The notes beneath the pieces are model-generated. The model was given only the letters and a program-made list of their open reading frames with translations, was not told the DNA's origin and made no database searches. The translations under genes and the position numbers were made by a program. Source: Herbidospora galbida (GTDB lineage: Bacteria > Actinomycetota > Actinomycetes > Streptosporangiales > Streptosporangiaceae). Taken from it: a DNA stretch of 64,000 nucleotides. Below are positions 1 through 64,000 of the stretch, piece by piece; the first letter of the stretch is position 1, and each line of letters starts with the position of its first letter. Location: positions 1 through 64,000 of the forward strand of contig NZ_SZQA01000021.1 in assembly GCF_005233835.1 (NCBI RefSeq), written 5' to 3'.

Positions 1-1
1 G

Positions 2-1003
2 GAGCCGGCCGCCGCGCAGGCCGCCGTCGCGACCGCGCGGGCCCGCGCCGAGGCGCTGTCGGGTACGACCGGGCCCGGCGCGACCGCCGACGGGCACCCC
101 GTCCCGCTGCTCGCCAACGTCGGTGGCCCGAAAGACCTCGAAGCGGCGCTGGCCAACGGCGCCGAGGGCGTCGGTCTCTACCGCACCGAGTTCCTCTTCC
201 TCGATCGCGCCGACGCGCCGACCGAGGAGGAGCAGCAGGCCGCCTACCGGGCCGTCTTCGACGCCTTCCCCGGCGGACGCGTCGTGGTCCGCACCCTCGA
301 CGCGGGCGCCGACAAGCCCCTCGCCTTCCTGCCGCCGCCCGGCGAGGAGCCCAACCCGGCCCTCGGCGAGCGCGGCCTGCGCATGTTCCGCCGCTATCCC
401 GACATGATGGCCGCCCAGCTCGGTGCGCTGGCCCGTGCCGCCGAGGGCACCGAGGCGATCCCCTACGTCATGGCCCCGATGGTGGCGACCGTCGCCGAGG
501 CGGCCTGGTTCGCCGACGCGTGCCACGCGGCCGGGCTGGAGACCGCCGGCATCATGATCGAGGTGCCGTCGGCCGCGCTGCGCGCCCGCGACCTGGCCGG
601 GGTGGTCGACTTCTTCTCGATCGGCACCAACGACCTCACCCAGTACGCCATGGCCGCCGACCGTCAGATCGCCGGGGTCTCCGACCTGCAGGATCCCTGG
701 CATCCGGCGGTGCTCGACCTCATCGCGCTGGCCGCCGGGGCGGCGGGCGCGGCCGGGAAGAGCTGCGGGGTCTGCGGCGAGGCCGGCGCCGATCCGGTGC
801 TGGCCTGTGTGCTGGTCGGACTGGGTGTGACATCGCTGTCGATGGGCGCCCCGGCGCTGCCGTGGGTACGCGCGTCGCTGGCCCGGCACACCCTTGACCA
901 GTGCCGCGCGGCGGCCGACGCCGCCCGAGACGCACCGGGCGCGTCCGAGGCGAAGGCGGCGGCCCGCGCCCACCTGACCGGCCTCGATGATCTGGGGCTC
1001 TAG
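2..1003 (+). CDS. ptsI: Phosphoenolpyruvate-protein phosphotransferase (PTS enzyme I), C-terminal part
   Basis: The window opens inside this gene; the frame starting at base 2 stays open to the TAG at 1001-1003 (333 residues). Enzyme I takes phosphate from PEP and passes it to HPr, in the cytoplasm, as the first step of sugar PTS transport. The segment is the PEP-binding TIM-barrel domain: GLYRTEFLF near residue 60, SIGTNDLTQY near residue 208 and GVCGEAGADP near residue 257, whose Cys is the family's catalytic acid/base. The phospho-His domain lies upstream of the window. The C-terminal tail is Ala-rich and variable. Identification is firm from these motifs. Confidence 0.95.
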   Translation, partial: EPAAAQAAVATARARAEALSGTTGPGATADGHPVPLLANVGGPKDLEAALANGAEGVGLYRTEFLFLDRADAPTEEEQQAAYRAVFDAFPGGRVVVRTLDAGADKPLAFLPPPGEEPNPALGERGLRMFRRYPDMMAAQLGALARAAEGTEAIPYVMAPMVATVAEAAWFADACHAAGLETAGIMIEVPSAALRARDLAGVVDFFSIGTNDLTQYAMAADRQIAGVSDLQDPWHPAVLDLIALAAGAAGAAGKSCGVCGEAGADPVLACVLVGLGVTSLSMGAPALPWVRASLARHTLDQCRAAADAARDAPGASEAKAAARAHLTGLDDLGL

Positions 1004-1007
1004 CCGC

Positions 1008-1013
1008 TACGGT
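1008..1013 (+). promoter_or_regulatory. -10 element TACGGT of a likely leaderless promoter
   Basis: TACGGT fits the actinobacterial TAnnnT -10 pattern and lies 7 nt before the GTG at 1021. This would place the transcription start at the start codon of the NagZ-type gene. It is the reason 1021 is preferred to the GTG at 1012, which overlaps the box. No clear -35 is seen. Confidence 0.4.
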
Positions 1014-1020
1014 GTCTGGC

Positions 1021-2310
1021 GTGTCCCTCCACAGGGCGCTGCTCGGCGCCGGTCTGCTCGTCGTCGTGGCGGGGTGTTCGACCACCCCGCCACGCACCGC
1101 CCTCCCCAGTTCCCCGACGACCTCGGTCGTCGCCCCGCCCCCCGCTCCCAGCCCGTCGCCGTCTCCCACTGAAGATCCGATGGCCGAGATGACCGTCGAG
1201 GAGAAGGTCGGCCAGCTCTTCATGCCGGTGCTCTACGGCTCGTCGGCCCGGTCGGCCCACCAGGAGAACCTGGCCCGCTACGGCGTCGGCAGCCCGGTCG
1301 AGGTGATCCAGAAGTACCACCTGGGCGGCGTCATCCTGTTCCCCGGCACGGGCAACATCCAGAGCGCCCGCCAGGTCGCCACGTTCACCGCCGGCCTGCG
1401 CTCGGCGGCGAAGAAGGTGCCGCTGCTGATCGGCGTCGACCAGGAGAACGGCATCGTCTCCCGGCTCAAGGGCATCGTCACCGAGATCCCCGGCGCCTCG
1501 GTGATCGGTCAGACCGGCGACCTGCGCAACGCCCGCGACGCGGCCCGGGTCACCGCCGAGGAGCTCAACGCGCTCGGCATCTCGCTCGACTTCGCCCCGG
1601 TCGCCGACGTGAACGTCAACCCGAACAACCCGGTCATCGGGCCGCGCGCCTACGGGAACGATCCCGAAGAGGTCGCCGACATGGTCGGCGCGGCCGTGCA
1701 GGGGTTCCACGACGGCGGGGTCGCGGCGACCGTGAAGCACTTCCCCGGCCACGGCGACACCAACGTCGACAGCCACACCTCGCTGCCGGTCATCGACCAC
1801 ACCCGCGAGGAGTGGGAGAAGCTCGACGCGCCGCCGTTCAAGGAGGCCATCGCCAACGACGTCGACGCCGTCATGAGCGCCCACATCGTGATGCCCGCGC
1901 TCGACCCGTCGGGCGACCCGGCCACGCTGTCGAAGAAGATCCTCACCGGGGTGCTCCGCGGCGAACTCGGCTTCGAGGGCGTGGTCTTCACCGACGCGCT
2001 CAACATGGACGGCGTCCGCAAGAAGTACGGCGACGGCGAGGTGGCCGTCCGCGCGATCCTGGCCGGGGCCGACATCCTGCTCATGCCGCCCGACTTCGAC
2101 GTCGCCCGCGACGCCGTCCTCGCGGCGGTCGCGTCGGGCCGCATCACCGCGACCAGGCTGAACCAGTCGGTCGAGCGCATCCTGCACCTGAAGCGGGAGT
2201 TCCGCCTCGACAGCCCGCGCACGTTCCCGACCCCGGCCGAGGCCGTGAAGCTCATGAAGACCACTGAGCACCGGGCTGTGGCCCGGCGGATCACCGGCGC
2301 CGCAAAATGA
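1021..2310 (+). CDS. nagZ: Glycoside hydrolase family 3 beta-N-acetylhexosaminidase, lipoprotein
   Basis: The product (429 aa) has a lipoprotein signal peptide ending in a VVAGC lipobox, a Pro/Ser-rich linker, then a GH3 catalytic domain. The NagZ signature KHFPGHGDTNVDSH is at about residues 239-252 and supplies the His/Asp acid-base pair; the nucleophile Asp lies in VVFTDALNMDG near residue 325. GH3 enzymes of this type remove terminal GlcNAc from muropeptides or chitooligosaccharides. Here the enzyme should be anchored outside the membrane, whereas the Gram-negative NagZ is cytoplasmic. The start at GTG 1021 is chosen because a -10 box ends 7 nt upstream. The frame is unbroken and the motifs are intact. 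Confidence 0.9.
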   Translation: MSLHRALLGAGLLVVVAGCSTTPPRTALPSSPTTSVVAPPPAPSPSPSPTEDPMAEMTVEEKVGQLFMPVLYGSSARSAHQENLARYGVGSPVEVIQKYHLGGVILFPGTGNIQSARQVATFTAGLRSAAKKVPLLIGVDQENGIVSRLKGIVTEIPGASVIGQTGDLRNARDAARVTAEELNALGISLDFAPVADVNVNPNNPVIGPRAYGNDPEEVADMVGAAVQGFHDGGVAATVKHFPGHGDTNVDSHTSLPVIDHTREEWEKLDAPPFKEAIANDVDAVMSAHIVMPALDPSGDPATLSKKILTGVLRGELGFEGVVFTDALNMDGVRKKYGDGEVAVRAILAGADILLMPPDFDVARDAVLAAVASGRITATRLNQSVERILHLKREFRLDSPRTFPTPAEAVKLMKTTEHRAVARRITGAAK

Positions 2311-2313
2311 CTA

Positions 2314-2340
2314 CCCTTTGACCACATGACGGTCAAAGGG
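2314..2340. promoter_or_regulatory. Perfect 10-bp inverted repeat around the start codon of the next gene
   Basis: CCCTTTGACC (2314-2323) and GGTCAAAGGG (2331-2340) are exact reverse complements separated by ACATGAC, which contains the ATG start of the downstream HAD gene. A -10-like TACCCT (2312-2317) overlaps the left arm. It could be a repressor operator over a leaderless promoter or an mRNA hairpin presenting the start codon in its loop. Confidence 0.6.
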
Positions 2341-2976
2341 GTGCTTATCGACTGGGCCGGAGTGCTCACCACGAGCATGGCCGAGTCCATCAACACGTGG
2401 CTGGTCGGCGACAACATCGACGCCGACCACTACCGCGACGTCATGCGCGGCCTCATCACGGCGGCGTACGGCGGCGGCGCCGAGAACCCGATCCACACGC
2501 TGGAGCGCGGCGAGATCACCGCACTCGCCTTCGAGACCGGCCTGGCCGCCGAGCTGCGCACGCTCGACGGGATGCCGCCGGTCGCCGAAGGTCTGCTGAC
2601 CCGCATGTTCGCCGGGTTCCTGCCGGTCGAGGCGATGTTCGAGATGCTCCGCCGGGCGCGCAAGGCCGGATACAAGACCTGCCTGGTGTCGAACTCGTGG
2701 GGCAACGACTACGACCGCACCGGCTGGGACGAGGCGTTCGACGCCGTCGTCATCTCGGGCGAGGTCGGCATGCGCAAGCCCGAGCCGCGCATCTTCGAAC
2801 ACGCCGTCGGCCTGGTCGGGCTCGAACCGTCGGAGTGCGTCTTCATCGACGACATCGAGGGCAACATCGTCGCCGCCCGGGAACTGGGCTTCACCGGCAT
2901 CCTGCACACCCACGCCGACTCGACCATCGCCGAACTGGAGACGTTGCTGAAGGTGCCGTTGCGCGCCCTTCCGTGA
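2326..2976 (+). CDS. HAD-superfamily hydrolase
   Basis: A 216-aa cytoplasmic HAD-fold protein. Motif I is DWAGVLTT (Asp9 nucleophile); motif II is the Ser of LVSNSWG near residue 125; the motif III Lys is in MRKPEPRIF; motif IV is FIDDIEGN. The usual second Asp of DxD is Ala, as in dehalogenase-like or epoxide-hydrolase-N-terminal HAD members, so ordinary phosphatase chemistry is doubtful. Substrate unknown. It begins 16 bases after the NagZ stop, in the middle of a perfect inverted repeat. Two further HAD proteins follow within 2 kb. Confidence 0.85.
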   Translation: MTVKGVLIDWAGVLTTSMAESINTWLVGDNIDADHYRDVMRGLITAAYGGGAENPIHTLERGEITALAFETGLAAELRTLDGMPPVAEGLLTRMFAGFLPVEAMFEMLRRARKAGYKTCLVSNSWGNDYDRTGWDEAFDAVVISGEVGMRKPEPRIFEHAVGLVGLEPSECVFIDDIEGNIVAARELGFTGILHTHADSTIAELETLLKVPLRALP

Positions 2977-2996
2977 CTTCCTGGCACACTCGTCGC

Positions 2997-3503
2997 ATGC
3001 GTGTCTACCTTCCGTGCACGCTCTCCGCGCTGGCCCGCACGGCCGCCGCGGGTGAGCTGGGCCCCGCTCCGCTGACCGGGTTCGCCGTGACGCCCGCACT
3101 CGTGGAGTGGTACGTCTCCGGCGACACCGAGGAGCTCGAATACGTTGCCCTCACGGAGGCGGCCCGCGCGTCGCTGCGGATGATCGCGGCCGACCTGGCC
3201 GACGGCGTGACCGCTCCCGCCCGCCGGGTGGTGATCGCGGCCGACGTGCCCGACGCCGACGTCCAGGTCAGCCCCGACGTCGCCGAGCGCGGCCGGGTCA
3301 GGCTCGGCGCGCCGGTCCCGATGCGGCTGATCCAGGCCGCCCACGTCGACGAGGAGTCGGCGGTGCCTGACGTCGAGGCCGCCGCGCTCGCGCTCAAGGC
3401 GGCCGACGCCGGCGACGACGACGCCCAGTTCACCGTCGACGGCGCCGAGGCCCACGAGCTGCTCTGGTACGCCACCCAGGAGATCCCGGACGTCCTCGGA
3501 TAA
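2997..3503 (+). CDS. DUF6912-like conserved hypothetical protein
   Basis: A 168-aa acidic cytoplasmic protein starting MRVYLPCTLSALARTAAAGEL, with no signal peptide, membrane segment or enzyme motif that I can recognise. From memory it resembles the actinobacterial DUF6912 family, of unknown function. The ATG at 2997 is taken as the start because the conserved-looking N-terminus begins there; the same frame is open upstream only as a shadow of the preceding gene. It sits between two HAD genes on the same strand, 20 bases after the first and 13 bases before the next, so co-expression is possible. Confidence 0.75.
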   Translation: MRVYLPCTLSALARTAAAGELGPAPLTGFAVTPALVEWYVSGDTEELEYVALTEAARASLRMIAADLADGVTAPARRVVIAADVPDADVQVSPDVAERGRVRLGAPVPMRLIQAAHVDEESAVPDVEAAALALKAADAGDDDAQFTVDGAEAHELLWYATQEIPDVLG

Positions 3504-3516
3504 CCTTGTTGGCGCT

Positions 3517-4152
3517 ATGACACACATCGTCTGGGACTGGAACGGCACCCTTTTTCACGACTCCGACGCCGTCGTGAGCGCCACCAACGAGATCTTCCGC
3601 CCCTACGGGCTGGCCCCCATCGACCTCGACGGGTTCCGCAGCGTCTACTGCCGCCCGATCTGGGTCGCGTACGAACGCATGATCGGCCGCGCCCTCGAAG
3701 AGGGCGAGTGGGAGCTGCTCGACCGGGGCTTCCACGACCACTACCACCGGCTGATGGAGGCCTGCCTCCTGGCCGAGGGCGCGGTGGCCAGCCTCGCGGC
3801 CTGGGGCGACTCCGGTCGCAGCCAATCGCTGCTGTCGATGTGGCAGCACGAGCGGCTGGTGCCGAAGATCGCCGAGTTCGGCATCGACCACCACTTCACC
3901 CGGGTCGACGGCCTGCGCCCCTCGGGCCGCGCCGACCACAAGGCCGACCACATGGAGGCCCACGTCAGGGCCCTCGACCTCGACCCGGCCAAGGTCGTGG
4001 TGATCGGCGACAGCGTCGACGACGGCATCGCCGCGCAGCACGTCGGCGCCCGCGCGATCCTCTACACCGGCGGCATGACCAGCCGCGCCGAACTGGCGGC
4101 GCTCGGCTTCCCGGTGGTCGACTCGCTCTCAGACGCAATGGATCTGATCTGA
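3517..4152 (+). CDS. HAD-superfamily hydrolase, Gph-like
   Basis: A 211-aa protein starting MTHIVWDWNGTLFHDSD. HAD motif I is DWNGT (Asp7 nucleophile, second Asp replaced by Asn9); a cap domain follows at about residues 15-90; the motif IV region is VVVIGDSVDDG near residue 165. This resembles phosphoglycolate-phosphatase-like HADs common in actinomycetes, where DWNGT is a recurring form. Substrate unknown. A -10-like TAACCT overlaps the stop of the DUF6912 gene, 10 nt before the ATG. It is the second of three HAD proteins here. Confidence 0.85.
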   Translation: MTHIVWDWNGTLFHDSDAVVSATNEIFRPYGLAPIDLDGFRSVYCRPIWVAYERMIGRALEEGEWELLDRGFHDHYHRLMEACLLAEGAVASLAAWGDSGRSQSLLSMWQHERLVPKIAEFGIDHHFTRVDGLRPSGRADHKADHMEAHVRALDLDPAKVVVIGDSVDDGIAAQHVGARAILYTGGMTSRAELAALGFPVVDSLSDAMDLI

Positions 4153-4211
4153 CCCGATCCGGGGCAGAGGGCCTTACTCTGGGCGAACCCACCTTTTTCC
4201 AAGGCAGATTC

Positions 4212-4946
4212 ATGACGCCTCCGGAGGCAGCCATCGACCGCCGACTCGTCCTCTGGAACATCGACCTGACCCTGGTCGACGTCACGATCGTCACCCGGGA
4301 CGCCTACGCCGAGGCGTTCCGCGCGGTCACCGGGCGTCCGCTCGTGAAGCTGGCGCCCGCGATGGGGCGGCCCGACTCGGAGATCATCTTCGAGACCCTG
4401 GCGATCAACGGCATCGTGGTCGACGACGGGCACCTGCCGAGGTTCATCGAGGCGCTGGCCCGGTCGTTCGGCGACCGGCGCAAGCGGCTGGCCAAGGAGG
4501 GCCGGGCGATGCCCGGCGCCAAGGACGCGCTGCACGCCGTCTCCCGCCTCGACGGGACGGTCCAGTCGGTGCTGACCGGCACCGTCAAGTCGAACGCCAT
4601 CCACAAGCTGATGGCCTTCGGCCTCGACAAGTACGTCGACTTCGAGGTCGGCGGCTACGGCGAGGAGGTCTACCCGAAGGCCAGCCTCCTCCAGGTCGCC
4701 CAGGGCCGGGCCAAGGACAAGTACCGCGCCCCCTTCGAGGTCGTCCTGATCGGCGACTCGACCCGTGACGTGCAGGCCGCCCGGATCGCCGGAGCCGCGA
4801 TGATCGCGGTCGCGTCGGGCCGGTCGACCGCCGCCGAACTCACCGAGGCCGGGGCCGACATCGTGCTGCCCGACCTGTCGAACGCCTCCGAAGTGGTCGC
4901 CGCGGTGGCCCGCCTGACCGACCGTTATGTGGGGGGCCGACAGTGA
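4212..4946 (+). CDS. HAD-superfamily protein with Asn at the nucleophile position
   Basis: A 244-aa HAD-fold protein; the ATG at 4212 follows AAGGCAG and a -10-like TACTCT at about 4175. Motif I reads LWNIDLTLV: the nucleophilic Asp is Asn16 (AAC codon), while the second Asp (Asp18) is kept. A Thr in SVLTGTVKSN serves motif II, a Lys lies in YPKASLL, and GDSTRDVQAA gives motif IV. Loss of the nucleophile predicts loss of classical phosphohydrolase activity unless the Asn is deamidated or the protein is a binder or regulator. The remainder of the fold looks intact and the gene is not decayed. Confidence 0.82.
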   Translation: MTPPEAAIDRRLVLWNIDLTLVDVTIVTRDAYAEAFRAVTGRPLVKLAPAMGRPDSEIIFETLAINGIVVDDGHLPRFIEALARSFGDRRKRLAKEGRAMPGAKDALHAVSRLDGTVQSVLTGTVKSNAIHKLMAFGLDKYVDFEVGGYGEEVYPKASLLQVAQGRAKDKYRAPFEVVLIGDSTRDVQAARIAGAAMIAVASGRSTAAELTEAGADIVLPDLSNASEVVAAVARLTDRYVGGRQ

Positions 4947-4978
4947 CATCCCGCTGACCTCGCAGCAGGATGGGCCCC

Positions 4979-6862
4979 ATGGTGAGTGAAGGCGACGTGC
5001 TCTGGGTCCCATCGGCCGAGGTCATCCGGGATGCCCGGATCACCCGTTTCCAGGAGGCGGTCGGCCGGCCCGGCTCCTACGACGGGCTGTGGTCGTGGTC
5101 GGTCGAGGAGCCCGCCGCTTTCTGGACCGCCGTCTGGGATTACTTCGGCGTCGTCGGCGACCGTTCCGATTCTCCGGTCATAACCGGAGAAATGCCGCAA
5201 GCGCAGTGGTTTCCCGGCAGTCGCCTTAATTACGCGGAAAACGCGCTAAAAGGCCCTGCCGACCGTATTGCAGTGATATTTCGGGATGAATCGGGCGAGC
5301 GGCGGACGTACACGCTCGGAGAGTTGCGCGACGAAGTCGCGAAAGCGCGGGCCGGGCTGGTCCGGCTCGGCGTGGGGAAGGGCGACCGGGTCGCCGGATA
5401 TCTGCCGAACATTCCCGAAGCGCTGATCGCCTTTCTCGCCACCGCGTCGCTGGGGGCGATCTGGTCGTCGTGCTCGCCCGACTTCGGGGCCCCGGCGATC
5501 ATCGACCGGTTCACCCAGATCGAGCCGAAGGTCCTGATCGCGGTCGACGGCTACACCTACAACGGCAGGCGCTTCGACCGGACCGACGTGGTCGCCGACA
5601 TCGCCGCGCGGCTGCCCTCGCTCAACGCGACCGTGCGCGTCTCCGAGTGGGACTCCTTCACCCGCCCCGGTGACCTGGCCTTCGACCGGGTGCCCTTCGA
5701 CCACCCGCTCTGGGTGCTCTACTCCTCCGGTACGACCGGGCTCCCCAAGCCCATCGTGCACGGCCACGGCGGCATCGTCGTCGAGCACCTGAAGTCGCTC
5801 ACCTTCCACCAGGACCTCGGCGAGGGCGACCGGTTCTTCTGGTACACCACCACCGGCTGGATGATGTGGAACTACCTCGCCGGCGGCCTGCTGGTCGGCG
5901 CGACGGTCGTCCTGTACGACGGCTCGGCCGCCCACCCCTCGACCGGCGCCCTCTGGGACCTCGTCGCCGAAGAGGGCGTGACCTACTTCGGCACCGGCGC
6001 CCCCTACATCGTCGCCTCGATGAAGGCCGGCCTGAAGCCCGCCGGGCTCGAAGCGCTGAAGGGCGTCGGCTCGACCGGCTCGCCTCTCCCGCCCGAGGGC
6101 TTCGCCTGGATCTACTCCGACGTGTCGGCGGACGTCCAGCTCGGCTCGTTCTCCGGCGGCACCGACGTCTGCACCGGGTTCGTCGGCGCGGTCAGGACCC
6201 TGCCGGTCCGCGCGGGCGTCATCCCGTGCCGCTCGCTCGGGGCGCGGGTCGAGGCGTTCGACCCGGCGGGCGAGCCCGTCACCGGCGAGGTCGGCGAGCT
6301 CGTCATCACCGCGCCGATGCCCTCGATGCCGGTCATGTTCTGGAACGACCCCGACGGCCGCCGCTACCGGGAGTCGTACTTCGAGGAGTACCCCGGCGTC
6401 TGGCGGCACGGCGACTGGATCAAGATCCTGCCCGACGGGGGCAGCGTCATCTACGGCCGGTCCGACTCGACCCTCAACCGGGGCGGGGTGCGGATGGGCA
6501 CCAGCGAGTTCTACCGCGTGGTCGAGCGCTTCGACGCCGTCGCCGACAGCCTCGTCATCGACACCGGCCGGCTCGGCCAGGAGGGCCGGCTGCTGCTCTA
6601 CATCGCCCTCGCCGAAGGACGCGATCTCGACGAGACCCTCGTCAAGGAGCTGAAGACGGCGCTGCGCACCGAGCTGTCGCCGCGCCACGTGCCCGACGAG
6701 ATCGCGGCCGTGCCGGGGATCCCGCGCACCCTGTCGGGCAAGAAGCTCGAAGTGCCGGTGCGCAAGATCCTCCAGGGCGTGCCGGTCGAGCAGGCCGCCA
6801 ACCCCGACGCGATGGCCAACCCCGAGGTGCTGGCGTTCTTCACACCCCTTGCGGATGCCTGA
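4979..6862 (+). CDS. aacS: Acetoacetyl-CoA synthetase
   Basis: A 627-aa ANL-superfamily ligase that activates acetoacetate (ATP + CoA to acetoacetyl-CoA + AMP + PPi), used in ketone-body or polyhydroxybutyrate carbon recovery. Features: N-terminal acetyl-CoA-synthetase-type segment, P-loop YSSGTTGLPKPIVHG near residue 245, GTDVCTGF, hinge GRSDSTLNRGGVRMG, and the C-terminal Lys of LSGKKLEVP. The family-typical FFWYTTTGWMMWN is present. AGCAGGA sits at a good distance from ATG 4979; an ATG at 4970 overlaps that site and is less likely. Its 3' end overlaps the next, convergent gene by 23 bases. Bases about 5165-5290 are unusually AT-rich. Confidence 0.93.
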   Translation: MVSEGDVLWVPSAEVIRDARITRFQEAVGRPGSYDGLWSWSVEEPAAFWTAVWDYFGVVGDRSDSPVITGEMPQAQWFPGSRLNYAENALKGPADRIAVIFRDESGERRTYTLGELRDEVAKARAGLVRLGVGKGDRVAGYLPNIPEALIAFLATASLGAIWSSCSPDFGAPAIIDRFTQIEPKVLIAVDGYTYNGRRFDRTDVVADIAARLPSLNATVRVSEWDSFTRPGDLAFDRVPFDHPLWVLYSSGTTGLPKPIVHGHGGIVVEHLKSLTFHQDLGEGDRFFWYTTTGWMMWNYLAGGLLVGATVVLYDGSAAHPSTGALWDLVAEEGVTYFGTGAPYIVASMKAGLKPAGLEALKGVGSTGSPLPPEGFAWIYSDVSADVQLGSFSGGTDVCTGFVGAVRTLPVRAGVIPCRSLGARVEAFDPAGEPVTGEVGELVITAPMPSMPVMFWNDPDGRRYRESYFEEYPGVWRHGDWIKILPDGGSVIYGRSDSTLNRGGVRMGTSEFYRVVERFDAVADSLVIDTGRLGQEGRLLLYIALAEGRDLDETLVKELKTALRTELSPRHVPDEIAAVPGIPRTLSGKKLEVPVRKILQGVPVEQAANPDAMANPEVLAFFTPLADA

Positions 6863-8204
6863 AGAATCCCGTCGGGTCGTAGACCTTCTTCACGGCCGCC
6901 AGCCGGGCGGCGTTGGCGCCGTAATACTGATCCTTATAGTCCTTTAGGGCTATATCGGGATAGTTAACGTAGGCATGCCGTCCGAGCCTCGGCGTCATCG
7001 AATCGCGGGCCGAGCGGACCCACGCGCTTGCGCCGTCGAAGTGGGCGTAGTACTGGAGGCTGAACAGCGCCTTCCGGTGCGGGAAGGCCGTCGCGCCGGG
7101 GGCCACCCGGCCGACCGCCCCGCCCAGCGCGTCGATCAGGACGGTGTGCCGCCCGGCCCGGCCCACCTGGGCGATGAGCGCCCTGATGGTCGCGTCGCTC
7201 ATCTCGGCGTACGCGAAATGGGAGCTGGCGCTGAACCGGTCGCGCGGCCCGGTGTGGCAGGCCTCCAGGGTCGAGCAGCCGGCCATGAAGTACATCGCCT
7301 GGAGGTAACTCAGCGACTTGACCGTCCGTGTCGACGGCGGGAAACCCTTCAGGAGGGCCTCACAGCGCGATCTGGAGCCCAAATAGAGCCCGGTGACGGA
7401 GACGGATCGCCCCGGATCCTGGGAGAGGTGCAGATTCGACCACAGCGCGTCGGGTGCCGCGGGGGCCCATTTCTGCCACTTCTTCACCACCGCGAACGCC
7501 TGCGACCACGGCCAGCGCATCGTGAACACGGTGACGTCCTGGACGGGGTGGGTCTGGTAGGTGAACGAGGTGGCGATGCCGAAGTTCCCGCCGCCGCCTC
7601 CGCGCAGCGCCCAGAACAGGTCGGGGTGGCTGCCGGCCGTGGCCGTGATCAGCTTTCCGCCGGCCGTCACGAGGGAGACGGCCTTCAGCACGTCGATCGT
7701 CAGCCCGTAGCGGCGTGCGACGACCCCGATCCCGCCGCCCAGCGTCAGGCCGGCCACCCCGACCGTCGGGCACGAGCCCGCGGGGATGCTGACGCCGCTC
7801 CTGCCCAGGGTGGCGTAGACGTCGATGAGCTTGGCCCCCGCCCCGACCGTCGCCAGGCCGCCGGTGAGCTTCACGGCCTTGAGCTGGGAGACGTCCACGA
7901 CCAGGCCGGATCCGGTCGACCAGCCGGCGTACGAGTGGCCGCCCGACCTCGGGTGCACCGCCAGGCCGTGGCGGCGGGCGAACCCCACGCAGGCCGCCAC
8001 GTCGGCGGCGGAGGCGCAGTAGGCGACGGCCCGGGGGGTCGCATTGTCGAAGGCGACGTTGAAGACGCGTTTGGCGGTGGCGTAGGAGGCGTCGCCGGGC
8101 CGTACGAGACGGCCCTTCAGCGTCCTGTCCAGCGCGGCCCAGTCGGGCGCCGCGCCCGCGAACGGCGCGAGCGCCGCCGCGGACAGAAATTCACGACGAT
8201 CCAC
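6840..8204 (-). CDS. FAD-linked oxidoreductase of the BBE (berberine bridge enzyme) family, Tat-type signal
   Basis: A 454-aa protein with an RR-containing N-terminus (MDRREFLSAAALAPFAGA) typical of Tat export, then an FAD-binding PCMH domain and a C-terminal BBE segment (YVNYPD...YYGANAARLAAVKKVYDPTGFF). His90 in PRSGGHSYAG and Cys145 in GSCPTVGVAGLTLGGG match the two residues that bind flavin covalently in bicovalent members. Such enzymes oxidise sugars, alkaloids or polyketide alcohols using O2; the substrate here is unknown. Start is GTG, with GGGGAG about 9 nt upstream. It stands alone, convergent with aacS. Confidence 0.88.
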   Translation of the reverse strand: MDRREFLSAAALAPFAGAAPDWAALDRTLKGRLVRPGDASYATAKRVFNVAFDNATPRAVAYCASAADVAACVGFARRHGLAVHPRSGGHSYAGWSTGSGLVVDVSQLKAVKLTGGLATVGAGAKLIDVYATLGRSGVSIPAGSCPTVGVAGLTLGGGIGVVARRYGLTIDVLKAVSLVTAGGKLITATAGSHPDLFWALRGGGGGNFGIATSFTYQTHPVQDVTVFTMRWPWSQAFAVVKKWQKWAPAAPDALWSNLHLSQDPGRSVSVTGLYLGSRSRCEALLKGFPPSTRTVKSLSYLQAMYFMAGCSTLEACHTGPRDRFSASSHFAYAEMSDATIRALIAQVGRAGRHTVLIDALGGAVGRVAPGATAFPHRKALFSLQYYAHFDGASAWVRSARDSMTPRLGRHAYVNYPDIALKDYKDQYYGANAARLAAVKKVYDPTGFFRHPQGV

Positions 8205-8266
8205 TGCACATCACTCCCCGAGGGTTGGTACTACCTCGTGAGACGACCGCTTGGATAACGGAACGA

Positions 8267-9727
8267 TTACTTCCGGGAGTCGACTCGGAGCGCGAGCGCC
8301 GGGCACATCTCGACCGCCCGCTGCGCCTCGCTCTTGGCCCACGCCGGGACCGGCGCGTCCATGAACACCGGGAAGCCGTGGTGGTCGAGTTTGACCAGGT
8401 CGGGCATGAGGTGGGCGCAGAGGCCGTGGCCCTGGCAGCGGGTCCAGTCGACCACCAGCCGCACGTCGCTGGCCTCGGTGATCGGCATGGGCAGGGTGTT
8501 CTTCACACCCCGGCCGCACGAGCCGTTGATGATGTGCTCGTCGACGTCCTCGGCGAAGGCCTCCAGGGCCGACAGCACGAAGCGGGTCGTGCCGTCGGGG
8601 TGGAAGCACGCGCCCCGGCCCTTCACCGCCGTGGCGGCCGATTTCACCAGGTCGTGGGCCTGCGGGTCGCCCATGGTGAGCTCCGACAGGGCCCGCGCGA
8701 GCGCCGGCAGGCCGATGCGGCACGGGCCGCACTGCCCCGACGACTGCTGGGCGAGATAGGCGGCGACCCGGACCGTCTCCCCGAGGGGACACGTGTCCGG
8801 GCCCAGCGGCACGATGATGCCCGCGCCGAGCTCACCGCCCGCCTGCTGCATGCCCCGGCGCGACACGATCGCGCCGTAGGCGTCGGCCGCGCTGAGCCAC
8901 TTGCCGTGGTAGCCGCCGATGAGCACGCCGTCGCCGACGTCCGCCTCGCACATGTCGAGCACCTGCGCCAGCGGCACGCCGGGCGTGACCTCCACGACCG
9001 AGGGCGCCTTCACCGACCCGCTCACGCTGAGCAGGGTGGTGCCGGGCTCCTGCACGGTGCCGACGGAGCCGTACTCCTCCGGGCCCAGCTCGGCGAGCAG
9101 CGCGAGCTGGGCGAACGTCTCGGTGTTCGACAGCAGGGTGGGCAGTCCGCGCACCCCGGCGTCGCTGGTCCGGACCTTCCGCCCGGACGGCTGGCCCAGC
9201 TCGCCGTTCACCGCCCGGACGAGGGACCCGCCCTCGCCGGAGATGAACCGCTCCTGGATGCCGGCCACCCGGACGTATCCGATGAGCCCGCGCTCGGCCA
9301 CGGCCGCGCGCATCGAGCCCTCCGCCAGCTCACCCGCGGGGGTGGCGATGACCACCTCTTTGGCGTCCAGCGCACTGGCCGCCAGCAGCGCGCCCTCGAG
9401 CACGAGGTGCGGCTTGCGGGTGAGCAGCATCTTGTCCTTCATGCTGGCCGGCTCGCCTTCGGCGGCGTTGACCAGCACGACGGTGTCGGAGGTGCGCGCG
9501 TTGGCCTGGACGGCCCGGAGTTTGCGCGCGAACGGGAAGGCCGCCCCACCGCGTCCCCGCAGGTCGACCTCTTCAGCCAGCGAGATCAGTGAGTCGACGG
9601 ACTGGCCGTCGAGTTTGCCGTGGATCTCGTAGTGAGTGTCGAGGTCCATCCGGCGGTGCTCGTCGAGGCCGGCGGTGAGCCGGGCCGGACCGAGCCTGCG
9701 GATCTTGGAGACGCGGTAGGGAATCAT
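8267..9727 (-). CDS. NuoF-like flavoprotein fused to a C-terminal three-Cys ferredoxin
   Basis: A 486-aa protein. Residues 1-300 match the NuoF/HoxF flavin and nucleotide region (DLRGRGGAAFPFARK, VVLVNAAEGEPASMKDK, GVRGLPTLLSNTETFAQ). The following iron-sulfur segment has SSGQCGPCRIG (Cys333, Cys336) and GACFHP (Cys374), but Ser330 replaces the first of the four usual cluster ligands. The last 70 residues are a ferredoxin with Cys431, Cys437 and Cys475, the spacing of [3Fe-4S] P450-type ferredoxins. It should carry electrons between NAD(P)H and the membrane cytochrome encoded just upstream; their stop and start are 3 bases apart, and its AAGGAGGG lies inside the end of that gene. Confidence 0.88.
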   Translation of the reverse strand: MIPYRVSKIRRLGPARLTAGLDEHRRMDLDTHYEIHGKLDGQSVDSLISLAEEVDLRGRGGAAFPFARKLRAVQANARTSDTVVLVNAAEGEPASMKDKMLLTRKPHLVLEGALLAASALDAKEVVIATPAGELAEGSMRAAVAERGLIGYVRVAGIQERFISGEGGSLVRAVNGELGQPSGRKVRTSDAGVRGLPTLLSNTETFAQLALLAELGPEEYGSVGTVQEPGTTLLSVSGSVKAPSVVEVTPGVPLAQVLDMCEADVGDGVLIGGYHGKWLSAADAYGAIVSRRGMQQAGGELGAGIIVPLGPDTCPLGETVRVAAYLAQQSSGQCGPCRIGLPALARALSELTMGDPQAHDLVKSAATAVKGRGACFHPDGTTRFVLSALEAFAEDVDEHIINGSCGRGVKNTLPMPITEASDVRLVVDWTRCQGHGLCAHLMPDLVKLDHHGFPVFMDAPVPAWAKSEAQRAVEMCPALALRVDSRK

Positions 9728-9730
9728 GTC

Positions 9731-10513
9731 TTAGACAACCCTCCTTAGCTTCTGAGGCTGGGCGACCTGCTCGCGCTCGGCCTCCCGGGTCTTCTTGCGC
9801 TTGGCGTCCTCCTGCGGCATCGGCAGCTCCTCCATCTCGTCCCGCATGGTCGTCTTCGGCCTGAGCGAGACGATCGCGCGGATCATGAGGGCGGTGCCGA
9901 CGGCCACGATGCAGAGGATGTAGCTCCACGCCACCCAGGGCGCGGGGGTACGTCCGGCCGCCAGGCCGTGCAGGATCGAGACGGGCCAGGCCAGATAGGC
10001 CAAGTCGTGCAGGCCACGCCAGATCCAGGGGTGTACGGCCATGGCGAACCGGCCACGCATCACCCCGGTGGCGACGATCACGATGAACAGGTCCGACGCG
10101 ACGGCGCCGGCTCCCACCGCCAGGCTGGTGGTGGGAATCACCGACCCGTACGACGGGACCAGCCCGGCCGCGATCTTCATGCCGATGTGGACGACCAGGA
10201 AGCCGACCCCGATGAGGGCGGCGCCCCGGTGCACGAGCTGGGCCCGGACCCGCCACTTGATCGGCAGGATCATGCGCTCGGACGTGAGCAGTCCGAGTCC
10301 CACGGTCGCCGTGAGCGCCACGAGCGAGAAGACGCCCGCGTAGAACGTGAGGAACTCCTGCGCCATCAGCAGGACCTGGGTGCTCAGGCCCAGACGGGCA
10401 CCGAGCAGGGATCCGGCCATGATGGTGAACGCGAGAGAGCCCAGGACGATCCGAACGCCTCGTTTCTGGAGGTCGAAGCGTTCGGATCGCCGATGAGCCC
10501 GCCTTTTTGACAC
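9731..10513 (-). CDS. Cytochrome-b-like / ferric-reductase-like membrane protein
   Basis: A 260-aa protein with about six hydrophobic segments and paired histidines for two b-type haems: His95 (QLVHRG) and His109 (VVHIGM) in one pair of helices, His169 (LHDLAYL) and His182 (SILHGL) in the next. This is the pattern of ferric reductase, NOX and YedZ transmembrane domains. The C-terminus is a charged cytoplasmic tail (Lys/Arg/Glu-rich). There is no flavin or NAD domain of its own, so the downstream NuoF-ferredoxin fusion is its likely partner in a two-gene operon. GTG start with GGAGGA five nt upstream. Confidence 0.85.
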   Translation of the reverse strand: MSKRRAHRRSERFDLQKRGVRIVLGSLAFTIMAGSLLGARLGLSTQVLLMAQEFLTFYAGVFSLVALTATVGLGLLTSERMILPIKWRVRAQLVHRGAALIGVGFLVVHIGMKIAAGLVPSYGSVIPTTSLAVGAGAVASDLFIVIVATGVMRGRFAMAVHPWIWRGLHDLAYLAWPVSILHGLAAGRTPAPWVAWSYILCIVAVGTALMIRAIVSLRPKTTMRDEMEELPMPQEDAKRKKTREAEREQVAQPQKLRRVV

Positions 10514-10561
10514 TGATTCCTCCGATTAGGGGGGATCTGCCGAGGGCTCTGAGGCCGCCTG

Positions 10562-12043
10562 TCAGCAGCGGCGATTACGGTTGATGCACTGCACCATGAA
10601 GTTCATGAGGTTGTTGGGCATGACGTTGTGGAAGTCGGCGTGGTCGGTGATCGGGCTGTGCTTCTGCTCCGGGAACGCGTCCACGGCGAAGCTGGCGCCC
10701 TGCGGCACCGAGTAGGCCAGGGTCATGCGCAGCTGGGGAACGGCCCGGGTGCCCTGGGGGCAGCGGCCGCTCTGGTCGGGGAACACGATGTGCGTCCGGT
10801 GGTTGGCGCTGTCGGTGTTCTGACCGTCCCAGCAGCTCGGGAAGTCCAGGATGCGCATCACGAGGCTGCCCCTCGGACAGACCGGATACTTGTCGGAAGC
10901 CCGGTTCTGGAAACCGGAGCAGGTCCACTGCGCCCGCGCGTTGGCCGGACCGTTGGTGGCCGCCTTGGCGTCACCGGTGATCACACGCAGGAAGCGGGGC
11001 ATCGCGACGACCCGGCTGAACCGGTTGCCGCGGAACTGGAGCTGGACCGAACGCGGGGTCAGGATCTGACCGACGTTGCCGTCGGCGAAGCCGCCGATCT
11101 CCGAACCGTCCTGGCCGGGCTGCGGAGGCTGGCCGGTCTGGCCGGGCTGCGGCTGCTGCCCGCCGTTGTTGCCGCCGTTGTTGTTCCCGCCCTGGTTGTT
11201 GCCCCGGCCGCCGTTGTTGTCGCCGCGGTTGCCGAAGCGGCTCTGGTTCTCCGGCTGGGGCTGCTGCCTGCTGAAGCTCTGCGCCTGCGCCGCGCCGTTG
11301 CCGGCGTTCGCTGCGGGCTGCTGGCTCTGGTCGGCCTGGCCGGTGTTCCCCGCCTGGTCATTGACGGGCTGGTCGCCTTGCTGCGCAGCCTGGTCATTGA
11401 CGGCTTGATCGTTGGGAGCGGCCTGGTCGCCCTGCTGCTGCTGTTGCTGCTGAGGCTGGGCGTTGGGGTCCTGCTGCTGGTTCGGGTCCTGCTGCTGGTT
11501 GGGATCCTGCTGTTGCTGGTTCGGATCCTGTTGCTGCTGGTTGGGGTCCTGCTGCTGCTGCTGTTGCTGCTGGTCCTGCTGTCGCTGCTGCTGATTGTTG
11601 TTCTGGCCCTGCAGCCTCAGGTCCGGCCGGAGGCGGAGGATGGGCCAGAAGTACGCGGACCGGTCGCCGTTCCGGCAGGTCGTGCCGCCGGCGGCGAGCG
11701 ACTGGTCGGTGGAGAACCCGTTGGTGGTGACGTTGCCCACGTAGTCGTGGACGTGGTGCGCGCCGTTCGTCACACCCGGCGCGACGATGTGGTTGTCGGA
11801 GTTGCGGTGCCCTCTTTCGTTGCGGCCACACTGCGAGGTGAACGATCCGCCGCCTGCGACGACGCCGTTGGCGCGGCCGACGCGGCGGATGTCGACGAAG
11901 TCGCTCAGGGCCGGGCCGAGTGCGTCGCACTCGGCGCCGCCGATGCGTGGGTCGCAGGCCGCGAAGGCCGGCGTGGGGAAGCTCGGCAGGATCAGGGACC
12001 CGGCCAGCAGAGCTCCCGCCATGGCGAGGGCGCGTTTACGCAT
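10562..12043 (-). CDS. Secreted DUF1996 protein with a long Gln/Asn-rich insertion
   Basis: A 493-aa secreted protein: Sec signal peptide with an AFA-ACD cleavage region (about residues 1-28), a first DUF1996 part (FVDIRRVG...NSDNHIVAPGV...HHVHDYVGN), a low-complexity stretch from about residue 147 to 325, then the second DUF1996 part (GFQNR, FPSCWDGQN, HRTHIVFPD, DHADFHNV, final Cys-rich tail). The insert holds DPNQQQ(Q) repeats, long Gln runs, then Asn/Gly-rich sequence. DUF1996 proteins are secreted, His/Cys-rich and of unknown function. ATG 12043 has AGGAGG upstream; an upstream in-frame start lacks a signal peptide. Probably co-transcribed with the DUF4142 gene. Confidence 0.88.
   Translation of the reverse strand: MRKRALAMAGALLAGSLILPSFPTPAFAACDPRIGGAECDALGPALSDFVDIRRVGRANGVVAGGGSFTSQCGRNERGHRNSDNHIVAPGVTNGAHHVHDYVGNVTTNGFSTDQSLAAGGTTCRNGDRSAYFWPILRLRPDLRLQGQNNNQQQRQQDQQQQQQQQDPNQQQQDPNQQQQDPNQQQDPNQQQDPNAQPQQQQQQQGDQAAPNDQAVNDQAAQQGDQPVNDQAGNTGQADQSQQPAANAGNGAAQAQSFSRQQPQPENQSRFGNRGDNNGGRGNNQGGNNNGGNNGGQQPQPGQTGQPPQPGQDGSEIGGFADGNVGQILTPRSVQLQFRGNRFSRVVAMPRFLRVITGDAKAATNGPANARAQWTCSGFQNRASDKYPVCPRGSLVMRILDFPSCWDGQNTDSANHRTHIVFPDQSGRCPQGTRAVPQLRMTLAYSVPQGASFAVDAFPEQKHSPITDHADFHNVMPNNLMNFMVQCINRNRRC
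11429..11605 (-). repeat. CAG/CTG-rich coding repeat with tandem DPNQQQ units
   Basis: On the plus strand the segment is made of CTG and TTG triplets interrupted by regular GGTTCGGGTCC-like steps, giving about five 18-21-bp units that encode DPNQQQ or DPNQQQQ, flanked by pure glutamine runs. Unit lengths differ by whole codons, so the frame is kept; this suggests length change by slippage or unequal exchange. Confidence 0.85.
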
Positions 12044-12062
12044 GTTCTTCTTTTCCTCCTGG

Positions 12063-12653
12063 TTAGACCGGCGGGACCGGGAGCGCGGAGTAGTCCACCA
12101 GGCCGGTCTCCTCGAGCACACGCATGTGCTTCATGACGACCACGTTGGCCTCCGCGGCGAAGGCGCGGATCCTCTCGTTCCGCGTCCCTGCGCGGATCGC
12201 GGCGACCGTGGCGAAGACCTTGCCGTGGGCGGCCCGCAGCCGGTCGGCGAAGATCTGGTCGAACTGGGCGCCGGTCGCGTTCGACATCTCACCCAGCCAG
12301 CGCTGCTGGTCAGGGTTGGGTTCGTTGGGGAGCAGCACGCCGAGGGCGGCGGCCTCCGCGCGGACCGCCTCGTCGAGCTTCGCGTGGTCGACCATCAGGT
12401 GGTTGCCCGCGATCTTGACCTTCTCGTTGGTCGAGCGCTCCTGAGCCCAGCGGCCGGCGGGGATCTCCCAGAGCCCCGCCCACCGCACCTTCACGAGGAA
12501 GTCCCTGTCGGCGGGGCTCAACGGGCCCCACCGGGTCGAAGTGAAACCCTGCTGCGCCGTCGCCTGTTCTTGGGGCACGACGACGATGACGGCGACGGCC
12601 GCCGCGAACAGGAAAACCGCGAAGACCACGAGTTCCCCGAACCGGAACCGCAT
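12063..12653 (-). CDS. DUF4142 protein, exported
   Basis: A 196-aa protein with an uncleaved or signal-anchor hydrophobic N-terminus (LVVFAVFLFAAAVAVIVVV) followed by a helical DUF4142 domain, including the typical NHLMVDHAKLDEAV segment near residue 85. DUF4142 has a ferritin-like four-helix form and no settled function. GAGGAGG precedes ATG 12653. It is transcribed away from an ECF sigma factor, and the DUF1996 gene begins 19 bases after its stop, so the two probably form an operon for cell-surface proteins. Regulation by the neighbouring sigma factor is plausible but unproven. Confidence 0.85.
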   Translation of the reverse strand: MRFRFGELVVFAVFLFAAAVAVIVVVPQEQATAQQGFTSTRWGPLSPADRDFLVKVRWAGLWEIPAGRWAQERSTNEKVKIAGNHLMVDHAKLDEAVRAEAAALGVLLPNEPNPDQQRWLGEMSNATGAQFDQIFADRLRAAHGKVFATVAAIRAGTRNERIRAFAAEANVVVMKHMRVLEETGLVDYSALPVPPV

Positions 12654-12705
12654 GGCGCCTCCTCTCTTTCGGGGGGAGGTACGCGGGCTTGTGGCGGATG
12701 GTTCA

Positions 12706-12733
12706 GGAATAGTTAGAAATGACGAGAGTTGTC
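12706..12733 (+). promoter_or_regulatory. Possible ECF-type promoter (GGAAT-N17-GTTGTC)
   Basis: GGAAT (12706-12710) and GTTGTC (12728-12733) are 17 nt apart, close to the GGAAC/GTT form of many ECF promoters. The location 35-60 nt before the sigma factor start would suit autoregulation. Confidence 0.35.
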
Positions 12734-12768
12734 AGAGTTGTGTACAGGCCACAAAGGCTGATGCAAAT

Positions 12769-13338
12769 ATGTGGCCTGTGCGCCGACAACTCGACAGCCG
12801 GTTCGAGCGTCTGGACCCCGACGTAGACCCTGATTGGGATGATCGCCTCATCAGGGAGCTCTATAACGAGTTCGGTGGTCCGTTGCTCCGTCAGGTCAGG
12901 CAGACGACCGGCAACGACCTTCAGTGGGCGGAGGACGTCGTTCAGGAGACGTTGCTTCGTGCCTGGCGTAACGCGGCGAAACTGACGTGGGAGAGGGGTC
13001 TGCTCTGGGCATGGCTCCTCACCGTCTCTCGCCGCATCGTGATCGACGGCCGCCGCCGCCGCGGTGTCCGTCCCCGGGAGGTGGAACCACCCGAGGCGGA
13101 CAGCATCGCGGTGCCCGACGGTGCCGACAAGACTCTGGCGGCGATCGTCGTCGCCGACGCCTTGCGCGGCCTGAGCGCCGATCACCGAGAAGTTATCGAA
13201 CAGACATACTTACGGGACCGTACGGTTAACGAGGCAGCAGTGATACTGGGGATACCTCCGGGTACTGTGAAATCGAGGCTGTACTACGCTCTGCGTTCCC
13301 TCCGCGGGGTCCTGAAGGAGAGGGGAGTGGCCAGCTGA
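12769..13338 (+). CDS. ECF-family RNA polymerase sigma factor
   Basis: A 189-aa sigma factor with region 2 (LYNEFGGPLLRQVRQTTGNDLQWAEDVVQETLLRAWRNA, about residues 25-65) and region 4 (LSADHREVIEQTYLRDRTVNEAAVILGIPPGTVKSRLYYALRSLR, about 135-180). It directs polymerase to a small regulon, usually of envelope-stress genes. The ATG at 12769 is used because region 1 of longer frames is not protein-like. The sequence is close in style to mycobacterial SigL/SigK-like factors. Its TGA overlaps the anti-sigma ATG by one base, the usual coupled arrangement. Confidence 0.93.
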   Translation: MWPVRRQLDSRFERLDPDVDPDWDDRLIRELYNEFGGPLLRQVRQTTGNDLQWAEDVVQETLLRAWRNAAKLTWERGLLWAWLLTVSRRIVIDGRRRRGVRPREVEPPEADSIAVPDGADKTLAAIVVADALRGLSADHREVIEQTYLRDRTVNEAAVILGIPPGTVKSRLYYALRSLRGVLKERGVAS

Positions 13339-13520
13339 TGTCCGAGTCGTCACACCTTGAAGTGGCGGCCTACGCCCTCGGGGTGCTTGACGACGGCGAC
13401 GTCGAGGCCTTCGAACGCCACCTCGACGCGTGTGAGCGGTGCCGACAGGAGCTCAAGACGATGTCCGAGCTGCCCGGCCTGCTCGATGGAGTGAAGTCAT
13501 CATCGGAGCGAGCCAACTAA
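13338..13520 (+). CDS. Short zinc-finger anti-sigma factor
   Basis: A 60-aa protein with the anti-sigma zinc-finger pattern His28-x3-Cys32-x2-Cys35 (ERHLDACERCRQEL), after the usual EVAAYALGVLDD helix. Proteins of this family normally continue into a transmembrane helix and an extracytoplasmic domain; this one stops after about 60 residues and is followed directly by a terminator, so it should be a soluble, possibly redox- or zinc-responsive regulator. The start codon overlaps the sigma factor stop (TGATG), implying translational coupling. No remnant of a longer C-terminus is obvious after the TAA. Confidence 0.88.
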   Translation: MSESSHLEVAAYALGVLDDGDVEAFERHLDACERCRQELKTMSELPGLLDGVKSSSERAN

Positions 13521-13535
13521 TCCGCGTGACGTGAG

Positions 13536-13579
13536 AACACCGCAGCCGTCGACCTCGAGTTTGACGGCTGCGGTGTTTT
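13536..13579 (+). terminator. Rho-independent terminator after the sigma/anti-sigma pair
   Basis: ACACCGCAGCCGTC (13537-13550) pairs perfectly with GACGGCTGCGGTGT (13563-13576), with a 12-nt loop and TTT after the stem: a 14-bp GC-rich hairpin starting 17 bases after the anti-sigma stop. Confidence 0.88.
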
Positions 13580-13594
13580 CGGCTGTTATCGGAG

Positions 13595-13766
13595 ACGAGA
13601 CGCGGACGGCCGGAGGCCGGTCGTGGCTCGTCTTGTGAATCTGCCCGATGGACACGAGACGCGGACGGCCGGGGGCCGGTCGTGGCTCGTCTTGTGAATC
13701 TGCCCGATGGACACGAGACGCGGACGGCCGGGGGCCGGTCGTGGCTCGTCTTTTGAATCTGCCTTA
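13595..13766. repeat. Three tandem 59-bp hairpin-forming repeats
   Basis: The unit begins ACGAGACGCGGACGGCC at 13595, 13654 and 13713 (exact 59-bp period); copies differ at only a few bases, and the third diverges after GAATCTGCC near 13766. Each unit contains ACGAG...CTCGT flanking a GC-rich inner inverted region, so each can fold into a hairpin. It lies between the terminator and the glutamate dehydrogenase promoter region. An open minus-strand frame here merely reflects the repeat. Confidence 0.9.
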
Positions 13767-13960
13767 GATGCTGGTGGTCCAATGCTGCCGGTCAACGGAG
13801 ACCGGTAGGCGTCCGCCCAGAGGTCGCGTCCCCGTGTCGTGCATCTATCACCGTTTCACGGGAAGCGCTGTGCGATGCTGACACGACCGCCCTCCTCTTC
13901 GCGGCTGACGTGAGGGCCCTCACGCAACTCGCACCAGCTCACAAAGGAGTGAGGACCGCG

Positions 13961-16900
13961 ATGCCGCTCGATCCGGCCGGGGAACTCGACGACCTGCTCC
14001 GCGCGGCCGCCGCCGCGTGCGGCGACGCCGATGACGACACCCTCGGATATCTACGGGAGTTCTACCGCAACGTCCCGCCCGACGACCTCGCCCACCGCGA
14101 CCCGGCCAACATCTACGGTCCGGCGCTGGCCCACCGCAGGCTCGCCGCGGTCCGGCCGCAGGGACGGGCGCTGGTGCGGGTGCTTCCCCAGGCCCCCGAC
14201 GACCACGGATGCGACCTTGGCGACTCGGTGGTCCAGATCGTCACCGACGACATGCCCTACCTGGTCGACTCGGTCACCAACGAGATCGAACGGCACGAGC
14301 TCGGCGCCCATCTGATCGTCCACCCCCAGATGCGGGTGCGCCGCGACATGACCGGCCGGCTCCTCGGGCCCGACGAGATGGACGTCACCGGCCTCACCCT
14401 GGCCGAGTCGTGGATGTACATCGAGATCGACCGCCAGACCGACCCGGTCGCGCGCGGCCTGCTCGAGTCCGACCTGCTACGGGTCCTCGACGACGTGCGC
14501 GGCGCGGTCGAAGACCAGGCGAAGATGCGCGCCCTGGCCGTCTCCACCGCCGACGACCTCGCGGTCAACCCGCCGCCGCTCGACCCCGGCGAGGTCGAAG
14601 ACAGCCTGGAGCTGCTCCACTGGCTGGCCGACGGCCACTTCACCTTCCTCGGCTACCGCGAATACCGGCTCGAAGAGGACGACACGCTCACCTCACAGCC
14701 GGGCACCGGCCTGGGCGTGCTGCGCCCCGACCGGGCGGGCTCGGGCAGCTTCGCCGCGATGCCGCCGGAGCTGCGCGCCAAGGCCCGCGAGAAGCAGGTG
14801 CTGATCGTCACCAAGGCCAACAGCCGGGCCACCGTCTCGCGCCCCGCCTACCTCGACTACGTCGGGGTCAAGCTCTTCTCGCCCGAAGGCGAGGTGGTCG
14901 GCGAGCGCCGCTTCCTCGGCCTGTTCACCCACGTCGCCTACAACGAGTCGATCTCCCGGGTGCCGCTGCTGCGCCGCAAGCTGGCCGCCGTGCTGGAGAA
15001 GGCCGGGCTGTCGCCCGACAGCCACGACGGCAAGGACCTCATCGAGATCCTGGAGACCTACCCGCGCGCCGAGCTCTTCCAGATCTCCGCCGACGAGCTG
15101 CTGCCGATCGCCCTGGGCGTGCTGCGGCTGCGCGAGCGCAAGCAGGTCAAGCTGTTCCTGCGCCGCGACGACTACGGCCGCTACATCTCCTGCCTGATCT
15201 ATCTGCCGCGCGACCGCTACACCACCAAGGTCCGCCTGCAGATCCAGGACCTGCTGATGAAGGCCCTGAGCGGGCACACCCTCGACTACAGCGCGATGAT
15301 CGGCGAGTCGGCGCTGGCCCGGCTGCACGTCGTCGTCCGCGGCGAGCGCGGCGTGCCGCTGACCACCGAGGGCGTCGACGTCGACGCTCTGGAGGCCAAG
15401 GTCACCGCCGCCACCCGCACCTGGGAGGACGACCTCGCCGCCGCCATCGCCGACCTGTGCGACGAGGCCGACGTGCCGGGGCTGATCCGCCGCTACAGCA
15501 TCGCCTTCCCCGAGGGCTACAAGGCCGACTTCCCGCCCCGCGCCGCCGTCGCCGACCTCAAGCGCCTCGAACAGCTCAGCGACGACGACGCCGACGACAT
15601 CGCCATGAACCTCTACGAACCGCTCGACGCGGTCGAGGGGGAGTGGCGGTTCAAGCTCTACCGGCTCGGCGCGGCGATCTCGCTGTCCCACGTCCTGCCG
15701 CTGCTGGCGCGAATGGGCGTCGAGGTCGTCGACGAGCGGCCCTACCAGGTCGACCGCGACAACGACCCGCGCACCAAGGACGCCTGGATCTACGACTTCG
15801 GGCTGCGCTACACCCGGGCCGCGGAGCTGGCCGCCGACGACTTCAAGCGCCTGTTCCAGGACGCCTTCGCCGCCCTGTGGCGGGGCCAGGTCGAGAACGA
15901 CGGCTTCAACGCGCTCGTGCTCGCCGCCGGCATGACCTGGGAGCAGGCCGAGGTGCTGCGCGCCTACGCCAAGTACCTGCGCCAGGCCGGGGCCACCTTC
16001 TCGCAGGACTACATCGAGAAGACGCTGCTCGGGAACCTGCGGCTGGCCCGCCTGCTGGTGCGCCTGTTCGAGGCCCGGCTCGACCCGCGCCTGCCCGAGA
16101 CCTCCCGCGAGGACATGTCGGCCGCGCTGCGGGAAGAGGTGCTGGCCTCCCTCGACGAGGTCGCCTCGCTCGACGAGGACCGCATCCTGCGGGCCTACCT
16201 CGAATGCGTCGGCGCGACGCTGCGCACCAACTTCTTCCAGCACGACGCCGAGGGCCGGCGCAAGCCGTACACCTCGCTGAAGTTCGACCCTCAGTCGATC
16301 AGCGTGCTGCCCCTCCCGAGGCCCAAGTTCGAGATCTTCGTGTACGGACGGCGCGTCGAGGGAGTGCACCTGCGCTTCGGCAAGGTGGCCCGAGGGGGGC
16401 TGCGCTGGTCCGACCGCATGGAGGACTTCCGGACCGAGATCCTCGGCCTGGTCAAGGCGCAGATGGTGAAGAACACCGTGATCGTGCCGACCGGGTCGAA
16501 GGGCGGCTTCGTCGTCAAGCACCCGCCGCAGGGCGGCCGCGACGAGTTCCTCGCCGAGGGCGTCGCCTGCTACAAGCAGTTCATCTCCGGCCTGCTCGAC
16601 CTGACCGACAACCTGGTCCACGGCCAGGTCGTGCCGCCCGCCGACGTGGTGCGCCACGACGGCGACGACACCTACCTCGTGGTCGCCGCCGACAAGGGCA
16701 CCGCGACGTTCTCCGACATCGCCAACGGCGTGGCCAAGGACTACGGCTTCTGGCTGGGCGACGCGTTCGCCTCCGGCGGCTCGGTCGGCTACGACCACAA
16801 GGCCATGGGCATCACTGCACGGGGCGCCTGGGAGTCGGTCAAATACCACTTCCGCACCCTCGGGCTCGACACCCAGACCACCGACTTCACCGTCGCCGGC

Positions 16901-18811
16901 GTGGGCGACATGTCGGGCGACGTATTCGGCAACGGCATGCTGCTCTCGCGGCACATCCGCTTGGTGGCCGCCTTCGACCACCGCCACGTCTTCGTCGACC
17001 CCGACCCCGACGCCTCCCGCGGCTTCGCCGAGCGCGAGCGCCTGTTCGCCCTGCCGCGCAGCTCGTGGGACGACTACGACCGCGGCCTGATCTCCACCGG
17101 GGGCGGGGTGTGGCCGCGTACCGCGAAGTCGATCCCGGTCTCCCCGCAGATGCGGAGCGCGCTCGGCATCGACGCCGCCGTCACCTCACTGGCCCCGAAC
17201 GACCTGATCAGCGCCATCCTCCGGGCCCCGGTCGACCTGCTGTGGAACGGCGGCATCGGCACCTACGCCAAGGCCACCGCCGAGTCGAACGCCGACGTCG
17301 GCGACAAGGCCAACGACGGGCTCCGGGTCAACGCCGCCGACCTGCGCTGCAAGGTCATCGGCGAGGGCGGCAACCTCGGCTTCACCCAGCTGGCCCGCAT
17401 CGAGTTCGCGCTGCGCGGCGGCCTGGTCAACACCGACTTCATCGACAACTCCGCCGGGGTCGACACCTCCGACCACGAGGTCAACATCAAGATCCTCCTC
17501 GACGAGGCGGTCCGCGAGGGCGACCTGACCGAGAAGCAGCGCAACGGGCTGCTGGCCCAGATGACCGGCGAGGTCGGCGACCTGGTGCTGCGCGACAACC
17601 ACGCCCAGAACGTGGTGCTCGCCGCGGCCCGCAAGCAGGCCGCCGACATGCTGCACATCCACACCCGCTACCTGCGGCGGCTGGAGCGCCAGGGCCAGCT
17701 CAACCGGGCGCTGGAGTTCCTCCCCTCCGACAAGGCGCTGGCCGAACGCCGCCAGGCCGGGCTCGGGCTGACCGCGCCGGAGTTCTCGGTGCTGCTGGCC
17801 TACACCAAGCTGGTGGTCGACCAGGAGGTGCTCGCCAGCGACCTGCCCGACGACCCGGCACTGCGCGAGTGGCTGGTCTCCTACTTCCCGTCGGCGTTGC
17901 GGGGGGCGTACGAGACCTTCATGGACAATCACCCGCTGCGGCGGGAGATCATCACCACCGGCGTCACCAACGACCTGGTCAACAGCGGCGGCACCAGCTT
18001 CGTCTTCCGGTTCCACGAGGAGCTGGGCGTCTCCACGCCCGACATCGCGCGGGCCTACCTGGTGACCCGGCGGGTCTTCGACCTGCCCGCGTTCCGCCGC
18101 CAGGTCGAGGGGCTCGACAACCGGGTCGACGTCGACACCCAGCTGGCCATGCTGCTCGAAGGCCGCAAGCTGTCGGAGCGCGGCACCCGCTGGCTGCTCA
18201 ACAACCGCCGCCCGCCGCTCGACCTGGCCGCCTCGGCCCGGTTCTTCGCCGAGGGCGCCGCCCTGCTGCCCAACCTGCCCAAGCTCCTGACCGGTCCCGA
18301 CCTGACCGCCTTCGAGGAGCGCCGCGACCACTTCGTCGGCCGCGGCGTGCCCGACGAGCTGGCCGAGCGGGTGGCCGCGATGGTGCCCGCCTACTCGACC
18401 TTCGACCTGGTCGAGATCGCGGTCGCCACCGACCGGCCGGTGAGCGAGGTGGCCGAGGTCTACTTCGACCTGGCCGACCGCGTCCAGCTCGCCCGCCTGC
18501 GCGAACGCGTGATAGCGCTGCCGCGCGACAGCCGGTGGAACACGATGGCCCGCTCGGCGCTCCGCGACGACCTCTACGCCGCCCACGCCAGCCTCACTCA
18601 TGACGTGCTGATGCACAGCAAGCCGGGCGAGGCGCCGGAGGAGCGGCTGGCCCGCTGGTCGGAGGCCAACGAGGCCGAGGTGACCCGGTCGCGGCAGACC
18701 CTGTCGGAGATCTGGGAGAGCGACGTCTTCGACCTGGCGACCCTGTCGGTGGCCCTGCGCGCGATCCGGACCCTGGTCGCCACCAGCGGTCTGCCGCGCG
18801 CTACTCCGTAG
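13961..18811 (+). CDS. gdh: NAD-specific glutamate dehydrogenase, large (180-kDa) type
   Basis: A 1616-aa cytoplasmic enzyme (the L-180 class, known from Streptomyces) that converts glutamate to 2-oxoglutarate and ammonium with NAD+. The N-terminal third carries ACT-like regulatory regions; the catalytic core is near residues 790-1200, with [40 protein letters not shown] (catalytic-Lys segment) and [25 protein letters not shown] precedes ATG 13961; an in-frame GTG at 13910 has no such site. Length and domain order fit the family. It overlaps the convergent lipoprotein gene by 11 bases. Confidence 0.95.
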   Translation: [1616 protein letters not shown]

Positions 18812-19808
18812 CGCTGGCCTGGGTGATCCGGCCGTCGTAGGCGATGATCTCGGCCTTCGCGGTGGAGGTGCGGGGCGGGACGAGCGCCAGGAACTGCTGG
18901 GTCTCCTGGATCCGCCGGTCTTTGAGGATCTCGGTCGTCGTCAGGTCCCACCTGGCGTCGGCCGGGATCGGCAGATGGCCGCCCACGGCGTTGGGCAGCG
19001 CCGGGATCCACTGGCTGGTGCGGGTCAGCGTGTAGAAGAGCAGGCCGCCGCCGTCGGCGGTGCGGACCGCCTGAACCGGGTAGGAGGCCGCCGCCGCGAA
19101 GATCGAGATGTACTCGTACCCCTCGGTCTTGTAGATCTTCTTCTGCGCGGCGATGTCGTCGAAGAAGCCCTTGGTCAGCGGGCCCTCCTCGATCAGGTCG
19201 GAGGTGAACCCGTCGGGGCCCTCCTCGGCGACCGTGGCGTGCAGGGGGCCCAGCAGGTTGGGGCTGATCGCGATCGACTGGTCGCGGGCGTCGAGCGAGA
19301 CGGCGTAGCCCTCGGCGTCTTCGGCGATCTGGGGCAGGACGGCGCCGCTGTTCAGCAGGGTGGCGAGCCCGCGCTGCCAGAACTCGCCCTCTTTCATGAA
19401 CGTCATGATCGCGGTCTGCTTCACCTTGCCGTGGCGCCGCTCGGCCACCGCCGCGAACCAGGGGGTGACCCCCTTCTGCAGGCGCGGGACGATCAGCCGG
19501 CGCGGTCCCCAGGAGTATCGGATGGGCCTGTTTTCGGATGACCGATATTCGGCCAGCACGAGCGGGTCCTGGCCGTCCCTGGCGCGGTCGAGGGCCATGC
19601 GGCCGTCGCCCATGCTCCTGATCACGTCGTCGGCGCCGAGGAAGACGTCGGCCGCCCTGGCCGCCTCGTCGAGGGTGAGGGCGGGCGGGGCCGGAGTGGG
19701 GGAGGGCTTGGTGGTGGCGGCGACCGGGCTCGGCTTGGGCGCGGGGCCCTGGCTCGTGCATCCCGCCAGCAGCAGAAAGGCCAGAGGAAGGGTCAGCGCG
19801 CGGCGCAT
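18801..19808 (-). CDS. Putative lipoprotein of unknown function
   Basis: A 335-aa protein with a clear lipoprotein signal (FLLLAGC, Cys16), a Pro/Ser/Thr linker to about residue 42, and a globular extracytoplasmic domain beginning [18 protein letters not shown]. No enzyme motif is recognised. I have seen similar domains in actinomycete hypothetical lipoproteins but cannot name the family with confidence. It is divergent from prfB, with about 70 bases between the start codons, and convergent with glutamate dehydrogenase. Confidence 0.8.
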
Positions 19809-19865
19809 GTGAATCCCCCTCCCTTGTGCAAAAGGGACCGTACCTGAGTCGGTCCGGTGTTCGCG

Positions 19866-19871
19866 TACCCT
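19866..19871 (+). promoter_or_regulatory. -10 element TACCCT of a likely leaderless prfB promoter
   Basis: TACCCT is 8 nt before the GTG at 19880 and no Shine-Dalgarno sequence precedes that GTG, consistent with a leaderless mRNA. Confidence 0.45.
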
Positions 19872-19879
19872 TTAGAAAC

Positions 19880-20995
<1,116 letters not shown>

Positions 20996-20996
20996 G

Positions 20997-21182
20997 TCAG
21001 CTGTAGGCGACCTTCAGCGCCGTCAGGGCGAGGGCGAGCACTATCACAAGGGCCACCAGAAGGGGTGGCAGTCCCAGGAATCCGTGCTGGTGCATCTTCT
21101 CCCTGGCGGCACGGCAGGAGGGGCAGCGACCCTCCACCACAGGTGCGGCGCACGCGGCGCATACCAAGTGTTCGCAGCTCAT
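20997..21182 (-). CDS. Small zinc-ribbon membrane protein
   Basis: A 61-aa protein: N-terminal zinc-ribbon-like set of cysteines (Cys3, Cys8, Cys11, Cys20, Cys23, from SCEHLVCAACAAP and GRCPSCRAARE), then one C-terminal transmembrane helix (PPLLVALVIVLALALTALKVAY). Its stop abuts the prfB stop on the other strand. A gene of this kind occupies the same place between prfB and ftsE in other actinomycetes as far as I recall, which argues that it is real. The topology (zinc knob in the cytoplasm, tail anchor) suggests a membrane-tethered adaptor; function unknown. Confidence 0.75.
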   Translation of the reverse strand: MSCEHLVCAACAAPVVEGRCPSCRAAREKMHQHGFLGLPPLLVALVIVLALALTALKVAYS

Positions 21183-21243
21183 CAGCCCTTTACCTATGCC
21201 CTAATCGTTTTGTTTCCGTTATGGACGTTCCATGCCAGTGTTA

Positions 21244-21334
21244 CCCCTAGACTGAGCTCTGGCCAACCGGAACGTCGATCTGGAGCAAAGAGACCGGCGC
21301 CCCCCGGTATGGATGTCCCCCGCCCCCTAGACTG
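21244..21334 (+). promoter_or_regulatory. Duplicated CCCCTAGACTG elements upstream of ftsE
   Basis: The 11-mer CCCCTAGACTG occurs at 21244-21254 and again at 21324-21334, exactly 80 bp apart. Each contains TAGACT, a good -10 hexamer. The second lies 8 nt before GTG 21342, which opens a four-codon reading frame whose TGA (21354-21356) overlaps the ftsE GTG. Confidence 0.5.
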
Positions 21335-21352
21335 GCATGCCGTGATGCGCCC

Positions 21353-22042
21353 GTGATCCATTTCGATAATGTCACCAAGGTCTATGTGAACCAGAATCGC
21401 CCTGCGCTCGACCACATCTCGGTCGACGTCGACAAGGGCGAGTTCGTGTTCCTCGTGGGGCCGTCGGGTTCGGGAAAGTCGACGTTCCTCCGCCTGGTCC
21501 TCAAAGAGGAAAGGCCCAACTCCGGCGCCATCCACGTCGCCGGCAAGGACCTCTCCAAACTCTCCAACTTCAAGGTGCCCCACCTCCGGCGCCGCATCGG
21601 ATGCGTCTTCCAGGACTTCCGGCTGCTGCCCAACAAGAACGTCTACGAGAACGTGGCGTTCGCCCTTGAGGTCATCGGCAAGCCGCGCCGTTTCATCCGC
21701 AAGGTCGTTCCCGAGGTCATCGAGCTGGTCGGCCTAGAAGGAAAGGCCCACCGCATGCCCGACGAGCTGTCGGGTGGCGAGCAGCAGCGAGTGGCCATGG
21801 CGCGGGCCTTCGTCAACCGACCGATGATCCTGCTGGCCGACGAGCCGACGGGAAACATCGACCCCGCGACGAGCATCGGCATCATGAAGGTGCTCGACCG
21901 CATCAACAGGACCGGCACCACCGTCCTCATGGCGACGCACGACGCCGCCATCGTGGACTCCATGCGCAAGCGCGTGGTGGAGCTGGAGGATGGCAAGATC
22001 GTCCGCGACCAGTCGCGGGGTGTCTACGGCCAGGCTTACTAA
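21353..22042 (+). CDS. ftsE: Cell division ATP-binding protein FtsE
   Basis: A 229-aa ABC ATPase with Walker [10 protein letters not shown], signature [10 protein letters not shown], Walker [10 protein letters not shown] and the switch His (MATHD). With FtsX it forms the septal ABC complex that activates peptidoglycan hydrolases. GTG start with no clear Shine-Dalgarno; initiation may depend on a four-codon leader frame (GTG at 21342) whose stop overlaps the start. The ftsX gene follows after 9 bases. Confidence 0.96.
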
Positions 22043-22051
22043 GAAGGAAGC

Positions 22052-22951
22052 ATGCGGGCGAATTTCATCTTCTCCGAGGTCTGGATCGGCCTCCGTCGCA
22101 ACCTCACGATGACCATCGCGGTCATCGTGACCGTTGCCGTCGGCATGGCGCTGCTCGGCATCGGGCTGATGATCAACTCACAGGTCTCGAGCATGACCAG
22201 CTACTGGTCCGACAAGGTCGAGCTCTCGGTCTACCTGTGCAAGGAGAACTCCCCCTTCGAGCCGTGTACGGACAAGAAGGGGATCTCCGAGGAGCAGAAG
22301 ACGGCGCTCGAGGCCGTCATCAAGGGCATGCCGCAGGTCGAGGACGTCATCTTCGAAGACTCCGCCACGGCCTACAAGAACTTCCTCGACAACCAGTCGA
22401 ACAACGTCTTCGCCTCGTTCCTCAAGGTCGAAGACATGCCGGAGTCGTTCCGGGTCAAGCTGGGAGATCCCGACCAGTCGCAGGCGGTGACCGAGGAGCT
22501 GACCGGCCAGGCCGGCGTCTCCAACATCGTCAACCAGCGCCAGCTGCTCGACAGTTACTTCGGCTTCATGGACAAGCTGCAGTGGATGGCCCTGTCGGTC
22601 GCCTTCGCGATGGTCTTCGCCGCCACCCTGCTGATCGGCAACACGGTGCGGCTGTCGGCGTTCAACCGCCGTCGCGAGACCGGCATCATGCGGCTCGTCG
22701 GGGCGTCCAACGTCTACATCCAGCTGCCGTTCGTCCTCGAGGGTGTCATCGCGGGTCTGATCGGTGGTGTCCTGGCCGCCGTCATGCTCATCACCAGCAA
22801 GGTTCTGATCTTCGACAGCATCCAGAACTTCATCCCCGAAGCCCTGGGCTGGAACACCGTCGCCGGGATCATCTCCGGCACGATGGCCATCGGCGTGATC
22901 ATCTGTATCCTCGCCTCGTTCATCACGCTCCGCCGTTATCTGCGGGTGTGA
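22052..22951 (+). CDS. ftsX: Cell division membrane protein FtsX
   Basis: A 299-aa permease-like partner of FtsE with the standard four transmembrane helices: one near residues 22-45, then an extracellular loop of about 130 residues, then three helices near 175-200, 225-250 and 270-295. The extracellular loop contacts NlpC/P60 or other hydrolases in known systems. AAGGAAG sits before ATG 22052. The short spacing to ftsE shows an operon. Confidence 0.96.
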   Translation: MRANFIFSEVWIGLRRNLTMTIAVIVTVAVGMALLGIGLMINSQVSSMTSYWSDKVELSVYLCKENSPFEPCTDKKGISEEQKTALEAVIKGMPQVEDVIFEDSATAYKNFLDNQSNNVFASFLKVEDMPESFRVKLGDPDQSQAVTEELTGQAGVSNIVNQRQLLDSYFGFMDKLQWMALSVAFAMVFAATLLIGNTVRLSAFNRRRETGIMRLVGASNVYIQLPFVLEGVIAGLIGGVLAAVMLITSKVLIFDSIQNFIPEALGWNTVAGIISGTMAIGVIICILASFITLRRYLRV

Positions 22952-22962
22952 CGAGCCGCCGG

Positions 22963-22968
22963 TAGGCT
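22963..22968 (+). promoter_or_regulatory. -10 element TAGGCT of a likely leaderless smpB promoter
   Basis: TAGGCT is 6 nt before the smpB ATG at 22975 in the 23-base gap after ftsX, so smpB may have its own leaderless transcript. Confidence 0.4.
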
Positions 22969-22974
22969 CTTGCC

Positions 22975-23457
22975 ATGCCTCGTGAGACCGGGCGCAAGGT
23001 CATCGCCCAGAACAAACGTGCCCGTCACGAATACTTCATCGAAGACACCTACGAGGCCGGTCTGGTCCTGACCGGCACCGAGGTGAAGTCGCTGCGGGAG
23101 GGCCGCGCCAACCTCACCGACGGGTTCGCCGCCGTCGAGAACGACGAGGCGTGGCTCTACAACGTCCACATCCCCGAATACACCCAGGGGACCTGGACGA
23201 ACCACTCCGCCAAGCGGAAGCGCAAGATGCTCCTGCACCGCAAGGAGATCGGCAAGATCTACGCCACGCTGCGGGAGAAGGGCCTCACCTTGGTCCCCCT
23301 GGCCCTCTACTTCAAAGACGGCCGGGCCAAGATCGAGATCGGCATCGGGCGCGGCAAGAAAGACTACGACAAGCGTCAGACCCTTCGTGAGAAGCAGGAC
23401 AACCGGGATATGTCACGCGCCATGTCGAACGCCGTCCGGCGCAAGGGGGGCCGCTAG
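22975..23457 (+). CDS. smpB: SsrA-binding protein SmpB
   Basis: A 160-aa RNA-binding protein that carries tmRNA to stalled ribosomes. Typical segments are present: [47 protein letters not shown] and the basic C-terminal tail [23 protein letters not shown] that enters the mRNA channel. It lies 2 kb upstream of its partner ssrA, separated only by the PBP-like gene. Confidence 0.97.
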
Positions 23458-23460
23458 GCC

Positions 23461-25341
23461 GTGACCGCCCGTCGTCCCCTTCGGTTGGCGCTCACGCTGG
23501 CGCTTCTGGCGCCCGGCTTGACCGCCTGCTTCGAGGAGCCGTCCCCCCACGAGGCGGTCCGCGACTTTCTCGTGGGCTGGCAGAGCGGCGACTACGAGAT
23601 GGCCGCCCGCCGGGCCGACGCCGACGAGGCCACCGTGGTGAAGGCGCTCGGCGACGCCAGCCTCCACCTCGACGCCGCCTCGATCCGCTTCGCGCTCGGC
23701 ACCATCAGCCGCGAGGGCGACAGCGCGAAGGCCAACTTCTCCGCCGAGGTCAACCTGGGCGAGAACAACCCGCTGTGGGAGTACGACAGCGTGCTCCCGC
23801 TGCGGCTGGTCGACGGCCGGTGGAAGGTGCACTGGTCGCCCGAGGTCGTCCACCCCGACCTCCACGAGGGCCAGCGGCTCGCGGTGAAGATCGACCCCGA
23901 GCCCCGCCAGCCGATCATCGACCGCAACGGCGACACCCTCCAGGAAGACGACACCCAGTACGTCGCCCAGGTGGTGCCCGCCGAGCTCACCGACCCCGCC
24001 AAGGTCTGCGAGGAGCTCTCCAAGATCACCGGGTTCGCCCAAGACCGGCTGCTCAGCCGCATCCTGTCGGCCCCGCCGACCGACGAGGTCCCGCTGGCGA
24101 CCTTCGGCCCCAACAAGTACCGCGAGCTGTCGGCCAAGCTCCAGGCGATCCAGGGCCTCACCATCGAACAGGTCCACCCGCCGGTCGCCCCCAAGTCGCC
24201 CGCGCAGATCGTCGGCCGCGTCAACGCCGTCACCCCCGAGAGCGAGCAGCAGCTCGGCGGCCCCCAGCGGGCCGGCGACACCGTCGGCCGCGACGGCCTC
24301 CAGAAGGCCTACCAAGACCAGCTCACCGGCTCGACCGAGACCCGCGTCGTCGTCCTCGACTCCAAGTCGTCGCAGCAGGTGAAGGAACTCAAGTCGTGGC
24401 CCGGCCGCAAGAACGCGCCGGTCCGCACCACCCTCGACACGGCCATGCAGCACGCCGCCGACCTGGCCGTCGCCGGCTCCCAGCCGGCCGCGCTGGTCGC
24501 CGTGCAGGCCTCCACGGGTGAGATCCGCGCCATCGCGACCAAGGGTTTCCACCAGCAGAGAGACGCCCTCGCGGGCAAGTTCCCGCCCGGCACCGCCTTC
24601 TCCATCGTGACCACCGACGCCCTGCTCAAGGCCGACCTCGACACGCAGGAGAAGATCCCCTGCACCGCCGACCGCACCGTCGGCGGCGCCCGCTTCCAGC
24701 AGGTCGGCGTCACCGCCGCCGCCCCCACCTTCGAGGCCGACTTCGCCCACGGATGCGTCACCGCACTCGCCTCCCTGGCCCGCAAGGTCAAGAGCGACGA
24801 CCTGCTCCTCAGCGCCCAGCAGTTCGGCATCGGCGCCGACTGGACCCTCCCGCTCCCCGGCCACAGCGGCCACGTCCCCACCCCCGCCACCGACGCCACC
24901 CGCGCCAAGGTCATCGCCGGCACCAGCGTCCAGGTCAGCCCCCTCGCGATGGCCCTGGTCGCCGCGGCCGTCCAGTCGGGCACCTGGCGCCCGCCCGTTC
25001 TCGTCAGCAGCCCCGCCCTGCCCGACGTCAGCGCCGAGGCGGCCGCCACTCCCGCGACCCCGCCCAAGCCGATCAGCCTCGACCCCGGCCGCGTCTCGAC
25101 GCTGCGTACCCTCATGAGGGCCGGAGTGACCAGCGGGTCGGCCAAGGCCGCGTCGGTCGCCGGGTCGGAGGTCTACGGCGTGGCCTCCCACGTCGGCTTC
25201 ACCGACAAGAAGCAGCGCCGCCAGCTGTCGTGGTTCGTCGGCTGGCAGGGCGACATCGCCATCGCCGCGATGGTCGAGACCAGCGTCCCGGGCGCCGCCC
25301 CCGCCGTGGCGGGGTCGTTCTTCGGCGCGCTGGCGCCCTGA
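23461..25341 (+). CDS. PBP-like lipoprotein with all transpeptidase motifs lost (pseudoenzyme)
   Basis: A 626-aa exported protein: lipoprotein-like signal (LTAC), an NTF2-like MecA N-terminal domain (about 30-140), a PBP dimerisation domain (about 140-300), and a transpeptidase-fold domain. In the last, the SxxK site reads PPGTAFSIV (Thr378 at the Ser, Ser381 at the Lys), the SxN site reads HGCVTALASLA (Gly431, Val433), and the KTG site reads VAGSEVYG (Ser569-Glu-Val). The surrounding fold signatures remain, so the gene is not decayed; it should be a non-catalytic cell-wall scaffold or sensor. It starts 3 bases after smpB, on the same strand. Confidence 0.85.
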   Translation: MTARRPLRLALTLALLAPGLTACFEEPSPHEAVRDFLVGWQSGDYEMAARRADADEATVVKALGDASLHLDAASIRFALGTISREGDSAKANFSAEVNLGENNPLWEYDSVLPLRLVDGRWKVHWSPEVVHPDLHEGQRLAVKIDPEPRQPIIDRNGDTLQEDDTQYVAQVVPAELTDPAKVCEELSKITGFAQDRLLSRILSAPPTDEVPLATFGPNKYRELSAKLQAIQGLTIEQVHPPVAPKSPAQIVGRVNAVTPESEQQLGGPQRAGDTVGRDGLQKAYQDQLTGSTETRVVVLDSKSSQQVKELKSWPGRKNAPVRTTLDTAMQHAADLAVAGSQPAALVAVQASTGEIRAIATKGFHQQRDALAGKFPPGTAFSIVTTDALLKADLDTQEKIPCTADRTVGGARFQQVGVTAAAPTFEADFAHGCVTALASLARKVKSDDLLLSAQQFGIGADWTLPLPGHSGHVPTPATDATRAKVIAGTSVQVSPLAMALVAAAVQSGTWRPPVLVSSPALPDVSAEAAATPATPPKPISLDPGRVSTLRTLMRAGVTSGSAKAASVAGSEVYGVASHVGFTDKKQRRQLSWFVGWQGDIAIAAMVETSVPGAAPAVAGSFFGALAP

Positions 25342-25376
25342 GGGAATACGTGTTCGCGGCGGGGTGGTTGTACGGG

Positions 25377-25382
25377 TAAAGT
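25377..25382 (+). promoter_or_regulatory. Possible -10 element TAAAGT upstream of ssrA
   Basis: TAAAGT (TAnnnT) lies 45 nt before the mature tmRNA 5' end, with TTCGCG 18 nt further upstream as a weak -35. This would give a short 5' leader removed by RNase P. Confidence 0.35.
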
Positions 25383-25426
25383 TGCGGTGTCCGGACGCTT
25401 GCGCGGACGGGTTTGACAACTGCACA

Positions 25427-25813
25427 GGGGGTGACCGGTTTCGACTTTGGCATTACAAGCCAGGGGAAGCGGGCCGAGGACGGCGGACATAACCTCGTTA
25501 ACACTGTGACCGCAAACAAATAAGTGCCAATACCAAGGCCACTTCGGTTAGCCAGGGTTCCCTGGCTCTCGCTGCCTAAGCAGACGAGTTAAACCGTGTC
25601 AGCCCGGGACCGCCTCCGGCCCGGGATCTGGCATCGCTAGGAGGCTCCACCATCTTCGCCGGCCGCGGGGGAGGATGGGAAAACAAACAGCGGATGAGCC
25701 CGTCGGCGACTCGCCTGTGAGAGCGCCGGGGCTGAGAAAACGCTAAACAGGCTGCGCCCGGAGAAGCCCTGACTCGGTGCTGAAGGACGCGGGTTCGATT
25801 CCCGCCACCTCCA
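25427..25813 (+). ncRNA. ssrA: Transfer-messenger RNA (tmRNA)
   Basis: The tRNA-like ends pair as an acceptor stem (GGGGGTG at 25427-25433 with CACCTCC at 25806-25812), with ACCGGTTTCGACTT after the 5' strand and a T-arm GCGGGTTCGATTCCCGC at the 3' end; CCA is not encoded. The tag frame resumes at GCC 25526 and ends at TAA 25577-25579: ANTKATSVSQGSLALAA, ending in the LAA degron read by ClpXP. GC-rich pseudoknot-forming sequence fills the rest. tmRNA rescues ribosomes from mRNAs without stop codons. Start and end are inferred from the acceptor stem. Confidence 0.95.
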
Positions 25814-25818
25814 CTCTC

Positions 25819-25874
25819 GGAATGGCCCGTGGTTGACGCCCCTTCGGGGCGGCTGCCGCGGGCCATTCCTCGTT
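25819..25874 (+). terminator. Terminator of tmRNA
   Basis: GGAATGGCCCG (25819-25829) pairs with CGGGCCATTCC (25859-25869) around an inner GCCCC-TTCG-GGGC hairpin, followed by TCGTTT. It lies 5 bases after the mature tmRNA 3' end. Confidence 0.75.
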
Positions 25875-26132
25875 TCTACGGGGGGCGACCCCCGAACCCC
25901 CCGATGCGAAGGGGCTGGCGCCCCCTCGCGCTCCCCCTGGTGCGCGTTCGCGCCCCTGGCGTCGCTTGCGCTCCGGGGTCGCTGCGCTCCGGGGTCGCTG
26001 CGCTCCCTGGCGATGGGCTCCGCCCCTCGCGCTCCCTGGCAAGGCCTCGCTTCGCTCGGCTTTCGAATCCGAACGATCCGGCGATGAGGGTCCTGATGAA
26101 CGTTCGTACGACGGGTACCTCAGTGCGATTGA

Positions 26133-26165
26133 CGCATTTTCACCCCATGAAAGTGGGGTGATGCG
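26133..26165. repeat. Inverted repeat (hairpin) upstream of the toxin-antitoxin operon
   Basis: TCACCCCA (26140-26147) and TGGGGTGA (26154-26161) pair perfectly over a 6-nt loop; CGCA and TGCG extend the stem outside a three-base bulge. No T-run follows, so it is not an obvious terminator. Confidence 0.6.
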
Positions 26166-26259
26166 CTGCAGATCCCTCGATTGTGGGAGTGCTGCCCCGT
26201 CCCAAGGAGTTCGGTGAAGGCTTCACGCCGCTCATCTGCGGAAGGGTTGCGGTGTTAGT

Positions 26260-26276
26260 GTGGTACAGCGTGGTAC
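26260..26276. promoter_or_regulatory. Direct repeats GTGGTAC, probable antitoxin operator
   Basis: GTGGTAC occurs at 26260-26266 and 26270-26276, one helical turn apart, about 16 nt before the antitoxin start. Phd/YefM antitoxins autoregulate through GTAC-containing repeats at this position. Confidence 0.45.
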
Positions 26277-26291
26277 GGGTGGAGGGTGGAG

Positions 26292-26579
26292 ATGAGCGGG
26301 AGATCGCGGCCGGTTGATGTCAGTGTGCGGCAGTTCGTCAATGACTCGGGGAGTGTTACGCGAGGGCTGCGGCGGGGGCAGCGGTATGTGTTGACCATCA
26401 ATGGTGAACCGCTTGCCGATGTCGTCCCGATCAAGCGTCGGCGTGCCGTTCCGACCGGCGAAGTGTTGGCGATCTTCGCCGGTGCGCCTGCTCTTGATGT
26501 CGACGAGTTGCGTGCCGACCTGGACGCCGGTATCGATCAGGAACTGCCTCACGATCCCCTTGAGGGGACCGGTCTGTGA
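26292..26579 (+). CDS. Type II antitoxin, Phd/YefM-like
   Basis: A 95-aa protein with an N-terminal Phd/YefM DNA-binding fold (VDVSVRQFVNDSGSVTRGLRRGQRYVLTINGEPLADVVPIKRR) and an acidic C-terminal tail (DVDELRADLDAGIDQELPHDPLEGTGL) that would wrap the toxin. It should neutralise the downstream PIN toxin and repress the operon. GGAGG stands 6-7 nt before ATG 26292. The stop overlaps the toxin GTG by four bases (GTGA). Confidence 0.88.
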   Translation: MSGRSRPVDVSVRQFVNDSGSVTRGLRRGQRYVLTINGEPLADVVPIKRRRAVPTGEVLAIFAGAPALDVDELRADLDAGIDQELPHDPLEGTGL

Positions 26580-26998
26580 GACACGCGGAAGGTGTGCTGG
26601 ATACGAACATCGTGGCGGTGCTGGCCCTCCACAACGCTGATGAACTTCCGGAGGCGGTGCTCATCACCGCTGTGACGCTCGGTGAGTTGTCTGACGCGCC
26701 GCACGCGACCGACGATCCGATCAGGCGGGCTCGGCGGATGGCGGTGCTGCAGCATGTCGAGGCCACATTCGACGCGCTGCCCTACGACGACGAGGCCGCT
26801 CGTATGTACGGCCAGATCTGTGCGGCCGTTCGAGCCGGTGGTCGGCAGCCGCGAGGCCGAGTGGCCGATCTGATGATCGCCGCGATCGCCGCGAGCAACG
26901 GGCTCCCTCTCTACACCGCCAATCCCAAAGACTTCGCCGGGCTCGAGGACATGGTGGAGATCGTGGCCGTGCCGCGGCCTCCGGATGCCACTGCTTGA
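26576..26998 (+). CDS. VapC-like PIN-domain toxin
   Basis: A 140-aa PIN ribonuclease with the expected acidic residues: LDTNI (Asp9), the Glu of VTLGELS, the Asp of VADLMIAAIA, and TANPKDF near the C-terminus. VapC toxins cleave tRNA or rRNA when the antitoxin is degraded. GTG start overlaps the antitoxin stop, giving coupled translation. All catalytic positions look intact, so the pair should be functional. Confidence 0.9.
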   Translation: MRHAEGVLDTNIVAVLALHNADELPEAVLITAVTLGELSDAPHATDDPIRRARRMAVLQHVEATFDALPYDDEAARMYGQICAAVRAGGRQPRGRVADLMIAAIAASNGLPLYTANPKDFAGLEDMVEIVAVPRPPDATA

Positions 26999-27002
26999 CG
27001 GT

Positions 27003-28205
27003 CTAGGAACGGCTGACCAGGACGCCCTCGAACAGCTCCTCCCGTACGGACGTCAGCCCCAGCTCCAGCGCCCCCGCCAGCACCGGGTTGCCCTCCAGTG
27101 CCGACAGCCGCACCTGAGGGCGCGAGTGCGCCAGCGCGTGCAGCTCCCGTTCGACCAGGTCACGCAGCAGTTCCCCGCCCGCCACCGGCAGGCCCCCTGT
27201 CAGCACCACCAGGCCCGGATCGACGACCGAGGCGATGGCCGCCAGGCCCACGGCCAGGCGGGAGGCGACCAGGCGGAGGCCCGCGCGGGCCTCTTCGGCC
27301 GCTCGGTCGGTGCCCTGGGACAGGGCTACCGCGGCCGTCATGGCGCGGCGGAAGTCGGGGGCCTCCACGCCGTAGGTGCGGAGGAGGTCGTGGACTGCCG
27401 GGCCGCCCACCAGGGCCTGGTAGCCGTGGTGGCCGAAGCGGCCGCCGTCACGGGCGGTGGCCACGCCGGGGGTGGGCATGTAGCCCACCTCGCCCGCGCC
27501 GCCGAAGAAGCCCCGGTGCAGGCGGCCCCCTATGACCAGGGCCGAGCCCAAGCCCTCGTCGGCCCACAGGAGGACGAAGTCGGGGTGGTCGGTCGCGGCG
27601 CCGTGGGCCTGTTCGGCCAGGGCCACGAGGTTGACGTCGTTCTCCACGTCGACCTCCGTCCCCAGGCCCTCGCGCAGGGTGGGGAGGAGGTCGGGGATGC
27701 GCCAGCCGGGCAGGTCCTCGTCGGTGGCGTAGGACAGCAGGCCCGTGGTGGGGTCGACCGCGCCCTGCACGCCGATCACGATCCGGCGCAGCGGGACGGG
27801 CGGGGTCGCCCCGGCGATCGCCGAGGCCAGGCGGTCGACCAGTGGACCGGGGGTTCCTTCCGTGAGGTCTACGGTGTGTTCGCCCCGGATCGTCCCGGTG
27901 AGGTCGGCGATCTGGACGCTGATGCGGTCGTGGGTGACGTCCAGGGCGGCGACGTGGGCCGAGTCGGGGTTGATGCGGTAGATCTCCGCCGTGGGGCCCG
28001 GCTGGCCCGCGCGGATGCCGTCGGCGACCACCAGGCCCGCCTCTTGGAGGCGGGCCAGGAGCTGGAAGGCCGTCGGTTTGGAGAGGCCGGTGAGCTCGCC
28101 GATCTCGGGACGGGTCAGCGGGCCGCGTTCGAGCAGGACCCGGAGGGCCCGGCCTTCGTTGATCGCGCGCATCAGGCTGGGGGTCCCGTGAAGGGGAGGC
28201 TTCAC
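27003..28205 (-). CDS. ROK-family transcriptional regulator
   Basis: A 400-aa protein with an N-terminal winged helix (LTRPEIGELTGLSKPTAFQLLARLQEAGLV, residues 30-59) and a ROK sugar-kinase-like ligand domain (ALDVTHDRISVQIADL, GVQGAVDPTTGLLSY, ENDVNLVALAEQAHG). The zinc-ligand region of ROK kinases is degenerate, as in many ROK repressors. It is the last gene of the sugar operon, 19 bases after the GH9 stop. A palindrome of the ROK type lies upstream of the operon, so it most likely represses the operon until an aminosugar or glucoside inducer binds. GTG start with CGGAGA upstream. Confidence 0.9.
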   Translation of the reverse strand: MKPPLHGTPSLMRAINEGRALRVLLERGPLTRPEIGELTGLSKPTAFQLLARLQEAGLVVADGIRAGQPGPTAEIYRINPDSAHVAALDVTHDRISVQIADLTGTIRGEHTVDLTEGTPGPLVDRLASAIAGATPPVPLRRIVIGVQGAVDPTTGLLSYATDEDLPGWRIPDLLPTLREGLGTEVDVENDVNLVALAEQAHGAATDHPDFVLLWADEGLGSALVIGGRLHRGFFGGAGEVGYMPTPGVATARDGGRFGHHGYQALVGGPAVHDLLRTYGVEAPDFRRAMTAAVALSQGTDRAAEEARAGLRLVASRLAVGLAAIASVVDPGLVVLTGGLPVAGGELLRDLVERELHALAHSRPQVRLSALEGNPVLAGALELGLTSVREELFEGVLVSRS

Positions 28206-28224
28206 TGCATCTCCGCGGCGATGA

Positions 28225-30021
28225 TCATGACGAGGTGAGGGTCAAAGCGTACAGCGCGATCGCGGCGAAATCGTCGGCCGGCTCGGAGGCCTGCCAGGAG
28301 CGGACGTCGTCGACGAAGCGGCTGCCGTGGCCGGTGAACTCGTTGTACACGTCGACGCCGTTGGGCGGGCAGGGGGGCATCTCGTCGAAGTGGCCGCCGA
28401 GACCGTCTTCGAACAGGCCGGCGCTGTTCGGGCCGTTGACCACCGCGCCCGTTGCGGGCTTGCCGGTGATGTTGGCGATCTGGTGGTGCGGGCAGGCGAT
28501 GGAGTTGGCGCCCGCGCCGGCCACGAAGGAGACGCCCCACGGGTTGGCGCCGAGGGTCCAGTTGCGCTGCTGGGTGCCGAAGGCGTCGTAGGAGCGGTCG
28601 CCGGTCACCTTGCGGTAGAGGCGGGTGGTGGCGGCCAGGCCGAAGGCGTGCGGGACGGAGTCGAACTCGTCGTGCTGGGCGCCGGCGCGGAAGGGGTCCT
28701 TGGCGGCTCGGGCGGCGCCGATGTCGAGCTGGGCCTTCAGGCCGGCGATCAGGTCGGCCTCCGAGACGGCCAGGCCCCTGGCGCGTGCGGCCCGGATGGC
28801 GGTGATCAGGTCGGCGTGGGCGAGGGCGCTCACGTCGTACAGGTTGAGGGTGTCGCCCTGGTCGTCGTCGAGGTAGCCGCGGGCCCAGCGGGCGGCGTCG
28901 GCCAGCCACTTTCCGGCCCTCGGGTCGCGGAGGCGCTGGGCGGCGAGGGTCATCTGGGTGGCGCCGAGTTCCATGTCGTCGCGCCAGACGCTCTCGGGGT
29001 AGAAGGCGTGCGGCAGCGAGGTGACCAGCTGGCCCACGTCGGTGGTCTTGGCCATCGCGTACACGGAGGCGGCCTGTTCCAGCAGGTGGGCGGCCTTCTT
29101 GCGGTCGGGCTCCAGCTGGGCGGCCAGGGCGAAGGCGGCGGCGGTGCGGCCCGCGAGGTTGGGGCTGATCGGCTGGCCGGGGGCGGCAGCGCGGAACACC
29201 GGGCGGTTGCGGATGAACTGGTGGCCCTCGGCGGTGTCGGTGTCGTCGGCCTGGGGGAGGCGCCAGATGTCGTGGTCGCCGATGAAAGTGCCCTCTTCGT
29301 TGCCGGCGCCGACGCCGACCTGGATGTAGAGGGTCTTGGACTTCTCGTCCCACATCTTGTCGAGGTACTTCAGGCCGTGGGTCGCCTCGTCGCGCAGGGC
29401 CGCGGTGTGGACCCTGCCGTCTCGCTGGGCGGCGAAGAGCAGGGTGTCGACGTACGACAGGATGTGGGTGAACTTGAGGTAGTCGCCGGCGTCGAACCAG
29501 CCGCCCTCGACGTCGACCGGGCCGCCGACCTTGGTCAGCTCGCCCTTGATCTGGTCGGTGTCGGGGCCGGTGAACGTGGGCCAGTCGTAGACCGACGCGG
29601 CGCGGTCGTTGTGGTGGGTGGTGTCCCGCTGAAGGCCGAAGAAGCCCAGGATGTCGGTGGCCGGGTTGTGCTTGGGGGCGATCTGGAACTCGGCCGAGGT
29701 GGTGCCGCCGGCCTTGATCCGGTAGCGGCCGGGGGCGCGCAGCTTCGAGACGTCGAGGTCGTACACGTGGGGATAGCCGCTGTTCCAGGCGCCCCGGTCG
29801 CGGCCGGCGTGGCCGGTGAGCACGGTCCGGCCGCGGTGGTCGACCACGGTGAAGCGGCCGGCCGCGCCGCTCGTCATCAGATAGGCGTGCTTGCTCTCGC
29901 CCGGCAGGAAGCCGACCTGGTCGACCCGGACGTGGCTGGGGGTGGTGTCGGCCCATGCCGGGGCGGTGGTCGCGCACGCCGCCAGCGCCAGCGCGAGGGC
30001 GGCGGGGAACAGCCTGGTCAT
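28225..30021 (-). CDS. Glycoside hydrolase family 9 with N-terminal Ig-like domain, exported
   Basis: A 598-aa enzyme with an N-terminal signal (ALALAAC could be a lipobox; ending APAWA), a CelD_N Ig-like domain (HVRVDQVGFLPGESKHAYL, about 28-115) and a GH9 (alpha/alpha)6 barrel. GGWFDAGDYLKF carries the catalytic-base Asp pair; the C-terminal SWQASEPADDFAA holds the likely acid Glu. GH9 includes endoglucanases and exo-beta-glucosaminidases. Its position in an operon with a BadF-type kinase and ABC importer fits an exo-acting enzyme for short oligosaccharides. Start overlaps the kinase stop by 4 bases. Confidence 0.88.
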   Translation of the reverse strand: MTRLFPAALALALAACATTAPAWADTTPSHVRVDQVGFLPGESKHAYLMTSGAAGRFTVVDHRGRTVLTGHAGRDRGAWNSGYPHVYDLDVSKLRAPGRYRIKAGGTTSAEFQIAPKHNPATDILGFFGLQRDTTHHNDRAASVYDWPTFTGPDTDQIKGELTKVGGPVDVEGGWFDAGDYLKFTHILSYVDTLLFAAQRDGRVHTAALRDEATHGLKYLDKMWDEKSKTLYIQVGVGAGNEEGTFIGDHDIWRLPQADDTDTAEGHQFIRNRPVFRAAAPGQPISPNLAGRTAAAFALAAQLEPDRKKAAHLLEQAASVYAMAKTTDVGQLVTSLPHAFYPESVWRDDMELGATQMTLAAQRLRDPRAGKWLADAARWARGYLDDDQGDTLNLYDVSALAHADLITAIRAARARGLAVSEADLIAGLKAQLDIGAARAAKDPFRAGAQHDEFDSVPHAFGLAATTRLYRKVTGDRSYDAFGTQQRNWTLGANPWGVSFVAGAGANSIACPHHQIANITGKPATGAVVNGPNSAGLFEDGLGGHFDEMPPCPPNGVDVYNEFTGHGSRFVDDVRSWQASEPADDFAAIALYALTLTSS

Positions 30022-30983
30022 TCGCTCCTCCTGAAATGTTCACGAACACGGGTGCGCGCGGAGTCGTCCGCGTGGAACAGGTCCAGTCCGGCCAGGGCGG
30101 CGCCCGCGACCGGCGGGAGGGTGCCGACCACGACCTGCGCGCGCGGTGCGCTCGCGCCGATCGCGGCCTCGATCAGTCCGTGCATGTACGGGTCTTTCGC
30201 GGTCAGCACGCTGCCGCCGAGCACCACCTCGGCGGCGGCGTCGAGCAGGCCCAGCCGTTGGAGGCAGACGCGCGCCAGCACGGCGACCTCCTCGGCCTGG
30301 CGGGTGACCACCTCCCTGGCCACCGGGTCGCCGCCGGCCGCGACGGTGAACAGGCCCGGTACGAGCTCATGCAGCCTAGCCGGGGACAAATCGCCGAAAT
30401 GCAGTGATAGCACCACTTCTTGAACGGTGGCCGTGCCGAAGTGGCCGACGACCAGATCGGCCAGCGCGGTCGACGGGCCGCGGCCGTCCTCCATGCGGGC
30501 GGCGTGCCACAGGATCCAGTCGGCCAGTTCCTCGCCGCCGCCCCAGTCGCCGCTCCGCCTGCCGAGCGCGGGGAACCGCGCCACCTCGCCCGAGGGGGCG
30601 ACGCCGACGGCGTTGATCCCGGCCCCGCACACCACCGCGACGCCCCACGGCCGCGCGGCCCCGGCGCGCAGCACGGCGAAGACGTCGTTGGCGACGTTCA
30701 CCTCCTTGGCGCACCCGCGCAGCAGGAACTCCGCACGCAGCGCATCTTCTTCGGCGGGGAAGTCGGCCCCGGCCAGGTAGCCGGCCAGCGCGTCGGCGTA
30801 CGGCGGGCCGTGGCCGAGCAGGTCGCGGGCGGCCCGGTCGACCACGTCGGCGGCGGCCTCGACACCCTCGCTCTGCGGCAGGAAGGGGCCGGTGCGCACG
30901 GTGGCGAGCACCGCGCCGTTCTCGGCGACCAGGGCGAGATCGGTCTTGCTGTTGCCCCCGTCGACCGCGAGCACCGTCCTCAC
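30018..30983 (-). CDS. BadF/BadG-type sugar kinase (N-acetylglucosamine or glucosamine kinase)
   Basis: A 321-aa ASKHA kinase: phosphate-1 motif VLAVDGGNSKTDLALV at the N-terminus, VCGAGINAVGV adenosine/phosphate loop near residue 120, GDWGGGEELADWILW, and VVLGGSVL near the C-terminus. Members of this family include N-acetylglucosamine kinase and the Vibrio glucosamine-specific kinase. It should trap the sugar released from the imported oligosaccharide as its 6-phosphate. The GTG start overlaps the permease stop by 4 bases and its own stop overlaps the GH9 start, so the genes are tightly coupled. Confidence 0.88.
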   Translation of the reverse strand: MRTVLAVDGGNSKTDLALVAENGAVLATVRTGPFLPQSEGVEAAADVVDRAARDLLGHGPPYADALAGYLAGADFPAEEDALRAEFLLRGCAKEVNVANDVFAVLRAGAARPWGVAVVCGAGINAVGVAPSGEVARFPALGRRSGDWGGGEELADWILWHAARMEDGRGPSTALADLVVGHFGTATVQEVVLSLHFGDLSPARLHELVPGLFTVAAGGDPVAREVVTRQAEEVAVLARVCLQRLGLLDAAAEVVLGGSVLTAKDPYMHGLIEAAIGASAPRAQVVVGTLPPVAGAALAGLDLFHADDSARTRVREHFRRSE

Positions 30984-31807
30984 CCCTTGACCCCCGTCAG
31001 CGTGACGCCTTCGATGAAGACCTTTTGGGCGAAGAGGAACACGACGATCACCGGCGCGGTCACCAGCAGGGTCGCCGCCATGGTCAGGTTCCACTGCACG
31101 CTGTGGAAGGCCTTGAAGGTGGCCAGCCCGAGCGACAGGGTCCAGCCCTCCTGGTCGACGCCGGCGTACAGCAGCGGCCCGTAGTAGTCGTTCCAGCAGT
31201 AGAAGAACGAGAACAGCGCCACCGCGGCGATGGCCGGGCGGGCCATCGGCAGGATGACCGTGAACAGGATGCGCACGTCGGAGCAGCCGTCGACGCGGGC
31301 CGCGTCGGTGTAGTCGCGGGGGATCGTGATGAGGAACTGGCGCAGCAGGAAGATCGAGAAGGCGTCGCCGAACAGCATCGGCAGGATCAGCGGCCACAGC
31401 GAGTCGGTCAGCCCGAGCCGCGCCCACACCAGGTAGATCGGCACCGCGACGACCTGCGGCGGCAGCATCATCGCGCTGATCACCACGAGGAAGGCGACCT
31501 TGCCGCCCCGGAACCGGAACCGCGACAGCGCGTAGGCCGCCGGGATCGACGAGGCCAGCATGAAGACCGTCGCGAGGGAGGCGTACAGGAAGGTGTTGGC
31601 CGTCCAGGTGAGCAGTTCGGAGCGGGCGAACACCTCGGCGAAGTTGTCCCAGTTCCACTGGTCGGGCCACAGGCGGCTGGTGAGGGCCTGCTCGTCGGTC
31701 ATCAGCGCGGTGAGCGCGATGAAGACGATCGGGCCGAGGAACATCAGCGCCAGGGCGATGGCGATGGCGTGCTGGGCGATCCAGACCAGGCCGCGTCGGC
31801 GCCTCAC
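30980..31807 (-). CDS. Carbohydrate ABC transporter permease (MalG-type)
   Basis: A 275-aa inner-membrane protein with six hydrophobic helices and the binding-protein-dependent permease EAA loop (DYTDAARVDGCSDVRILFTVILPMARPAIAAV, about 160-190), which contacts the ATPase. It pairs with the MalF-type permease upstream. No ATPase gene lies in the operon; as for many actinobacterial CUT1 importers it probably uses a shared MsiK-like ATPase encoded elsewhere. GTG start overlaps the preceding stop (GTGA). Confidence 0.93.
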   Translation of the reverse strand: MRRRRGLVWIAQHAIAIALALMFLGPIVFIALTALMTDEQALTSRLWPDQWNWDNFAEVFARSELLTWTANTFLYASLATVFMLASSIPAAYALSRFRFRGGKVAFLVVISAMMLPPQVVAVPIYLVWARLGLTDSLWPLILPMLFGDAFSIFLLRQFLITIPRDYTDAARVDGCSDVRILFTVILPMARPAIAAVALFSFFYCWNDYYGPLLYAGVDQEGWTLSLGLATFKAFHSVQWNLTMAATLLVTAPVIVVFLFAQKVFIEGVTLTGVKG

Positions 31808-32724
31808 GAGGCCGCCTCCGCCCGGCCGAACTGGCGCAGCAGCACCAGGGTGAACACCATCGAGACGGCGAACAGCATGAGGGCGTACACGCAGGCCAGG
31901 CCCATCGACCAGTCACGGAAACCGGTGTGGAACAGGTGCTGGGGCAGGGTGAGCAGCGCGCCGTCCGGGTAGCCGGGGGTGAAGGTGGTGCCGGCCGAGT
32001 CGGTCGCGCCGGAGGCGACCCGGGAGGCGATCATCGCCTGGGTGAAGTACTGCACCGCGTAGATCACACCGGTCACGGCCGAGAACATCAGCACCGGGGA
32101 GATGACCGGCAGCGTGATGCTGCGGAACTGCCGCCATGCCCCCGCGCCGTCGATGGCAGCGGCCTCGTACAGATGCTTCGGTACGTCGAGCAGCGCGGCC
32201 AGGAAGATCATCACGGTGTTGCCCGCCCCCCACAGGGCCAGCAGGGTGAGGCTCGGCTTGGCCCACGCGGCACTGCCGAACCAGTCGGGACCGGTGATCC
32301 CGACCAGGGCCAGCAGCTGGTTGACCGGGCCGGTGGCCGGGTTGAGCAGGTAGACGAAGGCGACCGTGCCCGCCACCATCGGCACCAGCGACGGCAGGTA
32401 GAAGATCGTGCGCAGGATCCCGCCGCCGCTTTTGAGCTTGGTCAGCAGCTGCGCGACGCCGAGCGCGAACAGCAGCTGGGCCGGGACCATGAAGACCACG
32501 AGCCACAGCGTGTTGAGCGCCGAGCGCCCGAGCCTGGTGTCGGACAAGGCGTAGCGCCAGTTGTCCAGGCCGACGAACTCCAGCGTGAACAGGTCGTAGC
32601 GGTGGAAGGAGAAGTACACCGTGGAGGCCAGCGGATAGACGAAGAAGACCGCGATGCCGATGATCCACGGGGCCAGCCAGACGAGGGCGCGGACGCCCTC
32701 GCCCCGGGTGGAGGCCGCCATCAT
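31804..32724 (-). CDS. Carbohydrate ABC transporter permease (MalF-type)
   Basis: A 306-aa permease with six transmembrane helices and the EAA loop DVPKHLYEAAAIDGAGAWRQFRSITLPVISPVLMF near residues 195-230. It forms the channel together with the MalG-type protein. The first of two consecutive ATG codons (32724 and 32721) is given; the second has slightly better spacing from GGGAG. The start overlaps the binding-protein stop by one base (TGATG). Confidence 0.93.
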   Translation of the reverse strand: MMAASTRGEGVRALVWLAPWIIGIAVFFVYPLASTVYFSFHRYDLFTLEFVGLDNWRYALSDTRLGRSALNTLWLVVFMVPAQLLFALGVAQLLTKLKSGGGILRTIFYLPSLVPMVAGTVAFVYLLNPATGPVNQLLALVGITGPDWFGSAAWAKPSLTLLALWGAGNTVMIFLAALLDVPKHLYEAAAIDGAGAWRQFRSITLPVISPVLMFSAVTGVIYAVQYFTQAMIASRVASGATDSAGTTFTPGYPDGALLTLPQHLFHTGFRDWSMGLACVYALMLFAVSMVFTLVLLRQFGRAEAAS

Positions 32725-34067
32725 CAGCTCCCGGACAGCTTCCGCTTGTCGTCGATGCGCGCGTCTACCTCCGCCAGGCCGGCGTCCAGATCCTTGACCG
32801 CGCCCTTCTCCCACTCGATGAGGAAGGTGGAGAAGGCGTCCTGGTTGAAGACGCTGTTGACGTTCGCGGGCAGGGTCGAGGTCTTCGGGTGGGCGAAGAT
32901 GTCGAGGAAGGTGGCGAACCTGTCGTCCTTGGCCAGGCCGGGGTGGTCCATGGCGGCCTTGGTGGTGGGCACGTTGCGCAGCGCGTTCGACAGCGTCACC
33001 AGCGACTCGGTGTCGGTGGTCAGGTATTTGACCAGCTCCCAGGCCTGCTGCGGGTGCTTGGCGCCCTTCGGTACGCCGATGACGGTGCCGGCGGTGAAGC
33101 CGCTGCCGTACAGGTCGGGCTTGTCGTCGGCGACGGGCAGCGGCGCGGTGCCGTAGTCCATGTCCTTGGCCTCGGGGTCGGCGGCGATCATGGCGTTGCG
33201 CCACTCGCCGTCGAGGACCATCGCGACCTTGCCCTCGAAGAAGGGGTGCTCGGCGCCCCACTCGTCGCCCAGGCCCTTGCGGAACTTCTCCAGCTTGTCG
33301 TAGCCGTACCAGTCGACGAGCTCCTTCTGCCACTGGAGCAGCTGCTTCCAGGCCGGGTCGGAGCCGATGGCCGAGGTGCCGTCGTCGTTGTACCACTTCG
33401 CGCCGACCATCGGCCCGAGGTGGCTGGGGGAGTTCTCGTAGTACTGGAAGCTCGGGATGAACCCGGCGACCTCGATGTTGCCCTCGGCGTCGCGGACGGT
33501 GAGCTTCTTGGTCAGCTCGGTCAGCTCCGACAGCGTCTTCGGCGGCTGCTCGCCCTTCATCAGGGCCTTGTTGTAGTAGAGGCCGTAGGCGTCGGCGAGC
33601 AGCGGCATCGTGCACCGCTTGCCCTCGAACTCCGTGTACGACCGCGACGCCGCCGGCAGCACGTTCAGGTCGATGCCGTCCTGCGCGATGACGGGCGTGA
33701 GGTCCTGGAACGCCCCGCTCTTGCACCACTGGGCGACGTTGTCGGTGGTGAACGAGGCCGCCACGTCGGGCGCCTGGCCGCCCCGGATCGCCTGGGTGAT
33801 CTGGGCGTCCTGGATGCCCTTCTGCGCGACCACCTTGATCTGCGGGTACTTCGCGGTGAACCCCGCGATGGCGTCTTCGAACGCCTTGGTCTCGACGTCG
33901 GTGGAGAAGCCGTGCCACAGCTCCAGCGTGGCGGCGGGCAGCGCGGCGGGGTCGGTCGAGGTGGTCGTGGGTTTGGCGCCGAGGGCGGGCGGCGCGGAGT
34001 TGCCCGCGGTGCACGCGGTCAGCGTCAGGGCCAGCAGTCCGGCTGCCGCGAGGGGGAGAGAGCGCAC
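32724..34067 (-). CDS. Extracellular sugar-binding lipoprotein of an ABC importer
   Basis: A 447-aa family 1 solute-binding protein with a lipobox (LALTLTAC, Cys19), a Thr/Pro linker and the typical start LELWHGFSTDVETKAFEDAIAGFTAKYPQIKV. It captures the oligosaccharide outside the membrane and delivers it to the two permeases. GTG 34067 is selected because AGGAGG lies 6 nt upstream and the signal peptide starts there. It is the first gene of a minus-strand operon that runs to the ROK regulator at 27003. Confidence 0.93.
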   Translation of the reverse strand: MRSLPLAAAGLLALTLTACTAGNSAPPALGAKPTTTSTDPAALPAATLELWHGFSTDVETKAFEDAIAGFTAKYPQIKVVAQKGIQDAQITQAIRGGQAPDVAASFTTDNVAQWCKSGAFQDLTPVIAQDGIDLNVLPAASRSYTEFEGKRCTMPLLADAYGLYYNKALMKGEQPPKTLSELTELTKKLTVRDAEGNIEVAGFIPSFQYYENSPSHLGPMVGAKWYNDDGTSAIGSDPAWKQLLQWQKELVDWYGYDKLEKFRKGLGDEWGAEHPFFEGKVAMVLDGEWRNAMIAADPEAKDMDYGTAPLPVADDKPDLYGSGFTAGTVIGVPKGAKHPQQAWELVKYLTTDTESLVTLSNALRNVPTTKAAMDHPGLAKDDRFATFLDIFAHPKTSTLPANVNSVFNQDAFSTFLIEWEKGAVKDLDAGLAEVDARIDDKRKLSGS

Positions 34068-34098
34068 GTGGTGCCTCCTATGACCAGGGATGCACGGC

Positions 34099-34121
34099 AA
34101 GTTAGTAAGTCTTCCTAACTT
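34099..34121. promoter_or_regulatory. 23-bp palindromic operator of the sugar operon, probable ROK-regulator site
   Basis: AAGTTAG (34099-34105) and CTAACTT (34115-34121) are perfect inverted arms around a 9-bp spacer, 31 bases upstream of the binding-protein start. It resembles TTAGTNA-type sites of NagC/Rok regulators and is AT-rich against a GC-rich background. Confidence 0.65.
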
Positions 34122-34200
34122 TCCATGGACCCTAGGACGGCCCTATGGACGGGTCAAGGGGCGACATCAACTCGTAACAGCGCCTGGCGGGCAACAGTCC

Positions 34201-34608
34201 TTACGACCAGCTGAGGCGGCCGGCGTGGTGGAGATGGTCGAAGACGGCCTGGTTGGCGGGGGAGACCCGGTCGCGGTCGGCGTAGGTGAGCCAGGCCAGC
34301 TCGGCGATCTCGCCGCCCGGGGTCGGCTCGCCCTCGTGGTCGGCGGTGTAGCAGGTGATCCGCACGATGACGCCGTCGGTCCGGCCGTGGGCCCCCGCCT
34401 CGAAGACGCCCACCAGGACGGCCGTGCCCGGGGCGATGGTCACGGTGAGCTCCTCGCGGATCTCCCGCACCAGGGTGTCGAGGTCGGTCTCGCCGGGTTC
34501 GCGCTTGCCGCCGGGGACGTAGTAGGCGTCCTTGCCGTGCGACCGGGCGCCGAGGATCCTCCCGTCGCGGAGGCAGATCCAGGCGATCTTGTCGATGGTG
34601 CCGTTCAT
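34201..34608 (-). CDS. NUDIX hydrolase
   Basis: A 135-aa NUDIX protein with the box GGKREPGETDLDTLVREIREELTV (G-x5-E-x7-RE-x2-EE), which binds Mg2+ and a pyrophosphate-containing nucleotide. The N-terminus MNGTIDKIAWICLRDGRIL begins at ATG 34608. Members of this size hydrolyse nucleoside diphosphate derivatives; the substrate here cannot be told. It lies 53 bases downstream of the second tRNA gene on the same strand, so it may be read from the same promoter. Confidence 0.9.
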   Translation of the reverse strand: MNGTIDKIAWICLRDGRILGARSHGKDAYYVPGGKREPGETDLDTLVREIREELTVTIAPGTAVLVGVFEAGAHGRTDGVIVRITCYTADHEGEPTPGGEIAELAWLTYADRDRVSPANQAVFDHLHHAGRLSWS

Positions 34609-34661
34609 GGGTGCCAGTGTGGTCTGTACCCCGAGCGAACTGGACCGCTGGATCAACGGGG

Positions 34662-34735
34662 TGCCGCCCCGGGGATTCGAACCCCGACTGCCCGTGTCCT
34701 GAGCACGGTGCCTCCTGCCGTTGGGCTAGAGCGGC
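34662..34735 (-). tRNA. tRNA gene with anticodon CAG (Leu codon CUG) but a short variable loop
   Basis: Full cloverleaf: acceptor GCCGCTC/GGGCGGC (one G-U), D-arm with GCC/GGC stem, anticodon stem CCGTG/CACGG with loop CTCAGGA (anticodon CAG, 34701-34699), variable region GCAGT (5 nt), T-arm CGGGG-TTCGAAT-CCCCG, discriminator A. CCA is not encoded (ACCCC follows). CAG is a leucine anticodon, yet bacterial tRNA-Leu has a long variable arm; this is a class I body. So charging identity is uncertain. It starts 1 base after the CCA of the upstream tRNA. Confidence 0.8.
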
Positions 34736-34736
34736 T

Positions 34737-34812
34737 TGGTACGTCCGGCGGGATTCGAACCCGCGACCTCCGGCATCTCGGGCCGGCGCCTCTCCCGTTG
34801 GGCTACGGACGC
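34737..34812 (-). tRNA. tRNA-like gene with anticodon GAG (Leu codons CUC/CUU), C33 and a short variable loop
   Basis: Cloverleaf: acceptor GCGTCCG/CGGACGT (first pair G-U), D-arm GCC/GGC, anticodon stem CCGGC/GCCGG with loop CCGAGAT, variable AGGTC (5 nt), T-arm GCGGG-TTCGAAT-CCCGC, discriminator A and encoded CCA (34739-34737). The anticodon is GAG, but position 33, almost always U, is C. As in its neighbour the body is class I although the anticodon is Leu. D-arms of both genes are nearly identical (TAGCCCAACGG), so the pair probably arose by duplication. No independent promoter fits between it and the terminator 16 nt upstream. Confidence 0.75.
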
Positions 34813-34828
34813 GTGAATTCGGCGCATG

Positions 34829-34859
34829 AAAAAGCCGCCGGGTCGTCACCTGGCGGCTT
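34829..34859 (-). terminator. Strong intrinsic terminator between a small Leu-rich ORF and the tRNA pair
   Basis: Read on the minus strand, AAGCCGCCAGGT (34859-34848) pairs with ATCC-type complement GCCCGGCGGCTT (34843-34832) over a GACG loop: 12 bp with one G-U, followed by TTTTTC. It lies 17 nt after the small ORF stop and 16 nt before the GAG tRNA. It is placed like an attenuator. Confidence 0.85.
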
Positions 34860-34876
34860 CGCGGGCGTTTCCCCTT

Positions 34877-34960
34877 TTATTCAGCCGGGGATCGCCGCTG
34901 CCGCAGGACCAGGACGAGCAGGAGGCCGCCGGCCTGTTCCTGCCGGGCTTCGTAGCTCAT
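34877..34960 (-). CDS. 27-residue peptide with a Leu/Val run, probable leader peptide
   Basis: ATG 34960 has GGAAAGGA 7 nt upstream; the frame encodes MSYEARQEQAGG, then LLLVLVL, then RQRRSPAE and TAA. The Leu codons are CTC, CTG, CTC, CTG, CTG, exactly those read by the two downstream tRNA anticodons (GAG, CAG). The GGC-GGC before the Leu run can pair with GCCGCC of the following terminator. This is the layout of a transcription-attenuation leader. A -10-like TACGGT (minus strand, 35012-35007) lies about 47 nt upstream. It could instead encode a small membrane peptide. Confidence 0.6.
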   Translation of the reverse strand: MSYEARQEQAGGLLLVLVLRQRRSPAE

Positions 34961-35086
34961 GGAATCGTCCTTTCCTGCTTGACTGGAGCGGCTGCTGTTG
35001 TCGAAAACCGTAGCCGCTCACAACGGCGCGGGCGAATTGTTTAATGGACGGCGATGAGGTCGGCGGCAGCCTCATCGCCGCGAATT

Positions 35087-35716
35087 TCAGCCGTAGGTCG
35101 GATATTGCGGCCAGCCCACGGGAGAGTCCTCCCAGTCTTCCTGGCGGCCCCACGGCGTGAGGTCGAGGAAGCTGTGGGTGAAGACCAGGCGGTCGACCCC
35201 GCGCGCCGTCGTGTTGTAGGTGCGGTAGACCCGGTCTCCGTCGCGGAGGAAGACGCTCAGCATGAAGCCCCGGCCCGCGCCGCAGTCGTCGGAGAACGTC
35301 GTGCCGTTCGACGACAGGAACGGCAGCGTCCAGCCGCGTTCGGCCTTGTAGGCCTCGATCTGGGCCAGCGGCATGTTGGAGATCGTCGCCCAGCTGACGC
35401 CCTTCTCGGCCAGCGCCGGCAGGGCTCCCGCCGGGACGTTGTCGGTGAACTTGGTGCAGCCGGGACAGAAGTGGCGCGGGCCGTTGTCCATGAACTGGTA
35501 GACGATCAGCTGGTCGCGGCCCTCGAAGAGATCGAGAAGCGTGCGGGGCCCGTCGGGACCCGCGAAGACGTAGTCACTCCGGAACTCCGTCATCGGGAGC
35601 CGGCGGCGCTGGGCGGCGACGGCGTCTTCGGCCCGTGTGGCCTCCTTTTCCGCTTTCAGGAGGTTATCGCGGGCAAGTTGCCACTCTTCAGGTGATACGA
35701 CTGGTGGTTTGCTCAT
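35087..35716 (-). CDS. DUF899 family thioredoxin-fold protein
   Basis: A 209-aa protein beginning MSKPPVVSPEEWQLARDNLLKAEKEATR and containing the DUF899 hallmarks MTEFRSDYVFAGPDGPRTLLDLFEGRDQLIVYQFM, HFCPGCTKFTDNV and FSDDCGAGRGFMLSVFLRDG, ending in LDLTPWGRQEDWEDSP. The family has a thioredoxin/AhpC-like fold with a CxxC (CPGC) and is of unknown function; a redox or thiol role is inferred. ATG 35716 has only a weak ribosome site. It stands between the leader-peptide/tRNA region and the SDR gene, divergent from the latter. Confidence 0.88.
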   Translation of the reverse strand: MSKPPVVSPEEWQLARDNLLKAEKEATRAEDAVAAQRRRLPMTEFRSDYVFAGPDGPRTLLDLFEGRDQLIVYQFMDNGPRHFCPGCTKFTDNVPAGALPALAEKGVSWATISNMPLAQIEAYKAERGWTLPFLSSNGTTFSDDCGAGRGFMLSVFLRDGDRVYRTYNTTARGVDRLVFTHSFLDLTPWGRQEDWEDSPVGWPQYPTYG

Positions 35717-35778
35717 AGGCGGATTCTGCCCAATGGGTATGACAGAAACCGAGGGTGCCCAGGTCAAGGGGGATGCAG

Positions 35779-36492
35779 ATGGAACTGGACGGGCAGCGGG
35801 TCGTTCTCCTCGGGGGCACCTCAGGCATCGGGTTCGGGGCCGCGCGGATCGCGGCGGCCCACGGGGCCGAGGTCGTCGTGGTCTCCTCCCGCGAGGAGAA
35901 CGTCCGCCACACCCTCGACCAGTTGCCCGATTCAGCGTGGGGAGACGTCGCCGACTTCAGCGACCCGGACGCCATCGAGAGCGTCATCGGCCGCATCGGG
36001 CGTCTGGACCATCTGATCTACACGGCCGGGGAGCCCCTTTACATCTCCCCGGTCGAGCATCTCGACATCGCCGTGGCCCGTGAGTACTTCCAGATCCGCT
36101 TCTTCGGCGCGCTGGCCGCCGCGAAGGCCGCGCGGGGCCGGATGCCCGACACGGGCAGCATCATCGTGACGGCGGGGGTGGCCAAAGACCGGCCGGGGTT
36201 CGGGTGGGCGGGGCCGGCGTCCATCTCGGGGGCGCTTGAGGCGTTGACGAAGGCGCTGGCCGTGGAGTTCGCGCCCGTACGGGTCAACTGCGTCGCCCCC
36301 GGGGTGATCAGGTCGCCGCTGTGGCAGGGGACGCTCCACGTCGAGGAGATGTACCAGGAGATCGCCGACACGTGCCTGGCCGGGCGGGTGGGCGAGATCG
36401 AGGACGTGGCCAAGGCCTACCTCTACCTGATGACCCAGGACTACTCGACCGGGATGGTGCTGACCGTCGACGGGGGCCTCACCCTCGTCTGA
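35779..36492 (+). CDS. SDR-fold protein lacking the catalytic Tyr-x3-Lys
   Basis: A 237-aa Rossmann protein with the cofactor motif LLGGTSGIGFGAARIAA and the downstream LIYTAGEPL, VNCVAPGVIRSPLW and final LTVDGGL. The region that should contain YxxxK reads GWAGPASISGALEALTKALAVE: there is no Tyr or Lys at the expected places, although the following helix is conserved. It may bind NAD(P) without oxidoreductase chemistry or use other residues. AAGGGGG is 6 nt before ATG 35779; the ATG at 35773 abuts that site. Confidence 0.85.
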   Translation: MELDGQRVVLLGGTSGIGFGAARIAAAHGAEVVVVSSREENVRHTLDQLPDSAWGDVADFSDPDAIESVIGRIGRLDHLIYTAGEPLYISPVEHLDIAVAREYFQIRFFGALAAAKAARGRMPDTGSIIVTAGVAKDRPGFGWAGPASISGALEALTKALAVEFAPVRVNCVAPGVIRSPLWQGTLHVEEMYQEIADTCLAGRVGEIEDVAKAYLYLMTQDYSTGMVLTVDGGLTLV

Positions 36493-36505
36493 CAGACTGT
36501 CCGGC

Positions 36506-37375
36506 ATGTCGGTGGAGGAGGTCTGGCGAGGGCTCGGACTGCCGGGCATCGTCGACGTGCACACCCATTTCATGCCCCAGCGAGTGCTCGACAAGGTGCA
36601 GGCCTATTTCGCCGGCGCCGAGGCCTACCTCGGGTTCCCCTGGCCGATAGCCCACGGGAACGACCCCGACGACCACGTGAAGAGGCTGCGGGAGTTCGGC
36701 GTGGTCGCGTTCACCTCGATGATCTACGCCCACAAGCCCGGCATGGCGGCCTGGCTGAACGCGTGGGCGCGGGAGTTCGCCGCCGCCACCCCCGGCTGCG
36801 CCCTCACGGCGACCTTCTTCCCCGAGGAGTCCGCCGCCGACTACGTACGCGAGGCGCTGGAGAGCGGCGCCCGGGTGTTCAAGGCCCACCTGCAGGTGGG
36901 GGAGTACGACCCCCGCGACCCGCTGCTCGACGACGTCTGGGGGATGATCGCCGACGCGGGGGCGCCGGTGGTCACCCACTGCGGGTCGGGGCCGGTGCCG
37001 GGGCGGTTCACCGGGCCGGGGCCGATCACCGGCGTGCTCGAACGGCATCCCCGGCTCAGGGTCGTCGTGGCGCACATGGGGCTGCCCGAATACGGCGCGT
37101 TCCTCGATCTGGCCGGGCGGTTCCCGGGGGTCGGCCTCGACACGACCATGGCGTTCACCGAGTTCACCGAGCAGGCGTGGCCGTTCCCGCCGTCCGACCG
37201 CTCACGCCTGCTCGACTACGAAGACCGCATCCTGTTCGGGAGCGACTTTCCCAACATCCCCTACGCCTACGCGGAGGCCGTCGGCGCGCTGGTCCGGCTC
37301 GACCTCGGCGACGACTGGCTCCGGGCGGTGCTCTACGGCAACGGCGTTCAGATCTTGCGGCCGATGGCGCCGTAG
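36506..37375 (+). CDS. Metal-dependent amidohydrolase of the ACMSD-like group
   Basis: A 289-aa TIM-barrel hydrolase or decarboxylase: VDVHTHFMP (first metal-binding His pair), VFKAHLQVG, VTHCGSG (His), VVVAHMGLPEY (His), and FGSDFPNIPY (metal/catalytic Asp). The amidohydrolase-2 family includes aminocarboxymuconate semialdehyde decarboxylase and related enzymes. Substrate unknown. It follows the SDR gene after 13 bases; CAGACT 7 nt before the ATG could be a -10 for a leaderless start. The last 28 bases overlap the convergent methyltransferase gene. Confidence 0.88.
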   Translation: MSVEEVWRGLGLPGIVDVHTHFMPQRVLDKVQAYFAGAEAYLGFPWPIAHGNDPDDHVKRLREFGVVAFTSMIYAHKPGMAAWLNAWAREFAAATPGCALTATFFPEESAADYVREALESGARVFKAHLQVGEYDPRDPLLDDVWGMIADAGAPVVTHCGSGPVPGRFTGPGPITGVLERHPRLRVVVAHMGLPEYGAFLDLAGRFPGVGLDTTMAFTEFTEQAWPFPPSDRSRLLDYEDRILFGSDFPNIPYAYAEAVGALVRLDLGDDWLRAVLYGNGVQILRPMAP

Positions 37376-38187
37376 GCGCCGTGCTCGCGGTCGGGGAACA
37401 GGTCGGGGTCCTCGTCGGGCCGCCACAGGGCGACCGGGACCATGCCGGGGTCGACCAGCTCGAAGCCCTCGAAGTACTCGCTGATCTGCTCCTTGGAGCG
37501 CGGGGTGAAGCCGAGGTTGGGCGTGCGGTAGGCGTCGGCGGCGTTGCCGACCGCCTTGGGGAAGAAGTCGGCCGTCACGTGGCTGACCGCGAAGTAGCTG
37601 CCGGGGGCCAGCGCCTCGGTGTACTGGCGGACCAGCCCGGGCGGGTCCTCCTCGTCGGTGATGAACATCAGGGTGCCGACGATGACCAGCGCCACGGGCT
37701 GGTCGAAGTCGATGACGTCATTGATCTCCGGGTGTTCGAGGATCGACTTCGGGGCGCGCAGGTCGGCCTCGACGTAGCAGGTGCGGCCCTCGCGGGTGCT
37801 GCGGAGCAGGGCGCGGGCGTGCGTCATGACGATGGGGTCGTTGTCGACGTACGCGATCCGGGCCGCCGGGTTGACCTGCTGGGCGACCTCGTGGGTGTTG
37901 CCCTGGGTGGGGATGCCGGTGCCGATGTCGAGGAACTGCGTGACGCCCTGTTCGGCGAGGAACCGCACGGCCCGGCCGAGGAAGGCGCGGTTGTCCCGGG
38001 CCCCCTGGACGATGCCGGGCGCGACGGCGGCGGTGCCCTCGGCGACCTTGCGATCGGCCTCGAAGTTGTCCTTACCGCCCAGCCAGTAGTCGTACACGCG
38101 GGCCGAATGGGGAACCGACGTGTCGATTTTGGGGGCGTTCTCGTCACGCGGGGACGCCCAGGGCAATAAGTTCTTCGGCTCCGACAT
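37348..38187 (-). CDS. DUF574-type S-adenosylmethionine-dependent methyltransferase
   Basis: A 279-aa protein of the actinomycete-abundant SAM methyltransferase (DUF574) family: ARVYDYWLGGKDNFEADR, QFLDIGTGIPTQGNTHEVAQ (SAM-binding motif), RIAYVDNDPIVMTHARALL, and ADLRAPKSILEHPE. Targets of this family are mostly unknown. ATG 38187 has TTGGAGA six nt upstream, preferred over an ATG 36 bases further up. Single gene, facing the amidohydrolase. Confidence 0.9.
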   Translation of the reverse strand: MSEPKNLLPWASPRDENAPKIDTSVPHSARVYDYWLGGKDNFEADRKVAEGTAAVAPGIVQGARDNRAFLGRAVRFLAEQGVTQFLDIGTGIPTQGNTHEVAQQVNPAARIAYVDNDPIVMTHARALLRSTREGRTCYVEADLRAPKSILEHPEINDVIDFDQPVALVIVGTLMFITDEEDPPGLVRQYTEALAPGSYFAVSHVTADFFPKAVGNAADAYRTPNLGFTPRSKEQISEYFEGFELVDPGMVPVALWRPDEDPDLFPDREHGAYGAIGRKI

Positions 38188-38267
38188 CAGGTCTCCAAGG
38201 GAGGTCGCGGCTCCGGTCAGCATAGACCCCTTGATCGCGGACGAAGCCTTGTTCCCGGCGTATGCCG

Positions 38268-39287
38268 TTAAAGACGGGCATACTCCGCTATTTCGGACAG
38301 CAAGGTGCGCTTTCCGGCCTCGTCCATGAACGACGCCCGGACCGCGTTTCCGGCCAGGTCGGCGATTCCGGCGCGGTCGAGGCCCAGCAGCTGGGCGGCG
38401 ACGGCGTACTCCTTGTTGAGGGAGGTGCCGAACATGGGCGGGTCGTCGCTGTTGACGGTGACGAGCACTCCGGCCTTGACCAGCTCGGGCAGCGGGTGCT
38501 CCTCCAGCGACGCTACGGCGCGGGTGCAGACGTTGGACGTCGGGCAGACCTCCAGCGCGATCCGGTTCTCCGCCAGATGCTCCAGCAGGGCGGGGTCACC
38601 GGCGCTGCCGATGCCGTGGCCGACGCGCTCGGCCTTCAGCTCGCGCAGCGCCTCCCACACCGTCTCGGGGCCGGTGGTCTCCCCGGCGTGCGGGAGCGAG
38701 TGGAGGCCCTCGGCGCGGGCGGCGTCGAAGTAGGGGGCGAACTGCTTCCTCGGCACGCCGACCTCCGGACCGCCGAGGCCGAAGCCGATCAGGCCCTCGG
38801 GGCGCTGGTCGAGGGCGATCCGCAGGGTGCTCTCGGCCGCCGGGATGCCCAGCTCGCCGGGGATGTCGAAGATCCACCGGAAGGTGAGGCCGTGGTCGCG
38901 CAGGACCCGGGCGCGGGCGTCCTCGATGATCTCGCAGAACTGCTCCGGGGCGAACCCGTTGATCAGGTGGGTGTACGGCGTCACGGTCAGCTCGACGTAA
39001 CGGGCGTTCTGCGCCGCCAGGTCACGGCCGACCCCGTAGAAGAGCTGCCACAGGTCTTCGGGGTCGCGGATCAGGTTGAGGACCGAGACGTACACCTCGA
39101 TGAAGTGGGCGAAGTCGCGGAAGGTGAAGAACTCGGCCAGCCGCTCGGGGTCGGCGGGCACGGGGGTGCTGCCCTCGTGGCGGGCGGCGAGCTCGGCCAC
39201 CACCCGGGGGGAGGCGGAACCGACGTGGTGGACGTGCAGCTCCGCCTTGGGCAGACCGGCGATGAAGGACTCCAGATCTGATGTCAC
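38268..39287 (-). CDS. add: Adenosine deaminase family protein
   Basis: A 339-aa purine deaminase TIM barrel with zinc ligands and catalytic residues in AELHVHHVGSAS, LHSLPHAGET (His, Glu), VGHGI and VNSDDPPMFGTSL (Asp-Asp). The first motif is HVHHVG where classical adenosine deaminase has HVHLDG/LEG, marking a subgroup common in actinomycetes; some divergent members deaminate aminodeoxyfutalosine in menaquinone synthesis. The exact substrate is therefore open. No neighbour supports either pathway directly. Confidence 0.85.
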   Translation of the reverse strand: MTSDLESFIAGLPKAELHVHHVGSASPRVVAELAARHEGSTPVPADPERLAEFFTFRDFAHFIEVYVSVLNLIRDPEDLWQLFYGVGRDLAAQNARYVELTVTPYTHLINGFAPEQFCEIIEDARARVLRDHGLTFRWIFDIPGELGIPAAESTLRIALDQRPEGLIGFGLGGPEVGVPRKQFAPYFDAARAEGLHSLPHAGETTGPETVWEALRELKAERVGHGIGSAGDPALLEHLAENRIALEVCPTSNVCTRAVASLEEHPLPELVKAGVLVTVNSDDPPMFGTSLNKEYAVAAQLLGLDRAGIADLAGNAVRASFMDEAGKRTLLSEIAEYARL

Positions 39288-39342
39288 GTGACCGACCGTA
39301 ACAACCGACCCGATCGAACACCCAACTTCTTACATGGAATTG

Positions 39343-40428
39343 TCAGCTTCCGCCGGGAAGTTCGCCCAGCGTCACCTGAACGGTCGTCTGAGTGCCGTCC
39401 GAGTGCCGCACCACGACCGGCACCTTCTGGCCCGGCTTCAACGTCGCGAGCACCTCGCTCAGGGTCGCGGTGTCCTCGGTGGCCTTGCCGTTCACGCTGG
39501 TGATGACGTCGCCGGTGCGGATCCCGGCCTTCTCACTCGGGCCGTTCCTGGTGACCGCGCCGACCTGGACGCCCATCGGCTCTCCGTCCCGGCCGATGGC
39601 CGTCCCCACCTGGACGCCCAGGGCCGCCCGGCGCGTGTTGAGCACCCGGCCGTTCTGGACGATCTGCCGCGTGATGTCGGTGGCCGTGGCGCTCGGGATG
39701 GCGAACCCGATGCCGTCGGCGGGGCCCTGCTCCGGGTTGTTGGCACCCAGGGTCGGAATGCCGATCACCTGCCCGTGCAGGTCGACCAGGGCGCCGCCGC
39801 TGTTGCCCGGGTTGATCGGGGCGGAGGTCTGGACGGCGTTGGCGATGGTGGCGCCCGGCATGCCGCCCTCACGGGGGCCGATGACCGTACGGCCGAGCGC
39901 CGACACGATGCCCGAGGTGACGGTGCCGGAGAAGCCGAGCGGGTTGCCCATGGCCAGCACGATCTGACCCACCCGGAGCTTGGTCGAGTCGCCGAAGACC
40001 GCCGGGGTCAGGCCGCGCGGGTCGGTGACCTTGATGACGGCCAGGTCGCCGGCCGGGAAGGAGCCGACGAGGGTGGCCTTGCGGGCCGCCCCGCCCGTCG
40101 GGACGGTGACCTCGAAGTCGCGGGAGTCGCCCACGACGTGGGCGTTGGTCACGACGTGGCCCTGGTTGTCGAACACGATGCCCGAGCCCAGGGCGTTCCC
40201 GGTGGTGATCTGCACGATCGACGGGAGCACCTGGTGGATGACGTCCTCGTACAGCGACTCCAGGCTCAGGGCTTGCTGGGCCGGCGTCACCGGCGCGCCC
40301 GGCACGGTCGACGAAGGGGTCGCGGACGGGGTCGCCGTCGCCGTACCTGGCGACGAGTTGGCACAGCCTGCCGCCGCCGCGAGACAGGCGAGAACGGCGA
40401 TCCGGGTGATGACCGGCGAGAATTCCAT
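39343..40428 (-). CDS. HtrA/DegP-like S1C serine protease, lipoprotein with PDZ domain
   Basis: A 361-aa exported protease: lipobox LAAAAGC (Cys22), Thr/Ser/Pro linker, trypsin-like domain with triad His97 (TNAHVV), Asp128 (AGDLAVIKV) and Ser210 (PGNSGGAL), and a C-terminal PDZ domain (GVQVGAVTRNGPSEKAGIRTGDVITSVNGKA, about 280-350). It degrades or refolds damaged envelope proteins outside the membrane. ATG 40428 has AGGAG 4-5 nt upstream. It is divergent from the next gene, sharing a 96-base intergenic region. Confidence 0.93.
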   Translation of the reverse strand: MEFSPVITRIAVLACLAAAAGCANSSPGTATATPSATPSSTVPGAPVTPAQQALSLESLYEDVIHQVLPSIVQITTGNALGSGIVFDNQGHVVTNAHVVGDSRDFEVTVPTGGAARKATLVGSFPAGDLAVIKVTDPRGLTPAVFGDSTKLRVGQIVLAMGNPLGFSGTVTSGIVSALGRTVIGPREGGMPGATIANAVQTSAPINPGNSGGALVDLHGQVIGIPTLGANNPEQGPADGIGFAIPSATATDITRQIVQNGRVLNTRRAALGVQVGTAIGRDGEPMGVQVGAVTRNGPSEKAGIRTGDVITSVNGKATEDTATLSEVLATLKPGQKVPVVVRHSDGTQTTVQVTLGELPGGS

Positions 40429-40512
40429 GCGCTCCTGTCTACCCAGGTGGATCACCGGATTCCAGCACCGTTGGAGCGTGCCATCGTCCGGCTTCGATCA
40501 TGAATATTGACG

Positions 40513-40518
40513 TAATCT
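40513..40518 (+). promoter_or_regulatory. -10 element TAATCT of a likely leaderless promoter
   Basis: TAATCT is 6 nt before the ATG at 40525, and no Shine-Dalgarno sequence is present. Confidence 0.45.
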
Positions 40519-40524
40519 GCCGTC

Positions 40525-41355
40525 ATGGCGGACGAACTCGGCACCCCTGCCCGGCCGTCGGCACGCTCCTACGACGCGCCAACCACCCCCATCCCGGTCT
40601 ATCGCCCTCCCGTCGAGGTCGAGCAGGCCCCCGCTCCCGCCCCGCCGCCGCCCTCCGGCGGCAACCGGGCGCGGGTCCTGTGGACGGTCTTCGCCGCGCT
40701 CGTCACGGTCGCCGCGGTGGTCTTCGCCTTCTCCGCGTTCTCCGCCGACGAGCCGGTCCGCGAGGTGGCGGTGCTGCCCGCCGCAGACTCGGCCTCGGCG
40801 CCCGCGGCCCCCGCGCCCACCCGCACCCCGCTCTCGCTGCCCGCGCCTCCGGCCGGGAAGAGACTGGCCGTCTATTCGGGAGCCGGCACGCCCACCGCCG
40901 GCCTCGTCGACGACCGGCGCTCGGGCATCGCGTACGCCGCCTTCGCCGCCCCCTGGGAGCAGGTCAAACCCGACCCCTTCCAGTTCCGCCAGCGGGCCGG
41001 CCAGGCCGTCATCGCCTCGGCCCCGATCCCCGGCGCCGACCCCGGCACCCCCAAGACCGCCGCGCAGTGGCGTGCCCTGACCGCCAAGGCGGCCCGCTGG
41101 ACCGTCACCCGCTACCAGCCCGAGGAGGCCACCTTCCAGTGGACCGCCTCGCAGCGGACGCGCAACGGCATCGGCTGGGTGCTCGGCTACCGGGTGGCCT
41201 GGGAGACCGGGGGCAAGCGGCGGACCGCCGAGGCGGTCGTGGCGCTCATGAAGACCGAGGGGAAGCCCGCGATGCTTTTCGCCTCGGTGCCCGATTCGCG
41301 GAAAGAGCTGCGTAAAGACCTGAACGTCCTGCTTGAGACGCTTCGCCCCCGGTAG
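40525..41355 (+). CDS. Membrane-anchored protein of unknown function
   Basis: A 276-aa protein: Pro-rich cytoplasmic N-terminus (about 1-47), one transmembrane helix (ARVLWTVFAALVTVAAVVFAFSAF, about 49-72), an Ala/Pro-rich linker and an extracytoplasmic domain from about residue 110 (KRLAVYSGAGTP...AYAAFAAPWEQV...FASVPDSRKELRKDLNVLLETL). No known motif recognised. Start inferred from a -10 box ending 6 nt upstream. It is divergent from the HtrA-like protease, so a shared envelope role is possible. Confidence 0.8.
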   Translation: MADELGTPARPSARSYDAPTTPIPVYRPPVEVEQAPAPAPPPPSGGNRARVLWTVFAALVTVAAVVFAFSAFSADEPVREVAVLPAADSASAPAAPAPTRTPLSLPAPPAGKRLAVYSGAGTPTAGLVDDRRSGIAYAAFAAPWEQVKPDPFQFRQRAGQAVIASAPIPGADPGTPKTAAQWRALTAKAARWTVTRYQPEEATFQWTASQRTRNGIGWVLGYRVAWETGGKRRTAEAVVALMKTEGKPAMLFASVPDSRKELRKDLNVLLETLRPR

Positions 41356-41370
41356 CCTCGAAGCTTCTTC

Positions 41371-41385
41371 TAGAATATGATTCTG
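41371..41385. promoter_or_regulatory. Palindromic TAGAAT-ATG-ATTCT element at the acyl-CoA dehydrogenase promoter
   Basis: AGAAT (41372-41376) and ATTCT (41380-41384) are inverted around ATG, and TAGAAT is itself a good -10. A repressor bound here would block the promoter of the fused dehydrogenase gene. It resembles TAGAAC-type TetR sites of steroid regulons but does not match the KstR consensus. Confidence 0.4.
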
Positions 41386-41413
41386 TCCACATTGCCGAGT
41401 GTGGAGGGGTCTT

Positions 41414-43561
41414 ATGGCGATCGGGCTGAGCGAAGAGCACGAAGCGCTGCGCGAGTCGGTGACGGGATGGGCGCGGCGTCACATCACGCCGCAGGTCGTC
41501 CGGGCCGAGCCGGCCGCACGACCTCCGTTCTGGTCCGGCCTCGCCGACCAAGGGCTGCTCGGCCTGCACCTGCCCGAAGAGGTCGGGGGCTCCGGATACG
41601 GCCTGCTGGAGGCCGCCGTGGCGGTCGAGGCCCTGGCCGAGAAGCTCGCGCCCGGCCCCTACGTGCCGACCGTGCTGGCCGGCGCCGCGATCCACGCCGC
41701 CGACAGCAAGGCCCACGGGGAGCTGCTGTCGGGCCTGGCCGACGGGTCGCTGACCGGCGCGCTCGCCCTCGACGCGAGCCTGACCGGCGCCGACCGGGTC
41801 TCCGGAGTGGCCGAACAGGTGCTCGGCGCGGCCGAGGCCGACGTGCTGGTGCTGCCGGTCGGCGACAGGTGGGTGGTCGTCGAGGCCTCCGCCGCGACCG
41901 TGACCCCGATCCCGGCGCTCGACCTCACCCGGGGCGTCGCGCGGGTCGAACTGGCCGACGCCGAGGCGCGCTTCCTCGACGGCCTGACCACCGAGACCGT
42001 GCGTCACCTGGCGGCCGTGCTGCTGGGCGCCGACGCCATCGGGGTGGCCTCCTGGTGTGTGACCGCCGCCGCCGACTACGCGAAGGTCCGGGTGCAGTTC
42101 GGCCGTCCGATCGGCCAGTTCCAGGGCATCAAGCACAAGCTCTCGCGCATGCTGGTCGCGCTGGAGCAGGCCCGCGCGACCGTCTGGGACGCCACCCGCG
42201 CCACCGGCGACGAGCGCGACTACGCGGCGGCGATCGCCGGGGTGGTCGCCCCCGACGCGGCCGTGCAGTGCGCCAAGGACGCCATCCAGACCTTCGGCGG
42301 CATCGGCTACACCTTCGAGCACGACGCCCACCTCTACTTCCGCCGCGCCCTCACGATCCGGGCCCTGACGGGCTCCTCGGCCGACTGGAAGGAGCGGGTC
42401 GCCGCGCTGAGCCTGGCGGGGGTCACCCGGGAGATGCGGCTCGACCTGCCCGAAGACGCCGAGTCGCTGCGCGAGAGCATCCGCGGCGAGCTGGCCGCGA
42501 TCGCCCCACTGGAGGGCGCGGAGCAGAAGCGGGCGCTGGCCTCCGCCGGGTTCGTGATGCCCCACCTGCCGGCGCCGTGGGGGCGGAACGCGCCGCCGCT
42601 GGAGCAGGTGCTGATCCAGCAGGAGATCAAGGCGGCCGGGCTGAAGCTGCCGCAGATGATCATCGGCGCGTGGGTGGTGCCCTCGATCGCCGTGTACGGC
42701 ACCGAGGAGCAGCAGCAGCGCTTCCTGCCCCGAACCCTCAGCGGGGAGCTCGTCTGGTGCCAGCTGTTCTCCGAGCCCGGGGCGGGCTCCGACCTGGCCA
42801 ACGTCCAGATGAAGGCCGAGCGGGTCGAGGGCGGCTGGCGGCTCAACGGGCAGAAGATCTGGACCAGTGTGGCGCACGTCGCCGAGTGGGGGATCTGCAT
42901 CGCCCGCACGTCGAGCGAGGGGTCCAAGCACGACGGGATCACCTACTTCATCGTCGACATGAAGGCCGAGGGGGTCACGGTCCGGCCGCTGACCGAGATG
43001 ACCGGCGAGAACCTGTTCAACGAGGTCTTCTTCGACGACGCGTTCGTGCCCGACGAGCTCGTGGTCGGCGCGGTGAACGAGGGCTGGAAGGTGGCCCGCA
43101 ACACGCTGTCGAACGAGCGGGTGTCGCTGTCGTCGGGCTCGGGCGGGACCGGCTCGTCGGTGCCCGACCTGCTCGGGCTGGCCGGGCGGCTCGGCCGGGA
43201 GCTGACGCCGGTCGAGCGGCAGGAGCTCGCCGAGGTCGTCTGCGAGGGCCACTCGATCAACGCGCTGTCGCTGCGGGTGACCCTGAAGCAGCTGGCCGGG
43301 ACCGAGCCGGGCGCCGACGCGTCGGTGCGCAAGCTGCTGTCGACCTCGCACGCGCAGCACGTCTCCGAATGCGCGGTGAACCTCATCGGCCCGGCCGCCG
43401 TGACGGCGGCAGACTGGAAGCTCGGCGACGCCGGCTACTGGAACCGGGCGATCCTGGCCACGCGGGCCATGACGATCTACGGCGGCACCACCGAGGTGCA
43501 GCTCAACATCATCGGCGAGCGCATGCTGGGCCTGCCCCGCGACCCGGAGCCGGGTAAGTAA
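41414..43561 (+). CDS. Two-domain (fused) acyl-CoA dehydrogenase, FadE34-like
   Basis: A 715-aa protein made of two acyl-CoA dehydrogenase domains in tandem (about 1-330 and 345-715). The first has VQFGRPIGQFQGIKHKLS, FGGIGYTFEHDAHLYFRRA; the second has CQLFSEPGAGSDLANVQ, GQKIWTSVAHVAEWG, and IYGGTTEVQLNIIGERMLGLP. Fusion replaces the alpha2beta2 heteromer used in actinobacterial steroid side-chain oxidation; M. tuberculosis FadE34 has the same build and near-identical length (about 711 aa). It introduces the alpha-beta double bond in a CoA thioester. GGAGGGG precedes ATG 41414. Confidence 0.9.
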   Translation: MAIGLSEEHEALRESVTGWARRHITPQVVRAEPAARPPFWSGLADQGLLGLHLPEEVGGSGYGLLEAAVAVEALAEKLAPGPYVPTVLAGAAIHAADSKAHGELLSGLADGSLTGALALDASLTGADRVSGVAEQVLGAAEADVLVLPVGDRWVVVEASAATVTPIPALDLTRGVARVELADAEARFLDGLTTETVRHLAAVLLGADAIGVASWCVTAAADYAKVRVQFGRPIGQFQGIKHKLSRMLVALEQARATVWDATRATGDERDYAAAIAGVVAPDAAVQCAKDAIQTFGGIGYTFEHDAHLYFRRALTIRALTGSSADWKERVAALSLAGVTREMRLDLPEDAESLRESIRGELAAIAPLEGAEQKRALASAGFVMPHLPAPWGRNAPPLEQVLIQQEIKAAGLKLPQMIIGAWVVPSIAVYGTEEQQQRFLPRTLSGELVWCQLFSEPGAGSDLANVQMKAERVEGGWRLNGQKIWTSVAHVAEWGICIARTSSEGSKHDGITYFIVDMKAEGVTVRPLTEMTGENLFNEVFFDDAFVPDELVVGAVNEGWKVARNTLSNERVSLSSGSGGTGSSVPDLLGLAGRLGRELTPVERQELAEVVCEGHSINALSLRVTLKQLAGTEPGADASVRKLLSTSHAQHVSECAVNLIGPAAVTAADWKLGDAGYWNRAILATRAMTIYGGTTEVQLNIIGERMLGLPRDPEPGK

Positions 43562-43575
43562 GAACCTGTTACCTA

Positions 43576-43613
43576 AACCTGTTCCAGGCCTGATTCAAGG
43601 CCTGGAACAGGTT
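43576..43613. promoter_or_regulatory. Perfect 15-bp inverted repeat upstream of the nitronate-monooxygenase-like gene
   Basis: AACCTGTTCCAGGCC (43576-43590) and its exact reverse complement (43599-43613) are separated by 8 bases; AACCTGTT also occurs once more at 43563-43570. The repeat covers the -35 region of a promoter whose -10 (TAGCGT, 43626-43631) lies 6 nt before the next start codon, which favours an operator, though it also follows a stop codon and could act as a terminator. Confidence 0.6.
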
Positions 43614-43625
43614 GCAGTTCGGTTG

Positions 43626-43631
43626 TAGCGT
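43626..43631 (+). promoter_or_regulatory. -10 element TAGCGT of a likely leaderless promoter
   Basis: TAGCGT is 6 nt before ATG 43638; there is no Shine-Dalgarno sequence. Confidence 0.4.
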
Positions 43632-43637
43632 CGGGAC

Positions 43638-44738
43638 ATGCGGACCCGCGCGGCCGACATGTTCGGCCTTGAGTTCCCGATCTTCGCGTTCAGTCACTGC
43701 CGCGACGTGGTCGCCGCGGTCAGCCGGGCCGGGGGCATGGGCGTCCTCGGCGCCCTCTACTTCACCCCCGAAGAGCTGGAGACCGAGCTCGCCTGGATCG
43801 ACGCCAATGTCGACGGCAAGCCCTACGGCGTCGACGTCGTGATGCCCGCCTCCTACGAGGGCGCGGAGTTCGCGCCCGAGGAACTCGTGGGGCGGCTCCA
43901 GGGGATGATCCCGGACGGCCACCGGAAGTTCGTCGACGACCTGCTGGCCCGCCACGGTGTGGCCGAGTCGGACGGCGCGGCCGGGCGGGTGCTGCTCGGC
44001 TGGACCGACGCCACCGCCCGCCCCCAGGTCGAGGTCGCCCTGAAGCACCCGATAGCGCTGCTCGCCAACGCCCTCGGGCCGCCTCCCGCCGACGTGGTCG
44101 AGATGGCCCATGCCAAGGGCGTGAAGGTCGCCGCGCTGGCGTCCACTCCCCGGCACGCGGTCAAACAGGTCGAGGTCGGGGTCGACGTCGTCGTCGCCCA
44201 GGGGACCGAGGCCGGCGGGCACACCGGCGAGATCTCCACGATGGTGCTGATCCCGCAGGTCGTCGACGCGGTCGACGTGCCGGTGCTGGCCGCCGGGGGC
44301 ATCGGCGACGGGCGGCAGGTCGCCGCCGGGCTCGCGCTCGGGGCCGAAGGGGTCTGGACGGGCTCGATCTGGCTGACCGTGGAAGAGGCCGACACCCCGG
44401 CGGTGGCCCGCGACAAGATCCTCGCGGCGACCTCCCGCGACACCGTCAGGTCGCGGTCGTGGACCGGCAAGCCCGCCCGGCTGCTCAAGAACGAGTGGAC
44501 CGACGCCTGGGAGGCCGCCGACTCGCCCGGCACGCTGCCGATGCCGCTGCAGTTCATGCTGGTCAGCGACGCGCTGCGGCGCATCGGCCGGTCGGACGCG
44601 AAGGAACTGGCCACCTTCCCGGCCGGTCAGATCATCGGCACCATGAACGACGTCAAACCGGCCAGGCAGGTGGTCTTCGACCTCGTCGAGGGCTACATCG
44701 AGGCCATGGACCGGCTGCGGGCCATCAGTGACCGGTGA
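43638..44738 (+). CDS. Nitronate monooxygenase / 2-nitropropane-dioxygenase family FMN protein (IpdC-like)
   Basis: A 366-aa TIM-barrel flavoprotein: N-terminal FGLEFPIFAFSHCRDVVAAVSRAGGMGVLGA, then VVVAQGTEAGGHTGEISTMVLIPQVVDAV and VLAAGGIGDGRQVAAGLALGAEGVWTGSIWLTVEEA, the FMN-phosphate binding part. In this genomic setting it parallels IpdC of the mycobacterial KstR2 regulon, a family member that acts on steroid-ring CoA thioesters; that role is inferred from neighbours. The end overlaps the convergent crotonase gene by 14 bases. Confidence 0.88.
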   Translation: MRTRAADMFGLEFPIFAFSHCRDVVAAVSRAGGMGVLGALYFTPEELETELAWIDANVDGKPYGVDVVMPASYEGAEFAPEELVGRLQGMIPDGHRKFVDDLLARHGVAESDGAAGRVLLGWTDATARPQVEVALKHPIALLANALGPPPADVVEMAHAKGVKVAALASTPRHAVKQVEVGVDVVVAQGTEAGGHTGEISTMVLIPQVVDAVDVPVLAAGGIGDGRQVAAGLALGAEGVWTGSIWLTVEEADTPAVARDKILAATSRDTVRSRSWTGKPARLLKNEWTDAWEAADSPGTLPMPLQFMLVSDALRRIGRSDAKELATFPAGQIIGTMNDVKPARQVVFDLVEGYIEAMDRLRAISDR

Positions 44739-45534
44739 ACCGGGCGGGCCGCTTGTCCCGGAAGGCACGGGCTCCCTCCTTGGCGTCCTCGCTGCCGATG
44801 ACGGGCCAGCCGAGCGCGTCGGAGATCTTCAGCGCCTCCTCCTCCGGCACCCCGATGGTGTCGCGGTAGGCCCGCAGGATCGCCCGCACCGCGAGCGGTC
44901 CGCTGGCGGCCACGTCGTCGGCCAGTTCCCTGGCCCGCGCCAGGGCCTGGCCGTCGGGCACGACCTGGTTGACCAGGCCCATCCGCTGCGCCTCGTGGGC
45001 GCCGACCGGACGGCCGGTGAGCAGCAGGTCCATCGCGAAGGCGTAGGGGATCTGGCGGGCCAGCCGGATCGCGCTGCCGCCCATCGGGAACAGCGCCCGC
45101 TTGGCCTCGAACAGGCCCAGCGTCGCGCTCTCGGCGACCACCCGCAGGTCGGTGCCGACCAGCAGCTCGGTGCCGCCCGCGACGGCGTAGCCCTCGACGG
45201 CGCAGATGATCGGTTTGGTCGGCATGGCCTCGCGGAGCAGGCCGCGCCAGTGGTAGTTGGGGATCTCGGCGGCCCTGGCGCGGACGCGTTCGTCCTCGCT
45301 CGGGCTCGCCATGGCCTTGAGGTCGGCGCCGGCGCAGAACGTGCCGCCCGCGCCGGTCAGGATGCCGACCCTGACGTCATCGTGTTCGGATATGTACGTC
45401 CAGGCCTCCGCCAGCCCGACGAGCATGTCGGTGGAGAGCGCGTTGCGCGCCTCCTGGCGGTCCATGGTCACGATCACGACGTGGCCGTCGCGGTCGACGC
45501 GGCAGTGCGGGGTGCTGATCGGCAGGCGTTCCAC
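44725..45534 (-). CDS. Enoyl-CoA hydratase/isomerase (crotonase) family protein
   Basis: A 269-aa crotonase with oxyanion-hole segments AGGTFCAGADLKAM and VEGYAVAGGTELLVGTDLRVVAE; the second catalytic Glu region reads ESATLGLFEAKRALFPMGG. It hydrates the enoyl-CoA made by the dehydrogenase. The start is ambiguous: GTG 45534 (MERLPISTPH, given here) leaves a promoter gap containing the KstR2-like palindrome; an in-frame ATG at 45594 would overlap the divergent ligase start and lacks a ribosome site. Confidence 0.85.
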   Translation of the reverse strand: MERLPISTPHCRVDRDGHVVIVTMDRQEARNALSTDMLVGLAEAWTYISEHDDVRVGILTGAGGTFCAGADLKAMASPSEDERVRARAAEIPNYHWRGLLREAMPTKPIICAVEGYAVAGGTELLVGTDLRVVAESATLGLFEAKRALFPMGGSAIRLARQIPYAFAMDLLLTGRPVGAHEAQRMGLVNQVVPDGQALARARELADDVAASGPLAVRAILRAYRDTIGVPEEEALKISDALGWPVIGSEDAKEGARAFRDKRPARFTGH

Positions 45535-45564
45535 GTACGTACTGTCCGACGCCGACTTCCAGAG

Positions 45565-45578
45565 ATCAAGCGCTTGGT
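45565..45578. promoter_or_regulatory. KstR2-like operator ATCAAGCGCTTGGT
   Basis: The 14-mer matches the published KstR2 consensus AnCAAGnnCTTGnT at every fixed position and contains the perfect palindrome CAAGCGCTTG. It lies between the divergent crotonase and acyl-CoA ligase genes, 14 nt before the ligase ATG. A related TetR regulator could use the same sequence; no kstR2 gene lies in the window. Confidence 0.6.
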
Positions 45579-45592
45579 TGGAAGGAGCGCTC

Positions 45593-47125
45593 ATGGGTTC
45601 ACTCGGATTCTGGCGGCTCGCGCAGGCCGACCCCACCTGGATCGCCGCCGTCGATCCCGACGGCACGGAGCACACGGCCGGTGACCTGCTGGCCCGCGCC
45701 AACCGGCTGGTGCACGGGCTGCGCGACCTCGGGCTGCGGCCCGGCGACGGGATCTGCGGGCTGGTGCCCAACGGTTCCGACGGGCTGGTCCTCTACCTGG
45801 CGGCGCTGCAGGCCGGGTGGTACTACACGCCGGTCAACTGGCACCTGACGGGGCCGGAGATCGCGTACATCGTCGAGGACAGCGAGGCCAAGGCCTACTT
45901 CGTGGACGAGAGGTTCGCCGTCGAAGGGGCACGCGGCCGGGCCGGACTGGGGCCCGAACGGTGCTTCGCCTTCGGGGAGATCGACGGGTTCTCGCCCCCG
46001 CCCACCGGATCGGCCGAACTGCCGGACGACCGGACCGCCGGGGCGACGATGCACTACACGTCCGGGACGACCGGGCGTCCCAAAGGGGTCAGACGCGGGC
46101 TGAGCGGCCTCGACCCCGACGACATGGCCGAGCTCATGACGTCGCTGCTGAGGCTGTTCGGCATCACCCCCGGGCAGCCCAACGCCCACCTGGTCACCGC
46201 GCCCGCCTACCACACCGCCGTCACCCAGTTCGGCGGCAGCGCGCTGCACATGGGCCACACGCTCGTGCTGACCGACAAGTGGGACGCCGAGGAGACGCTG
46301 CGGCTGTGTGAGCGCTATCGCGTCACCAACTCCCACATGGTCCCGACCCACTTCAAGCGGCTGCTCTCGCTGCCGGAGGAGGTCCGGGGCCGCTACGACC
46401 TGTCGTCGCTGCGCTGGATGATCCACGCCGCCGCGCCCTGCCCGGTGCCGGTCAAGTCGGCGATGCTCGACTGGTGGGGCGACGTCGTCTACGAGTACTA
46501 CGCCGCCACCGAGGGCGGCGGCACCCTCGCGACCCCGGAGGACTGGAAGAAGCACCCCGGCACGGTCGGCAAGGCCTGGCCGATCAGCGAGCTGCTGATC
46601 GTCGACGACGCCATGGAGGAGGTCCCGCGGGGCACCCCCGGGACCATCTACATGAAGATGGGCGCCGCCGCGTTCGAGTACAAGGGCGACCCCGAGAAGA
46701 CCCGGGCCAACCGGCTGCGCGAGTTCTTCACCGTCGGCGACATCGGCTATCTCGACGACGACGGGTTCCTGTTCCTGTGCGACCGCAAGGCCGACCTGAT
46801 CATCTCGGGCGGGGCGAACATCTACCCGGCCGAGATCGAGAACGAGCTGCTCGTCCACCCGAAGGTCGCCGACGTCGCGGTGTTCGGCGTCCCCGACGAC
46901 GACTGGGGCGAGCAGATCAAGGCGGTCGTGGAACCCGCCGAAGGGGTGATCCCCGGCCCCGAGCTGGCCGCCGAGCTGCTCGACTCGCTCCGGGGGCGGC
47001 TGTCGACGATGAAGTGGCCCAAGACCATCGACTTCATCGCCGAGATGCCCCGCGAACCCAACGGCAAGCTGCTGAAACGCAAACTCCGCGCGCCTTACTG
47101 GGAGGGCCGGGCCAGTGCCATCTGA
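45593..47125 (+). CDS. Acyl-CoA synthetase (FadD type)
   Basis: A 510-aa ANL ligase: P-loop MHYTSGTTGRPKGV (about 155-168), YYAATEGGG, VGDIGYLDDDGFLFLCDRKADLIISGGANIYPAEIENEL hinge, and C-terminal PREPNGKLLKRKLR with the catalytic Lys. It activates a carboxylate (probably a steroid- or terpenoid-derived acid) to its CoA ester. GGAAGGAG lies 7 nt before ATG 45593. It opens an operon of five tightly overlapping genes reaching 51659. Confidence 0.92.
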   Translation: MGSLGFWRLAQADPTWIAAVDPDGTEHTAGDLLARANRLVHGLRDLGLRPGDGICGLVPNGSDGLVLYLAALQAGWYYTPVNWHLTGPEIAYIVEDSEAKAYFVDERFAVEGARGRAGLGPERCFAFGEIDGFSPPPTGSAELPDDRTAGATMHYTSGTTGRPKGVRRGLSGLDPDDMAELMTSLLRLFGITPGQPNAHLVTAPAYHTAVTQFGGSALHMGHTLVLTDKWDAEETLRLCERYRVTNSHMVPTHFKRLLSLPEEVRGRYDLSSLRWMIHAAAPCPVPVKSAMLDWWGDVVYEYYAATEGGGTLATPEDWKKHPGTVGKAWPISELLIVDDAMEEVPRGTPGTIYMKMGAAAFEYKGDPEKTRANRLREFFTVGDIGYLDDDGFLFLCDRKADLIISGGANIYPAEIENELLVHPKVADVAVFGVPDDDWGEQIKAVVEPAEGVIPGPELAAELLDSLRGRLSTMKWPKTIDFIAEMPREPNGKLLKRKLRAPYWEGRASAI

Positions 47126-47978
47126 ACCGAACCCCGAGATCAACCACGTGCTGGAGTTTCCGGGCGGCTACACCCGGTCGACCGGGCCGGTGATCGGCCG
47201 CTTCCTGACCGAGTTACGCGCCGGCCGGATCGTCGGGGTCCGCACGGCGGCCCGGAAGGTGCTGGTGCCGCCGCTGGAGTACGACCCGGCGACCGGAGAG
47301 CCGGTCGTGGCGGACGACTTCGTCGAGGTGGGCCCCGCCGGGACCGTCCGGGAGTGGACCTGGGTCGAGGAACCGCGCAAGAACCACCCCCTCGACCGGC
47401 CGTTCGCCTGGGCGCTGATCAGGCTCGACGGCGCGGACACCTCGCTCGTGCACGCGATCGACGCTCCGGCGAAGGCGATGCGGACCGGGTTGCGGGTCTG
47501 GCCGCGCTGGCGGCACGACCGGATCGGGTCGATCACCGACATCGAGTGTTTCGTCCCGGAAGTGACCACGATCGTGGCGAACGTGCGGACCGAGTACACG
47601 GTGACGCCGGGTGCCGCCCTGAAGCGGTATCTGGACGCTCTGACCAGGAACGTCTTCCTCGCCGGCCGGTGCTCCACGTGCGCCGCCGTCTACGTGCCCT
47701 ACCGGCTCTCGTGCCCCCAGTGCGGGTCGGTCATCGAGGACGAGGTCGAGGTCGGGCCGGCCGGCACGGTCACCACGTTCGCGATCAACAACCTGCCCGA
47801 TCCGCGGGCGCCGCAGGTGCCGTTCGTGTCGGCGTACATCCTGCTCGACGGGGCCGACACCCCGATCATCGCGCTGCTGGGCTCGGTGGCGGCCGGGGAG
47901 GTCACCGAAGGGATGCGGGTGCGGGCCGTGTTCGAGGGCGGGACCGTCAAGTGGTTCGCGCCGGAACGGGAGGCGTGA
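47115..47978 (+). CDS. DUF35 / OB-fold protein with zinc ribbon, duplicated domain
   Basis: A 287-aa protein with two DUF35-like OB domains; the second is complete and has a rubredoxin-type zinc ribbon (RCSTCAAVYVPYRLSCPQCGSV) followed by TVTTFAINNLPDPRAPQVPFVSAYILLDGAD. DUF35 proteins bind thiolase-like partners, for example in the steroid side-chain aldolase complexes. M. tuberculosis Rv3521 sits in the same order before Ltp4 and Ltp3. Start GTG 47115 overlaps the ligase by 11 bases. Confidence 0.88.
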   Translation: MPSEPNPEINHVLEFPGGYTRSTGPVIGRFLTELRAGRIVGVRTAARKVLVPPLEYDPATGEPVVADDFVEVGPAGTVREWTWVEEPRKNHPLDRPFAWALIRLDGADTSLVHAIDAPAKAMRTGLRVWPRWRHDRIGSITDIECFVPEVTTIVANVRTEYTVTPGAALKRYLDALTRNVFLAGRCSTCAAVYVPYRLSCPQCGSVIEDEVEVGPAGTVTTFAINNLPDPRAPQVPFVSAYILLDGADTPIIALLGSVAAGEVTEGMRVRAVFEGGTVKWFAPEREA

Positions 47979-48955
47979 TGAGACCGGTCGCCGTCGCGGC
48001 GTTCGCGCAGACCACGCACACCGACCACGACTCGGGGCTGTCGGAGCCGGAGCTGATCCTCCCGGTCATCCGGGCGGTACGCGAACAGTCGGGCCTCACC
48101 GAGTTCGGCTTCACCTGCTCGGGCAGCTGCGACTACCTGGCCGGGGCGCCGTTCTCGTTCGTGTCGGCCCTCGACGCCCTCGGCGCGTGGCCGCCCATCC
48201 AGGAGAGCCACGTCGAGATGGACGCCGCCTTCGCGCTGTACGAGGCGTGGGTGCGATTACAGCACGGCGACGTCGACTCGGCCCTGGTCTACGGCTTCGG
48301 CAAGTCGTCGATGGGCGACCTGCGGGAGATCATGACCCTCCAGCTCGACCCCTACTACCTCGCGCCGCTCGGCCTCGACCAGCTCTCCTACGCGGGCCTG
48401 CAGAGAAGCGCGGTGCAGGGGGACTTCCCCGCGATCGCCCGCCGGAGCTGGGAGTCCGCTCAGACCAACCCGTACGCGCTCAAGCTGCCCGAACCCGTGG
48501 AAACGGCCCCGATCACGGACGGAGCGGCCGCGATCGTGCTGGTCGCGGGTGATCTCCTCCACGACCGCACGAACCTCGCCTACATCAACGGCATCGCGCA
48601 TCGCATAGACCCGCACTATCCGGGCATGAGGGATCTCACCCGGTCGGCCTCCGCCGCCGCTGCCGCAACGGCGGCGGGGGTCGGCAAGGGCCCTGTCGAC
48701 GTCGCCGAGCTGCACGTCCAGTTCGCCCACGAGGAGACCGTCCTCGCCGAGGCGCTCGGCCTCTCCGGCGACACGCTGATCAACCCCTCCGGCGGGCCGC
48801 TGGCCGCCAACCCGGTCATGGCGACCGGGCTCATCCGCATCGGCGAGGCCGCGAGCCGGGTCATGGACGGCACCGCCGCCCGCGCCGTCGCGCACGCCGC
48901 CAGCGGGCCCTGCCTGCAGCACAACCTCGTCGCCGTCCTGTCCCGGGAGTCGTGA
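47978..48955 (+). CDS. Thiolase-like lipid-transfer protein (Ltp4-like)
   Basis: A 325-aa thiolase-fold protein, shorter than normal thiolases: FTCSGSCDYLAGAPFSFVSALDALGAWPPIQESHVEMDAAFALYEAW, VYGFGKSSMGD, and the C-terminal INPSGGPLAANPVMATGLIRIGEAA. The catalytic Cys-His set of thiolases is not all evident, as in other Ltp subunits, which act as retro-aldolases with DUF35 partners. The start overlaps the DUF35 stop (TGATG) and its stop overlaps the next start in the same way. Confidence 0.85.
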   Translation: MRPVAVAAFAQTTHTDHDSGLSEPELILPVIRAVREQSGLTEFGFTCSGSCDYLAGAPFSFVSALDALGAWPPIQESHVEMDAAFALYEAWVRLQHGDVDSALVYGFGKSSMGDLREIMTLQLDPYYLAPLGLDQLSYAGLQRSAVQGDFPAIARRSWESAQTNPYALKLPEPVETAPITDGAAAIVLVAGDLLHDRTNLAYINGIAHRIDPHYPGMRDLTRSASAAAAATAAGVGKGPVDVAELHVQFAHEETVLAEALGLSGDTLINPSGGPLAANPVMATGLIRIGEAASRVMDGTAARAVAHAASGPCLQHNLVAVLSRES

Positions 48956-50103
48956 TGGGCAATCGTTGCGCGGTCATCGGGGTCGGCCAGACCCACTACA
49001 CGACCCGGCGCCGGGACGTCTCCATGGCGGGCCTGGTCAGGGAGGCGGCGCTGCGCGCCCTGGAGGACGCCGGGCTGACGTTCGCCGACATCGACGCCGT
49101 GGTCGTCGGCAAGGCCCCCGACCTCTTCGAGGGGGTCATGATGCCGGAGGCCTACCTGGCAGACGCGCTCGGCGCGGCCGGCAAACCCATGACGCGGGTG
49201 CACACGGCCGGGAGCGTCGGCGGGTCCACGGCGCTGGTCGGGGCCTCGCTCATCCAGGGCGGCGTGCACGACCGGGTGCTGGTGGTGGCGTACGAGAAAC
49301 AGAGCGAGTCGAACGCCACGTGGGCCCTGACCACCCATCTGCCGTTCACGTCGTCGCTGGTCGTGGGGGCGGGCGGCTACTTCGCCCCGCACATCCGCGA
49401 GTACATGCGGCGGTCGGGCGCCCCCGGCCACATCGGCACGCTCGTCGCGGTCAAAGACCGGCTGAACGCGCTGAAGAACCCCTACGCGCACCTGCGCATC
49501 CCCGGCATCGACCGGGCCATGGTCGAGTCGACGCCCATGCTGTGGGAGCCGATCCGCTACCTGGAGACCTGCCCGTCGTCCGACGGCGCGTGCGCGATCG
49601 TGCTGTCGTCGGAGCGGGCGGTGACCGGGACGCCCGCGTGGGTGCACGGCGGCGCGATGCGCTCCGAACCGATCTTCCGGGCCGGCCGCGACACGGTCAG
49701 CCCGCAGGCCGGGATCGACTGCGCCGCGGACGTCTACCGGCAGGCGGGGGTGACCGACCCCCGCCGCGACCTCGACGTGGCCGAGGTCTACGTGCCGTTC
49801 AGCTGGTACGAGCCCATGTGGCTGGAGAACCTCGGCTTCTGCGGCGTCAACGAGGGCTGGAAGCTCACCGAGGCCGGGGCCACCGCCCTCGACGGCGACA
49901 TCCCGTGGAACGCCTCCGGCGGAGTGCTGTCGAGCAACCCGATCGGCGCCTCCGGGCTCATCCGGTTCGCCGAGGCCGCGCTCCAGGTCCGGGGCATGGC
50001 CGGCGACCACCAGGTCGAGGGGGCCAGGAGGGCCCTCGGGCACGCGTACGGCGGAGGCGCGCAGTTCTTCGCCATGTGGATCGTCGGAGCGGAGAAGCCA
50101 TGA
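48955..50103 (+). CDS. Thiolase-like lipid-transfer protein (Ltp3-like)
   Basis: A 382-aa thiolase-family protein: CAVIGVGQTHYTTRRRDVSMAGLVREAALRALEDAGLTFADIDAVVVGKAPD, VHTAGSVGGSTALVGASLIQGGVHDRVLVVAYEKQSE, and the C-terminal NASGGVLSSNPIGASGLIRFAEAALQVRG with HAYGGGAQFF. It probably forms a heteromer with the Ltp4-like protein. Order and sizes match Rv3521-Rv3522-Rv3523 of M. tuberculosis as I recall them. ATG 48955 overlaps the preceding stop. Confidence 0.88.
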   Translation: MGNRCAVIGVGQTHYTTRRRDVSMAGLVREAALRALEDAGLTFADIDAVVVGKAPDLFEGVMMPEAYLADALGAAGKPMTRVHTAGSVGGSTALVGASLIQGGVHDRVLVVAYEKQSESNATWALTTHLPFTSSLVVGAGGYFAPHIREYMRRSGAPGHIGTLVAVKDRLNALKNPYAHLRIPGIDRAMVESTPMLWEPIRYLETCPSSDGACAIVLSSERAVTGTPAWVHGGAMRSEPIFRAGRDTVSPQAGIDCAADVYRQAGVTDPRRDLDVAEVYVPFSWYEPMWLENLGFCGVNEGWKLTEAGATALDGDIPWNASGGVLSSNPIGASGLIRFAEAALQVRGMAGDHQVEGARRALGHAYGGGAQFFAMWIVGAEKP

Positions 50104-51659
50104 GCCCGATGCACTTCCACCACGCCGACCTCTTCGAGGGCCTGGCCGACGCGATCGGCGACCGGACCGCCGTGGTCTGCGGCGACGACCGGGCCACCTA
50201 CGCCGAACTCGACGCCGCCGCGAACCGGCTGGCCCACCACCTCGCCGGGCACGTCGCGCCCGGCGAGCACGTCGGGATCCACCTCTACAACGGGCTCGAA
50301 TACGTGACCGCGCTGCTGGCGATCCTGAAGATCCGCGCGGTGCCGGTGAACGTCAACTACCGCTATGTCGCGGCGGAACTGCGCTACCTGTACGACGACT
50401 CGGACATCGTCGCCCTGTTCTACGCCGCCGAGTTCGACGACCGGGTCGCCGCCGCGCGCACCGACCGGCTGCGGCACCTGATCGCGGTGGGGGACTCGGC
50501 CATCGCGGACGCGGTGCCGTACGGCGAGGCGATCACGGGTTCCGCCGACCGGGACTTCGGCCCGCGCGACGGGCAGGACGTCTACATCATCTACACCGGC
50601 GGGACCACCGGCCTGCCCAAGGGCGTGCTGTGGACGCACGAGGACCTGTTCATGGCCTTCGGCGGCGGCAACCCCTACGGCCCGCCGCACACCACGCCCG
50701 AAGGGGTGATCGAGCAGGCCCGCACCGCCGGGCCACTCACCATGATGGCGGCGGCCCCGCTGATGCACGGCGCCGCCCAGATGGGGACGTTCATCGCGTT
50801 CTGGATGGGCGCCACGATGGTCTACGTGCCGCGCTTCGAGGCCGACGCGGTGCTGCGCGCGATCGGGCGCGAGAAGGTGGTGTCGATCACCATCACCGGC
50901 GACGCCATGGCCGTCCCGCTGGCCGACGCGCTGGAGACCGGCGACCACGACGTGTCGTCGCTGTTCGTGCTCAGCTCGACCGGCGCGATCCTGACCGGCG
51001 CCGTGCGCGACCGGCTGCAGGCGCTGCTCCCGAACGTCATGATCATGGACAGTTTCGGCTCGACGGAGTCGGGCTACACCGCCTCGGCGGTGGCCGGGTC
51101 GTCACCGGAGGCGGGCCTGAAATACCAGCCCAACCCGAACGCGACGATGGCCGTGCTCGACGGCGCGCTGCGCCCGGTCGCCCCCGGCGAGATGGGCGTC
51201 GTGGCCAAGACCGGACGGATCGCCCACGGCTACTACAAGGACCCGGCGAAGACCGCCGAGACCTTCGTGACCGACGCCGACGGCGTGAAATGGCTGCTCA
51301 CCGGCGACATCGCCCGCGTGGAGGAGGACGGCACCATCCGCGTCTACGGCCGCGGCTCCCAGTGCATCAACACCGGCGGCGAGAAGGTCTTCCCCGAGGA
51401 GGTCGAGGCCGTGCTGAAGGGCCACCCGGGCGTCTTCGACGCGGTCGTCACCGGCCTGCCCGACGACCGCTGGGGCCACCGCGTCGCCGCCGTCGTCGAA
51501 CCGCGCACGAAGGACCTCACGGACGCGGACCTGGACGCCCACTGCCGCGAGCGCCTGTCGGGCTACAAGGTCCCCCGGCAGTACGCGTTCGTAGACGAGC
51601 TGGTGCGCTCGCCGTCGGGCAAGGCCGACTACCGATGGGCCCGCGAGCAGTTCGCCTGA
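50100..51659 (+). CDS. Acyl-CoA synthetase, FadD19-like
   Basis: A 519-aa ANL ligase with DVYIIYTGGTTGLPKGVLWTHEDLFMAF, the P-loop variant seen in mycobacterial FadD19/FadD17 steroid side-chain ligases, plus DSFGSTESGYTASAV, LLTGDIARVEEDGTIRVYGRGSQCINTGGEKVFPEEVEAVL and the C-terminal catalytic Lys in SPSGKADYRW. It should activate a C24-type steroid or related acid. ATG overlaps the Ltp3 stop (ATGA). Last gene of the operon. Confidence 0.9.
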   Translation: MSPMHFHHADLFEGLADAIGDRTAVVCGDDRATYAELDAAANRLAHHLAGHVAPGEHVGIHLYNGLEYVTALLAILKIRAVPVNVNYRYVAAELRYLYDDSDIVALFYAAEFDDRVAAARTDRLRHLIAVGDSAIADAVPYGEAITGSADRDFGPRDGQDVYIIYTGGTTGLPKGVLWTHEDLFMAFGGGNPYGPPHTTPEGVIEQARTAGPLTMMAAAPLMHGAAQMGTFIAFWMGATMVYVPRFEADAVLRAIGREKVVSITITGDAMAVPLADALETGDHDVSSLFVLSSTGAILTGAVRDRLQALLPNVMIMDSFGSTESGYTASAVAGSSPEAGLKYQPNPNATMAVLDGALRPVAPGEMGVVAKTGRIAHGYYKDPAKTAETFVTDADGVKWLLTGDIARVEEDGTIRVYGRGSQCINTGGEKVFPEEVEAVLKGHPGVFDAVVTGLPDDRWGHRVAAVVEPRTKDLTDADLDAHCRERLSGYKVPRQYAFVDELVRSPSGKADYRWAREQFA

Positions 51660-51700
51660 GCGGAGGGCGGGGCTGGTCTCCGGCGGCCAGGCCCGGCCGG

Positions 51701-52285
51701 TCAGCCTCTGATGTCGTAGGTCAGGTGGGTCGCCAGCGGTGAGTGGCGGCAGTCGACGAGGTCGAGGTCGGCCTGGAAGGTGCCGTCGAACAGAGCGGTG
51801 CCGCCGCCAAGAACCACCGGCGCGATGTGGACGGAGAGCCGGTCGACCACGCCCATCCGGAGATACTGCCTGATGACGTCGGCACCGCCGCCGATCGCGA
51901 TGTCGCGGTCGCCCGCCGTCTCGCGGGCCCGCTCAAGGGCCTCTCCGGCGTCGGAGACGTAGGTGAACGCCGTCGGCAGGTCGTCGGTGATGCGATTCGT
52001 GAGCACGAAGACCGGGCTGTGGAACGGGTTCTCGCCGCCCCACCGGCCCGCCGCGTCGAACATGCCCCGGCCGACGATGCCGGCCCCCGCGCCGTGGAAC
52101 TCCCCGAGCACCTCGACGTCGACGGGGTGCCGCTCGCCCTCGAAGGACGGCTTCTCGTAGGTCCACGGGCCGCCGAAGACCCAGTAGTGGAGGCGTTCGC
52201 CGCCGTCGCCGAGACCACGGCCGGGGGCCCAGTTCGGGCCGGCCACGAAACCGTCGAGGGAGGTCGTGATGTTGGCGTGAATCAT
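51701..52285 (-). CDS. Dihydrofolate-reductase-fold (RibD C-terminal) family protein
   Basis: A 194-aa protein: MIHANITTSLDGFVAGP at the N-terminus, AGIVGRGMFDAAGRW, FVLTNRITDDLP, DIAIGGGADVIRQYLRMGVVDRLSVHIAPVVLGGGTALFDG. This is the YyaP/YwjB-type DHFR-like family, probably an NADPH-dependent reductase of unknown substrate. ATG 52285 is chosen because the family's conserved strand begins there; an in-frame ATG 18 bases upstream is possible. Confidence 0.88.
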   Translation of the reverse strand: MIHANITTSLDGFVAGPNWAPGRGLGDGGERLHYWVFGGPWTYEKPSFEGERHPVDVEVLGEFHGAGAGIVGRGMFDAAGRWGGENPFHSPVFVLTNRITDDLPTAFTYVSDAGEALERARETAGDRDIAIGGGADVIRQYLRMGVVDRLSVHIAPVVLGGGTALFDGTFQADLDLVDCRHSPLATHLTYDIRG

Positions 52286-52320
52286 GCCGCCATCGTGACC
52301 CATGGCACCGACAGAAACGG

Positions 52321-52956
52321 CTACTTGGCGGCGGGTTCGCCGGTGAACGCGGCCACCCCGCCGAGGGCGATGTAGACCACGCCGCTGCCGACGTCGAGCC
52401 GCCGCCGGGCGGTCGCCGACCTCTTCAGGCGTCCGGCCAGCGCGGAGGCGGCCAGGGCGTAGGTGCCGTCGCTGGCCATGCCGAGGACGACCCAGATCAT
52501 GCCGAGCAGCACGATCTGCGGGGCCAGCGGGCCGGCGTGCGGGTCGGCGAACTGCGGCAGGAAGGCCAGGAAGAAGATGGCGGTCTTCGGGTTGAGGACG
52601 TTCACCACGAAGCCCTCGCCGAACAGGCGGGCCTTCGGGGTCTCGGCGACCACGGCCTCGCCGGCCGGACTCCGGTCCATGAGCTTGCGGACGCCCAGGT
52701 AGACGAGGTAGGCGGCGCCGGCGTACTTGACGATGGTGAACGCCGTCGCCGAGGCGGCCAGGATCGCGCTGATGCCCAGCGCGGCGGCGGCGACGTGGAC
52801 GAGCGACCCGGCGTGCACGCCGAGCACCGAGACCATCCCGGCGGCGCGGCCCTGGGCGACGCTGCGGGTGACGATGTAGACCACGGCGGGGCCGGGCACG
52901 AGCAGCAGCGCCAGGGTGGCGACGGAGAAGACGGCGAGCGTCGGCAGGTCGGGCAT
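52321..52956 (-). CDS. LysE/RhtB family amino-acid exporter
   Basis: A 211-aa membrane protein with five to six helices and the LysE signature near the N-terminus (LLLVPGPAVVYIVTRSVAQGRAAGMVSVLGVHAGSLVHVAAAALG) and LNPKTAIFFLAFLPQF. Such proteins export lysine, threonine, homoserine or related metabolites. It lies just downstream of the LysR regulator gene on the same strand and may be controlled by it, perhaps protecting the cell from threonine or serine excess. Confidence 0.9.
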   Translation of the reverse strand: MPDLPTLAVFSVATLALLLVPGPAVVYIVTRSVAQGRAAGMVSVLGVHAGSLVHVAAAALGISAILAASATAFTIVKYAGAAYLVYLGVRKLMDRSPAGEAVVAETPKARLFGEGFVVNVLNPKTAIFFLAFLPQFADPHAGPLAPQIVLLGMIWVVLGMASDGTYALAASALAGRLKRSATARRRLDVGSGVVYIALGGVAAFTGEPAAK

Positions 52957-52984
52957 GCGGTGAGGATAGGGACGATCCCGCCGT

Positions 52985-53857
52985 TCAGGCCAGGGGTTTT
53001 GCCAGCGCCTCCAGCAGCGCCTGGGTGGCCGGGGGGTCGGGCGGGGCGCCGTAGGTGGCGGCGTAGACGTGCCTGACCGAGCCGGGCAGTTCGGCGGTTC
53101 TGACCTTCGGGTTCCGGTGGGCGCGCAGGGCCAGCGACGGCAGCAGCGCCGCGCCGAGCCCGGCCGCGACCATCGCCTGGACGGCGACGTAGTCGTCGGT
53201 GGTGAACGTGATGTTCGGGGTGAACCCCTCTTTCGCGCACACGTCGAGCAGGTGGCGGCGGCAGCGTTCGCATCCGGCGATCCACTGGCCGTCGCGGTGG
53301 TCCTTGAGGGCGGAACCGTCGAGGTAGACCAGGTGGCCGGGGTCGTCGAACAGGTGGCGGGTGCGGATGTCGGGGTCCTCGCCCAGTCCGTATCCGAAGA
53401 CCACCGCGACGTCGGCCTCGCCGGCCCTGATCATCGCCAGCGCCTCGGGTGGCTCGGCCTCGACGATGTGCAGTTCCACTCCCGGGTACGACTCCGCGAG
53501 CCGGACCCCGGCCTCGGGCACGAAGGTGCCGAGCGCGGAGGGGAAGGCGGCCAGCCTGACCCGGCCGGCCCTCAGCTGGATGAGCGCCTCCAGTTCGGCG
53601 GCGGCCGAGTCGAGCCGCCCGAGGATCTCGGCGGCGCGTTCGGCGAGCAACTGCCCGGCGTCGGTCAGCCGGACCCCTCGGCCGACGCGTTGCAGCAGCT
53701 TGGCGCCGGTTTCGGCTTCGAGCCTGGCGAGGTGGTGGCTGACGGAGGGCTGGGCGTAGTGGAGCTCTTTGGCGGCCGCGGTCAGCGAGCCGGTGCGGGC
53801 GACGGCGACGAGTACCCTGAGGCGGACGGGGTCGAGCACCTCATCGATGCTACTCAC
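52985..53857 (-). CDS. LysR-family transcriptional regulator
   Basis: A 290-aa regulator with the N-terminal winged helix (VRLRVLVAVARTGSLTAAAKELHYAQPSVSHHLARLEAETGAKLLQRVGRGVRLTDAGQLL) and a periplasmic-binding-like effector domain. It is divergent from the threonine-dehydratase-like gene, the classic layout for LysR control of an adjacent promoter, and lies 28 bases upstream of the LysE exporter on its own strand. GTG start. Confidence 0.93.
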   Translation of the reverse strand: MSSIDEVLDPVRLRVLVAVARTGSLTAAAKELHYAQPSVSHHLARLEAETGAKLLQRVGRGVRLTDAGQLLAERAAEILGRLDSAAAELEALIQLRAGRVRLAAFPSALGTFVPEAGVRLAESYPGVELHIVEAEPPEALAMIRAGEADVAVVFGYGLGEDPDIRTRHLFDDPGHLVYLDGSALKDHRDGQWIAGCERCRRHLLDVCAKEGFTPNITFTTDDYVAVQAMVAAGLGAALLPSLALRAHRNPKVRTAELPGSVRHVYAATYGAPPDPPATQALLEALAKPLA

Positions 53858-53860
53858 GCC

Positions 53861-53928
53861 GGTATATGGCGGGAATACATCGATACCGTCTATGGATTTC
53901 GCGTTATTTCCCTATTGGACCTATCGAT
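53861..53928. promoter_or_regulatory. LysR/dehydratase intergenic region with repeated ATCGAT and an inverted repeat
   Basis: The region is unusually AT-rich. ATCGAT occurs at 53879-53884 and 53923-53928 (and again at 53843 inside the LysR gene), and GGTAT (53861-53865) is inverted as ATACC (53883-53887). A LysR-type binding site is expected here. Confidence 0.4.
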
Positions 53929-53952
53929 GCAGGTGGGTTCAGGCTGGTCGGC

Positions 53953-54906
53953 ATGACCGACATGCGTGACATCCTCCAGGCCGCCTCCCTGCTCGCCCGG
54001 CACATCCCGCCGACGCCGATGTGGAGCTACCCCGTCCTCAACGCGGCCGCCGGCGCGGAGCTCTGGGTGAAGCACGAGAACACCCAGCCGATCGGGGCCT
54101 TCAAGGTGCGCGGCGGGATCACCCTCCTGGCCGCCCTGCCCGACCGGTCGCGGGGCGTGGTGGCCTACTCGACCGGCAACCACGCGCAGTCGATCGCCTA
54201 TGCCGCGCGGCTGTTCGGTACGCCGTGCGCGATCGTGATGCCGGAGAACCCGAACCCGTCCAAGGTCGCCGCCGTCGAGGCGCTCGGCGCGACGGTCGTC
54301 ATCGGCGGCGCGACCATGGTCGAGGCCGCCGACGTGGCCCGCGAGGAGGCCGACCGGCTGGGCCGCCGCCTGATCAGCCCCGCCGACGAGCCAGAGATCA
54401 TCGCCGGAGTGGGCACCCTCTACCTGGAGATCCTCCTCCAGCGGCCCGACCTCGACGCGATCGTGGTCCCGGTCGGCAGCGGAACCGGCGCGGCGGCGGC
54501 CTGCCTGGTGGCCCGGGCCCTGGCTCCCGGATGCCAGGTGATCGGCGTCCAGTCCGCCGCCGCCCCGGCGGCGCACGACTCGTGGCGGCTCGGCGAGATG
54601 GTGCTGCGGCCGATGAAGACGCGAGTGGACGGCCTGGCGACCGGCTCGGCCTACGCGCTCCCGCAGCAGGTCATGCGCGACCTGCTCACCGACTTCCTGC
54701 TGGTCACCGACGAGGAGATCCGCGCGGCCCAGCGCCTCATGCTCACCCACGCCCACACGCTGGCCGAGGGGGCGGGGGCGGCGGCTCTCGCGGGGGTCCT
54801 CAATCGGCGGGAGGAGTTCGCGGGCAGGAAGGTCGCGATCGTCGTGTCGGGCGGCAACGCGGGCCCGGCGGAGCTGGCGGCTCTGATGGGACCACAGGAC
54901 GCATAA
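53953..54906 (+). CDS. Threonine/serine dehydratase family PLP enzyme
   Basis: A 317-aa fold-type II PLP enzyme with Lys51 in NTQPIGAFKVRGG (Schiff base), STGNHAQSIAYAARLFG, and the phosphate-binding PVGSGTGAAAACLVARAL; SGGNAGPAEL is near the C-terminus. It lacks the ACT regulatory domain of biosynthetic IlvA, so a catabolic threonine/serine dehydratase or hydroxyamino-acid ammonia-lyase is likely. ATG 53953 is preferred because a longer frame runs through the divergent promoter region. Likely regulated by the adjacent LysR. Confidence 0.88.
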   Translation: MTDMRDILQAASLLARHIPPTPMWSYPVLNAAAGAELWVKHENTQPIGAFKVRGGITLLAALPDRSRGVVAYSTGNHAQSIAYAARLFGTPCAIVMPENPNPSKVAAVEALGATVVIGGATMVEAADVAREEADRLGRRLISPADEPEIIAGVGTLYLEILLQRPDLDAIVVPVGSGTGAAAACLVARALAPGCQVIGVQSAAAPAAHDSWRLGEMVLRPMKTRVDGLATGSAYALPQQVMRDLLTDFLLVTDEEIRAAQRLMLTHAHTLAEGAGAAALAGVLNRREEFAGRKVAIVVSGGNAGPAELAALMGPQDA

Positions 54907-54912
54907 GCCGGA

Positions 54913-55629
54913 TCAGGGCTGGTCGCCTCTGGTTTCCTCGTCCAGGTCGTGGAGGCTCTGGCGGGTGATCTCCAGGTCGGCCGTCAGGTGGTCGAGGGCC
55001 GCCGGGGTGTCGGTGCCGCTGGTGACGTCCATGGCCGACAGTTCGACCACCCGCGCGACCAGGCCCTCCAGCACGATGACCGTCGACTCCAGTCGGACCA
55101 GCAGGCGTTCCCGGGTCGCCGACAGGCGGGCGTGGACCTCCTCCTGGGCCGTCAGGGCCGAGATCGCGCGGTCGAGTTCGGCGGCGATCTCCGGGCGGGC
55201 CGACTCGCGGGCATGCGTCAGGCGCAGGCGTTCCTGGCGCAGGAAGTCGGGGTCCAGGCGGCCGAGGGCGGCCGTCGTGACCGACGTGTGGGCGGCCAGC
55301 CGCCGCAGGGTGGCGACCGTGTCGTCGACCTGGGGGCGCATCGAGGCCACCGGGCCGACCAGCAGCCGGCCGCGCATCGACTCGCTCAGTTCGGCGAAGG
55401 CGGCCGCGGCGCGTTCGGCGCGGGCCAGGGCGCGGTCCTCCGCGCTGTCCGTGGTGACCGGGGTGGGCGTGGGAGGTTCGTCGGGTTCGGGGGAGGACAG
55501 GAAGGCGGCGATCAGCCAGCCGGCCAGGGCGACGGCGACGGCCGCCGCGACGGGCAGGCGCAGGGCCAGGGTGGCCAGGCCCGCGACGGCGCCCGGCAGC
55601 AGGGCCCACGGGTTGGCGAACCTAGAAAT
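54913..55629 (-). CDS. Membrane-anchored coiled-coil protein, apparent AUU start
   Basis: The frame encodes SRFANPWALLPGAVAGLATLAL (first hydrophobic segment), LPVAAAVAVALAGWLIAAFL (second), a Pro/Thr linker and a long helical domain (238 aa in all). No ATG, GTG or TTG lies between an in-frame TGA at 55638-55636 and the membrane segments. ATT at 55629-55627 is 9 nt after a consensus GGAGGTGAT, so initiation at AUU is proposed; the ATG at 55377 would cut off both membrane segments. Its start region overlaps the stop of the upstream VWA gene. Function unknown; probably works with the VWA protein. Confidence 0.6.
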   Translation of the reverse strand: MSRFANPWALLPGAVAGLATLALRLPVAAAVAVALAGWLIAAFLSSPEPDEPPTPTPVTTDSAEDRALARAERAAAAFAELSESMRGRLLVGPVASMRPQVDDTVATLRRLAAHTSVTTAALGRLDPDFLRQERLRLTHARESARPEIAAELDRAISALTAQEEVHARLSATRERLLVRLESTVIVLEGLVARVVELSAMDVTSGTDTPAALDHLTADLEITRQSLHDLDEETRGDQP

Positions 55630-57286
55630 TGGCGATCACCTCCGTGAAGATCCGGTCGATCACGCCGGGGTCGCGGGAGTCGTAGGAGGCCGCCCTCGTC
55701 GTGTCGGAGACGGCCTTCAGGGTCTCCAGGTCGGCGTCGGCGCCGTAGGCGATGGTGAAGACCCGCACCGGGTGCCGCCCGCGCAGGCCCTTCAGGAGGT
55801 GGTCGAGGGTGATCGTCTGCTGGACCTCGTTGCGTCCGTCGGTGAGGAGCACCACGGCGTTGATGGTGTCGCTCCGGGCCCGGTCCTGTACGTGCCGGTA
55901 CGCCGCCAGCGCCGTGTCATGGAGGCTGGTGGCCCCCTGGGGGCGCAGGCGGTCGATCTCTGCCCGCAGGTCGTCGCGGGTGCCCGTGGCGATCGGCACG
56001 AGCTCCGTCCGGCCGGTCGAGAACGACCACAGCCCGACCCGGTCGCGCGGCCCGAAGTCGCCGACGGCCCGTTTGGCCGCCGACTGGGCCAGGGCGAGCT
56101 TCGATCTGCCCGTACCGGAGGCGGGGGCCTCCATCGAGCCCGACACGTCCATGACCATCAGCACGTTGGCCGGCTTGCGCAGCTCGGCCCAGCTCGCCAG
56201 CACGGCGTCGAGCACCTTCGGCGCCGGGACCTGGAGGATCCGCACCGGCAGGGGGTCGTCGAGGGACCGGAAGCCGTGCTCGGTGAAGCGCTTCTGCTGC
56301 GTGGGCGCCCGCAGGTAGGCCAGGAAGTCGGCCGCGACCTTCCGCTTGGCGGGGGAGGCCCATTTCAGCACGGCGTAGGGGTTGTCGGACAAGAGCGTGC
56401 CCTCTTTGGGATGGATGGCGACGAGCGGCACCTCGGGCTTGTCGTGCCGTCCCAGCGTCGCCGGGTCGCCCGTGGGGTTGCCCTCGTTGTAGTCCCAGAC
56501 CGACTTCTCCTCGACGGTGACGGCCGAGATGTAGGACATCGCCGCCCCCGCGTCGTCGGCCCGCTGGAGGTTGGACAGGAACGTGAGCGTGGTGTCGCCG
56601 TAGTGGACGATCGACCGCTCCACCCCCTGGACGAACCGCCGCACCTTCGGCGCGGCGACGTCGCGCGTGGTCAGGTCTCCCGATACCCCGGTCGCCGCGA
56701 CATACGCCCCGATGGTCGCGTTCAGCCCCGAGGTGGAGAAGCCCGGATGCGTCTTGCCGAGCCGGAAGGGCCCCCACTCCGGGTGCCCGTGCCGCGCCCA
56801 CCCCTGTTCGGAGGAGGCCAGTTCCAGCACGTCACCCCACCCGAGGGCCTTCTCGGGCCACCCGAGGGCGGTGGCCATCGGCTCGGGCATCGCGATGACC
56901 AGCGGCGTCTTCACGATCGAGGGGGCGTCGGCCGGGATCGGCGCCGAGCGGGCCCGCTGCCGCAGCAGCGTCAGCCACGCCGACGCCGCCGGGCTCCACA
57001 CGTCGGGCCGCGCGCCGTCGTCGCGGGTCCACCCGTCGGCCAGCGCGTCGAGGGCGGCCCCGGACGCCATCGTCGCCACGGTCACCTTCCCGCAGCCCTT
57101 GCGCGAGTAGTCGGCCGCCATCTGTCGTAACAGCTCGGCCTTCTCGCTGGAGGCCGCGATCCGCACCCCGGCCGTCGACGGGGCGCAGTCGGGGTCGGCG
57201 TGGACCGTCCGCACCACCACGATGATCGCCCCCGCCACGACGGCGGCGACCACGAGGACAGAGAACCGGCGGGATCGTCGGCGCAC
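55622..57286 (-). CDS. Membrane-anchored substrate-binding/VWA-domain protein
   Basis: A 554-aa protein: N-terminal signal anchor (FSVLVVAAVVAGAIIVVV), a periplasmic-binding-like domain of about 320 residues (VRIAASSEKAELLRQMAADYSRKGCGKVTVATMASGAALDALADGW onward, SBP_bac_11-like), then a von Willebrand A domain with MIDAS DVSGSM, TGATSLHDT-like Thr/Asp positions and VLLTDGRNE. VWA domains bind metals and protein partners outside the cell. The combination occurs in actinomycetes but its role is not known to me. GTG start. Confidence 0.85.
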   Translation of the reverse strand: MRRRSRRFSVLVVAAVVAGAIIVVVRTVHADPDCAPSTAGVRIAASSEKAELLRQMAADYSRKGCGKVTVATMASGAALDALADGWTRDDGARPDVWSPAASAWLTLLRQRARSAPIPADAPSIVKTPLVIAMPEPMATALGWPEKALGWGDVLELASSEQGWARHGHPEWGPFRLGKTHPGFSTSGLNATIGAYVAATGVSGDLTTRDVAAPKVRRFVQGVERSIVHYGDTTLTFLSNLQRADDAGAAMSYISAVTVEEKSVWDYNEGNPTGDPATLGRHDKPEVPLVAIHPKEGTLLSDNPYAVLKWASPAKRKVAADFLAYLRAPTQQKRFTEHGFRSLDDPLPVRILQVPAPKVLDAVLASWAELRKPANVLMVMDVSGSMEAPASGTGRSKLALAQSAAKRAVGDFGPRDRVGLWSFSTGRTELVPIATGTRDDLRAEIDRLRPQGATSLHDTALAAYRHVQDRARSDTINAVVLLTDGRNEVQQTITLDHLLKGLRGRHPVRVFTIAYGADADLETLKAVSDTTRAASYDSRDPGVIDRIFTEVIANF

Positions 57287-57346
57287 GCGGGCCTCCCACA
57301 GACGTGTCGGTATTTATCCCGACGAATGGAGGCCCGCCAAAGTTCT

Positions 57347-58687
57347 TTACGACGCGCCGTACTCCAGCAGGAACAGCGCCTCGGCGGTGGCGACGCGGCG
57401 GAGCTCGTCGATCACGACCCGCTCGTTGGGGGCGTGGATGCGGGCGGCCTCGTCTTCGGCGCCGAAGAGCAGCAGCTCGGCCTCGGGGAACTGGCGCTGG
57501 AGGGTGGCCACCAGCGGGATGCCGCCGCCCTGGCCGACGTCGCGCGGCTCACGGCCGAACGCCCTGGTCATCGCGCGGTCGAGAGCCGCACGGGCCGGGC
57601 CGCCCGCCGGGGCCTGGAAGCCCGAGCCCACCGACACGTCGGAGAACGTGACATGGACGCCCCACGGCGCCTGCGCCTCCAGGTACGCGGTCACGTCGGA
57701 CAGCGCCGTCTTCGGGTCGTTGGCGGCCGGGACGCGGATGGTCACCCGGGCCCGCGCGACCGCCTGGATCGCGTTGACCGCGCCCGAGACCGTCGGCACG
57801 TCGAGCCCGGTCACCGTGATCGCGTAGGAACCCCAGATCCGGTCGGCGATCGAGCCGGTGCCGACCAGCGAGACCCCGTCGAGCACGCCCGCGCCCTGGC
57901 GGAACTCCTCGTCGGTGCCCGCGTCGCCGTCGAAGACGCCCTTCTCCAGGCCGGGTACGCGCACGTCGCCGTTGTCATCGTGCAGCGCGACCAGCATCCG
58001 CATCAGCGCCGACAGCGCGTCGGGGGCCGGGCCGCCGAAGGAGCCGCTGTGCAGTGCGTCCTTGAGGGTGCGCACCTCGACCGTGACGGCGGCCATGCCG
58101 CGCAGCGAGGTGGTCACCGCCGGGTCGCCGACGGCGGGGTTGCCGCAGTCGGCCACGATGATCGCGTCGGCGCGGACCAGGTCGGGGTTCTCCTCGACGA
58201 ACCGCTCCAGGCGCTCGCCGGCGTACTCCTCCTGGCCCTCGATGATTACCCGCACGCCCACGGGGAAGCGGCCGTCGAAGGCGCGCAGCGCGGTGAGGTG
58301 GGTGATGATGCCGGACTTGTCGTCGGCGGCGCCCCGCCCGTACACGGCACCGTCGATCTCGGTGGGCTCGAAGGCCGGGGTGTCCCACAGGGCGGGGTCA
58401 CCGGGGGGCTGGACGTCGTAATGGGCGTACAGGAGCACGGTCGGGGCGCCGGGAGGCGCCGGGGCCTCGGCGTAGACGGCGGGGAAGCTGCCCGCGACCG
58501 GGATCTGCCGCACGGTCGGCAGACCGGCGTCGCGCAGCAGCGACTCCACGGCCGCGGCGGCGCGGTGCACCTCCTCCTCCGGATGCCCGGGGAAGGCGAC
58601 CGACGGGATAGAGACCAGCGCCTTGAGGTCCTCCACCGCGCGGGGCATGGCGGCGGCGACGGCGTCTTCGATGTCACCAGGAGTCAT
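57347..58687 (-). CDS. M20-family metallopeptidase (dipeptidase)
   Basis: A 446-aa zinc peptidase: VLLYAHYDVQPPGD (metal His, catalytic Asp), GRGAADDKSGIITHL (bridging Asp), EGQEEYAGERL (catalytic Glu and metal Glu), ADCGNPAVGDPAVTTSLRGMAAVTVEV (dimerisation domain start), and final IHAPNERVVIDELRR with the last metal His. It cleaves dipeptides or N-acyl amino acids in the cytoplasm. ATG 58687 is the first credible start; the frame further upstream runs opposite to the aminotransferase gene and is a shadow. Confidence 0.9.
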   Translation of the reverse strand: MTPGDIEDAVAAAMPRAVEDLKALVSIPSVAFPGHPEEEVHRAAAAVESLLRDAGLPTVRQIPVAGSFPAVYAEAPAPPGAPTVLLYAHYDVQPPGDPALWDTPAFEPTEIDGAVYGRGAADDKSGIITHLTALRAFDGRFPVGVRVIIEGQEEYAGERLERFVEENPDLVRADAIIVADCGNPAVGDPAVTTSLRGMAAVTVEVRTLKDALHSGSFGGPAPDALSALMRMLVALHDDNGDVRVPGLEKGVFDGDAGTDEEFRQGAGVLDGVSLVGTGSIADRIWGSYAITVTGLDVPTVSGAVNAIQAVARARVTIRVPAANDPKTALSDVTAYLEAQAPWGVHVTFSDVSVGSGFQAPAGGPARAALDRAMTRAFGREPRDVGQGGGIPLVATLQRQFPEAELLLFGAEDEAARIHAPNERVVIDELRRVATAEALFLLEYGAS

Positions 58688-58727
58688 GCGCCCCATCGAA
58701 CCACAAACCGGGCACGTTCCAGACGAC

Positions 58728-58742
58728 CGACGAATTTCGTCG
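58728..58742. promoter_or_regulatory. Palindrome CGACGAATTTCGTCG upstream of the aminotransferase
   Basis: Seven-base arms CGACGAA/TTCGTCG are perfectly inverted around one T, in a relatively AT-rich 177-base gap between the divergent peptidase and aminotransferase genes. A regulator site for the aminotransferase-ald operon is plausible. Confidence 0.5.
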
Positions 58743-58864
58743 CCGTTACACGTAGATATCGAGGAATCCGAAGCCGTTTCAATTTGCAACCACGTTTTCC
58801 CTTGGCAGAAGTCTGGGACGCAATGCACACTGACAGCGGAGCTCAGACACCAAGGGAAGTACTG

Positions 58865-60244
58865 ATGACGCACCCCGAAGACCTGCAGAGAGCGGCTCAC
58901 GACAACCTCTGGATGCACTTCACCCGCCACGGCGCCTACGAGAACGCCGAGGTCCCCATGATCGTGCGAGGTGAGGGCGCCTACATCTACGACGTCAACG
59001 GCAAGCGCTACCTCGACGGCCTCGCCGGCCTCTTCGTGGTGCAGGCCGGACACGGTCGCAGCGAACTCGCCGAGGCGGCCGCCAAGCAGGCCCAGGAACT
59101 GGCCTTCTTCCCCCTCTGGTCCTACGCCCACCCCAAGGCGGTGGAGCTCGCCGCCCGGCTGGTCGAGCACACCCCGGGCGACCTCAACCGTGTGTTCTTC
59201 ACCACAGGCGGCGGCGAGGCCGTCGAGACCGCGTGGAAGCTGGCCAAGCAGTACTTCAAGCTGACCGGCAAGCCGCTCAAGCACAAGGTCATCAGCCGCC
59301 AGATCGCCTACCACGGCACCCCGCAGGGCGCCCTGTCGATCACCGGCATCCCCCTGTTCAAGCAGATGTTCGAGCCGCTGGTGCCGGGCTCGGTCCGGGT
59401 GCCGAACACCAACCACTACCGCGCCGACGAGATCACCGGCGTCCCCGGCATGACCCCCGAGCAGTACGGCATCTGGGCCGCCGAGCGGGTCGCCCGCGCG
59501 ATCGAGATGGAGGGCCCCGACACGGTGGCCGCCGTCTTCGTCGAGCCGGTCCAGAACGCCGGCGGCTGCTTCCCGCCCCCGCCCGGCTACTTCAAGCGAC
59601 TGCGCGAGATCTGCGACGAGTACGACGTTCTGCTCGTCTCGGACGAGGTCATCTGCGCCTACGGCCGGCTCGGCACCATGTTCGCCGGGGAAAAATTTGA
59701 CTACGTACCGGACATCATCACGTCCGCGAAGGGTCTGACCAGCGGGTATTCTCCACTTGGAGCGATGATCTGCTCCGACCGGCTCTTCGAGCCGTTCAAG
59801 TCGGGGACCGAGATGTTCGCCCACGGCTACACGTTCGGCGGACACCCCGTGTCGGCGGCCGTGGCGCTGGCGAACCTCGATTTGTTCGAGCGCGAAGACC
59901 TGCTGGGTCACGTGACCCGCAACGAGGGCGCGTTCCGCGCCACCCTGGAAAGGCTCTACGACCTGCCCATCGTCGGCGATGTGCGGGGCAGCGGGTTCTT
60001 CTGGGGCGTCGAGCTCGTCAAAGACAAGAACACCAAGGAGACCTTCACCGCCGACGAGTCGGAGCGCCTGATCCGGGGCTTCCTCTCCAAGGCGCTGTTC
60101 GAGGCAGGCCTGTACTGCCGGGCGGACGACCGCGGCGATCCCGTGGTCCAGCTCGCCCCGCCGCTCATCTGCGGCCAGAAGGAGTTCGACGAAATCGAAT
60201 CCATCCTTCGCGGAGTCCTCACCGAAGCCTGGGCTCTGCTCTGA
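58865..60244 (+). CDS. Class III (omega) aminotransferase
   Basis: A 459-aa PLP enzyme: GKRYLDGLAGLFVVQAGHGRSELAEAAAKQAQELAFFPLW, FFTTGGGEAVETAWKLAKQY, VSDEVICAYGRLGTMFAGEKF (PLP Asp) and Schiff-base Lys289 in ITSAKGLTSGYSPLGAM. Members transfer amino groups from omega-amino acids or diamines to pyruvate or 2-oxoglutarate. AAGGGAAG lies 6 nt before ATG 58865; an ATG 42 bases upstream is less well placed. The alanine dehydrogenase gene follows after 16 bases, which suggests pyruvate is the amino acceptor and alanine is recycled. Confidence 0.9.
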   Translation: MTHPEDLQRAAHDNLWMHFTRHGAYENAEVPMIVRGEGAYIYDVNGKRYLDGLAGLFVVQAGHGRSELAEAAAKQAQELAFFPLWSYAHPKAVELAARLVEHTPGDLNRVFFTTGGGEAVETAWKLAKQYFKLTGKPLKHKVISRQIAYHGTPQGALSITGIPLFKQMFEPLVPGSVRVPNTNHYRADEITGVPGMTPEQYGIWAAERVARAIEMEGPDTVAAVFVEPVQNAGGCFPPPPGYFKRLREICDEYDVLLVSDEVICAYGRLGTMFAGEKFDYVPDIITSAKGLTSGYSPLGAMICSDRLFEPFKSGTEMFAHGYTFGGHPVSAAVALANLDLFEREDLLGHVTRNEGAFRATLERLYDLPIVGDVRGSGFFWGVELVKDKNTKETFTADESERLIRGFLSKALFEAGLYCRADDRGDPVVQLAPPLICGQKEFDEIESILRGVLTEAWALL

Positions 60245-60260
60245 GAAAGGAACCCCGAAG

Positions 60261-61376
60261 ATGAAGATCGGCGTGCCCGCCGAGGTCAAGAACCACGAAT
60301 ATCGTGTCGCGGCGACCCCCGCGGGCGTCCATGAGCTGGTTCGTCACGGCCATGACGTCCACGTGCAGCGCGGTGCGGGCCTCGGTTCGCACATCCCCGA
60401 CGAGGAATACCTGGCGGCCGGCGCGAAGATCGTCGACACGGCCGACGAGGTGTGGGCCGAGTCGGAGATGGTCCTGAAGGTCAAGGAGCCGATCGCCGAG
60501 GAGTACCACCGGCTCCGCGAGGGTCAGGTGCTCTTCACCTACCTCCACCTGGCCGCCTCCCGGCCGTGCACCGACGCGCTCCTTGAGAGCCGCACCACCG
60601 CCATCGCCTACGAGACCGTCCAGGTCGGCGGCGCGCTGCCGCTGCTGGCCCCGATGTCCGAGGTGGCCGGGCGGCTGGCGCCGCAGGTGGGGGCGTACAA
60701 CCTGATGCGCTTCAACGGCGGCCGGGGCGTGCTCCCGGGCGGCGTGCCCGGCGTGGCCCCGGCGAAGGTCGTCGTCATCGGCGGCGGCGTCTCGGGTCTG
60801 CACGCCGCGCAGATCGCGGTCGGCATGGGCGCCGAGGTGACCATCCTCGACGTCAACATCGACCGGCTGCGCTTCATCGACGCGATCTACCAGGGCCGCC
60901 TCAAGACCCTGGTGTCCACGTCGTACGCCATCGAGAAGGCCTGCCTGGAGGCCGACCTGGTGATCGGCGCCGTGCTGATCCCGGGCGCCAAGGCCCCCCA
61001 GCTGGTGTCGAACGCGCTGGTCGCCCGCATGAAGCCGGGTTCGGTGCTCGTCGACATCGCCATCGACCAGGGCGGCTGCTTCGAGGACTCCCGCCCGACC
61101 ACGCACGCCGAGCCGACCTTCACGGTCCACAACTCGATCTTCTACTGCGTGGCCAACATGCCGGGCTCGGTGGCCAACACCTCCACCTACGCCCTCACCA
61201 ACGCCACCCTGCCCTACGCGGTCAAGCTGGCCGACCAGGGCTGGAAGAAGGCGCTGGCGGGCGACGCCGGGCTCGCCCTCGGGCTCAACACCCACCAGGG
61301 TCTCGTCACCAACGAGCCGGTCGCGGTGGCGCACCAGCTGCCGTACACCCCGGTTGGCGAGGTCATCGCGGCCTAA
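60261..61376 (+). CDS. ald: Alanine dehydrogenase
   Basis: A 371-aa enzyme of the usual family length that converts L-alanine + NAD+ to pyruvate + ammonium + NADH. It has MKIGVPAEVKNHEYRVAATPAGV (Arg15 substrate site region), LKVKEPI (Lys near residue 75), LFTYLHLAA (His near 96), and the NAD-binding VVVIGGGVSGLHAAQIAVGMGAEVTILDVN. AAAGGAACC precedes the ATG. Transcribed with the aminotransferase. Confidence 0.96.
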   Translation: MKIGVPAEVKNHEYRVAATPAGVHELVRHGHDVHVQRGAGLGSHIPDEEYLAAGAKIVDTADEVWAESEMVLKVKEPIAEEYHRLREGQVLFTYLHLAASRPCTDALLESRTTAIAYETVQVGGALPLLAPMSEVAGRLAPQVGAYNLMRFNGGRGVLPGGVPGVAPAKVVVIGGGVSGLHAAQIAVGMGAEVTILDVNIDRLRFIDAIYQGRLKTLVSTSYAIEKACLEADLVIGAVLIPGAKAPQLVSNALVARMKPGSVLVDIAIDQGGCFEDSRPTTHAEPTFTVHNSIFYCVANMPGSVANTSTYALTNATLPYAVKLADQGWKKALAGDAGLALGLNTHQGLVTNEPVAVAHQLPYTPVGEVIAA

Positions 61377-62773
61377 CTCAGGCCCAAGCGTTTTCGCAGG
61401 TCACGGGCCGTCTCCAGGACCCGCTCCACTTCGGTGGGGGTGGGCCAGGGGGCGGTCCCCGGCCGTAGCAGGGTGGCCCGCACCGCCGCGAGGTGCTCGA
61501 CCGCGCCGACGTGCAGGCCGCTCTTCTCCGACAGCCACGTGATCGGGTCGATCGGGTCGCGCAGTCGCCGGGTGACCATGTCCCAGGTGCCCAGGATCTC
61601 GCTCAGCTCGGCCACGTCGAGGCTGGTCTCGCCGCGCCGTCCGGCCGCCGCGACGGCCAGTTCGGCCCGCGCGGCCAGTTCGGGCTCGGCCGGCCGGTCC
61701 CAGCCCGGGGTCTTCGGCAGGTTGCTCCACCGCTCGGCCTCCATGGCCCGGTCGGTGGCCGTCAGCAGCGTGGCCAGCTCCACCGCCGCCCGGTAGTGGC
61801 CCTGCGCCGCCGCCTGCCGCAGCCAGTGCTCGCCGCCGCTCATGTCGGCGTGCTCGGCGATCAGGAGCAACCCGAAGTTGTACGCCGCCTCGGCGTCGCC
61901 GCTCGCCGCCGCGCGGCCGAACCAGTGGGAGGCGGCCCGCGCGTCGTCGAGTTCCACGCAGACGAACCCGGCCATCCGCTGGTCGTCGACCCGGCCGGTG
62001 CCGGCGGCCCGCTCGAACCAGGCCCGCGCGGTGCGCAGGTCTCTTCTGGCCAGCGCGAGGTTGCCCAGCTGGGAGGCCGCCCCCGGGTGGTCGTGCTGGG
62101 AGGCCAGCCGGTAGAGCACCTCGGCGCCCTCGGGATCGCGCAGGGCGTGCAGCAGCAGCCCCAGGTGGTAGGCGGCCTCGGCGTGCCCGCCCCGGGCCGC
62201 GAACTCCCACCAGTGCCGCGCGTCGCCCTCCTCGCCGCACGAGTAGCCGAGGAAGCCGAGGTCGTGGGCGCTGGTCAGGTCGCCGTCGAGGGCGGCCCTG
62301 CGGTGCCAGTCGCGGGCGCGCGTCAGCTCTCCGGCGTCCTCGCAGAGCAGCGCCAGTCTTCGGGACGCCCGCCGCGACCCGGCGGCGGCGGCCGTCTCAT
62401 ACCAGTGGAAGGCGGCCGGGGCGTCGCCCTTCTGCTCCAGCAGCAACGTGGCCAGGTTGGCGGCGGCCTCGGCGTCGCCGGTGCCGGCGGCCAGTTCGTA
62501 CCAGCGCAGCGACTCCTCCAGCGACCCGTGCTTCTCGTGCCACTTGCCGAGGTTGAAGGCGCTGTCGACGTTGCCGGCCCCGGCCGCCCGCTCCCACCAG
62601 TGGCGGGCCGCCGAGCGGTCGCCACGCTGGGCGTAGAGCCGCCCGAGCAGGTGGGCCGCGCGGGCGTCCCCCGCCTGAGCGGCGGCGTGCAGATCGTCGC
62701 CCTCGCCGTCGGCGGCGGGGCGGGGCGGCGGGACCTGTGCGATCCTGGCCGACACCTCAGGCCACATTGTCAT
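61373..62773 (-). CDS. Sel1-like repeat protein
   Basis: A 466-aa cytoplasmic protein of about ten Sel1/TPR-type repeats of roughly 36 residues (for example DAEAAANLATLLLEQKGDAPAAFHWYETAAAAG, residues 90-360), followed by a distinct C-terminal region (DVAELSEILGTWDMVTRRLRDPIDPITWLSEKSGLHVGAVEHLAAVRATLL) that looks helical and is not recognised. Sel1 repeats are protein-interaction scaffolds. Start taken at ATG 62773; ATG 62767 is also possible. The stop overlaps the ald stop on the opposite strand. Confidence 0.85.
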   Translation of the reverse strand: MTMWPEVSARIAQVPPPRPAADGEGDDLHAAAQAGDARAAHLLGRLYAQRGDRSAARHWWERAAGAGNVDSAFNLGKWHEKHGSLEESLRWYELAAGTGDAEAAANLATLLLEQKGDAPAAFHWYETAAAAGSRRASRRLALLCEDAGELTRARDWHRRAALDGDLTSAHDLGFLGYSCGEEGDARHWWEFAARGGHAEAAYHLGLLLHALRDPEGAEVLYRLASQHDHPGAASQLGNLALARRDLRTARAWFERAAGTGRVDDQRMAGFVCVELDDARAASHWFGRAAASGDAEAAYNFGLLLIAEHADMSGGEHWLRQAAAQGHYRAAVELATLLTATDRAMEAERWSNLPKTPGWDRPAEPELAARAELAVAAAGRRGETSLDVAELSEILGTWDMVTRRLRDPIDPITWLSEKSGLHVGAVEHLAAVRATLLRPGTAPWPTPTEVERVLETARDLRKRLGLS

Positions 62774-62783
62774 GCCGGACAGA

Positions 62784-62795
62784 GTTACATGTAAC
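62784..62795. promoter_or_regulatory. Palindrome GTTACATGTAAC upstream of the Sel1-repeat gene
   Basis: A perfect 12-bp palindrome 11 bases before the Sel1-protein start codon, in the 58-base gap after the membrane-protein gene; a repressor site or part of a promoter. Confidence 0.45.
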
Positions 62796-62831
62796 AGTCT
62801 GATCACGGAGGGTGATTGCCAGTTTCTTACC

Positions 62832-63653
62832 TCAGCGGATGCTGATGAATCCCGAGAACATGCCCATGCCGCACGAGTACCGGACCGTCCCCGGCCCCCG
62901 TGCGCCGAGCCTGATCGTGACCTGCCCGGTCTCCGGCAGGGCGACGTCTCTGCCGTCGATCGCGACCGTGGTGGTGCAGCTCCGGTTGTTGTCGGTACGG
63001 AAGATCACCACGATCTCCCGGTTGGCGGGAGCCGTGATCATCGCCGGCCGGAAGCCGTCGGGCGTCGCCCAGACCACGTTCCCGGCCGAGGCGGCGACGG
63101 CGGGGCTGTCGGGGAGCCAGCCGCCGAGCCGTACGCCGGAGAAGACCGTGAAGAGCCCGGCGGCGATCACCAGCACCCCGGCCCACCGGGCCAGCCGCTT
63201 CAGGACGATCCCCACCAGGGCGAATGCCGGAGACGACCCCAGCACGAACCCGCCCATCAGCACCGCCCCCGCGAGCGCCGACCCGCCGGAGACCGCCGCG
63301 AGCTCGGTGCTCAGCGTCACCCCGCAGGGGACCAGCACCGTCGCCGCCCCTCGGGTGAACGGCGATCCCTTGAGCGGCCGGCACGCCATCGGCCTGCGCA
63401 GCAGCGCGACTCCGGCGACCACCACGCCGATCCCCGCGACGACCAGCACGAGAGCTCTGACCTGCGGCGAGAGCACCAGCACCCCGCCGACGAGGCCCAG
63501 TAGCGCCCCCAGCACGATGTGAACCAGGGCCCGCCCGGCCAGGAAGGCCCAGATGCGGTCGACCCCCGCGATCAGCCCGCCCTGGACGGCCGTGCACGAC
63601 ACGGAGCCCGCGAGCAGCCCGGCGCCCACCCCGCCGGCGAACAAGGCCATCAC
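62832..63653 (-). CDS. UreH/TauE-like membrane protein with C-terminal cupredoxin-like domain
   Basis: A 273-aa protein with about six transmembrane helices (residues 1-175) of the UreH_2/TauE-like type, with Cys20 (GSVSCTAVQGG) and Cys110 (VLVPCGVTLS) in the two repeat-related loops, as in DsbD/CcdA-like transporters. After helix six an extracytoplasmic beta domain (about 190-273) ends RYSCGMGMFSGFISIR; Cys261, Met263 and Met265 resemble cupredoxin copper ligands. A copper-handling or thiol-disulfide role is inferred. Confidence 0.8.
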   Translation of the reverse strand: MMALFAGGVGAGLLAGSVSCTAVQGGLIAGVDRIWAFLAGRALVHIVLGALLGLVGGVLVLSPQVRALVLVVAGIGVVVAGVALLRRPMACRPLKGSPFTRGAATVLVPCGVTLSTELAAVSGGSALAGAVLMGGFVLGSSPAFALVGIVLKRLARWAGVLVIAAGLFTVFSGVRLGGWLPDSPAVAASAGNVVWATPDGFRPAMITAPANREIVVIFRTDNNRSCTTTVAIDGRDVALPETGQVTIRLGARGPGTVRYSCGMGMFSGFISIR

Positions 63654-63753
63654 CAGCGCAACCTAACGTGACCGGCCGGACGCGAGAAGTAGCCCGAGTG
63701 CCACTCCCTCCGCACCTGGCCGCAGTACGGAAAGCGCTTACCGGGCTATTTCA

Positions 63754-64000
63754 TCACGTCCATCCCGGCCTGACCAGGCCCGATTCGTAGGCGATGACCA
63801 CGAGCTGGGCGCGGTCGCGCGCCCCGAGCTTCATCATCGCCCGGCTGACATGGGTCTTCGCCGTCGCGGGCGACATGAACAGCTTCCCGGCGATCTCGTC
63901 GTTGGTCAGCCCGTTGCCCACCAGGGCGAGCACCTCGCGCTCCCGCTCGGTGAGGGAACCCAGCTGCTTCGGCACGACCGGGGCCTTCGCCCGCGACGCG
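63754..64000 (-). CDS. LuxR/NarL-type response regulator, C-terminal DNA-binding part
   Basis: The gene runs off the window; the visible 81 residues are a complete GerE/LuxR helix-turn-helix: LGSLTEREREVLALVGNGLTNDEIAGKLFMSPATAKTHVSRAMMKLGARDRAQLVVIAYESGLV. The frame stays open upstream to base 64000 (ASRAKAPVVPKQ linker), so the receiver domain presumably lies beyond the edge. A GTG at 63975 in the linker is not the true start. Confidence 0.9.
   Translation of the reverse strand, partial: ASRAKAPVVPKQLGSLTEREREVLALVGNGLTNDEIAGKLFMSPATAKTHVSRAMMKLGARDRAQLVVIAYESGLVRPGWT

Follow-up and report, generated by a model that had tools for sequence, protein, structure and literature searches.

The window analysed here comprises 64,000 nucleotides of the Herbidospora galbida contig NZ_SZQA01000021.1 (positions 1 to 64,000). 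A short leader ORF, an intrinsic terminator, and two tRNA genes follow one another on its minus strand at the coordinates given in the initial annotation, which had read them as a leader-peptide attenuator acting on the tRNAs. The features of the locus, in 5′ to 3′ order and with their basis in brackets, are as follows:

35007..35036, minus strand: promoter-like element TTCGCC - 18 nt - TACGGT, 5′ of the leader (sequence reading)
34968..34976, minus strand: Shine-Dalgarno site AGGAAAGGA of the leader ORF (sequence)
34877..34960, minus strand, running from 34960 to 34877: leader peptide ORF MSYEARQEQAGGLLLVLVLRQRRSPAE, 27 codons (frame-specific isotype match across 94 loci)
34904..34924, minus strand: candidate control codons CTC CTG CTC GTC CTG GTC CTG, L13-L19 (sequence and fold model)
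34900..34907, minus strand: 5′ strand of the candidate antiterminator, CCTGCGGC (Herbidospora conservation and fold model)
34829..34859, minus strand: intrinsic terminator, AAGCCGCCAGG..CCCGGCGGCTT followed by TTTTT (own scan and covariance model)
34737..34812, minus strand: tRNA-Leu(GAG), with a short variable arm and C33 in the anticodon loop
34660..34735, minus strand: tRNA-Leu(CAG), with a short variable arm
34201..34608, minus strand: NUDIX hydrolase gene, 3′ of the tRNAs (Pfam NUDIX, E 5.4e-12)

As initially described, the 27-codon ORF is preceded by a strong Shine-Dalgarno site, and Leu in its run is encoded exclusively by CTC and CTG; the leader also contains E, R, Q, A, and S codons, for which the array has no matching tRNA. 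The tRNA-Leu(GAG) gene starts 16 nt past the terminator, as reported. The description of the terminator stood as regards its TTTTT tract and the 17 nt that separate it from the leader stop, but its stem contains one mismatch. The 5′ arm of this stem (34857-34849, GCCGCCAGG) is shared with the candidate antiterminator. The element at 35007..35036 may act as a promoter: a motif of this type, written after the sequences had been seen, is present 5′ of 57 of the 94 leaders described below, compared to a mean of 0.7 in shuffled sequences. A generic promoter and terminator scan of positions 33500-36500 returned no promoter and no sigma-70-type element; because the same scan also missed the terminator and the promoter-like element, these absences were not used.

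Comparison with related genomes, which had been proposed as a check, revealed the same arrangement of leader, terminator, and tRNAs in all but one of the six other Herbidospora genomes examined. With the window included, the arrays are Leu-Leu; Leu-Leu-Glu-Glu; Leu-Glu-Glu (twice); Gln-Leu-Leu-Glu-Glu-Arg; and Ala-Gln-Leu-Leu-Ser-Glu-Glu-Arg. The leader peptides vary (e.g., MNSERLLLLRLRQRRSPAE and MSYEARQEQARSLRSLESRSLRALILRHRRLPS), the sequence of tRNA-Leu(CAG) is identical between the window and five of the six other genomes, and CCTGCGGC is unchanged in five of six Herbidospora leaders, with one change in genome G001. The NUDIX gene, initially suggested to be under the same control, follows only four of six Herbidospora loci (it was recognised by eye in the relatives) and is therefore not part of the unit; a functional link through this gene was rejected. 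In G001, an apparent remnant of tRNA-Leu(GAG) is seen between the terminator and tRNA-Leu(CAG), just 5′ of position 4311 of locus L024, which suggests loss of this tRNA from the array. The genome of the window also contains a second array (L029, L296; G000:C44:50094-51274) of 14 tRNAs, nearly one per isotype, which resembles the tRNA arrays of mobile elements and for which no matching leader was found.

Further arrays were discovered by means of a model of short-arm tRNAs (R1) and by DNA search. In the family Streptosporangiaceae, we collected 94 distinct loci in which a Shine-Dalgarno-preceded leader ORF of 12-60 aa is followed by an intrinsic terminator and then by accessory tRNA genes. The ORFs were picked by their ribosome site and by how far they lie from the terminator, and peptide content played no part in the choice; a terminator was required for inclusion and was searched for 13-26 nt past the stop. 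The distances found were 14-25 nt, and 17-21 nt at 84 of the 94 loci. By construction, all 94 real loci pass the search for a Shine-Dalgarno-preceded ORF, which is passed by 4% of their shuffled copies; 88 of the 94 leaders have a Shine-Dalgarno site of a type that the script counts as strong. Among loci L001-L148, considered without preselection, the pipeline found a leader for 44 of 71 distinct clusters of at least two tRNAs and no leader for the other 27; when single tRNAs were counted too, a leader was found for 45 of 111 clusters.

A covariance model of the leader end and the terminator (R2, built from 41 sequences) matched 91 of 341 family genomes, in 10 of 68 genera, at E ≤ 0.001. The sole match in the genome of the window is the terminator described above, the locus having been in the training set. 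Of 128 matches listed, 112 were examined and sixteen were left out; at 110 of the 112 (41 being training sequences) a tRNA gene is located on the same strand within 300 nt downstream, at a median distance of 16.5 nt. The two exceptions, L216 and L232, have a leader and a terminator with no tRNA found behind them, the tRNA gene perhaps having been lost afterwards.

No convincing leader was found outside the family in a class-wide R2 search of 394 genomes: seven genomes gave matches, three of them family members, and the other four contain five matches of 33.7-37.3 bits, four at loci without a tRNA and the fifth overlapping a single tRNA-Val. When the tRNA model was searched against the class, 43 of 384 genomes matched at E 3e-19 and 30 loci were obtained; at the 21 new ones outside the family there are lone Leu(TAG) or Leu(TAA) genes, with no arrays. 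Searches of phage and plasmid DNA with one array returned partial tRNA similarity only (134 and 14 records, respectively), with no record covering 80% of the query. Fourteen further multi-tRNA arrays have no pipeline leader; an upstream ORF that covers the isotypes and is preceded by a Shine-Dalgarno site is present at eight of them (e.g., a Leu-Leu-Tyr array with MRRLLYRLPSASHASNGRYPV) and at six there is none, but the ORFs of these arrays were displayed only when they matched, so the result is a lead rather than a test. For several arrays, a matching upstream ORF is present but the script found no terminator. Recurring Leu-Leu-Tyr or Leu-Tyr arrays were observed in genus g51 (L115, L120, L131, L142-L144, and relatives); upstream ORFs with a strong Shine-Dalgarno site and with Leu and Tyr codons, again with no terminator found by the script, are seen at L115, L142, and L133, and the g51 arrays possibly use a different mode of termination.

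The codon content of leaders was compared with the tRNA content of arrays in 94 pairs (95 before one was dropped as a duplicate of both peptide and array). The leader core was defined by removing the start Met and the four C-terminal residues of the peptide; tRNAs left unnamed by ARAGORN were excluded from the isotype sets, and arrays were split at gaps of more than 350 nt. Of the 322 array isotypes, all but one (321) are represented by a codon in the core, the sole miss being L102, which has no Tyr codon. Thus matched are, for example, a Leu-Met-Arg array with leader MKFETIMRRRMRRILLMPRQASG, a Pro-Met-Gly array with MNTMPKRGTQPGQGPMSRQASG, a Trp-Leu-Leu-Ser-Arg-Arg array with MTREAISALRLRRHSWRSPLLSVNVRPWQAKR, and arrays Ala-Gln and Ala-Gln-Lys with MSRAATVRRTQRQAAQAVVRRAPG and MGRAAAAKWPQRQAGQAVVRRAPG, respectively. 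When arrays were permuted among leaders, the mean number of matches was 222.9 (maximum 253); permutation within clade or type gave 288.9 (maximum 305), and permutation within clade and array size gave 307.7 (maximum 318). In none of these schemes did any of 20,000 permutations reach 321, counts that are not to be read as probabilities because the loci share ancestry. The match is confined to the real frame: 193 and 210 isotypes were matched in the other forward frames and 234, 198, and 198 on the opposite strand, while shuffled ORFs matched a mean of 233 and at most 250.

The rarer residues track the array individually. All 11 leaders that precede a Cys tRNA contain a Cys codon, compared with 19% of the 83 others; the corresponding figures are 8 of 8 and 8% of 86 for Lys, 26 of 26 and 40% of 68 for Gln, 31 of 31 and 40% of 63 for Glu, and 14 of 15 and 29% of 79 for Tyr. 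Taken singly, Ala, Arg, Ser, Ile, and Asn say little, since Ala and Arg codons occur in almost every leader and the other three isotypes provide few cases. In the close pair L208 and L223, the Lys codon and the Lys tRNA differ together. At 14 more loci that had been missed by the ORF pipeline, 42 of 45 isotypes were matched when counted from start codons, the unmatched ones being Met (L230) and, in an array of 15 isotypes (L234), Asp and Val (13 of 15 so counted, and 14 of 15 if the open frame before the start is included). Eighteen model matches were inspected in all, 17 of them outside the 94; two lacked a tRNA, and L137 had no clear leader. A very large set of tRNA genes is located on a plasmid-sized contig of 198,862 bases (L109/L179; G291:C2:145500-155000) and consists of four tRNA genes near the leader and 31 more in L109. 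The first four tRNAs (Trp, Ala, Pro, and Met) are all matched by the leader. Should the 31-gene stretch lying 559 nt beyond them be part of this unit, the leader would match 15 of 20 isotypes.

At the level of codons, 320 of 343 array anticodons can read a leader codon by plain wobble rules. The leader Leu codons are CTG in 58 of 94 cases with CAG-only arrays and in 8 of 48 cases with AAG-only arrays (Fisher p = 2e-7), CTC being the Leu codon that goes with AAG arrays. In the largest Nonomuraea group alone, the figures are 14 of 28 and 8 of 48 (p = 0.0025), while the leader-level test in this group is not significant (p = 0.12). The dependence of Leu codon choice on the array anticodon suggests that isoacceptors rather than the amino acid are sensed.

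In leaders of the main Nonomuraea type, the last codons, GGCTTCYGGAT, can pair with the end of the spacer and the 5′ arm of the terminator, ATCCRGAGGCC; 90% of cells pair in this register, compared to 34-66% in neighbouring registers. The register is shifted by one in the Pro-Leu type, a second Nonomuraea stratum (88% versus 19-58%), and in g51 the pairing, at 71% of cells, is weaker than in the two Nonomuraea strata. In g1/g42, the clade of the window, the common register fails: 31-52% of cells are paired, no better than with swapped partners. With 64 loci pooled, native partners scored 538 and swapped partners a mean of 521.6, 2 of 5,000 shuffles being as good; swapped-partner tests inside single clades were weak or negative. 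Comparison of the sequences supports the antiterminator register in most clades.

The switch was also modelled co-transcriptionally, with the ribosome placed on the leader and the 3′ arm of the terminator not yet made. In this model, the probability that upstream RNA captures the 5′ arm averages 0.83 for a ribosome placed 42 nt ahead of the end of the ORF and 0.16 for one at the stop, the main drop occurring between 30 and 24 nt before the end. With shuffled ORF ends, capture at 42 nt is 0.62, and the real end gives a higher value at 90 of 93 loci. For the window, pairing of CCTGCGGC with GCCGCCAGG is predicted to form at 0.62 when CTC, CTG, or CTC (L13-L15) occupies the A-site and to drop to 0.01 over the two codons that follow; beyond these, alternative pairings restore capture to 0.35-0.54, and it is 0.33 at the stop. 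The modelled switch is thus clean on average over the loci and not clean at the window. The GGCGGC sequence, which had been proposed to pair with GCCGCC of the terminator, is missing from the other five Herbidospora leaders, and it is a poor candidate because it lies 5′ of the stall site and would be expected to be covered by a ribosome on the Leu run; it was rejected, and CCTGCGGC:GCCGCCAGG is the likelier candidate. In equilibrium folding, the probability of the terminator falls below 0.5 at some stall position at only 53 of the 94 loci. For the window, it stays at 0.86 whichever of the five Leu codons of the run the ribosome occupies, and the terminator wins at every position from the Leu run onward. 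Since the terminator often wins at equilibrium, the order and kinetics of co-transcriptional events must matter, as they do in classical attenuators.

The leader is very probably a ribosome-mediated transcription attenuator, as had been proposed. The comparative evidence for this consists of the co-conservation of the parts, a match to the array that is specific to frame and codon, and the register seen in most clades, to which the modelled switch is added; the promoter, ribosome stalling, read-through, and the trigger we infer. Transcription from the promoter would yield an RNA starting with a short ORF whose codons match the downstream tRNAs. With all the sensed tRNAs present, the ribosome would reach the stop and cover the last codons, the terminator would form, and the tRNA genes would stay silent. 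Were any sensed tRNA missing or uncharged, the ribosome would stall within the leader ORF, the last leader codons would base-pair with the terminator's 5′ arm, and RNA polymerase would read through, so that the whole replacement tRNA set would be made. Overall, an attenuator that senses the lack of any of several tRNAs and supplies replacements is, in our judgment, the likely explanation.

A skeptical reading would treat the codon match as an accident of common descent or of GC-rich composition, with the terminator merely ending upstream transcription. The loci do fall into few related types, Ala and Arg codons are nearly universal in leaders, and equilibrium folding often favours the terminator. 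This reading is scarcely credible in view of the shuffled ORFs, the other five frames, and the permutations restricted by clade and array size, and it is also at odds with the tracking of rarer residues (Cys 11/11, Lys 8/8, Tyr 14/15) and with the joint change of codon and tRNA between L208 and L223. The same leaders could instead control tRNAs that are mischarged and bring about programmed mistranslation; the initial annotation had likewise raised misreading of the Leu codons. tRNA-Leu is normally long-armed, and both array tRNAs of the window are 76 nt long with short variable arms, which makes them look different from the other Leu(CAG) and Leu(GAG) tRNAs of the genome, at 84 and 87 nt. The short arm is no sign of mischarging, however, because the Leu(TAA) and Leu(TAG) tRNAs of this genome are short-armed too, at 75 nt, no other copies of these isoacceptors having been found except in the C44 array (L283 and L292; G000:C21:126500-126800 and G000:C51:38600-38900), and single short-arm Leu(TAG) or Leu(TAA) genes were present at all 21 loci examined from other families (L424-L449). 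The window tRNAs are thus probably true Leu tRNAs. Arrays also carry many other, ordinary isotypes, and mistranslation as the purpose of the system is very improbable.

The architecture equals that of classical attenuators, which are predicted in PMC1262725 to precede trp, trpS, and leuS in Actinobacteria, and the leaders might accordingly sense amino acid starvation through uncharged tRNA, the extra tRNAs adjusting translation under such conditions. Leucine limitation had been suggested as a condition for testing read-through at the window. It is a poor trigger because 84 of the 94 arrays contain more than one isotype (the other 10 hold one), some of them 15 or more, and because a new tRNA gives no relief from starvation: it does not bring back charging. 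The regulated genes are neither biosynthetic nor synthetase genes, and the Leu codons follow the array anticodon, pointing to isoacceptor sensing. Starvation as the sensed event is, for these reasons, unlikely. Many actinomycetes produce antibiotics, and whiB7 leaders sense ribosome-targeting antibiotics; by analogy, the leaders could respond to such compounds, with the tRNAs assisting a stressed translation apparatus. The uORF of toiL responds to several classes of antibiotics, according to PMC12121999. Sensing of antibiotics gives no reason for the match of codons to 321 of 322 isotypes, and we consider it quite improbable, less so than mistranslation.

For an attenuator that senses a lack of tRNA, the sensed event is most likely the loss of host tRNAs, because a new tRNA cures a lack of tRNA and not a lack of amino acid. 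Our somewhat favoured suggestion is that host tRNAs are destroyed or inactivated by tRNA-targeting toxins or phage-defence enzymes and that the array copies may escape recognition by them. The anticodon loop differs from that of the host isoacceptor in 264 of 325 array tRNAs, a feature shared with phage-type tRNAs, whose changed anticodon loops are proposed in PMC10264068 to evade anticodon nucleases. The changes include C38 in place of A38 in Glu(TTC) (24/31), Glu(CTC) (6/7), Gly(TCC) (29/39), and Lys(CTT) (7/7), and C33 in place of U33 in Leu(GAG) (9/10). The remaining 61 of 325 loops are host-like, among them Cys (11/11), Val(TAC) (11/13), and Tyr (11/15). Host loops were hand-picked from the tRNAs of G000 and from part of those of G293 and G334, and extra Ala, Arg, Cys, Leu, and Trp copies of G334 (L409, L414, L419, and L420), presumed to be accessory, were left out by hand; with these removed, the host loops agree across the three genomes, Pro and Ser variants aside. 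Since most Cys, Val(TAC), and Tyr tRNAs have host loops and no nuclease gene recurs in the 15 neighbourhoods inspected, the trigger is put forward here as a tentative part of the explanation. No toxin or repair gene recurs in 15 array neighbourhoods, in which ORFs were read by eye; otherwise, this search consisted of Pfam analysis of six proteins and comparison of one PIN-like fragment with all ORFs of the 94 loci, and was not systematic.

We give about even chances to the broader idea of an inducible tRNA-replacement immunity, in which sensor-effector cassettes would combine an OR gate in the leader codons with altered tRNAs that the attacking nuclease cannot cut, leader and array co-evolving in such a way that almost all effector tRNAs have a sensor codon of their own. 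The sequences bear on why bacteria and phages keep seemingly redundant tRNA arrays. For one family, they offer a testable answer, namely, that many arrays appear to be switched and that the switch may report the very tRNAs it supplies. If this is true, the tRNA pool would regulate itself isotype by isotype, with a logic-gate sensor contained in a peptide of 12 to 60 residues, and the isotype rule would be a simple guide for finding systems of this kind elsewhere and for predicting the tRNAs that are attacked in any one lineage.

Leader-peptide attenuation itself is known; a tRNA product and the sensing logic, familiar to us from no other attenuator, are apparently new. The classical attenuators (trp, his, ilv, leuS) share with the leaders described here a translated leader, control codons, and mutually exclusive antiterminator and terminator; here, in contrast, the product is tRNA itself, mostly a multi-isotype set, and the leader samples the isotypes of that set rather than containing a run of codons for one amino acid, its content changing with the array. 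The tRNA array units of mycobacteria and of their phages and plasmids (PMC5966550) are likewise extra tRNA clusters, carried by actinobacterial chromosomes, phages, and plasmids, but the arrays considered here are mostly of 1-10 genes and lie behind a leader-attenuator. The main text of PMC5966550 contains none of the terms attenuat-, leader peptide, and terminator. The window locus, with two tRNAs, is below the number and density of a tRNA array unit, and its larger relatives reach 20 tRNAs in L234 and 31 in L109. The nuclease-evading tRNAs of phages (PMC10264068 and PMC11555353) are also spare tRNAs, with changed loops in the case of PMC10264068, while the arrays described here are bacterial, one being on a plasmid-sized contig, and stand behind a sensor matched to their content. 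In toiL of E. coli (PMC12121999), one uORF reports several translation stresses through the positions of stalling; it differs in that antibiotics are sensed and a toxin-antitoxin transcript is controlled by translation repression and Rho. In open-licence literature, most subscription papers and preprints being unsearchable, we found no attenuators acting on tRNA genes and no leaders matched to tRNA arrays, in agreement with the initial annotation, which knew of no described system of such form.

T-box leaders bind uncharged tRNA directly, without translation, and prevent termination. They are alike in sensing the state of tRNA, but here the signal is in a translated ORF, and the whole window gave no T-box match at Rfam gathering scores, the families listed being a tmRNA and the two tRNAs.

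Decayed VapB/VapC-like remnants are located directly 5′ of the leader in two of six Herbidospora genomes (L024:3400-4010 in G001 and L002:1075-1434 in G005). Many VapC toxins are tRNases. The VapC-like piece matches Pfam PIN with an E value of 0.0024, short of the curated cut-off, and the likeness to VapB is a reading of the letters; the remnants, which are the sole hint of a toxin near the arrays, were not counted as evidence. The tmRNA gene of the window is at 25427-25814 on the plus strand and encodes the tag peptide ANTKATSVSQGSLALAA, which is longer than is usual for tmRNA tags of actinobacteria.
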